A stretch of DNA of 32,122 nt from Methanobacteriota archaeon (GTDB taxonomy: Archaea; Thermoplasmatota; Thermoplasmata; RBG-16-68-12). A program made the translations under genes and the position numbers. Where the stretch lies: NCBI GenBank assembly GCA_005878485.1, contig VBMG01000044.1:1-32122 (forward strand), given 5' to 3'. The notes under the pieces are model-generated. The model made no database searches and had not been told where the DNA came from. It worked only from the letters and a program-made list of their open reading frames with translations. Positions 1 to 32,122 of the stretch are shown here, piece after piece (the first letter of the stretch is position 1; the number at the start of each line of letters is the position of its first letter).

Positions 1-567
1 GACGCGTCGGGGAGCTCCGACCGGCCGACCTTGTTGTTCGCGGGGAGACTCCTCGCGATGAAGGGTATCGAGACCCTCCTTCGGGCGATGGCCCGCCTCG
101 ATCCATCCGTCCGGCTGCTGCTCGCGGGACCGGGCGACCAGGGACCCTGGAAGGCGCTCGCATACGACTTGGGCCTGACGAGTGATCGGTGCGAATTCTT
201 GGGGCGGGTGCCGTACGAGTCGATGCCAACCCTCTACCGCCAAGTCGACGCGGTCGTCTTGCCGAGCTTCACGGAGAGTTGCCCGATGGTCGCGCTCGAG
301 GCGATGGCGTGTGGCACGCCTCTGATCGCCGCGGACGTTGGCGGCGTATCCGAAATCGTGCGGGATGGAGAGACGGGCTGGCTCTTCCCGGCCGGTGACA
401 CCCACGGCCTCGTGTCGTGCATCGAGGCTGTCCTCGGAAACGCGGTTCGCACGGAACGCGTCCGCCTCCGAGCCCGCGCATGGGCAGAAGCGAACGCCTC
501 GATCGATCGGATGGCGGAACAGACGTTCCGGTTTTACGAGCGGCTCCTTGGGGGGGAGGCGTCGTGA
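1..567 (+). CDS. Glycosyltransferase family 4 (C-terminal part; 5' end outside window)
   Basis: Frame is open to the window edge (DASGSSDRPTLLFAGRLLAMKGIETLLRA...). GT4 C-terminal pattern: LFAGRL..KG...LL.A, LPSFTESCPMVALEAMACGTPLIA.DVGG..EIV. Confidence 0.9.
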   Translation, partial: DASGSSDRPTLLFAGRLLAMKGIETLLRAMARLDPSVRLLLAGPGDQGPWKALAYDLGLTSDRCEFLGRVPYESMPTLYRQVDAVVLPSFTESCPMVALEAMACGTPLIAADVGGVSEIVRDGETGWLFPAGDTHGLVSCIEAVLGNAVRTERVRLRARAWAEANASIDRMAEQTFRFYERLLGGEAS

Positions 568-2000
568 ACGTCGCGATCGTCAACCCGCCCCGGTTCGACG
601 GCGACTCCGTCGTCCGCGAGGAACGCTGTGAAGTGGTCGAACGCTACTCGGTCCTCGAACCGTACAGCTTGCTCCAGCTCGCGTCGCTCCTCCTCGCGGA
701 GGGCCACCGCGTGCGGTTGCTCGATGCGAACGGGGAAAACGCCACGTTTCCCGAGGTGGAGTCGTGGTTGCGGAGCGCCCCGTACGATGCGTTGATCTTG
801 CGATTCACACCGACGACGTTTGACCACGACCTGCGCGTGGCGGCGCTTTCGAAGCGGATCCACCCGGAAGCCCGCACGATCGGCATTTGCTGGACCCTTC
901 GCACGATGCCGACCGAGGTCCTCCGGGAGGCTCTGCCGCTCGACATCTACCTGCGTCACGAATACGAGAGCGTCGGGCCGCCTCTCATCAACGCGCTCGA
1001 GGATGGCGGGCGGCTCGACCTCGTGCCCGGCATCGCGTACCGGGAGAACAGCCACGTTGCGGTCACGGACAACGCCCGGCCCATTGCGGACTACGACGCG
1101 ATCCCCCTTCCCGCGTACCAGCTCCTGGACTCCCTCGATCCGTACTTCATTTCGGCGCCTGCATGTCGGCCGTTCACAATCCTGTACGCGAGCAAAGGAT
1201 GTCCGTTCGCGTGCTCCTTTTGCACGGTCGCCAAGACGGCGTGGAAGTACCGTTCCGCGGACAGCGTGCTGGAGGAACTCGGCCACCTTCGGGACCACTA
1301 CCGGATCCGGACCGTCTCGTTCTTCGACGAGACCTTCACGATGAACAAGAAGCGGGTCCGAGAGCTCTGCGAAGGGATCCGCCGCGAGCGGATCGACATC
1401 CGATGGTATTGCAACACCCGCGTCCACCTCGTGGACCCGGACCTCCTGAGGACGATGCGTTCGGCGGGATGCAGCGGCATCTCTTTCGGGGTCGAATCCG
1501 GGAACCAGCAGATTCTGAACAGCGTGAGCAAACAGGCGACGGTTGCCCAGGCGGAACAAGCGATCCGATGGGCCAAGGAGGCGCACATCAAGACGTACTG
1601 CGCGTTCATCCTCGGGTTGCCTGGAGAGACGGGAGAGACCGCGATGGACACGATCCGGTTTGCCCTCCGGACGCTCCCCAACGGGGCTCAGTTCAATGTG
1701 CTCGCCCCGTACCCGGGGACGGAGCTGTACGAGACGCTGCAGGCGAGCGGTGCCCTGCCGGACATCAACTGGCGCGGCTTGTATCAGGATAGTGCCGTCG
1801 TCGGGACGGATGGGTTGTCGAAGGCCGAGCTCAATCGACTCCGGAAGCTCGCGTACACGAAGCTCTACTTCAGCCCACGGTGGTGGTGGCAAAACCTCCG
1901 ATCCGCCCTCGAGAGCCGGGACGATTTCGAGCTCGCCTCGCGGTACGGCCTCCGGGTCTTGTCGAACTACTTCGTCCACGGGATGCAAGGGTCTCATTAG
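564..2000 (+). CDS. B12-binding domain radical SAM protein
   Basis: GTG at 564 overlaps the upstream stop (GTGA). MNVAIVNPPRFDG... cobalamin-binding-like N-terminus; CPFACSFC (CxxxCxxC) cluster motif; GVESGNQQILNSV and FILGLPGET typical of radical SAM family. The track start at 417 is probably too early. Confidence 0.9.
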   Translation: MNVAIVNPPRFDGDSVVREERCEVVERYSVLEPYSLLQLASLLLAEGHRVRLLDANGENATFPEVESWLRSAPYDALILRFTPTTFDHDLRVAALSKRIHPEARTIGICWTLRTMPTEVLREALPLDIYLRHEYESVGPPLINALEDGGRLDLVPGIAYRENSHVAVTDNARPIADYDAIPLPAYQLLDSLDPYFISAPACRPFTILYASKGCPFACSFCTVAKTAWKYRSADSVLEELGHLRDHYRIRTVSFFDETFTMNKKRVRELCEGIRRERIDIRWYCNTRVHLVDPDLLRTMRSAGCSGISFGVESGNQQILNSVSKQATVAQAEQAIRWAKEAHIKTYCAFILGLPGETGETAMDTIRFALRTLPNGAQFNVLAPYPGTELYETLQASGALPDINWRGLYQDSAVVGTDGLSKAELNRLRKLAYTKLYFSPRWWWQNLRSALESRDDFELASRYGLRVLSNYFVHGMQGSH

Positions 2001-2033
2001 GGATTCGATGGACTCTCTTGTCGCGAAGGTGGA

Positions 2034-2198
2034 ATGATGAGCCTTCGATTCGTGGAGTTCGAATTCGATGGCTTCCCGGCGTTCGGTCAACTTCCTAGAG
2101 GGGCCCGGGTCGTGGGCGCGAAGTACGACTGTGGCTGCGAGTGGCGCCGGGTCGGCAACAACAAGATGCAGGTGTACTGTCGGATTCACAGCGCCTGA
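2034..2198 (+). CDS. 54-aa Cys/His microprotein (putative zinc-binding; not in supplied ORF track)
   Basis: ATG at 2034 (or 2037), TGA at 2196-2198; MMSLRFVEFEFDGFPAFGQLPRGARVVGAKYDCGCEWRRVGNNKMQVYCRIHSA. AAGGTGG Shine-Dalgarno-like sequence just upstream; CxC...CxxH arrangement. Confidence 0.6.
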   Translation: MMSLRFVEFEFDGFPAFGQLPRGARVVGAKYDCGCEWRRVGNNKMQVYCRIHSA

Positions 2199-2301
2199 CT
2201 TTCCCTGCGACGACCCGGGACATAACCGAGGCGGGTTGTTGCGGAACCCTTCGATGTCTGGGTGTAATCCGATCAGACCGCGTTGATTCTGTGAGAATCC
2301 C

Positions 2302-3249
2302 CTATTGTCGTGCGGGACGGGAACTCGTCTTCGCCGCCCTCCAGCCGAACAGCGTCCCAAGAAACGAACTTCGAGAGACCGACCAGGTCGTTCGAACGAG
2401 AGATCTCGGCCCGCGAGCGCGGAATCGACCTCGATCGCTGCGCGGACTACGGCTCATCGCGATGAGTTCGATGAGCAAAGCGCAAAATCTCGCGAAGTAC
2501 TCGGCCTTGCTGACTCCCAGAGATCCGGCGTGCCTTGCAATGAGGTAAGCGCCGCTCCAGGCGTATTGGGGCAGATTGGGACCGAGGGTTTCGCGGGCAG
2601 GCCCCCACGAACGACGGTGCCAGACGATCGCTTCCGGCGCATCCGTCACCCGGACCCCGCTCAAGGTGAGCTTGATTCCGATGTCGTGATCGTCGAATCC
2701 GTAGGCGAGGTTCTCGTCGAATCCACCCACCGCTTCCAGCCAGGACTTTCGGAATGCCATGTTGCAGCCGGCGGGGCAGAGGTGAAGGTCTCGAAGCCAA
2801 AACCGGAAGCTGCCGTCGCTGATGATCCGGCCGTCCTCCGGATCTCGCACCTGCCCGGCGAGCGCGGTTGTTCCGTCTTGGAAGTGCTTCGCGATGCTCT
2901 CGATCCAGCGCGGATCCGCGATCGCATCGTCGTCGATGAATGCGACCCACTCGCCTCGCGCGGAGGACCATCCCAGGTTTCTCGCGTTCCCGAGTCCGGC
3001 TCGCCCGTGTTGCCACACGACGCGGGTTGTGAGTCCCTGGGATCCCAGGTCGTCTACGGCGTGCGCCGTGTCAGCGTCTCCCTCGACCCCGACGACGAGG
3101 ATTTCCCTCGGCAGGACGGACTGGTCGGACAGGCCTTTCAAACAACGACGAAGCCGTTCGGGCCGCTTCCAGGAGCAGACGACGACGCTGAGACCACCGT
3201 CCACCGACGTCGCTTCCCCAAGGATGGGGTCGATCCGACTTGCTGGCAT
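2302..3249 (-). CDS. Glycosyltransferase family 2
   Basis: MPASRIDPILGEATSVDGGLSVVVCSWKRPERLRRCLKGL..., GNARNLGWSSARGEWVAFIDDDAIADPRWIE (GT2 DxD-like), GFDENLAYGFDDHDIGIKL. Start placed at the ATG at 3247-3249 after the neighbouring gene's stop. Confidence 0.88.
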   Translation of the reverse strand: MPASRIDPILGEATSVDGGLSVVVCSWKRPERLRRCLKGLSDQSVLPREILVVGVEGDADTAHAVDDLGSQGLTTRVVWQHGRAGLGNARNLGWSSARGEWVAFIDDDAIADPRWIESIAKHFQDGTTALAGQVRDPEDGRIISDGSFRFWLRDLHLCPAGCNMAFRKSWLEAVGGFDENLAYGFDDHDIGIKLTLSGVRVTDAPEAIVWHRRSWGPARETLGPNLPQYAWSGAYLIARHAGSLGVSKAEYFARFCALLIELIAMSRSPRSDRGRFRARGPRSLVRTTWSVSRSSFLGTLFGWRAAKTSSRPARQ

Positions 3250-3254
3250 CGCGT

Positions 3255-4211
3255 TCAACGGACCAACACCTTGTTCCAGCGACCTCCGATCGCGTCTCGG
3301 AAGTTCCGTCCCATCGCCCGGCCGCTGAAGGAGAACCGCTTTCCATCCACCAGGGTGCGGTCCCCCACGGACGACAGCGTGTGAATGCCCTGCCGACGCG
3401 GCCCATCGCGGAAAGGGCTGACGACGGCGACTTGCTCCTCGCGAAATTCCTTTGTCGTCAGGCGGACAATCCGGTTCAGGACCACGGAGCCCCCGTACGT
3501 TTCCGAACAGTCTTGGGCGGGGCGGTACAGCTCCCCGTCGAAACGGAACGGAGTGCCGGCGGGGGCGGAGGACCGAATGTCTGTTTTCACGGGGTTCGCC
3601 TCGTGCGGCTGCCAAGGACCGAGGAGTTCGGGGGCGTGCCAGATCCGGAGCTTCGCGAAAAGGCCGTCCTCCGCATCCGTGTGCATGAGCCAAAACCGGC
3701 CCTCGTGTTCGAAGACGGTGTTGTCAACCGCGGCGACTCCCCGGATGAGGGTCGCTTCCTTGGTCCACCGATGGGGGAACTCGACCGCACGGTAAAGCGC
3801 CACCTCGCGACCCTGCGAGGTCTCCGGGATGCAGAACACCGTCCCCCGTCGCTCGACCAGGTAGGGATAGGATGCGTGGAACGGGAGGTCGAGGACGACC
3901 TGCGGATCCGAGACGCCCCCCTTTGCGTCCAGGCTTGCGGACGAAATCACCCCTTTGCGGGTTCCGAGGTCGAACTCCTCGAAGAGGACCTCCAGGCCGT
4001 GTCCCCTCGGGAGCCCAAAGGGATCCGCTAGATACTTGCCGCGGCCCGGGAGCGGAAACCAGTGGACATCGGGTCTCGAATCGGGCTCAAGAAAGGAATG
4101 GATGGGCGCGTCGACGATTCCGATATGCCAGTGCTCGTGGCGGAACGCGAGGGTGTACTCCTCCCGGAGGAACTCTCGGACTCTTCGAGCGGCAACGGGG
4201 ACCTGACTCAC
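3255..4211 (-). CDS. GINT1 N-terminal-domain-like / beta-propeller glycan-processing protein
   Basis: EYTLAFRHEHWHIGIVDAPI...WFPLPGRGKYLADPFGLPRG...LEVLFEEFD...ASYPYLVERRGTVFCIPETSQGREVALYRAVEFPHRW...DNTVFEHEGRFWLMHTDAE. Matches remembered features of the glucosamine inositolphosphorylceramide transferase 1 N-terminal family. GTG start at 4211 is a guess; the track ORF extends to 4667. Confidence 0.6.
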   Translation of the reverse strand: MSQVPVAARRVREFLREEYTLAFRHEHWHIGIVDAPIHSFLEPDSRPDVHWFPLPGRGKYLADPFGLPRGHGLEVLFEEFDLGTRKGVISSASLDAKGGVSDPQVVLDLPFHASYPYLVERRGTVFCIPETSQGREVALYRAVEFPHRWTKEATLIRGVAAVDNTVFEHEGRFWLMHTDAEDGLFAKLRIWHAPELLGPWQPHEANPVKTDIRSSAPAGTPFRFDGELYRPAQDCSETYGGSVVLNRIVRLTTKEFREEQVAVVSPFRDGPRRQGIHTLSSVGDRTLVDGKRFSFSGRAMGRNFRDAIGGRWNKVLVR

Positions 4212-4574
4212 GCAATTCGCACGAGATTGTCGAGGACGGATATCGGACTCATCGCTTACATCCGACGCGTTCTCCTCCACCTCGAACACGACCCGTGTCG
4301 CTCGTGTCGCACGGAGCCTTGAGGACCGTTGATTCTCTGGAAGAGGTCGGATAGGTGGAAGACTGACGCTCGTCTTGGCAGGCCCGCGACCAATCCTCAC
4401 GGTTCGGCGGCCGTGGCGCGTCGGCTTGCGAATCCTCGAGGAGGGCTCCGTGTGGGATCGCTGGAGGCGTGAAGCGATCCACGGCGCCGAATCGACTGAC
4501 GAATGTCCCCCATCCTCCGCACGGACGCACTCTGGACTGGATCCCCATCCCCCGCAGGCGGGTGAAACGGTCCG

Positions 4575-5669
4575 ATGAGCGAGGCTCCTCGGATCGGGAT
4601 GCTCACTCCGCATGTCGGACTGTGCCCCGCTGACGGGGTTGAGGTATTCAATCAATACCTCCAGCATGCCCTAGGAAACCTGGAGATCTTCGTGGACTCG
4701 CTCCCGGACGGGCATCGGCATATCGACGAGCTCGATCGGGTCGGCCTCGAGCTGCCCTACCAGGCGTTGCACGCGGCCCGCGTCCTGGCCCGACGACATC
4801 GGGAGGAGCCGTTCCAGCTCATCATCTGCAACGGAGTCCATGGGTGGCCCCCTTCCTTGACGAGGCTCGGCGTGCCGTTGGTCCAAGTGTACCACCTCAC
4901 GATGGCGGGGCTTGCCCGGAACGCGCTCCCCATCCGAAGTGATCGTCTGACGACGGGCCGGGTCACCGGTTTCTTTGACCGGTTGGCCGGGGTCGGCAAG
5001 CACGTCGTGGCCGTGAGCCACCGGGTGTTGCGCGAAGTCGAATCGTTCTACGGGCTCCGAGGGCGGGTCATCCCGAATGGCATCGACACGACGGCCTTCC
5101 GGCCGATGGGTCAGGCGCGCGCCCGCGACACATTGGGGCTACAGCCCGACGCCACCATTGGGCTTTTCGTCGGTCGCCCCGACCACACGAAGGGGTACGA
5201 TACCTTCCTCCGAGTTGCTCGCCGGATGCCTGAGGTTCAGTTCCTCGTGGCGGGCGGCTCCGGACCCGCCCAGGGAAACGTGCGGCCGCTGGGTCGGATC
5301 CCGCACTCCGACATGCCCTGGTGGTACTCGGCCTCCGACTTCTTCTTCCTCCCCTCCCGCTATGAAGGGTTCGGCCTTTCCACGATCGAAGCCCTCTCGT
5401 GCGATGTCCCGGTGGTCGTGAGCGAAGCCGCCTTTCCCTTCTCGGGGAATCGGTCTGAATGCGGAATCGTCGTGGACGGGGATCGGGAGCAGGACTTCGT
5501 CCAAGCGATTCATCAGGTGGTGGGCGATGGGGACTCCTTCTCCCCGCGTGAATTCGCCGCCCCCCGGTTTTCCATCAAGGTGTTCGAAGACACTTGGCGC
5601 GCGTTCATCGATTCGCTCCTCGGCGTGGGCGACGGTTCCTTCCAGTCCACTCCGGAGGCAAATTCGTGA
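4575..5669 (+). CDS. Glycosyltransferase family 4
   Basis: IGMLTPHVGLCPADGVEVFNQYLQHAL N-terminus; VIPNGIDTTAFRP; GLFVGRPDHTKGYDTFLRVA; LPSRYEGFGLSTIEALSCDVPVVVSE. Confidence 0.92.
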   Translation: MSEAPRIGMLTPHVGLCPADGVEVFNQYLQHALGNLEIFVDSLPDGHRHIDELDRVGLELPYQALHAARVLARRHREEPFQLIICNGVHGWPPSLTRLGVPLVQVYHLTMAGLARNALPIRSDRLTTGRVTGFFDRLAGVGKHVVAVSHRVLREVESFYGLRGRVIPNGIDTTAFRPMGQARARDTLGLQPDATIGLFVGRPDHTKGYDTFLRVARRMPEVQFLVAGGSGPAQGNVRPLGRIPHSDMPWWYSASDFFFLPSRYEGFGLSTIEALSCDVPVVVSEAAFPFSGNRSECGIVVDGDREQDFVQAIHQVVGDGDSFSPREFAAPRFSIKVFEDTWRAFIDSLLGVGDGSFQSTPEANS

Positions 5670-7168
5670 CCGCCGAGTCGCCGCACGTTTGGAACCGCAG
5701 CGGGCCTGGGCGGGCGGCGGTGAGGGCCCAGCCGAGCGAAGCGGGAAGATTTGGGCGAAACTTCGGGTTTGCCGCCCTCGGCCAGCTCGTTGCCCAGGTC
5801 TTCACATTGGTGCTATCGATTTTCGTGGCGAGGCGGCTCGGAGTGAGCGCCTACGGAATTTTCGTCTTCGGCTTCGCGTTCCCGAGTTGGTTCCTCCTGT
5901 TAGTCTCGCTCGGATTGGATGAGGCGATTTCGAAGAACGTCGCGGCGGATCGGTCCCGCGCAAGCAGGTACCTCACGACCGTCCTGCTCCTTCGACTTCT
6001 GCTTGGGGCGATCGCTCTCGTTGCAATGTGGGTTGGCATCCAAATCGTGTTGACCGATCCGTTGGCGAGGACGGTCACCATGCTGCTCGGGACCGCCAGC
6101 GTCATCGCCGCATACGCGAACACGTTCAGCTCGATCTTCCGGGCCTTCGAACGATTCGAGTATCCGGCCTTGGTCACGGTTATCGAGCGATCGGTCACCG
6201 TGGGAATATCTCTCGTCCTCTTGCTCCTCGGCCGCGGCCTCCTTGAGGTCTGCGTCGCGTTCTTGATCGGCAGCCTGACGACATTGGCCCTTTCCGGTAT
6301 CATCGCAACGAGGAAGTTCGCATTCTTCGCCAGGACCGTCAACGCGCAGACCTTGGAGGAAGTCGTGAAGACGGCGATCCCCTTCGGACTCGCCAATGCC
6401 GTCGCGACGTTCGTCTACACGACCGGGCTCGTCCTCCTGACGATCTTGCGAGATTCTGCTTCGACGGGTCTCTTCAACGCCGCGTTCACGTTGCTGTTCG
6501 GATTGTTCTCGTTTCTGTCCATCCTGAGCAGCACGCTGCTGCCGATGATGTCCCGGCTAAGCCAAGAATCCCGACGGAAGCTCGCCGCGGCCCTCCAGAG
6601 GATTCAGAAGCTGGCACTCATCGGTGGGGTACCGCTGGCGTTGGGCGGCTGGTTCTACGCGGACGCGATCATCACGCTGTTCTACGGCCCCGCCTTTCTT
6701 CCCGCGGCGGACAGCTTCCGGATCCTCGTCTTCAGTTTTTGTGTCGACACGGCCATGATGGGCAACGCACCCGCTCTTGCGGCAATCGGCCAGATGAAGC
6801 TGGTCTTGTACATTGGCTGTGTGGCTTCCGTGAGTACGATCACGCTGAGCCTCTTGCTCATCCCGCCCTTCGGAGCGGTGGGCGCCGCGTACGCGTTCTT
6901 TGCTTCCCATCTCTTGGCCGCCGGGCTCGGTGCTCTTGCCGTCCGGCGCCTGATCGCGCCCCTCGGGACATCGAGGATGATGGTCAAATCCGTCTTCGCG
7001 GGCTTTGTGATGCTGTTCGTCTTGGTCGCGATCCCACCGCTGCCGCTCTTGCTTGGAGTCGCAGCCGGCGCAGGGGTCTACTTCGCCGTCCTGTTCGCGA
7101 TCCGGGGCGCGTCGAAGGAAGATCGGGCCCTGGTGGGGGAAGCCCTCCGCGGAGCCTTCACGCGGTAG
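5666..7168 (+). CDS. Polysaccharide/lipid-linked oligosaccharide flippase (Wzx/MATE-like)
   Basis: Multi-pass hydrophobic protein, FGRNFGFAALGQLVAQVFTLVLSIFVARRLGVSAYGIFVFGFAF.... GTG at 5666 overlaps the upstream TGA, with GGAGG 8 nt before it. Confidence 0.85.
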   Translation: MTAESPHVWNRSGPGRAAVRAQPSEAGRFGRNFGFAALGQLVAQVFTLVLSIFVARRLGVSAYGIFVFGFAFPSWFLLLVSLGLDEAISKNVAADRSRASRYLTTVLLLRLLLGAIALVAMWVGIQIVLTDPLARTVTMLLGTASVIAAYANTFSSIFRAFERFEYPALVTVIERSVTVGISLVLLLLGRGLLEVCVAFLIGSLTTLALSGIIATRKFAFFARTVNAQTLEEVVKTAIPFGLANAVATFVYTTGLVLLTILRDSASTGLFNAAFTLLFGLFSFLSILSSTLLPMMSRLSQESRRKLAAALQRIQKLALIGGVPLALGGWFYADAIITLFYGPAFLPAADSFRILVFSFCVDTAMMGNAPALAAIGQMKLVLYIGCVASVSTITLSLLLIPPFGAVGAAYAFFASHLLAAGLGALAVRRLIAPLGTSRMMVKSVFAGFVMLFVLVAIPPLPLLLGVAAGAGVYFAVLFAIRGASKEDRALVGEALRGAFTR

Positions 7169-7372
7169 CCGGAGTTCTGCAGGCAGAAGGCATACAAACG
7201 GTTGCGGTCGGACGTCGGATTTTCCGTGCGAAGCTTGGATGGGTCACCCCGGTCCGTTGATCCGAATCGGTATCGTCTGCGGACGCAGTTGAAACCACGA
7301 CCTTGGCTTCCACGCCTTTGTCAAACTCAAGCGCGTGACCAAATCTATTAATACGCTCGCGGTCGATAAATC

Positions 7373-7390
7373 GTCAGACAGAGGTCTGAC
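7373..7390. promoter_or_regulatory. Palindrome GTCAGAC-AGAG-GTCTGAC, candidate operator
   Basis: Perfect 7-bp arms with a 4-nt spacer, ~20 nt downstream of a TATA-like CTATTAATA (7345-7353) and 13 nt upstream of ATG 7404. Confidence 0.5.
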
Positions 7391-7403
7391 CAACCTCACT
7401 GGG

Positions 7404-8540
7404 ATGGGTATGGGACTTCTTCGTTGGCTCCTCTGGCCCCGCCGTGCCAAAGACCGAGATGAAGAGCCACCGCGCCGACGGCGCACGGGAACGCCCCGGA
7501 GCCGATCCCACCAGCCCGGTGTCTACCGGATCGAAGTCGACAATGAGGCGGGTCGGTTTCACGGGGACGGGCCGCCGTTCTCGTTCTGGTCGTCGTCGCG
7601 TGTGATCCTGATCCTTTCCTTCCTCCTTTGGTGGATCCAGCCCGCCGGACCGATGATTGCGGGATACGTCGGCGGCCGCCGTGCCGGCTCTCCGATCAAG
7701 GCCGTCATCGCCGCGCTCATGCCCGTGTTTGCGATTTACATCGCGAACGCGGCGTACGCCCACAACTTTGCATCCCACCAGATCGACTTCGTCGCGTCCC
7801 TGCCCGCTGTGGTCAGCGACGGGGTTTCGAGCATCCTTCCGTTCCTCATTCCCTACAAGGAGTTCATGGTGTCGTACATGAAGGGCTTCGTCGAGGCCCT
7901 GACGACCACGTTCGGAATGGGGACGAACGGATACCTGATGGTCGTCATCTTCGCGTACATCGGCGGGCTCATCGCGGAACAGACCCGCCGCGAGCTCGTG
8001 TATCGCTCCGGGTCCGGGGCTTCGGTCGGCGTGAACCTCGTTCAGCCCCTCCTGGGGGCCCGACCCTACGTCGACGAGGACGATGAGGCGTACGACGAGG
8101 ACGAGGACATCCCCCGATCCCGACGGCCGGTCCGTGCAAGGGCCCATGGGCGCGCTGCGCCAATTGGGGCTCCGGGTCGGACCCACCATCGACGCGGGCG
8201 CGCAGACTACCTCGACTACTACCGGAAGGTTCCCGCCGAAGTCGACGAGTATGAAGGCGGTCACCGGCTCATCCGGGCCCGCCATCGGGATGACGATGAG
8301 CCGGACGACGATGACGGCGAGGAGGTCGTGGTCTCGCGCACGCATCGCGTTCACTCGAGCGCCGCGGAGGAGCGGCACGAACATCGCCGCGCGCCGCGCG
8401 CGCGGAGCGAAGATGACGAGGACGAGGAGCCTGGTGGACCAGCCCCACGTGCGACGCACGTCCGCAGCCAAGCGGAGGAACGCGCGATCCAACGATTCGT
8501 CGAACGGGCCTTGCGGAATTACGATCATTCGAAGCTCTGA
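7404..8540 (+). CDS. Membrane protein of unknown function with long charged C-terminal tail
   Basis: Hydrophobic segments (SSRVILILSFLLWWIQPAGPMIAGYVGGRRAGSPIKAVIAALMPVFAIYI..., GYLMVVIFAYIGGLI) followed by D/E/R-rich low complexity (DEDDEAYDEDEDIPRSRR, DDDEPDDDDGEE). The track start at 7335 would place the start upstream of the TATA-like element; ATG 7404 is preferred. Confidence 0.72.
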   Translation: MGMGLLRWLLWPRRAKDRDEEPPRRRRTGTPRSRSHQPGVYRIEVDNEAGRFHGDGPPFSFWSSSRVILILSFLLWWIQPAGPMIAGYVGGRRAGSPIKAVIAALMPVFAIYIANAAYAHNFASHQIDFVASLPAVVSDGVSSILPFLIPYKEFMVSYMKGFVEALTTTFGMGTNGYLMVVIFAYIGGLIAEQTRRELVYRSGSGASVGVNLVQPLLGARPYVDEDDEAYDEDEDIPRSRRPVRARAHGRAAPIGAPGRTHHRRGRADYLDYYRKVPAEVDEYEGGHRLIRARHRDDDEPDDDDGEEVVVSRTHRVHSSAAEERHEHRRAPRARSEDDEDEEPGGPAPRATHVRSQAEERAIQRFVERALRNYDHSKL

Positions 8541-8587
8541 GCGCGCAATGTTTTTATCGCACGCCCCCCTGGCCTGATTGTCTCCCC

Positions 8588-8902
8588 ATGTTCTGTCCGA
8601 AATGCGGCTCGCTCTTGTTTCCAGAGAAGGGGAAGGTACACTGTAATTCGTGCGGATACGAACGGTCCCTCTCTGGGAAGGACGCCACGATCACGAAGGT
8701 CGCACGGCCCGGGAAGGAGAAGCCGTCGGAGACGCTCGTCCTCGACGAGATCACGGAGACGCTCCCGAAAACGCGCGTCGAATGTCCTAAGTGCGGGCAC
8801 TACGAGGCGTTCTGGGTGATGCGGCAGACGCGGGCTGCAGACGAACCGACGACGCGCATTTATCGCTGTGTGAAATGCCAGCACACGTGGCGCGAATACT
8901 GA
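8588..8902 (+). CDS. tfs: Transcription factor S (TFIIS-like archaeal RNA polymerase cleavage factor)
   Basis: MFCPKCGSLLFPEKGKVHCNSCGY N-terminal zinc ribbon; ECPKCGHYEAFWVMRQTRAADEPTTRIYRCVKCQHTWREY C-terminal TFIIS ribbon with RxxDEPxTxxYRC. TATA-like TTTTTATC ~30 nt upstream. Confidence 0.93.
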   Translation: MFCPKCGSLLFPEKGKVHCNSCGYERSLSGKDATITKVARPGKEKPSETLVLDEITETLPKTRVECPKCGHYEAFWVMRQTRAADEPTTRIYRCVKCQHTWREY

Positions 8903-8975
8903 TTTCCGCCGGCGTCGCCCGGGAACCTTTATTATAGTCGACCGGATTTCCGAGCGAATTCTGGGGGAGGACGGG

Positions 8976-9713
8976 TTGTTCGAGGGGAAGGTCAAGGCCG
9001 ATATTCTCAAGGAGGTGGTCGACGTCGTCTCGACCCTCGTCGACGAAGCGAAATTCAACGTCGGCAAGGATTCCGTCGTGGTGAAAGCGGTTGATCCCGC
9101 CCACGTCGCGATGGTCGACCTCAGCCTCGATCGGGGCGCGTTCGACGCCTACAAGGCGGACGACGGCGAGCTCGGGGTCGACATGGACAAGATGAAGGAG
9201 ATCCTGCGCCTCGCAAAGGCCGGAGAGACGATCGCTTTGCGACACGACGAGGACAAGAACCGGCTCGTGGTGACGGTCGGGAACACGACGCGTCGCATGG
9301 CCCTCGTGGACACGGCCGGGATGAGCGATCCGAAAGTCCCGAGCCTGAATCTGCCTGCGAAGGTCGTCGTCCGAACCGACGAACTGCGGCAGGCGATCCG
9401 CGCGTCGGAGAGCATCAGCGATCACATCGCCCTCAAAGCGTCTCCAGAAGGGTTCGAAGTCGTCTCCGAGGGTGACACGGACAATGTCTCGCACATGGTC
9501 CCAAAAGACCTGCTCGAGGAGCTCCAGGTCAAAGAAGCGGTCCGTTCCCTCTTCCCGCTCGACTACTTCTCGAACATGGTGAAGGCGATCAGCTCCGCGC
9601 CGAACGTGACCCTGTATCTCGGTTCCGACTATCCGGTGAAGCTGGAGTTCAAGATCGCCGGAGGCAAGGGCGAAGTGAAGTATCTGCTCGCGCCGAGAAT
9701 TGAAAGTGAATGA
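8976..9713 (+). CDS. pcn: DNA polymerase sliding clamp (PCNA)
   Basis: AKFNVGKDSVVVKAVDPAHVAMVDLSL, LGVDMDKMKEILRLAKAGETI, PNVTLYLGSDYPVKLEFKIAGGKGEVKYLLAPRIE. TTG start at 8976. Confidence 0.95.
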   Translation: MFEGKVKADILKEVVDVVSTLVDEAKFNVGKDSVVVKAVDPAHVAMVDLSLDRGAFDAYKADDGELGVDMDKMKEILRLAKAGETIALRHDEDKNRLVVTVGNTTRRMALVDTAGMSDPKVPSLNLPAKVVVRTDELRQAIRASESISDHIALKASPEGFEVVSEGDTDNVSHMVPKDLLEELQVKEAVRSLFPLDYFSNMVKAISSAPNVTLYLGSDYPVKLEFKIAGGKGEVKYLLAPRIESE

Positions 9714-9935
9714 CGTGTGTCGGATCCTCCATCCGATCGGCGGGAACGCCTGAGCGCTTCTAGCGACGCACGCTAACTCCTCCGCTGTTCGTCCTCATCG
9801 GTCCGCCTCGTTCCAATCGTGAATCGATGCAAGGCTGCGCATACCTTCCGGGGGTGATGGACAGCGACCTTGCCTGAAGGTCACGAGAGAATGACCGTTG
9901 CTATCCTCGTCGAACGATCTCCAGTTCGGAAGCCC

Positions 9936-11204
9936 TCAGACTCCGAATGCAAGACGCAGTGCCGCGTAGGCGGCCATGCCAATTCCCGCCGACACGGGAA
10001 TCGTTATGATCCACGCCCAGACGATTCGGCGCGCGACGCCCCACCGTACGGCTGACAGGCGCTTTGTCGCGCCAACTCCCATGATCGCCGAGGCGATTAC
10101 GTGGGTGGTGCTGACCGGAATGCCGGCTAGGGCCGTGCTCGCAAGCGCGATACCGCCCGCGGTTTCTGCAGAGAAGCCCTGCCAGGGCCGAAGTGCCGTG
10201 ACGCGCTGCGACATCGTCCGTACGATTCGCCAGCCCCCAAAGAATGTTCCGAGGGAGATGGAGGCGTGCGCCCCGAGGATGACCCAGAACGGCACATGGA
10301 ACTCCCCCGATGGAGGTCCCCACGGCGGGTCGATCGCGGCGACGACGAGGATGAGGGTGATGATTCCCATGCCTTTTTGTGCGTCGTTCGTCCCGTGGGT
10401 CACGCTGTAGAAGAAGCTGGAGACGAGTTGCAAGCGCCTGAACTCGTGATTTACGCGGGTCGGCGTGAATCTCCGAAAGAGCCGGATCACGAGGAGCGCA
10501 AGTCCGAACGCAAATAGGAGCCCGACAAGCGGCGCGGCGACCATGTAGACGACGATCTGAACGAGGCCTTTCAATAGGATTCGGGCGAGGATGATGGCAG
10601 GGAAGAGACCCGACACGAGACCCGCTAGGATGACGATCCCGAGGGTCGGAGAATCCTCGCGCGCGAGTCCCCAGAGGAGGACCGCGACCGCCCCCGCAGC
10701 GAATGCGATGAACGTCAGTTCGAGGAAGAGTAGCATGTTCCCGGCGCTCGGAAAGAGGATCGCTTGGACGCCTCCCGCCAAGATCGCGGACCCGACCAGA
10801 CCCCCGATCAAGGCGTGGCTGCTCGAGGTCGGAAGGCCCCAAAGCCATGTGAGGAGGTCCCACGCGATGGCGCCGAGGACCCCTCCCATGATGATCGCCA
10901 GCGTATGCAGGAATTGGGCGTTGGAGAGCGGGATGGAGCCGACGCCAAGCACGCTCGGGTCGATGATCCCTTTCCCGATCGTCTCCGCGATGGCGTTAGT
11001 AATGAAGGCCATCCCGACAAAGTTTCCGACTGCTGCGAGTCCGACCGCTTTCGTGGGCGTGAGGACTTTGGTGGCGACGACGGTGGCGATTGCGTTCGCG
11101 GCGTCGTGAAATCCATTGAAGAAATCGAACGAGAAGACAACGAGGATTGCCACCACAACGAGTTCTACAAACACAACCCTGCCTCTTCTTCCGAACACCA
11201 GCAC
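9936..11204 (-). CDS. PiT-family inorganic phosphate transporter
   Basis: FDFFNGFHDAANAIATVVATKVLTP, GALAWDLLTW-type GAIAWDLLTWLWGLPTSSSHALIGGLVG, FFYSVTHGTNDAQKGMGIITLIL, GIPVSTTHVIASAIMGVG. Confidence 0.94.
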   Translation of the reverse strand: MLVFGRRGRVVFVELVVVAILVVFSFDFFNGFHDAANAIATVVATKVLTPTKAVGLAAVGNFVGMAFITNAIAETIGKGIIDPSVLGVGSIPLSNAQFLHTLAIIMGGVLGAIAWDLLTWLWGLPTSSSHALIGGLVGSAILAGGVQAILFPSAGNMLLFLELTFIAFAAGAVAVLLWGLAREDSPTLGIVILAGLVSGLFPAIILARILLKGLVQIVVYMVAAPLVGLLFAFGLALLVIRLFRRFTPTRVNHEFRRLQLVSSFFYSVTHGTNDAQKGMGIITLILVVAAIDPPWGPPSGEFHVPFWVILGAHASISLGTFFGGWRIVRTMSQRVTALRPWQGFSAETAGGIALASTALAGIPVSTTHVIASAIMGVGATKRLSAVRWGVARRIVWAWIITIPVSAGIGMAAYAALRLAFGV

Positions 11205-11292
11205 CAGCCAGCGACGCTCCGCGGCAGGGAGCAGTCCTCCGCTGTGCCAATCGGCCCGGCACGGTTTTCCATGAACGAGCCCGGCGCATCCC

Positions 11293-11922
11293 TTACTGAT
11301 TCTTCGCGACGATATCGCTCAGGACGTTTGCGACATCCTCGCAGTAGTCGGTGGCTTGCTCGAGCCGCTCGATGATCTCTTTGAACTTGATGATGTACAC
11401 GGGATCCGGGTCCTTGAAAAGGTCCGCCACAGCATTGTTCATCAGATCGTCCGCAGCGTTCTCTAGCCGGTGCACCTCGATGGCGATGCGTTCGACTTCA
11501 TCGCCCAGCTTTGTTTCGCGAATCATTCCGACGGCATCCTTCAGCAAGTGGGTCGCGTCCGCAATCACGTCTCCGAGCTGAATCATCGCCTCCGAGGGCC
11601 GTTCCACGCCGTAGAGGTGAAGTCGGTTCGCTGCTGCATAGATCATATCGAGGACGTTATCCAGCGAGCTTGCAAGTGACTGAATGTCCTCTCGGTCGAT
11701 CGGCGTGATAAAGGTCCGGTTCAGCGCCTCGAAGACGTTGTGGACGAGTTCGTCCCCCTTGTGTTCGATGTCCTTGATGTGTCGCCGCTTCGCAGGCACG
11801 TCCCGGAAGTCGCCTAACAGATCTTGGAGCGCAACCGCGCCTTCGTCGACCGTCGCCGCCACCTGAGCCAGTTGGTCGAAGAAATGCCGTTCCTGGGGAA
11901 TGATCCACTCCTTCAACCCCAT
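11293..11922 (-). CDS. DUF47 / PhoU-like phosphate transport regulator
   Basis: MGLKEWIIPQERHFFDQLAQVAATVDEGAVALQDLL..., KDIEHKGDELVHNVFEALNRTFITPIDREDIQSLASSLDNVLDMIYAAANRL. Immediately upstream (same strand) of the PiT gene. Confidence 0.9.
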   Translation of the reverse strand: MGLKEWIIPQERHFFDQLAQVAATVDEGAVALQDLLGDFRDVPAKRRHIKDIEHKGDELVHNVFEALNRTFITPIDREDIQSLASSLDNVLDMIYAAANRLHLYGVERPSEAMIQLGDVIADATHLLKDAVGMIRETKLGDEVERIAIEVHRLENAADDLMNNAVADLFKDPDPVYIIKFKEIIERLEQATDYCEDVANVLSDIVAKNQ

Positions 11923-11994
11923 CTTCCCATGCCTCCTGCGCCGCGGTAGCGGTGCATCCACATTAAGCTTCTCGTGCGGTCGAATGAACGTGGA

Positions 11995-13338
11995 TCAGCC
12001 TTCGTCGACGTCGACGCCGGAGGCCTCCAGCTGTTGAAGAAGCTGCTTTCGCATCTTTCGGTTTCCCGCGAAGCCCTTGATCGCTTTCCGCGACATCTCG
12101 TAGTTCCGCAAGAGTTCCTTGACGTCCCTCGGCGCGACCCCTGCGCCTCGGGCAATGCGTTGGACGCGGGAAGACTTCACGAGCTTCGGCTCCGTCATCT
12201 CCTTGTCCGTCATCGAGTCCATGATGATCTTGAATCGACGGAGTCGCGCTTGCGTGCTCTCCATGTCCGAATCTTTCAGCTTCGCGCCGACGCCAGGAAT
12301 CAACGAAGCCAGCTTGCGCATCGGGCCCATGTCCGTCAGCATCTCGATCTGTTCGTACATCTCGTGGAGCGTGAACTTCCCCGCCATGATCTTTTTCGTG
12401 AGCGCCTCGGCCCTCTCCGCATCGATCGCGTCTTGCGCCCGTTCGAGGAGAGTCTCCAAGTCGCCCATGCCGAGGAGGCGGGAGATGAACCGCGGAGGCT
12501 CGAACTTCTCAAGGTCGTCGATCTTCTCGCCGACCCCAATGAAGACGATGGGCGCCTTCACCTCCGCGACCGCGGAGAGGGCGCCGCCCCCTTTCGCGGT
12601 GCCATCGAGCTTTGTGACGATAACCCCTGTGATTCCGACTGCCTCGTGGAACGCCTTCGCCTGGGGGCCGGCTTGCTGCCCGACTGTGGCGTCGATCACG
12701 AGGAACCGTTCGTCTGCTCCGACCGCCTTCGCGACGGCCTCGATTTCCGCGATCAGGTCTGGCTCGAGTGCGTGGCGGCCGGACGAGTCGACGACGACGA
12801 CGTCGGTTTCCGCGAGTCCTTTCATGCCCGCCTTGGCGATCTTCACGGCGTCCTTCGCCCCCGAGTCGCCGTAGAACGCCGCGTTGATCTGTTCGGACAG
12901 CTGCTTCAGTTGATCGTACGCGGCCGGCCGGTGCACGTCCGCCGCGACAAGGCCTACCGACAACCCTTTTTTCTGGAAGTACTTCGCGAGCTTCCCCGCC
13001 GTGGTCGTCTTGCCCTGGCCGTAGAGCCCGACGAGGAGGATCCGCTGTTTCTGAATCGGGACGTCCCGCGTCGACCCGAGGATCTTCACGAGTTCCTCGT
13101 AGATGATTCGGACGACGTGCTCGCGCGGACTCATGCCCGCGGGCGGTTTTTCCTCCAAGGCGCGACGCTGGAGCTGCTTCGTAATGGCGAGCGCCAGCTG
13201 TACGTTCACGTCGGCCTGGATCAGCGCGCGCTGAATGTCGCGGACGATTTCCTTGATGAGGGATTCGTCCACGTAGCTCGCGCCCGCGATCTTGCGGAGG
13301 GCCGCGCGGAGCGAGTCCCCGAGCTTCTCAAGGACCAT
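11995..13338 (-). CDS. srp54: Signal recognition particle 54 kDa protein
   Basis: ILLVGLYGQGKTTTAGKLAKYFQKKGLSVGLVAADVHRPAAYDQL, VVVDSSGRHALEPDLIAEI, VTKLDGTAKGGGALSAVAEVKAPIVFIGVGEKIDDLEKFEP; Met-rich M domain. Confidence 0.95.
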   Translation of the reverse strand: MVLEKLGDSLRAALRKIAGASYVDESLIKEIVRDIQRALIQADVNVQLALAITKQLQRRALEEKPPAGMSPREHVVRIIYEELVKILGSTRDVPIQKQRILLVGLYGQGKTTTAGKLAKYFQKKGLSVGLVAADVHRPAAYDQLKQLSEQINAAFYGDSGAKDAVKIAKAGMKGLAETDVVVVDSSGRHALEPDLIAEIEAVAKAVGADERFLVIDATVGQQAGPQAKAFHEAVGITGVIVTKLDGTAKGGGALSAVAEVKAPIVFIGVGEKIDDLEKFEPPRFISRLLGMGDLETLLERAQDAIDAERAEALTKKIMAGKFTLHEMYEQIEMLTDMGPMRKLASLIPGVGAKLKDSDMESTQARLRRFKIIMDSMTDKEMTEPKLVKSSRVQRIARGAGVAPRDVKELLRNYEMSRKAIKGFAGNRKMRKQLLQQLEASGVDVDEG

Positions 13339-13393
13339 GGCGGTGGACCAAAGAACTCACGGGTCTTAAGATTTGACCGCGGGCGCGTGTCAG

Positions 13394-13470
13394 AAAAAAG
13401 GGAAGGGAGGGCTAGCCTTGTCAGAAGGGATGGGATGCACTCTAACGAACTAGCCCAAAATTCCCCCGGC
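13394..13470 (-). ncRNA. Candidate structured small RNA or 5' leader/attenuator upstream of srp54
   Basis: Minus strand: TATA-like CTTAAATATC (13497-13488), then GCCGGGGGAA-UUUU-GGGCUAG...CUAGCCC-UCCC-UUCCC-UUUUUU. Nested helices GGGAA/UUCCC and GGGCUAG/CUAGCCC around a symmetric 4x4 internal loop, ending in a six-U tract. Confidence 0.4.
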
Positions 13471-13576
13471 ATCGTATTTGTACGACGATATTTAAGACTT
13501 TGTAAAGCGGCACGGCCCAGATGGAGGAGACGTCCCCCCGGATCGAGACGTTGACAACATGGGGCCGAATATCGAG

Positions 13577-14452
13577 TTACAGGTAGCCGGACTTCTGCAG
13601 GGTGAGCAGGTCGTCCGTGGACAGCTTCTCGCCCTTCTTGAACCGCTCGAAAATCATTTCGGCTTCCCTCTTCGCGTCGACTTCCTCGGCGACCGCCTCC
13701 GCCACGCCGCGGCTTTTCATCCAGATTCCGTGGATGATCTTGTCGTAGTCGTGGACCTGGCGGATGTGTTCGATGTGCTTGCGGTGCTCCTCGTCCGCGA
13801 GCATCTTCGTCTTGATGAACTCCTCTTGCGCCTTGTCCGCTTCCCGCCGCAGGCCGTCGCCCTGTTCGTACAGCACCGTCATCTGGTCGTGCTCGGCTTG
13901 GGCCTTTTCAGCGAGCTCGGACACGCGCTTGTGCGCGTCCTCCGCGAGGTCTCGCGCGGTCTTCAGCTCGTCCCTCATCTTCCGGACGTCCTCGTTTTCC
14001 TCGAGGGACCGCTCAAGTTTCTTGACCTCCGCCTCGAGCCGCTGAATCTCCTCGATCAGGGCGCGTTCTTTGTCCGCGCCGAGGACGGAGGTCATGTGCT
14101 TGAACTCGAGTCGCTTCAGCTCCTGCTGGAGCTTGCCGAGCGGCACGGAACCCCGGGGCAGCTTCCTCCGTTTGAGATCCGTGAGCTGCTCTTGGAGCTC
14201 GTTCACCCGCCGGTTGTTCCGGTCCCGCTCCTCCTTTGCGGCCTTCACGAGGGCGTTGAGCTCGTCTCGTTTGATCCGGTGTTGGGTGGCCTCGTCGACC
14301 AGCGTCCGGACTTGCGCGTTCAGCGCGTCGCGCTTCTCGACCCACTCCCGCGTCTTGTCGTTCAGCTCATCGCGACGCCGGCGGTGCCGCTCCGCTTCCT
14401 GGTTTTCTCGCTCCCGCTTCAGCTGTAGCTCATCCAGCACTGAAACCCTCAC
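13577..14452 (-). CDS. Coiled-coil protein (COG1340-like)
   Basis: Heptad/charged coiled coil: VRVSVLDELQLKRERENQEAERHRRRRDELNDKTREWVEKRDALNAQVRTLVDEATQHRIKRDELNALVKAAKEERDRNN.... GTG at 14452 (or 14440) preferred over the track start; TTTATATGG TATA-like element ~40 nt upstream on minus strand. Confidence 0.8.
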   Translation of the reverse strand: MRVSVLDELQLKRERENQEAERHRRRRDELNDKTREWVEKRDALNAQVRTLVDEATQHRIKRDELNALVKAAKEERDRNNRRVNELQEQLTDLKRRKLPRGSVPLGKLQQELKRLEFKHMTSVLGADKERALIEEIQRLEAEVKKLERSLEENEDVRKMRDELKTARDLAEDAHKRVSELAEKAQAEHDQMTVLYEQGDGLRREADKAQEEFIKTKMLADEEHRKHIEHIRQVHDYDKIIHGIWMKSRGVAEAVAEEVDAKREAEMIFERFKKGEKLSTDDLLTLQKSGYL

Positions 14453-14591
14453 GAAACCGGGCTGGTGGGACTTTGCGAAGAAGGCGTCGCCATATAAAAC
14501 TTGCCGCGAGCGTTCTCGAAATCCGGAAGGACCTTCGCGATAACGAGGTCGTAACCTCAAATAGCGACAGAATAATCGTTACCGGGGTTCC

Positions 14592-15998
14592 TTGGGCCGC
14601 CTCGCTTTCGCGTGGGTCATCCTTCTTCTCGTCGTCGCGCTGCAGGTCGCCTCGCCCGCCCTCACGAACCAATCCATCCAGACGTCGCCCACCGCGACGA
14701 GTTTCAGCGTCTCGATCGCCGCCGATCGCATGTCGGCTGATCGGAATGACACGATCGCGTACACGATGTGGCTCAACGTGACCGGCGGCGGTCAGCTCCA
14801 GCTGGCCCGCGTGAACCTGACCTTGGAGCCCGACTTGGTCCTCCAAGTCAACGCGAGCGTGCATCCGGCGGCCTGTCCAATCCTGAGCTCGAATGCGACG
14901 TTCGCGACGTGGCAGTGCAGCTTCCTTCGCGCGGGCCGATCATACCGGTGGTCCGTCCCCGCCCTCGTGGCCGCGAATGCGACGCTCGGGAGGTCCCGCC
15001 TGGCTACCGCAACCGCCACGGAACTCGGAAGCGGTTCGTTGTCCCCCCGGACCGCCCAGGTGACCGTCTGGATTGTCTTGGATATGCTCAGCCTCTCGGT
15101 CCAGGCGTACCCATCCTCGACGGCCGAGCGAGGGACGGCGGTGAATTTCACTGTGACGGTCGCGAACACGGTACCGCAGAGTCGGGTGAACGCCTCGAAC
15201 GAGCGAAACTTCACCGCGTACAACGTCCGGATTGCGATCGGCATCGGTCCGTTACTCGACGTGGCGAACACGACGCCGCGCCTGGTCGCACGGGCCAACC
15301 TCACGCCGGGCGAGATCGTCACCGTTACGTTCCCCGGAATCGTAGCGGGCGGCGCTGCCAACGGCGATCTGGTATGGGTCAACGCCACCCTCCTCTACGC
15401 GGACATGGCGAACCGCTCCATCGGTCCCGGGTTCGCTGAGCAGCGACTGACCATTCGCGTCCCGCCCCCGCTCGGACCCGACGTCTCGTCCGTCGCGGCC
15501 GTGCTCGCGTTCGCGCTCCTCGCCATCCTCGCGGCGGTCTTGGCCGCGCCCATTCTTGGCGAGAGAAGCCTCACGATTGACGAGGTGTTCCTCGTCCACC
15601 GGAGCGGCATCTTGATTCAACATCTGAGCCGGGGAGCCGGTGTGAAGCGAGACGACGACCTCGTGGCCTCGATGTTCGTCGCGATCCAGGACTTCGTCCG
15701 CGACTCGTTCCACACGGTGGCGACCCTAGACGAATTCGCGTTCGCCGGTCGAAAGGCCGCGGTCCTCCGCGGCCAGCATGTGGTGCTCGCGGCCCTTCTA
15801 TCCCGCGGCAGCCCGCGGTATCTGTTCTCCCAGCTCAAGGCGGTGGAGCGGGCGCTCGAGGCGGCCCACGGCCCCGCGCTCGCGGACTGGGACGGCCGCG
15901 TCTCGAGCCTCGACCAGGCGGGGCCGATTCTGGAGGCCTTGCTCGCCGGCCGCTATGGTCGGCTTTGGGGGTGGTGGCGATGGCCACGGTTCTCATAG
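14592..15998 (+). CDS. Single-pass membrane sensor-like protein: N-glycosylatable ectodomain, TM helix, longin/roadblock-like cytosolic domain
   Basis: N-terminal hydrophobic signal (LAFAWVILLLVVALQVA), ectodomain with 14 N-x-S/T sequons, TM VSSVAAVLAFALLAILAAVLAAPIL, then ERSLTIDEVFLVHRSGILIQHLSRGAGVKRDDDLVASMFVAIQDFVRDSF...EFAFAGRKAAVLRGQHVVLAALLSRG. TTG start. Confidence 0.75.
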   Translation: MGRLAFAWVILLLVVALQVASPALTNQSIQTSPTATSFSVSIAADRMSADRNDTIAYTMWLNVTGGGQLQLARVNLTLEPDLVLQVNASVHPAACPILSSNATFATWQCSFLRAGRSYRWSVPALVAANATLGRSRLATATATELGSGSLSPRTAQVTVWIVLDMLSLSVQAYPSSTAERGTAVNFTVTVANTVPQSRVNASNERNFTAYNVRIAIGIGPLLDVANTTPRLVARANLTPGEIVTVTFPGIVAGGAANGDLVWVNATLLYADMANRSIGPGFAEQRLTIRVPPPLGPDVSSVAAVLAFALLAILAAVLAAPILGERSLTIDEVFLVHRSGILIQHLSRGAGVKRDDDLVASMFVAIQDFVRDSFHTVATLDEFAFAGRKAAVLRGQHVVLAALLSRGSPRYLFSQLKAVERALEAAHGPALADWDGRVSSLDQAGPILEALLAGRYGRLWGWWRWPRFS

Positions 15999-16104
15999 AG
16001 GTCGACGCGTCGAGAAGCTTTAACTATGCCCGCCCAAATCCGGCGGACCGGGCCGGACCCGCACCGTTCCGGCGTCCGCGGGGCGTTTACGGAGGAGGTC
16101 GTGT

Positions 16105-16374
16105 TTGACGACATTCGAACGGCCCGACACAGCCCGGCTCGTTCGCCTGCGCCTCGCTGAGAACGCGGACGATGTCGACGCGCTGTTCGTCCTCGCCGCG
16201 CTGCGGGTCCAAGACGGCGACGTGAAGTCCGGCCTCACGATCCTCGACCACGTGCTCCGGGTCGATCCACAGTATCCCGGCGCGTGGCGGTTCAAGGCGA
16301 AGCTCCACCGGATGGAAGGGGACGCCGCGGGGGAGCGACTCGCGGAAGCGCGGGCGGAGGACGCGGGCCAATGA
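16105..16374 (+). CDS. Small TPR-like protein
   Basis: TTG start with GGAGGAGG upstream; LRLAENADDVDALFVLAALRVQDGDVKSGLTILDHVLRVDPQYPGAWRFKAKLHRMEGD reads as TPR-type helical hairpins; ATGA overlap with the next gene. Confidence 0.7.
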   Translation: MTTFERPDTARLVRLRLAENADDVDALFVLAALRVQDGDVKSGLTILDHVLRVDPQYPGAWRFKAKLHRMEGDAAGERLAEARAEDAGQ

Positions 16375-16916
16375 TTGCGGCCGGGGACGTCGTCAAGCTC
16401 AAGATCTGCATGGCCGGCGAGGGAGCCGTTGGCAAGACGTCGCTGATCCGACGGTACGTGCTCGACCAGTACGACGACCGGTACGTCGCGACGCTCGGCA
16501 CGAAGATTACGAAGAAGAGCGTCAAGGTCGACAACCCGCGGGGTCCCGGCCAGATCCAGGCGGACGTGATCCTGTGGGACATCATGGGCACTTCCACCCT
16601 CCGGGAGCTCTTGAAAGAGGCGTACTACCACGGAGCCCAGGGGATCCTCGCGGTCGCGGACCTGACCCGGCAAGATACCCTGGGAGCCCTCGACGAATGG
16701 GCCCGGTCGATCCGGTCCGTGGCAGGGGACATTCCGACGTTCGGCGTCGTCAACAAGATCGACTTGGCCGGTCAGCGGGCGATTCCGGCCGCCGAGGTTG
16801 AGGCGTTCTTCACGAAGCGCGGGTGGCCATGGGCGTATTCGAGCGCGAAGACCGGTCGCGGCGTTGAGGAGTCGTTCGTGGGACTCGTCCGGCTCGTGTT
16901 GCAGTCCCGGCACTGA
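16371..16916 (+). CDS. Ras/Rab-like small GTPase
   Basis: KICMAGEGAVGKTSLIRRYV (P-loop), WDIMGTSTLRELLKEAYYHGAQGILAVADLTRQDTLGALDEW, VVNKIDL (NKxD), YSSAKTGRGVEESF. ATG at 16371 overlaps the TGA of the TPR gene. Confidence 0.92.
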   Translation: MIAAGDVVKLKICMAGEGAVGKTSLIRRYVLDQYDDRYVATLGTKITKKSVKVDNPRGPGQIQADVILWDIMGTSTLRELLKEAYYHGAQGILAVADLTRQDTLGALDEWARSIRSVAGDIPTFGVVNKIDLAGQRAIPAAEVEAFFTKRGWPWAYSSAKTGRGVEESFVGLVRLVLQSRH

Positions 16917-16917
16917 G

Positions 16918-18195
16918 TCAGGCGATTCGCCAGCGGCGGTGGGCTTCCGCGTCCTTCGAGAAGCAGTAGTGGACCGTGTTGAAGTCCTTCCGCATCTTCG
17001 CGACGTCGGCCGCGACCCGTTCCGGCGGGTCGCCTTTGACCGCGACGCGGGCGAACAGGTCGGCGACCTCCCGCATCTGCGCCTCGGCCATCCCCAGGCG
17101 CGTGAGCTCTTGCGTCCCCAGCCGCACGCCGGACGGTTTCACGGGAGAGGTGTCCCACGGGAGAAGGTTCTTGTTCGTGATGATGTTGGCCCGCTCCAGG
17201 TCCGCGGCGACCTTCGCGCCGCCGCCGAACGCGGCCACATCGAGGGCGACCGCGTGGCTCTCCGTGAAGCCGTACTTCTCCGCGAGGACCTTGATTCCTC
17301 GCTCGTGCAACGCTTGGGCCAGCGCCTTCGAATTCCGGACAATCTGCGCTGCGTAGTCGCGGCCGAACTCGAGGAACTCCGCGAGCGTGATCCCGAGGGC
17401 CGCCATCGCATGGAGGTGGTGGTTCGATACGACGCCGGGGAACACTGCGCGTTGGAGCCGTTTGATGAACTTCTCGTCTTGCGAGTCGGACAACAGGATG
17501 CCGTGCTGCGGCCCTGGGAGGGTCTTGTGGGTCGAGCCGGTGAGGACATCGGCGCCCTCGTGCAACGGGTCTTGGAACTTTCCTCCCGCGATCAGGCCCA
17601 GGACGTGGGCCCCGTCGTACCACACCTGGCACCCGGCCTCTTGGAAGGCGTCCCGCAGCTCCTTGAGGGGGGTAGGGAACAGGAAGACGCTCTGTCCGAA
17701 TGCGGCGACCTTCGGGCGGACCAGTCGGAGGAGCTTGGCGGTCCCATCGACGTCGATGTTCATCCGCTCGACATCGAACGGGTAGTTGACGTTGTTCACG
17801 CCCCGCATCCCCGCGGCGCCGAACTTCGCGGAGCTGATGTGGGCGCCGTGGCTCAGGGCCACGGACGTCATGATGTCGCCCGGTTCAAGGAGGGCGAAGT
17901 AGACGGCCATGTTGGCGACCGTCCCACTGATGAGCCGCGCGTCTGCATGCCGGACGCGGAAGATTTTCTTGGCGAGCGCAACGACACGGTCCTCGACTTC
18001 GTCAACGAAGGTGTTGCCTTGGTAGTACCGCTCGTGGGGCAAGCCTTCGGCGTACCGATCGCCGAAGTCGGTCAGGAGCATCTCGCGAGCCATCGGGCTG
18101 ATGATGTTCTCCGAGGCAATCATCGGGAGGGACTTCGAGAACCAAGCGTGGTGGCGGTCCACCTGCTCGCTGATGAACGCGACGTCCTCATTCAT
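16918..18195 (-). CDS. glyA: Serine hydroxymethyltransferase (PLP)
   Basis: HHAWFSKSLPMIASENIISPMAREMLLTDFGDRYAEGLPHERYYQGNTFVDEVE, DVLTGSTHKTLPGPQHGILL (PLP Lys). TATA-like GTATTTATC upstream on minus strand. Confidence 0.94.
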   Translation of the reverse strand: MNEDVAFISEQVDRHHAWFSKSLPMIASENIISPMAREMLLTDFGDRYAEGLPHERYYQGNTFVDEVEDRVVALAKKIFRVRHADARLISGTVANMAVYFALLEPGDIMTSVALSHGAHISSAKFGAAGMRGVNNVNYPFDVERMNIDVDGTAKLLRLVRPKVAAFGQSVFLFPTPLKELRDAFQEAGCQVWYDGAHVLGLIAGGKFQDPLHEGADVLTGSTHKTLPGPQHGILLSDSQDEKFIKRLQRAVFPGVVSNHHLHAMAALGITLAEFLEFGRDYAAQIVRNSKALAQALHERGIKVLAEKYGFTESHAVALDVAAFGGGAKVAADLERANIITNKNLLPWDTSPVKPSGVRLGTQELTRLGMAEAQMREVADLFARVAVKGDPPERVAADVAKMRKDFNTVHYCFSKDAEAHRRWRIA

Positions 18196-18273
18196 GCCTT
18201 CGCTCGGTGAGACAAGAATGCGACGGGATAAATACGTTCGGCCAGTGGGGCTCCGGGGTCATCCGCCCCGGAC

Positions 18274-19470
18274 CTAGAAGCAGCGGACTTTTCCTTGGAC
18301 GATCCGGTCCGTCAGCTTGTAGATGTTCTCGAGTTCCTCGTCGATCAGGACTTCGGCGTCTTTCACAATCGAGCTGAGATGGGTCCCTTTCTCCGGGATA
18401 ATCTGCGCCGTTGCGGCCTGCGGCTCGTCGATGGGTTTCCCGATCTGGGAGACGATGCGGACCCAGACCTCCTTGACCTTGCCCGCGTGCTCCTTCACGA
18501 TGCGATCCGCGATCTCGAACGACAGGAGGTTGTACAATTTCCCGACGTGCGTCACCGGATTTTTCCCGGCGGCCGCCTCCATCGACATCGGTCGGTACGG
18601 GGTGATGAGGCCGCTCACTCGGTTCCCGCGGCCGACGCTCCCATCGTCCCCGTTCTCCCAGGAGAGACCCGTGACGGTGAGGTAGAAGATCCCCGCATCG
18701 TAGTTGTCGCCCGTGTTGATGTCCACCTTCACCGCCCGGTCCGTGTACTTCACGGCGTTGTCGAGGAGCCGCTCCCGGAGCTCTTCCACCACGCTCCGGT
18801 AGTGGTCTTTGTCGGGGACGAACTTGTCCACCATCGCCGCGGCGACCGTGAGACGCATCGAGTCCTCGTGCCGCACCCCCATGACCTTGATGTCCTGGCC
18901 GACCTCCTTCAGGTCTTTCTTGAGTGCCCCGTTGATCAGGAGTTCCGTCTGTAACACGACGGTTTCCAGCTCCGAGAACGGGGCGAAGCCGACCCCGAAC
19001 GAGGTGTCGTTCGCGAGGTGTTTCTGCGTATCATACAGCCCCCGGAGGTCCACGGAGCCTTGGCCGATCTTGCAGTCCAGGGTGACGTCCGCATCGACGT
19101 TCAGGTTCGTGCAATTCGTTGCGAGGTACTCGTGGGCCGCCTGGATCGCCGTCGTCCGATAGGGCAGGCGTTCCCCGTTCACCATGGTCGTCGCGCGCCC
19201 CACAAGGAGGATGTACGCCGGCTCGAGGAACACGCCGCCACCGAACTTCGGCGCGCTTTGTCCGCCGACGACCTCGACCTGATCCGTGTTGTGATGGAGG
19301 ATCCGTCCGAATCGGTTGATGTACATCTTGCTCAGGGCCCGCGACACAATCTCCGCGAGGCCGTCCGCGATGCTGTCCGGATGGCCGACCCCCTTGCGTT
19401 CGACGATCTCCGTCCCCTGTTGCTCGATCGGCGTGTGGACGAGTTCCTCCACGTAGATGTTCCGTGCCAC
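18274..19470 (-). CDS. mat: Archaeal-type S-adenosylmethionine synthetase
   Basis: IEQQGTEIVERKGVGHPDSIADGLAEIVSRALSKMYINRFGRILHHNTDQVEVVGGQSAPKFGGG, ENGDDGSVGRGNRVSGLITPYRPMSMEAAAGKNPVTHVGKLYN. Confidence 0.95.
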   Translation of the reverse strand: MARNIYVEELVHTPIEQQGTEIVERKGVGHPDSIADGLAEIVSRALSKMYINRFGRILHHNTDQVEVVGGQSAPKFGGGVFLEPAYILLVGRATTMVNGERLPYRTTAIQAAHEYLATNCTNLNVDADVTLDCKIGQGSVDLRGLYDTQKHLANDTSFGVGFAPFSELETVVLQTELLINGALKKDLKEVGQDIKVMGVRHEDSMRLTVAAAMVDKFVPDKDHYRSVVEELRERLLDNAVKYTDRAVKVDINTGDNYDAGIFYLTVTGLSWENGDDGSVGRGNRVSGLITPYRPMSMEAAAGKNPVTHVGKLYNLLSFEIADRIVKEHAGKVKEVWVRIVSQIGKPIDEPQAATAQIIPEKGTHLSSIVKDAEVLIDEELENIYKLTDRIVQGKVRCF

Positions 19471-19634
19471 GAAAGTCCCCCGACGGTGGTGCCGCGTGGA
19501 TGCCTAGGTGCATATATGGCTTTTGTCGCAACCCCGAACCGCAGGCAAGCGGGATGGCGACGACTCGCACATCCCGACTCCGTCAGCGGCATGGGTCAAT
19601 AATATACCATTGAACCAAAAATTCCGGCAGGAAT

Positions 19635-20222
19635 ATGTACCTCCTGGCCGTTCCGCCCCCGATGATGCCGGACCTGGAGGAGATCCCACGGTTGCGGAAA
19701 GCCCTCGGCCTGACGCAGACGTCGCTCGCCCGCCTCTCGAACGTCAGCCAGTCGACGATCGTGAAGATCGAGAAGAAGCAGATGAATCCGTCGTACGATG
19801 TCGTGCGACGCGTCTACGCCTCGCTCCAGACCGAACTGAAGCGGCAGGAGAAGCGAGCCCTCGTGGAGCAGATTCAGACGCGAAAGGTCCAGTACCTCGA
19901 AGCGAAACTGCCGCTCGAGAGTGCGGTGGCCGAGATGCGGCACTGGAAGTTCTCGCAGATGCCCGTCATGCACAACGCCCATCCGGTCGGATCGATTTCG
20001 GAAAAGGTGATCAACGACCTGATCTTGTCGGGCAAGGACCCGAAAGACCTCGCCCGGATCCGCGTGGACGAGGTCATGGAGCCCGCGTTCCCGCAGGTCG
20101 ACGCGAAAACCCCCGTCGAGCTCGCGGCGAACCTCCTCCGGCACTACAATGCGGTCCTCGTGACGTCGAAAGGCGAGGTCACGGGAATCCTGACGAAATC
20201 GGACCTGATGAAGCTCCTGTAG
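19635..20222 (+). CDS. XRE-type HTH regulator with CBS domain pair
   Basis: RLRKALGLTQTSLARLSNVSQSTIVKIEKKQMNPSYDVVRRVYASLQ (HTH_XRE) followed by CBS repeats (MRHWKFSQMPVMHNAHPVGSISEKVINDLIL; VDEVMEPAFPQVDAKTPVELAANLLRHYNAVLVTSKGEVTGILTKSDLMKLL). Confidence 0.9.
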   Translation: MYLLAVPPPMMPDLEEIPRLRKALGLTQTSLARLSNVSQSTIVKIEKKQMNPSYDVVRRVYASLQTELKRQEKRALVEQIQTRKVQYLEAKLPLESAVAEMRHWKFSQMPVMHNAHPVGSISEKVINDLILSGKDPKDLARIRVDEVMEPAFPQVDAKTPVELAANLLRHYNAVLVTSKGEVTGILTKSDLMKLL

Positions 20223-20260
20223 CAGTCGGGCCGCCGGAGTTCAGTTTCGCCCAACCCCCA

Positions 20261-20280
20261 TTATCGTTAAATAACGATAA
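20261..20280. promoter_or_regulatory. Palindrome 1 TTATCGTTA-AA-TAACGATAA with TATA-like core TTAAATA
   Basis: Perfect 9-bp arms with 2-nt spacer; the TATA-like core lies ~50 nt upstream of ATG 20321. Confidence 0.65.
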
Positions 20281-20320
20281 CTTATGTCCAGAACACAGAC
20301 GAAGACGAACGGTGTCCCCA

Positions 20321-20560
20321 ATGATGATCGGATGCGGCTACTGCGAAAAGACAGTACGACGACGCAGGTACCTGTATTTCTGGCACTACGAGCAACGGGG
20401 TGGGCATCGGAAACAGGTTGAGGAGTACGTGGGCCCTGCGAGCGATTCGAAGGCCCGCGAGGACGTCACTCGCAAGGTCGCCGCCTACATCGGGCGGGCT
20501 CGGGAGGAGATGGACCGGTTCGTCGAGCTCGCGCACCGAGAAATGATCGCGCGCGAATAG
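20321..20560 (+). CDS. 79-aa CxxC-containing protein of unknown function
   Basis: MMIGCGYCEKTVRRRRYLYFWHYEQRGGHRKQVEEYVGPASDSKAREDVTRKVAAYIGRAREEMDRFVELAHREMIARE; ends TAG at 20560. The track merges it into a 350-aa frame starting at 19508 whose N-terminal part lies over the XRE-CBS gene. GTG at 20312 is an alternative start. Confidence 0.7.
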   Translation: MMIGCGYCEKTVRRRRYLYFWHYEQRGGHRKQVEEYVGPASDSKAREDVTRKVAAYIGRAREEMDRFVELAHREMIARE

Positions 20561-20574
20561 CTCGCATCGATTTG

Positions 20575-20598
20575 CGTTATCGTTGGACAACGATAACG
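20575..20598. promoter_or_regulatory. Palindrome 2 CGTTATCGTTG-GA-CAACGATAACG
   Basis: Perfect 11-bp arms with 2-nt spacer; same TTATCGTT/AACGATAA core as palindrome 1; located 14 nt after the small gene's stop. Confidence 0.65.
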
Positions 20599-20628
20599 AG
20601 TGCCGGCTGCTGCAGAGCGCTCCACGGC

Positions 20629-21537
20629 CTATTCCGGGTACGGCACGTCAATCTCGAGGAAATCCTCGGCGACTCGCACGGCGGGGAAGACCTTCTCCGC
20701 GTCTGCAAGAATCGACTTCGGGTCCTCGTATCTCGGGCTCAGATGGGTCAGGACGAGCTGGCCGACTCGCGCCTCCTTCGCGATTTCCGCGGCTTGTCGG
20801 GAAGAGGAATGGCCGTAGCGATTCGCCTTCTCCTCGAGCGCCGCGTCCGAGGTCGCGTCGTGGATCAGGACATCCGCGCGCCGGGCCATCTCGACGAGCG
20901 CCTCGTGCGGCATCGTGTCCCCGGTGTACACGATCTTGCGCCCCCGCCGAGGCGGACCCAGGACATCCTCCGGCCGGATCGTCCGGCCGCCGATCGTGAC
21001 GGGCTCGCCTTCCTGCAGTCGGCTGTACAGCGGCCCGCTCGGGACGCCGAGCGCTTCCGCGCGGTCCACGCTGAACCGCCCCGGCCGCGGCTTCTCCTCG
21101 AGGACGTAGCTCACGCACGGGACCGTGTGCACCGCCTCGAAGGCTCGGACGACGTATTCCCCGCAATCGATCGCCCCGCCCGGCGTGAGCTCCTTCGCGT
21201 GGACCGGGAAGCCGGGCGTGAAGTAGCCGAGCGACAAGAGGTCTCCCACGAGTCGCTCGATCCCGCGGGGCCCGTACACCTCGAGCGGCGTCTCCCGTCC
21301 GTTCATCGACATGCTCTGGACCATCCCGGGCAGCCCGAGGAAGTGGTCGCCGTGGAAGTGCGACACGAAGACGCGGGACACCTGCATGAAGCTCAACTTG
21401 CTCTGCATGAACTGACGCTGCGTGCCTTCCCCGCAGTCGAACAGGATGACCTCGGGGCCGCGCTTGACCGCGACCGCGCTCACGTTCCGCTTCGGCGTCG
21501 GCCACGAACCGGAGGTGCCGAGGAACACGATTTGCAT
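20629..21537 (-). CDS. rnz: Ribonuclease Z
   Basis: MQIVFLGTSGSWPTPKRNVSAVAVKRGPEVILFDCGEGTQRQFMQSKLSFMQVSRVFVSHFHGDHFLGLPGMVQSMSMNGR; HxHxDH; LTHLSPRYEDP. Confidence 0.95.
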   Translation of the reverse strand: MQIVFLGTSGSWPTPKRNVSAVAVKRGPEVILFDCGEGTQRQFMQSKLSFMQVSRVFVSHFHGDHFLGLPGMVQSMSMNGRETPLEVYGPRGIERLVGDLLSLGYFTPGFPVHAKELTPGGAIDCGEYVVRAFEAVHTVPCVSYVLEEKPRPGRFSVDRAEALGVPSGPLYSRLQEGEPVTIGGRTIRPEDVLGPPRRGRKIVYTGDTMPHEALVEMARRADVLIHDATSDAALEEKANRYGHSSSRQAAEIAKEARVGQLVLTHLSPRYEDPKSILADAEKVFPAVRVAEDFLEIDVPYPE

Positions 21538-21628
21538 GGACCCATCCCGAACGCCCGCGGGGGTTTAACGCCTTTGGACCCCGCGCCAAAACTATATCGC
21601 GGTACCGGAATGCCGCGTCGGTCCGCGC

Positions 21629-23149
21629 ATGATTTCCCTCGACGGACACTCGTTGGACTTGGACGATATCGCCGCCGTCGCCCGCCGGGGGGAGCGCGTC
21701 CGGCTCATTGCCGCGGCGGCCCGTCGCGTCGAGGCAAACCGGCGGGCGCTGGAGCGATCGATCTCGGAGGGCGCTGTCGCGTACGGAATCACGACGGGAT
21801 TCGGGGAGCTCGCGAACGTCGCGATCCCGGAAGCCGACGTCCGGAAGCTGCAGCTGAACCTCCTCCGGAGTCACGCGGTCGGCCAAGGCGAACCGCTTCG
21901 GACGGATGAGGTGCGTGCCTCGATCTTGCTGCGCGCGAACACCTTGGCCCTGGGCCGTTCCGGCGTCCGAAAGGTCCTCGTGGCGCGGCTGCTCGATCTC
22001 CTGAATCGTCGCGTGCACCCCGTGATCCCGTCCCGCGGGTCCCTCGGGGCCAGCGGAGACCTGGCGCCGCTCGCCCATCTCGGGCTCGTCCTCGTCGGAG
22101 AAGGCCGAGCCGAGTTTCGAGGTCGCACGTTCGCCGGAAGGGAGGCTTTGCGGCGGGCCGGGGTCGCGCCGCTGGTCCTCGAATCGAAGGAAGGCCTGGC
22201 GATTGTCAACGGGACCTCGGTCATGGCGGGCGTCGGGGCGCTCGCGGTGCACGACGGCTTGCGGTTGCTCAAGGACGCGCAGGTGGCCGCATCGATCGCG
22301 TTCGAGGCGCTCCGCGGCTCTCCGAAGCCGTACGACGACCGACTCGTCGTCCTGAAGCCGCAGCCCGGGGTCCGAGACGTGGCGGCGAACATGCGACGCC
22401 TCCTTCGGCGGAGCGAGATCATCCCGTCGCATCGGGGGCCGCACAAGGTCCAGGATCCGTACACGCTCCGGTGCATCCCACAGGTCCTCGGAGCGTGCCG
22501 CGCCGCGTTGGACACCGCGGCCGCCGTGGTCCGGATTGAGATGAACTCGGCCACGGACAACCCACTCATCCTCCCGGACGGCATGAGCGTGAGCGGCGGG
22601 AACTTTCATGGGCAGGCCGTCGCCATGGCCCTGGACCACGTGGCGCTCGCTATGGCCGTCCTCGCGGGATTCACGGAGCGCCGGATTGCGCGGCTCGTCG
22701 ACACGCGCCTGAGCGAGCTCCCGCCGTTCCTCACGGAGAAGTCTGGCCTGAACTCCGGGATGATGATCCTCCAGTACGTCGCCGCGGGCTACGCGAGCGA
22801 CAACAAGGTCCTCGCCCACCCCGCCTCCGCGGACTCGATCCCGACGTCGGCGAACCAGGAGGACTTCGTGCCGATGGGCATGTCGGCCGCGTCAAAGGCT
22901 CGCGAGGCAATCGAGAACGCAGCGCATGTCGTCGCGATGGAGTACCTCGCGGCCGCCCAGGGACTCGAGTTTCTCCAGCCGCTCCGGCCGGGCGTCGGTC
23001 CACGGGCCGCATACGTGCGGATTCGCGGATCGATTCCCCGCCTCGTCGACGATCGGTCGCTCGCGGAGGATGTCGACCGGATCCTTGGATGGATGAAGGA
23101 CGGGGCCCTCGTGGCCGCTGCGGAAGCCGCTTCGGGCGGACTCGCCTAG
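21629..23149 (+). CDS. Histidine ammonia-lyase family (MIO) enzyme
   Basis: VAYGITTGFGELANVAI, RGSLGASGDLAPLAHLGLVLVGEG (ASG MIO tripeptide), EMNSATDNPLI, GLNSGMMILQYVAAGYASDNKVLAHPASADSIPTSANQEDFVPMGM. TATA-like ACTATATCG ~35 nt upstream. Confidence 0.9.
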   Translation: MISLDGHSLDLDDIAAVARRGERVRLIAAAARRVEANRRALERSISEGAVAYGITTGFGELANVAIPEADVRKLQLNLLRSHAVGQGEPLRTDEVRASILLRANTLALGRSGVRKVLVARLLDLLNRRVHPVIPSRGSLGASGDLAPLAHLGLVLVGEGRAEFRGRTFAGREALRRAGVAPLVLESKEGLAIVNGTSVMAGVGALAVHDGLRLLKDAQVAASIAFEALRGSPKPYDDRLVVLKPQPGVRDVAANMRRLLRRSEIIPSHRGPHKVQDPYTLRCIPQVLGACRAALDTAAAVVRIEMNSATDNPLILPDGMSVSGGNFHGQAVAMALDHVALAMAVLAGFTERRIARLVDTRLSELPPFLTEKSGLNSGMMILQYVAAGYASDNKVLAHPASADSIPTSANQEDFVPMGMSAASKAREAIENAAHVVAMEYLAAAQGLEFLQPLRPGVGPRAAYVRIRGSIPRLVDDRSLAEDVDRILGWMKDGALVAAAEAASGGLA

Positions 23150-26100
23150 TCACTCGCGCCTTGGAGGGAGCGGAAGCAGGCGGGACAGCGACCGACCCGA
23201 GTCGCACAGAGTTCGTGGAAGTCGCGGCCGCAGCGGCAGCGTGTGGCCTTGAAGCCCTTCTTGATGAGGCCCTTGCAGATCGGGCAACGGGTCTCGAGGT
23301 CCGCGACGAGGCGCTTCGCTTTCTCCTGCACGAGCTCGGAGACGTCGACCTGGGCGATCATCTCCTGCGTGTACTCTTTGCCGTCGAAGGCGCGGTGGGA
23401 GATGACCTGAATCGCGAGGGGCACGGACCCGGAGGCGGTCATCTTGAGCCGCAGCCTGAGGGCTTCCGAGCCGTTGGCCGGCACGGCGGCGACGTCCGTC
23501 AGACCCTCCGTCTCCGCGTCGCCGACAATCCGGACCCGGACGTCCTTCGCGAGTCCCTTCCCGATGTTCTCGATCGTCAGAGTCGCATCGGCCCATTCGT
23601 TCACCCGCGTCGGGCCGACGTCGATGTACGCCTTCATGCTCGGCGCGAACGCCTCGTTCGCCTCCCAGGCGGTCCGGTAGGCTTCCTCCGCCGCCTTGAT
23701 TGCCTCGGGGAAATCGGACTTCCGGAGTTGCATCGCCTGCCCGAGCTTCCCCTCGGCGGCTTTCATGTCGATACCGAATTTGCGTCCGTTTCGAATCGTG
23801 GTTTCCACCTTGAACGTGAGATCGATGAATCGCTTCTCGACGACCTTCGCGGATTCGACGCGCTCCAACGCGCCCTCAACGACGGAGATCGCTTTTTCGA
23901 ACTCTCCCTGTTGGATCTGCTCATTCGCTTGTCGCAAGAGGTCCTCGGCATCCCGTGCATCGGAGCCGAGTTTCTTCGCATGGGCGACGTTCGCCGCGGC
24001 CTCCTGAATTGCGCGGTTCAACTTTGCGCCCAACGCCTTCTCGGCCGAGTCCCGCCCTTCGCGGATGCTCGCCCACGCGTCCGGGAAGTTCTCGGCTTCG
24101 ATCTGAGCCCGTGCCTCGGAGAAGCGGTTCAGCAAGGGAGTCGGGTCGACCTCCATCTTCCGACAGGTCGCGACGAGCGTCTCTCCCTTCGCGAGTTCCT
24201 CTTGGAGGCGGGACCGGAGGACTCCCAGACCCCAATCAAGACTCCCTGCGAAAGCCGATCGCGCCCGTTCGACCTCGCCAGCTTCCAGGGCGGTCTCCCC
24301 TTCCTGGAAGAACCTCTCAAACTTGACTGCGTCCGCGCGGACCTCGTGCGCCGTCTGGAGGAGTTTCTGCGCCCGGTCTCGGACCTCCTGCGTCTCTTCG
24401 AGCAGAATCCGGAGGTCCGCGATCGCGTCCGACGCCCGGACCGCCGTGTCGAGCGCCCGCACAAAGTCGGCTTCGTCAAACATCTTGCGGGCGTCCGAGA
24501 CGAGCCGGGTCACCTCCGTCGATTCGTTCCCGATGGATCGGAGCTTGCGCTCAACGGTCTCCACGGCCTGCCGGGCCATCGCCTGCTGGAGACCGACCCG
24601 GTCCGCCTCGGCCTCGCTCTGCTGCGCGGCCGCGATTGCCTGGCGGTACTTCTTGGCTCGGAAGAAATCGCGGGCCCGTTCAAAGAGCCGCTCGGCGGAG
24701 CGCGTGTCGGTGCCTTCGATCCGCGCCCGCATGAGGTTCTCCTCGAACCCTCGCATCATCGTGGAGATCTCCCGGTCCCGTTCCTTCGTCGCCTCGGCTT
24801 CCGCCTGGGCGGCGTCGTCGAGAGCCTCATCGAACTGACCCATCTTGTACGCCCGGTCCGCCTTCTCGAGCCATCCGGCCGTCGTGGGCATCGACAGGTT
24901 CATCGCATCCGCATCGGCGACGATTTCCTTCAGGCGCCGGAGGGCGGTCGTGGCCTCGTCGCCTTGGCGTTTCAGGAGATCGAGCTGCTCCCTCAGTTTC
25001 ATTGTGAGGTCAGCGGCCTGGTCGAGTTCCCCCGCGGCGAGGTGCTGACGTGCCCGGATAATCGCGTCGCTCGACTGGGCGAGGTTCACACCATCGACGG
25101 AGCCGAGGATCCGCTCCGCCGAGGCGAGGGACGACGTGAGCTTTTCTTGGATGAGGGCGGTGAACTCGTCTTCCGTCCGTTGTGCGAGGGTGAGCGCCTT
25201 CTCGTAGTCCTTTCCTTTCATCGCCTCTTTGGCGTCGCCGAAGATCTCGCGGAGGTGCGGGGCATCGATCCCAACTTTCGCCGCCAATTCCAGGCGTCCC
25301 CGGGAGGACAGGATCTTCTGAGCCGACGAATAGAGGACCGTGAGCTTGTCCGTCTCCGCCCGGGCTACGGAAGCGAGCTGGAGGGCCCGCTCGTAGTCAA
25401 GCCGCTCAAACGCCTTCTTGGCGTCGACGAGCATCTCGACGACCTTCGACACGTCGACGTTGCGCTTCTTCGCCTCCGCGACGAACGCCGCGGCGCTCGC
25501 AATCGCGTTGAAGGCCTGTCGGTGCAGCGCCGTGGCCTTGCTCGCCCGGTCGTTCCCCTCGTTCAGGAGGCGGAGCCCCTCGTGATAGTTCTGCACCCCG
25601 AACGCGAGCCGCGCCCGCCGGACGAGATCCGACATTGCATCCACGTCGATCTTGAGTCCCTGAGCGGTGGCGATTCGGCCCCGTACCAAGCCGCTGAGTT
25701 CCTCGACACATCCCGCCAGCGCCCCCGTCGCCTTCTCCCGGGCCGTGATGATTTCCCCCGCGCGGCCGCCCGCGAGGAACCCGTTCAGCTCGCGGTGGAC
25801 GATTTCGAGCGAAGCGACGTTCGCCCCGAGGTCAACTCCCATCCGAACGGCGACCGCAAGATCCCCGACGATTTCCTCCGCATTGGTCCGGATGCGTCCC
25901 TCGATGAATTTCTCGCCTTCGCCGATTGCCTTGAACGCGCCTTCGAAGTCCCGCGTGCCGATCGACGCGTCGGCCCGGTTCACGAGGGCTTTAAGGCTCG
26001 AGCCGTCGTCCCCGAGGTGAGGGATCGAACTCCGGAGGATTGCGAGCCGTGCGGTCGCGTGATCGGCAAGGAGCCTCTCGGTCTCCGTCTCGACGTCGGC

Positions 26101-27633
26101 CGCGAGGCGAAGGGCTTTCCGGTGCTCGTTGGCTTTCGTGGCGACGATCGCGTCTTGGAGGAGCTTCGACGGGCCCGACACGTCCACCCCGTTCTGCTCT
26201 GCGAGGGTGAGAATGAACTCCCCGCGTTCCAGCGACTGCATGACCCGCTCTCGCTCGGTCTTCCGCAACTCATCCATCGCGCCGTCCACGGCCTGCTCGA
26301 CATCCACGAGATTTCGATCCTGGTATGCCTGACGGGCCGTCTCCGCGAGCTTCCGGGCGCGCGTGGTCTGAACGCCAAACGCCTCGGCTTCGGCGAACGA
26401 ACGGTGGACCTCTTTGAGTCGGCCCTCGACTTTTCGATAGCTTTCGAGGATCTGGTCGACCCCGGTGTCCGCACGTTTCGCCGAGTCAATCGCTTCCCGG
26501 AAGGCGCCGCGTTTGACCGCCTCGCGGGCGTTGTTCAGGTCCTCCATCGGAGCCTTGAGATTGATGTCCATGTTCGCCGCGGCCATGAACTTCTCGCGGG
26601 ACGCGCCGATCACCGCAAGGACCCGGCGGAACTGGGCCTGTTGAATCGACTGGAATCCCTGTTTCGCGAGGGCGGCGCCATCGCGGTAGTTTCCTTTCTT
26701 GATCTCGGCCTCCGCTTGGTCGAAGAACTGCTGGGCGGCCGATGGATCCGCGCCGATGGCGCGGGCTTCCTGGGTGAATTTCGAGAAGTCGCCGGCTTTG
26801 CCATCCAATGATCGCTGAAGGGCCTTCTCCGATTCCGCGCGGCTTTGCCGGACCGAGTTTTTCGCTTTCTCGAATTCGAGGTTTCCGATGTCGCCGCGGG
26901 CCCGTTCGATCAGGGCCGAGGCCTTCGTTGCGTCGGCTCCGAGCTCCGCCGCGGTCCGCACGAGGTCCTCCGCGTCCCGGACCTCCCGGTTTACAGCGGA
27001 CGACAGGTCGTCCTTGATCGACTCGAACCCTTCATTTGTGAAATCGAGCGCGCTCTGGAAGTCGTCGTTCTCCATGGCGGTCCGAGCCCGGGAGAGCAGG
27101 TCTTCAATCGGCCCGACCTCCCGACTGAGATTCTTTGCAGAAAGGATGAGGGACTGTACCTTTGAGAACGAGGACGACAGGTGCTCTTGGAGCGCCTTTT
27201 CGCTCCGTTTCCACGCCTTCTTCGCGAGATCAATCGCGGTTCCGAGGTCCTCGGACGCGAGCGCGCCCTCCGCCTTCGCGAGCGCCGTCTCCGTTTCCGC
27301 GATATCCGCCCCAACGCTCTTGGCCAGTCGTCCGAGAGCCGCGCTCGAGTCGACGATCGCACGGGCTCGATCCCGATAGATTCGCTTCCCCCGCTCGAGT
27401 GCTTCGCCGGCCTTGTCCACCGCCACCTTGTAATCCTTCGCCGCGAGTGCGGCGTTCGCTTCCGCGAGGGGCTTCTCCGCGTCGACGACGGTCGCATCGA
27501 TCCGACGCGCTTGGTCGATGGTGTCTTGAGCCGCCTTGATGCCTTCCTCGGCTGCTTGGCGTGTCCGAGCGGTTTCCTTGACCCTCTCCTCCAGCTGCCT
27601 GCGCAGCTGACTGTCCCGCAAGTATCCGCTCAA
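23146..27633 (-). CDS. ~1495-aa helical-repeat protein with C-terminal Ig/CARDB-like segment and RING-like zinc domain
   Basis: Long open frame with about 20 units of ~62 aa (xGxD...L..A.......df..A...A), then PTRVNEWADATLTIENIGKGLAKDVRVRIVGD..., then CPICKGLIKKGFKATRCRCGRDFHELCATRVGRCPAC. TTG start at 27633. Confidence 0.88.
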   Translation of the reverse strand: MSGYLRDSQLRRQLEERVKETARTRQAAEEGIKAAQDTIDQARRIDATVVDAEKPLAEANAALAAKDYKVAVDKAGEALERGKRIYRDRARAIVDSSAALGRLAKSVGADIAETETALAKAEGALASEDLGTAIDLAKKAWKRSEKALQEHLSSSFSKVQSLILSAKNLSREVGPIEDLLSRARTAMENDDFQSALDFTNEGFESIKDDLSSAVNREVRDAEDLVRTAAELGADATKASALIERARGDIGNLEFEKAKNSVRQSRAESEKALQRSLDGKAGDFSKFTQEARAIGADPSAAQQFFDQAEAEIKKGNYRDGAALAKQGFQSIQQAQFRRVLAVIGASREKFMAAANMDINLKAPMEDLNNAREAVKRGAFREAIDSAKRADTGVDQILESYRKVEGRLKEVHRSFAEAEAFGVQTTRARKLAETARQAYQDRNLVDVEQAVDGAMDELRKTERERVMQSLERGEFILTLAEQNGVDVSGPSKLLQDAIVATKANEHRKALRLAADVETETERLLADHATARLAILRSSIPHLGDDGSSLKALVNRADASIGTRDFEGAFKAIGEGEKFIEGRIRTNAEEIVGDLAVAVRMGVDLGANVASLEIVHRELNGFLAGGRAGEIITAREKATGALAGCVEELSGLVRGRIATAQGLKIDVDAMSDLVRRARLAFGVQNYHEGLRLLNEGNDRASKATALHRQAFNAIASAAAFVAEAKKRNVDVSKVVEMLVDAKKAFERLDYERALQLASVARAETDKLTVLYSSAQKILSSRGRLELAAKVGIDAPHLREIFGDAKEAMKGKDYEKALTLAQRTEDEFTALIQEKLTSSLASAERILGSVDGVNLAQSSDAIIRARQHLAAGELDQAADLTMKLREQLDLLKRQGDEATTALRRLKEIVADADAMNLSMPTTAGWLEKADRAYKMGQFDEALDDAAQAEAEATKERDREISTMMRGFEENLMRARIEGTDTRSAERLFERARDFFRAKKYRQAIAAAQQSEAEADRVGLQQAMARQAVETVERKLRSIGNESTEVTRLVSDARKMFDEADFVRALDTAVRASDAIADLRILLEETQEVRDRAQKLLQTAHEVRADAVKFERFFQEGETALEAGEVERARSAFAGSLDWGLGVLRSRLQEELAKGETLVATCRKMEVDPTPLLNRFSEARAQIEAENFPDAWASIREGRDSAEKALGAKLNRAIQEAAANVAHAKKLGSDARDAEDLLRQANEQIQQGEFEKAISVVEGALERVESAKVVEKRFIDLTFKVETTIRNGRKFGIDMKAAEGKLGQAMQLRKSDFPEAIKAAEEAYRTAWEANEAFAPSMKAYIDVGPTRVNEWADATLTIENIGKGLAKDVRVRIVGDAETEGLTDVAAVPANGSEALRLRLKMTASGSVPLAIQVISHRAFDGKEYTQEMIAQVDVSELVQEKAKRLVADLETRCPICKGLIKKGFKATRCRCGRDFHELCATRVGRCPACFRSLQGASD
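23650..27555 (-). repeat. ~20-21 tandem protein repeats of 62 aa (186 bp) inside the giant protein
   Basis: Consecutive segments counted by hand, e.g. DSSAALGRLAKSVGAD..., SKVQSLILSAKNLSRE..., RDAEDLVRTAAELGAD..., GDFSKFTQEARAIGAD..., are each exactly 62 residues; a few units shift to 58-64. Confidence 0.8.
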
Positions 27634-27811
27634 GTTTCGTGGGCTCCGCTGCCTCGGAGAAGGCTTCGAGCTCTTCCTCCGAGGAATCGCAGCGAATCGA
27701 CGGGAACCGAGCTTATAAACGGCTTAGCCCGTGGTTATCAGAGATGATTCGCGCCTTCTGGAACGAAGGCCGCTGGCCCGGCGCGACGCAACTCCCGTGG
27801 AGCGGACGAGG

Positions 27812-28429
27812 TCACTCGGTCGCCGCGGGCGTCGGCTGGGGGGGAAGGCCGGGGATCACCGCTTCGGCGGGACTCGGCAGGGACGCTTCGCGAACCTCTT
27901 CGGACGACGTCGGGTCCGGGTGCTCCTTGTAAGGCACGCCTGCTTTCTGCGCCATGAGCTTCCGAATCCCTTCCCGGTCCGTCGACTTGAGCCCGAAGAA
28001 CTCTGCGAAGTAACGCGTGGTCGCGAGGGAGAGCGATCGTCCCGACGGCTTGCGCGAGATGAGCCCGAGCTCCTCGAGGGCTTTCGTGTGCTCGTAGACC
28101 TTCGCCCCGATCATGTCGAAGAGGTCGCTCTGGAGGATCGGCTGGTGGTATGCGATGAGCGCGGCCGTCTTCAACACGTCCCGGTCGATTTCCGGCGGCG
28201 CGAACCAACGGGCACGTTCCGCGTACTCGGACCGAATCTGCATCGTCCACTTCGTGCCGATCTGAGTGACTTCGATCGCACTGTCCCGCTGCGTGTATTC
28301 TCGGGCGATGACGCGGAGGTGCTCCCGAATCCTCTCGGGATCGACTCGGGTGGTCCGCGCGAGTTCGTCCACGGTCAGAGGCCGGCCTGCGCTGTACAAG
28401 GCGGCCTCCACGATGGCGCGCTCGTTCAT
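27812..28429 (-). CDS. scpB: Segregation and condensation protein B
   Basis: MNERAIVEAALYSAGRPLTVDELARTTRVDPERIREHLRVIAREY..., VLKTAALIAYHQPILQSDLFDMIGAKVYEHTKALEELGLISRKPSGRSLSLATTRYFAEFFGL. ATG overlaps the scpA stop (ATGA). Confidence 0.93.
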   Translation of the reverse strand: MNERAIVEAALYSAGRPLTVDELARTTRVDPERIREHLRVIAREYTQRDSAIEVTQIGTKWTMQIRSEYAERARWFAPPEIDRDVLKTAALIAYHQPILQSDLFDMIGAKVYEHTKALEELGLISRKPSGRSLSLATTRYFAEFFGLKSTDREGIRKLMAQKAGVPYKEHPDPTSSEEVREASLPSPAEAVIPGLPPQPTPAATE

Positions 28430-29346
28430 TCGTTCGCCTCCCCAGAGGCTTCGGGTTTCGGTCCGAGCGCCGGGATCGCCAAGAGTTCCTCCAACGGGAG
28501 GTCCGTCTTCATCGACAGCCGCTTCACGTAAATCTCCCCGTACGGGAAGTCCTTCTGCCACAGCTTCACTTTCTCCAAGTGGGCGAGGAAGAGTAAGGAC
28601 ATGAACACGGTCACCTCGTCCCAGACCCCGCCCGCGGTGAGATGACGCAGCGGGATCGGCTCCCCGTTGAACTGCGCGAGACGGTGCCACGTCAAGGCGA
28701 TGTCCTCCGTGAGGTCTTCTCCGTGGACCTTTTGATGGAAATTCGGCGCGAACTTCCGGATCGCCTGTTCCCGGAGGGCGTTCAGTTGGAGCTGGATTTC
28801 CGCCTCCCGACGGGCTTCGTCGAATGCGTCCATCAGTTCCATGAGGGTCACGGCGCGTCGGCCTTCCCGGCGAATCGCCTCGGTCAGGGGCGTCGCGGTG
28901 CCCGCGAGGACCACCTGGTTGTAGTCCAGGTCCGCCGGATCCCGGAACATGTCGAGGTCCCAGCCATCGACCTCGGGCTCCGGCTGCGGCGGCATCGCGT
29001 CGAGGAGGACCTTGTCGCTTTGCATCTTCAGGATCGACCAGGCGAGGAAGACGAGCTTCCCCGCCGTAACGAAGTTCACCGCGCCGTCCTTCTTCACTTT
29101 GTCCATGAAGAGCTTCGTGAACTGGACGAGGTTGATTTCCCACGGGTCCAGGTGCCGCTCGAGGACGAGCTCGAACGCCGCGACGATCGACTTCTCAAAG
29201 GGGTCCCGGACCGCGACGTGCATCCCCTGGTCGATCTCGTTCAGCATCCCGAGATACCGGTTGATCCGTTGGCCGCCCTCCGTCTCGCTGATCAGGGCTT
29301 TGTGGAACAGCAGATGGTTCAGCACGGTCTGGTAATTCTCGCTCAT
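28426..29346 (-). CDS. scpA: Segregation and condensation protein A
   Basis: FEKSIVAAFELVLERHLDPWEINLVQFTKLFMDKV...NFVTAGKLVFLAWSILKMQSDKVL; C-terminal winged-helix VTVFMSLLFLAHLEKVKLWQKDFPYGEIYVKRL. ATGA overlap with the smc stop. Confidence 0.93.
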   Translation of the reverse strand: MSENYQTVLNHLLFHKALISETEGGQRINRYLGMLNEIDQGMHVAVRDPFEKSIVAAFELVLERHLDPWEINLVQFTKLFMDKVKKDGAVNFVTAGKLVFLAWSILKMQSDKVLLDAMPPQPEPEVDGWDLDMFRDPADLDYNQVVLAGTATPLTEAIRREGRRAVTLMELMDAFDEARREAEIQLQLNALREQAIRKFAPNFHQKVHGEDLTEDIALTWHRLAQFNGEPIPLRHLTAGGVWDEVTVFMSLLFLAHLEKVKLWQKDFPYGEIYVKRLSMKTDLPLEELLAIPALGPKPEASGEANE

Positions 29347-32122
29347 GCGGGGATGGCCTCCGTCGGTTTCTCGTCCTCGATGTCGGCTAGGTTGACGCGC
29401 ATGATGACCTCCGAGACCGACTCGGGCGTCATCGTCACGCCGATCAGGTGGTCCGCCTCCTTCAGGGAGACCTTCCGCAGCGAGATCTGAACGAACTGCG
29501 CCGTCGCGCTGTTCCGCCGGATCATCCGAGCGACCTTCTCCGCGTTGACGGCGTCGAGGTTCTGGTCGATCTCATCGAGGAGGTAGAACGGCGAGGGGTC
29601 GTATTCCTGGATCGCGAAGATGAGGGCCATCGAGGCGAGGGATTTCTCCCCGCCGGACAGGGCCTCGAGCCGCAATGCCTTTTTGTGCGCCGGCTTCACC
29701 TTCAGGATGAGCCCGGCCTCGAACGGTTTCTCCGAGTCTTCCAAAAGGAGGTCGGCTTCGCCTCCTTCGCTCAGCTCGGCGTAGACCCGCTTGAAGTTCT
29801 CGCTGATCGCGGTGAAGACCTTCGCGAGGCCCTCTTTCTTCTTGTCCGTGAGCTGGTTTACGAGGTTGATGAGCTCCTCGCGCTGCCCCTCGAGGCGTTT
29901 GAATTCATCCTTTAGCTCAATCGCGCGCGCCTGCTGCGCCTCATAATCCTCGAGGGCCCGCAGGTTGATGGGACCGAGGGCGTTGATCGCCGTCTCGCAC
30001 TCTGTGATCGTGGCTTTGAGCTCCTCGAGAGTCGGGAGTCGCCCCTCCGTCAACTCGACGGCCATTTCCTTCATGACACGTTCGGCCTCGGAGAGCTGCT
30101 CCTCCTGCACCTTCAGCTCCGTCTCCATTTTCAGGAGGAAGTCTTCCTTCGTCTCGAGCTTGTGCGTGACTTTGTCGAGGTCCGCCTCGCGGTCGGTCTT
30201 CTCCTTGTACGCCGCGTCGCGGGCGTCTTGGAGATCCTTCATTTGCTTGCCCATCTGGGCTTCCGTCTTCTCGAGGCCCCGGATCTCCGTCTCGAGGCGA
30301 CCCAGCGATTCCTGGTTCGACTCGATCCGCTTCTCGTGATCCTTCCGCTGGTCCTCCAAGGTCCCGATGCGCGTGTCGACCTCCGTGCCGCGCTCCTCGA
30401 GGAACGTGGTCTGGGTCGCCATCGCCTCGAGCTTCGACCGAAGGCCGCTCAGTTCCTCGGCGAGGGTCGCACGGCGGCTCATCAGTTCCTTCATTCGCGA
30501 CGAGATCTGTTGGGGCGTCGCCTCGATGACGGCCTTCTTCCGCTCGTCCCGTTTCGCCTTCAAGGCGTCGAGCGCTTTCGAGAACTTCGCAAGGTCTTCC
30601 TCGATGCGCTTCGCGGTCTTCTCCGCGAGATTGAATCGATCCTTCCGCTCGGTGAGGTCCTTTTCCGCGGCGGCGAGCCTCGCGGTGAATTCTCGTCGTT
30701 TCGCTTCCAACGTACTGGCCTTCACCTCGACGGCTCCGCTCTTGCCGCCGGAGTCTTTGATCGTGCCCTCGAGGTCCAGGATCTCCTTTCGGATTCCGTC
30801 GAGAAGGTTGGCGACGTTCTCGGCGTGCGTCTGGGCCTCGCGCAGCTTTTCCGCGATCTTCTCCATCTCGCTCGCGGCGCTCGGCCCGAACTTGACCGTG
30901 GAGCGCTCCATGTCGCCGCCGATCATCGCCCCCGAGGCCTCGATTAACTCGCCCTCGACGGTCACGAGGCGGACGCCGCCCATCCATTTCCGGGCCTCGT
31001 CGAGCGACTGGACGACGAGCGTGTCGCCGAAGACGTAGAAGAACGCGTCCCGGTACTTCTCATCGAAGTGACAGAGGTCGATCGCGAATCCGAGGCACTC
31101 CTTCGCCACCAGGATCGCCTTGCCCCTCGGCTTGCCGACCAGCATCTTGCTGAGGGGCAGGAACGTCGCGCGGCCGATCTTGCGCCTCTTCAAGAAGTCG
31201 ATGCACTGGGCCGCGACGGTGTCGTCGTCGACGATGATTGCCTGCATCCGGGCGCCCGCGGCGGTGACGATGGCGGTCTCGTACTGCGGATCGACGTGGG
31301 CGAGCTGCGCCACGGTGCCATGGATCCCTTTGATGGACCCGGTCTCGCGGCATTCCAGGATCGCGCTCACGGCGGCGGTGTATCCCCGCTTCATGTTTTC
31401 TGCGACATCCGCTTCGGCCTTGATCTGAGCATATTGCCGCGTGAGGCTGAGGATTGCTGTCTGCAATTCGGCCTGCTCCTTCGCGAGCTTCGCCTCTTCT
31501 GCGCGTTTCTCGTGAAATTCCTGTTGGAGTTTCTGTAGGCTCTTCCCCGATTCCTTCGTGGACGACCGCAGCTCCTTCAGCTGCCAGTCGGTGTCGTCGA
31601 ACTCGACCTGGTACTGTTTCCGGGACTCCTCGATCTGGGAAATCTCCGACTCGAGTCGGCCCATCGCTTCCTTGGTGCGGTCGCCCTCGAGGACGATCCC
31701 TTTGAGCTTCTCCTCGACTTGGTCGATCTCGTTGTTGAGTGCGATGATTTGCTTTTGGATTCCGAGCACCTTCGCGTCGCTCTTCGACGCGAGTTCGTCG
31801 ACCTCATGGAGATCTCCATCGGCGCCCTTGATCTGGCCATCGAGCTCGCCGACACGCCCGTCGACGTTTGTCCGCTCTCGCGCGAGCGCGTCCGTCTCCC
31901 TCTGGACCTTGGCGCGCTCCTTGTTTGCATCCCCCGTCTCGAGGCGAATCTGTTTCAGCGTCTCCTTCGAGGTCTCGATTCCGTCCGCCGCGCGGGCGCG
32001 CTGGATTCGAAGCCCATCGAGTTTCTCCTTGAGTTGTTTCGCTTCCTCGCCGCCCCGGTCCGCCATCTCCTGTTCGAGTTCGCTCAGGCGGGCGACCGCG
32101 GCGTCGAGCAGCTTCCGAAGCT
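29343..32122 (-). CDS. smc: Chromosome segregation protein SMC (N-terminal part beyond window edge)
   Basis: Hinge ECRETGSIKGIHGTVAQLAHVDPQYETAIVTAAGARMQAIIVDDDTVAAQCIDFLKRRKIGRATFLPL; C-motif LSGGEKSLASMALIFAIQEYDPSPFYLLDEIDQNLDAVNAEKVARMI. Frame stays open upstream of the track start (RKLLDAAVARLSELEQEMAD). Confidence 0.96.
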   Translation of the reverse strand, partial: LRKLLDAAVARLSELEQEMADRGGEEAKQLKEKLDGLRIQRARAADGIETSKETLKQIRLETGDANKERAKVQRETDALARERTNVDGRVGELDGQIKGADGDLHEVDELASKSDAKVLGIQKQIIALNNEIDQVEEKLKGIVLEGDRTKEAMGRLESEISQIEESRKQYQVEFDDTDWQLKELRSSTKESGKSLQKLQQEFHEKRAEEAKLAKEQAELQTAILSLTRQYAQIKAEADVAENMKRGYTAAVSAILECRETGSIKGIHGTVAQLAHVDPQYETAIVTAAGARMQAIIVDDDTVAAQCIDFLKRRKIGRATFLPLSKMLVGKPRGKAILVAKECLGFAIDLCHFDEKYRDAFFYVFGDTLVVQSLDEARKWMGGVRLVTVEGELIEASGAMIGGDMERSTVKFGPSAASEMEKIAEKLREAQTHAENVANLLDGIRKEILDLEGTIKDSGGKSGAVEVKASTLEAKRREFTARLAAAEKDLTERKDRFNLAEKTAKRIEEDLAKFSKALDALKAKRDERKKAVIEATPQQISSRMKELMSRRATLAEELSGLRSKLEAMATQTTFLEERGTEVDTRIGTLEDQRKDHEKRIESNQESLGRLETEIRGLEKTEAQMGKQMKDLQDARDAAYKEKTDREADLDKVTHKLETKEDFLLKMETELKVQEEQLSEAERVMKEMAVELTEGRLPTLEELKATITECETAINALGPINLRALEDYEAQQARAIELKDEFKRLEGQREELINLVNQLTDKKKEGLAKVFTAISENFKRVYAELSEGGEADLLLEDSEKPFEAGLILKVKPAHKKALRLEALSGGEKSLASMALIFAIQEYDPSPFYLLDEIDQNLDAVNAEKVARMIRRNSATAQFVQISLRKVSLKEADHLIGVTMTPESVSEVIMRVNLADIEDEKPTEAIPA

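Follow-up and report, generated by a model that had tools for sequence, protein, structure and literature searches.

A Giant Gene Next to smc-scpA-scpB Encodes a Protein with a 62-Residue Period

What a giant protein made of divergent repeats does in an archaeal cell, and whether the smc, scpA and scpB genes beside it bear on the answer, is the question raised by this locus. The gene occupies positions 23146..27633 (minus strand, 1495 aa, TTG start) of the window, by which we mean the whole 32,122-nucleotide stretch of DNA analysed. Its relatives share the start site, with GTG as the start codon in most of them. In MAG contigs L067 and L074 the gene is broken across reading frames, probably through assembly frameshifts.

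The initial annotation described about 20 consecutive units of nearly 62 residues each. The period was borne out by self-comparison: in an autocorrelation of the repeat region (BLOSUM62 scores, evaluated against shuffles), the highest peak lies at lag 62 (z = 10.9) and the next at lag 124 (z = 5.3). The unit start motifs that had been listed fall at residues 95, 157, 219, 281, 343, 405, 467 and 529 in a first run and at 899, 961, 1023, 1085 and 1147 in a second, with every step being exactly 62. The number of units had to be corrected. A unit HMM retrieves 20 in the window protein, and the short helices of two AlphaFold models mark 21, on average 62.05 aa apart (range 58-64), a count that takes in two inferred sites, one at ~978 (interpolated between the models) and one at ~546 (where the helix is predicted to be unbroken). 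In a leave-one-out test, 18 of the 21 units scored better than all 200 of their own shuffles, the failures being units 7, 10 and 17. The array thus defined, a rod of 21 units of about 62 aa, spans residues 26-1328 (positions 23650..27558, minus strand).

On reading of the sequence, no membrane segment is evident at the N-terminus, nor is a signal peptide, the latter in agreement with the initial annotation. Its statement that the architecture belongs to no named family also stands for the repeat; no Pfam repeat model covers the rod. A match to the NCBIfam SoxAX-binding protein (E 2.9e-10) reached 40.6 bits against a cut-off of 95 and was treated as generic helical similarity.

The Rod Is Predicted to Consist of Short Three-Helix Bundles

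The two AlphaFold models cover residues 1-960 and 1010-1495 and were built from alignments of 25 and 26 sequences, respectively. Mean pLDDT was 89.5 for the latter and 86.3 for the former. The pTM values of the two models were low (0.55 and 0.34), so that the bends between units and the overall shape of the rod are not fixed by them. Each predicted unit contains one 15-residue helix, and between these lie helices of mostly 39-41 residues that continue from one unit into the next; the loops comprise about 5 and 3 residues. The usual helix break is missing from the model at unit 9. Judged from these helix boundaries, the rod is predicted to be a head-to-tail array of three-helix bundles with the topology of spectrin and a unit length of 62 aa. 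A Foldseek search of the rod against solved structures in the PDB gave zero matches at E ≤ 0.001.

Twenty-one short bundles joined by unbroken helices would give the rod a set length, roughly 60 nm if it is straight, as estimated from 21 units × ~19 helical residues × 0.15 nm. The 21-unit span (about 1230-1263 residues) is kept by most orthologs and families, down to ~22% identity. Together with the predicted continuous-helix bundles, this supports the earlier suggestion of a rod under structural selection for length.

Conserved Segments Flank the Rod

The best-conserved stretches of the protein are its N-terminal segment and its zinc domain. The former (aa 1-25, positions 27559..27633, minus strand; SGYLRDxQLRKQLEEK...) precedes the rod, and the N-terminus of the protein, MSGYLRDSQLRRQLEERVKE, reads as hydrophilic and devoid of a membrane anchor. 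Behind the rod lies an Ig/CARDB-like beta-sandwich (aa 1333-1443, positions 23305..23637, minus strand), followed by a C4HC3 RING-like zinc domain of the Prok-RING_1 type (aa 1447-1490, positions 23164..23295, minus strand).

Both C-terminal domains noticed initially proved to be real. CARDB is matched by 3 of 22 orthologs (best E 2.3e-6, Pfam), the window copy scoring 16.2 bits against a curated cut-off of 22.7. On structure comparison the predicted sandwich matches TRAP subunits, adaptin ears and the CARDB domain of PF1109 (3idu, 2kl6; TM-score 0.58, normalised by target length); it differs from these Ig domains in the cytoplasmic setting of the rod protein and in a window copy below the CARDB cut-off. 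The zinc domain can be placed with Pfam Prok-RING_1 (PF14446), which likewise is a C-terminal zinc domain and is matched by 9 of the 22 orthologs at E ≤ 0.001 (best E 8.7e-15); the window copy itself is sub-threshold (11.9 bits, cut-off 29.1; E 0.23). The eight ligands C1450, C1453, C1466, C1468, H1473, C1476, C1483 and C1486 are invariant across the 22 aligned orthologs. Members of families f6, f24, f29 and f31 stop without the RING motif, which argues that the zinc domain is dispensable. Of the initial picture of an intracellular ruler or scaffold with a zinc-mediated end, the rod, the selection on its length and the presence of the zinc domain are supported. In many orthologs (e.g., L046, L047, L048 and L049) the zinc domain is followed by a terminal KK(K/R)xALK(I/F)-like tail; it is absent from the window's genus.

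Distribution in Thermoplasmata and Co-Occurrence with FtsZ

Of 61 related genomes, 59 contain a match to the giant protein at E ≤ 0.001. Named matches come from Thermoplasmata, Methanomassiliicoccales-labelled and Euryarchaeota MAGs. Across the class Thermoplasmata, 152 of 251 genomes match the profile at E ≤ 1e-10, with 136 of these matches stronger than 1e-50, and most families contain colinear orthologs between ~1440 and ~1620 aa long. The proteins of one lineage (L098, L114) exceed the usual span by about two units; the weakness of the unit profile prevents a reliable count in the most divergent families. Beyond this class, the phylum also has proteins of other lengths that carry related repeats, with open frames of up to about 3200 aa; those in G279:C3 and G288:C3 (3155 and 3198 aa) have the same repeats and match the C-terminal end of the profile.

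Three further proteins of the window's genome (G000) carry related parts. A 2385-aa paralog (L064:1939-9096, contig C39) begins with a zinc-ribbon-like segment, carries similar repeats and a CARDB-like domain, and matches DUF5915 at its C-terminus; a 462-aa protein (L065:7200-8588, contig C105) combines double zinc ribbons with a few similar repeats; and an exosortase/archaeosortase-like membrane protein (L066:10847-12046, contig C84) has a RING-like zinc domain of the same type at its end.

FtsZ_C was found in 195 of the 251 genomes, including all 136 with a strong match to the rod protein. FtsZ is present and the rod absent in 48 genomes, and 51 have neither; 16 weak-match genomes are left out of this table. 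The Fisher p value for this association is 3e-24, with relatedness between genomes ignored. The listed FtsZ-less genomes belong to f11 and to part of f22 (mcrA is present in the tested members of f11 and absent from those of f22), so the independent evidence from FtsZ amounts to perhaps two events. The SMC hinge was detected in 244 of the 251 genomes, rod-less ones included. SMC is almost universal and the rod is not, which rules the rod out as a core SMC subunit; because SMC is so widespread, co-occurrence with it was set aside as uninformative.

Gene Neighbourhood and Upstream Region

On the minus strand of the window, smc, scpA and scpB precede the giant gene in that order. The smc gene (29343..32122) has its 5′ end cut off at the contig end; scpA (29346 down to 28426, i.e., 28426..29346; kleisin, 306 aa) overlaps both smc and scpB by 4 bases; scpB (27812..28429; kite subunit, 205 aa) comes next. 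The window scpA is probably correctly named, on the basis of synteny and of similarity to its counterpart beside smc in L107, which matches SMC_ScpA (Pfam). On the other side lies a convergent histidine ammonia-lyase gene (21629..23149, plus strand), which is outside the function proposed here. The stop codons of this gene and of the giant gene share the four bases 23146-23149.

The initial annotation overlooked both this gene context, including ftsZ in other genomes, and the class-wide distribution. In families f1-f6 of the window's order, smc-scpA-scpB lies immediately upstream of the giant gene on the same strand. In f26, smc-scpA is upstream with one opposite-strand gene intervening, and in genus g28 of f15, scpB-scpA-smc is convergent to the giant gene in 4/4 genomes (two by synteny, two by hit positions only). 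In all six f19 genomes, ftsZ is located 4-47 bp upstream of the giant gene on the same strand. In an RpoB tree, from which the G000 row was excluded because of an implausibly long branch (taken as a wrong-frame ORF), f2/f4, f15 and f26+f19 fall into different clades, with f26 and f19 being sisters. By rough inference, adjacency to one given operon in 3 of ~20 families would rarely arise by chance, with the qualification that smc and ftsZ were picked as meaningful neighbours only after they had been seen. Most other families have no smc or ftsZ linkage, the neighbours there being genes for a tRNA synthetase, KaiC, FTCD, CGI-121 and eIF5A. The histidine ammonia-lyase gene is convergent to the giant gene in several families and is as persistent as the other neighbours; as it has no plausible link to the rod, adjacency here can evidently persist without function.

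Upstream of the giant gene lies a TATA-like box, GTTTATAAGC (27711..27720, minus strand), conserved in family f1 and located about 80-90 bp before the start in most of ten f1 relatives and the window. A conserved dyad element, TGATAAYCACGGGCTAA (27724..27740, minus strand), stands upstream of the box; a GTGATAAYCACGGGCTAA-like element is present just upstream of the box in most g1 members and is degenerate in g2. No other near-perfect copy of the dyad element was identified in four genomes, and further matches in these genomes were near control level, so a regulatory element common to the giant gene and ftsZ or other genes was rejected. Because a conserved predicted promoter of its own separates it from scpB, the giant gene need not share the smc-scpAB transcript, which weakens the case for strict co-transcription.

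Comparison with Known Rods and Repeats

The closest parallel in working principle is EzrA, an FtsZ regulator of Firmicutes. EzrA is a rod of five ~100-aa spectrin-like bundles that binds FtsZ and is linked to the membrane through an N-terminal TM helix (PMC4243239). The rod described here, as predicted, is likewise a linear head-to-tail array of triple-helical bundles joined end to end, and in f19 its gene directly follows ftsZ. It differs from EzrA in having 21 repeats of 62 aa rather than five of ~100 aa, and in lacking an evident TM segment while carrying Ig-like and zinc domains at its C-terminus. With repeat length and anchor different and no sequence or fold match between the two, the likeness is one of principle and not of family.

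Spectrin and alpha-actinin share with the predicted rod the unbroken helices linking three-helix bundles and the divergent units of nearly fixed length, the rod units being about 60% as long as theirs. No spectrin match was returned by Pfam, by Foldseek (PDB, E ≤ 0.001) or among the best 60 solved chains compared with the unit profile. Going by the models, the rod appears to be spectrin-like, each repeat being only slightly longer than half a usual one. The turn ‘A..AL..GDY..AL..A’ resembles a TPR or MIT hairpin, and positions 18-53 of the unit profile match consensus TPR chains. Pfam TPR models, however, remain below threshold on the window protein and its orthologs, and TPRs form a superhelix of 34-aa two-helix units, whereas the rod has a 62-aa period and 39-41-residue helices that cross two units. 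Membership in the TPR family was therefore rejected, the similarity being at the level of the hairpin.

Possible Role of the Rod

The computational analysis establishes the repeat with its fixed number of units, a predicted fold, conservation across the class and the linkage of the gene. The rod itself is well supported, and gene context is what suggests the process in which it might act. With the N-terminal segment at one end and the Ig/CARDB-like domain, usually followed by the zinc domain, at the other as putative binding modules, a rod of this kind could keep two partners at a constant separation in the manner of a ruler. By analogy with EzrA and from gene context, we tentatively propose that it may be a cytoplasmic scaffold in FtsZ-dependent division and/or SMC-dependent chromosome segregation, a reading that we consider quite possible. 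Its boldest form, in which a dedicated molecular ruler made of a new, short kind of spectrin-like repeat links the FtsZ ring with chromosomes organised by Smc-ScpAB, its 21 units being dictated by the gap to be bridged, is decidedly unlikely to hold in full.

The same neighbours would also suit an Smc-ScpAB accessory that binds SMC, kleisin or kite and governs how the rings are loaded or spaced, in the way of the HEAT-repeat proteins of eukaryotic SMC complexes. The giant gene adjoins smc-scpA(-scpB) in three separate clades and in three different arrangements, and the estimated length of the rod is near that of SMC arms, given as ~47-49 nm (PMC5344682, PMC5526789). Nearly all rod-less genomes nonetheless have SMC, Foldseek at E ≤ 0.001 matched neither HEAT nor SMC proteins, and the giant gene has a predicted promoter of its own, which leaves this explanation unlikely. 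If the neighbours were instead meaningless, the protein could be a general cytoplasmic or cortical scaffold serving mechanical support, enzyme docking or trafficking. Unrelated neighbours in most families would fit this, as would the presence of related repeats in further zinc-ribbon proteins from this genome and the resemblance of the Ig-like domain to adaptin-ear, TRAP and CARDB folds, which are typical generic binding domains. Such a scaffold would not account for the linkage to smc or ftsZ, which recurs in separate arrangements, nor for the strict co-presence with FtsZ, and we regard it as somewhat improbable.

The C4HC3 domain with its invariant ligands, the Prok-RING_1 matches and a weak similarity to RNF165-type RING chains would accord with a ubiquitin-ligase-like protein, whose RING-like domain recruits a conjugating enzyme while the rod binds substrates. 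Several families keep the rest of the protein without the zinc domain, however, and an archaeosortase-like protein of this genome ends in a domain of the same type, pointing to a general binding module; a ligase-like role is thus very improbable.

We therefore retain the scaffold in division and/or segregation as our working proposal. To our knowledge, the way in which archaea match FtsZ-based division to the segregation of their chromosomes is little understood, and a class-wide rod of fixed length encoded beside smc-scpAB or ftsZ provides a concrete candidate for a part in it. It may thus represent a scaffold for cell division or chromosome segregation in archaea that has so far gone unrecognised.
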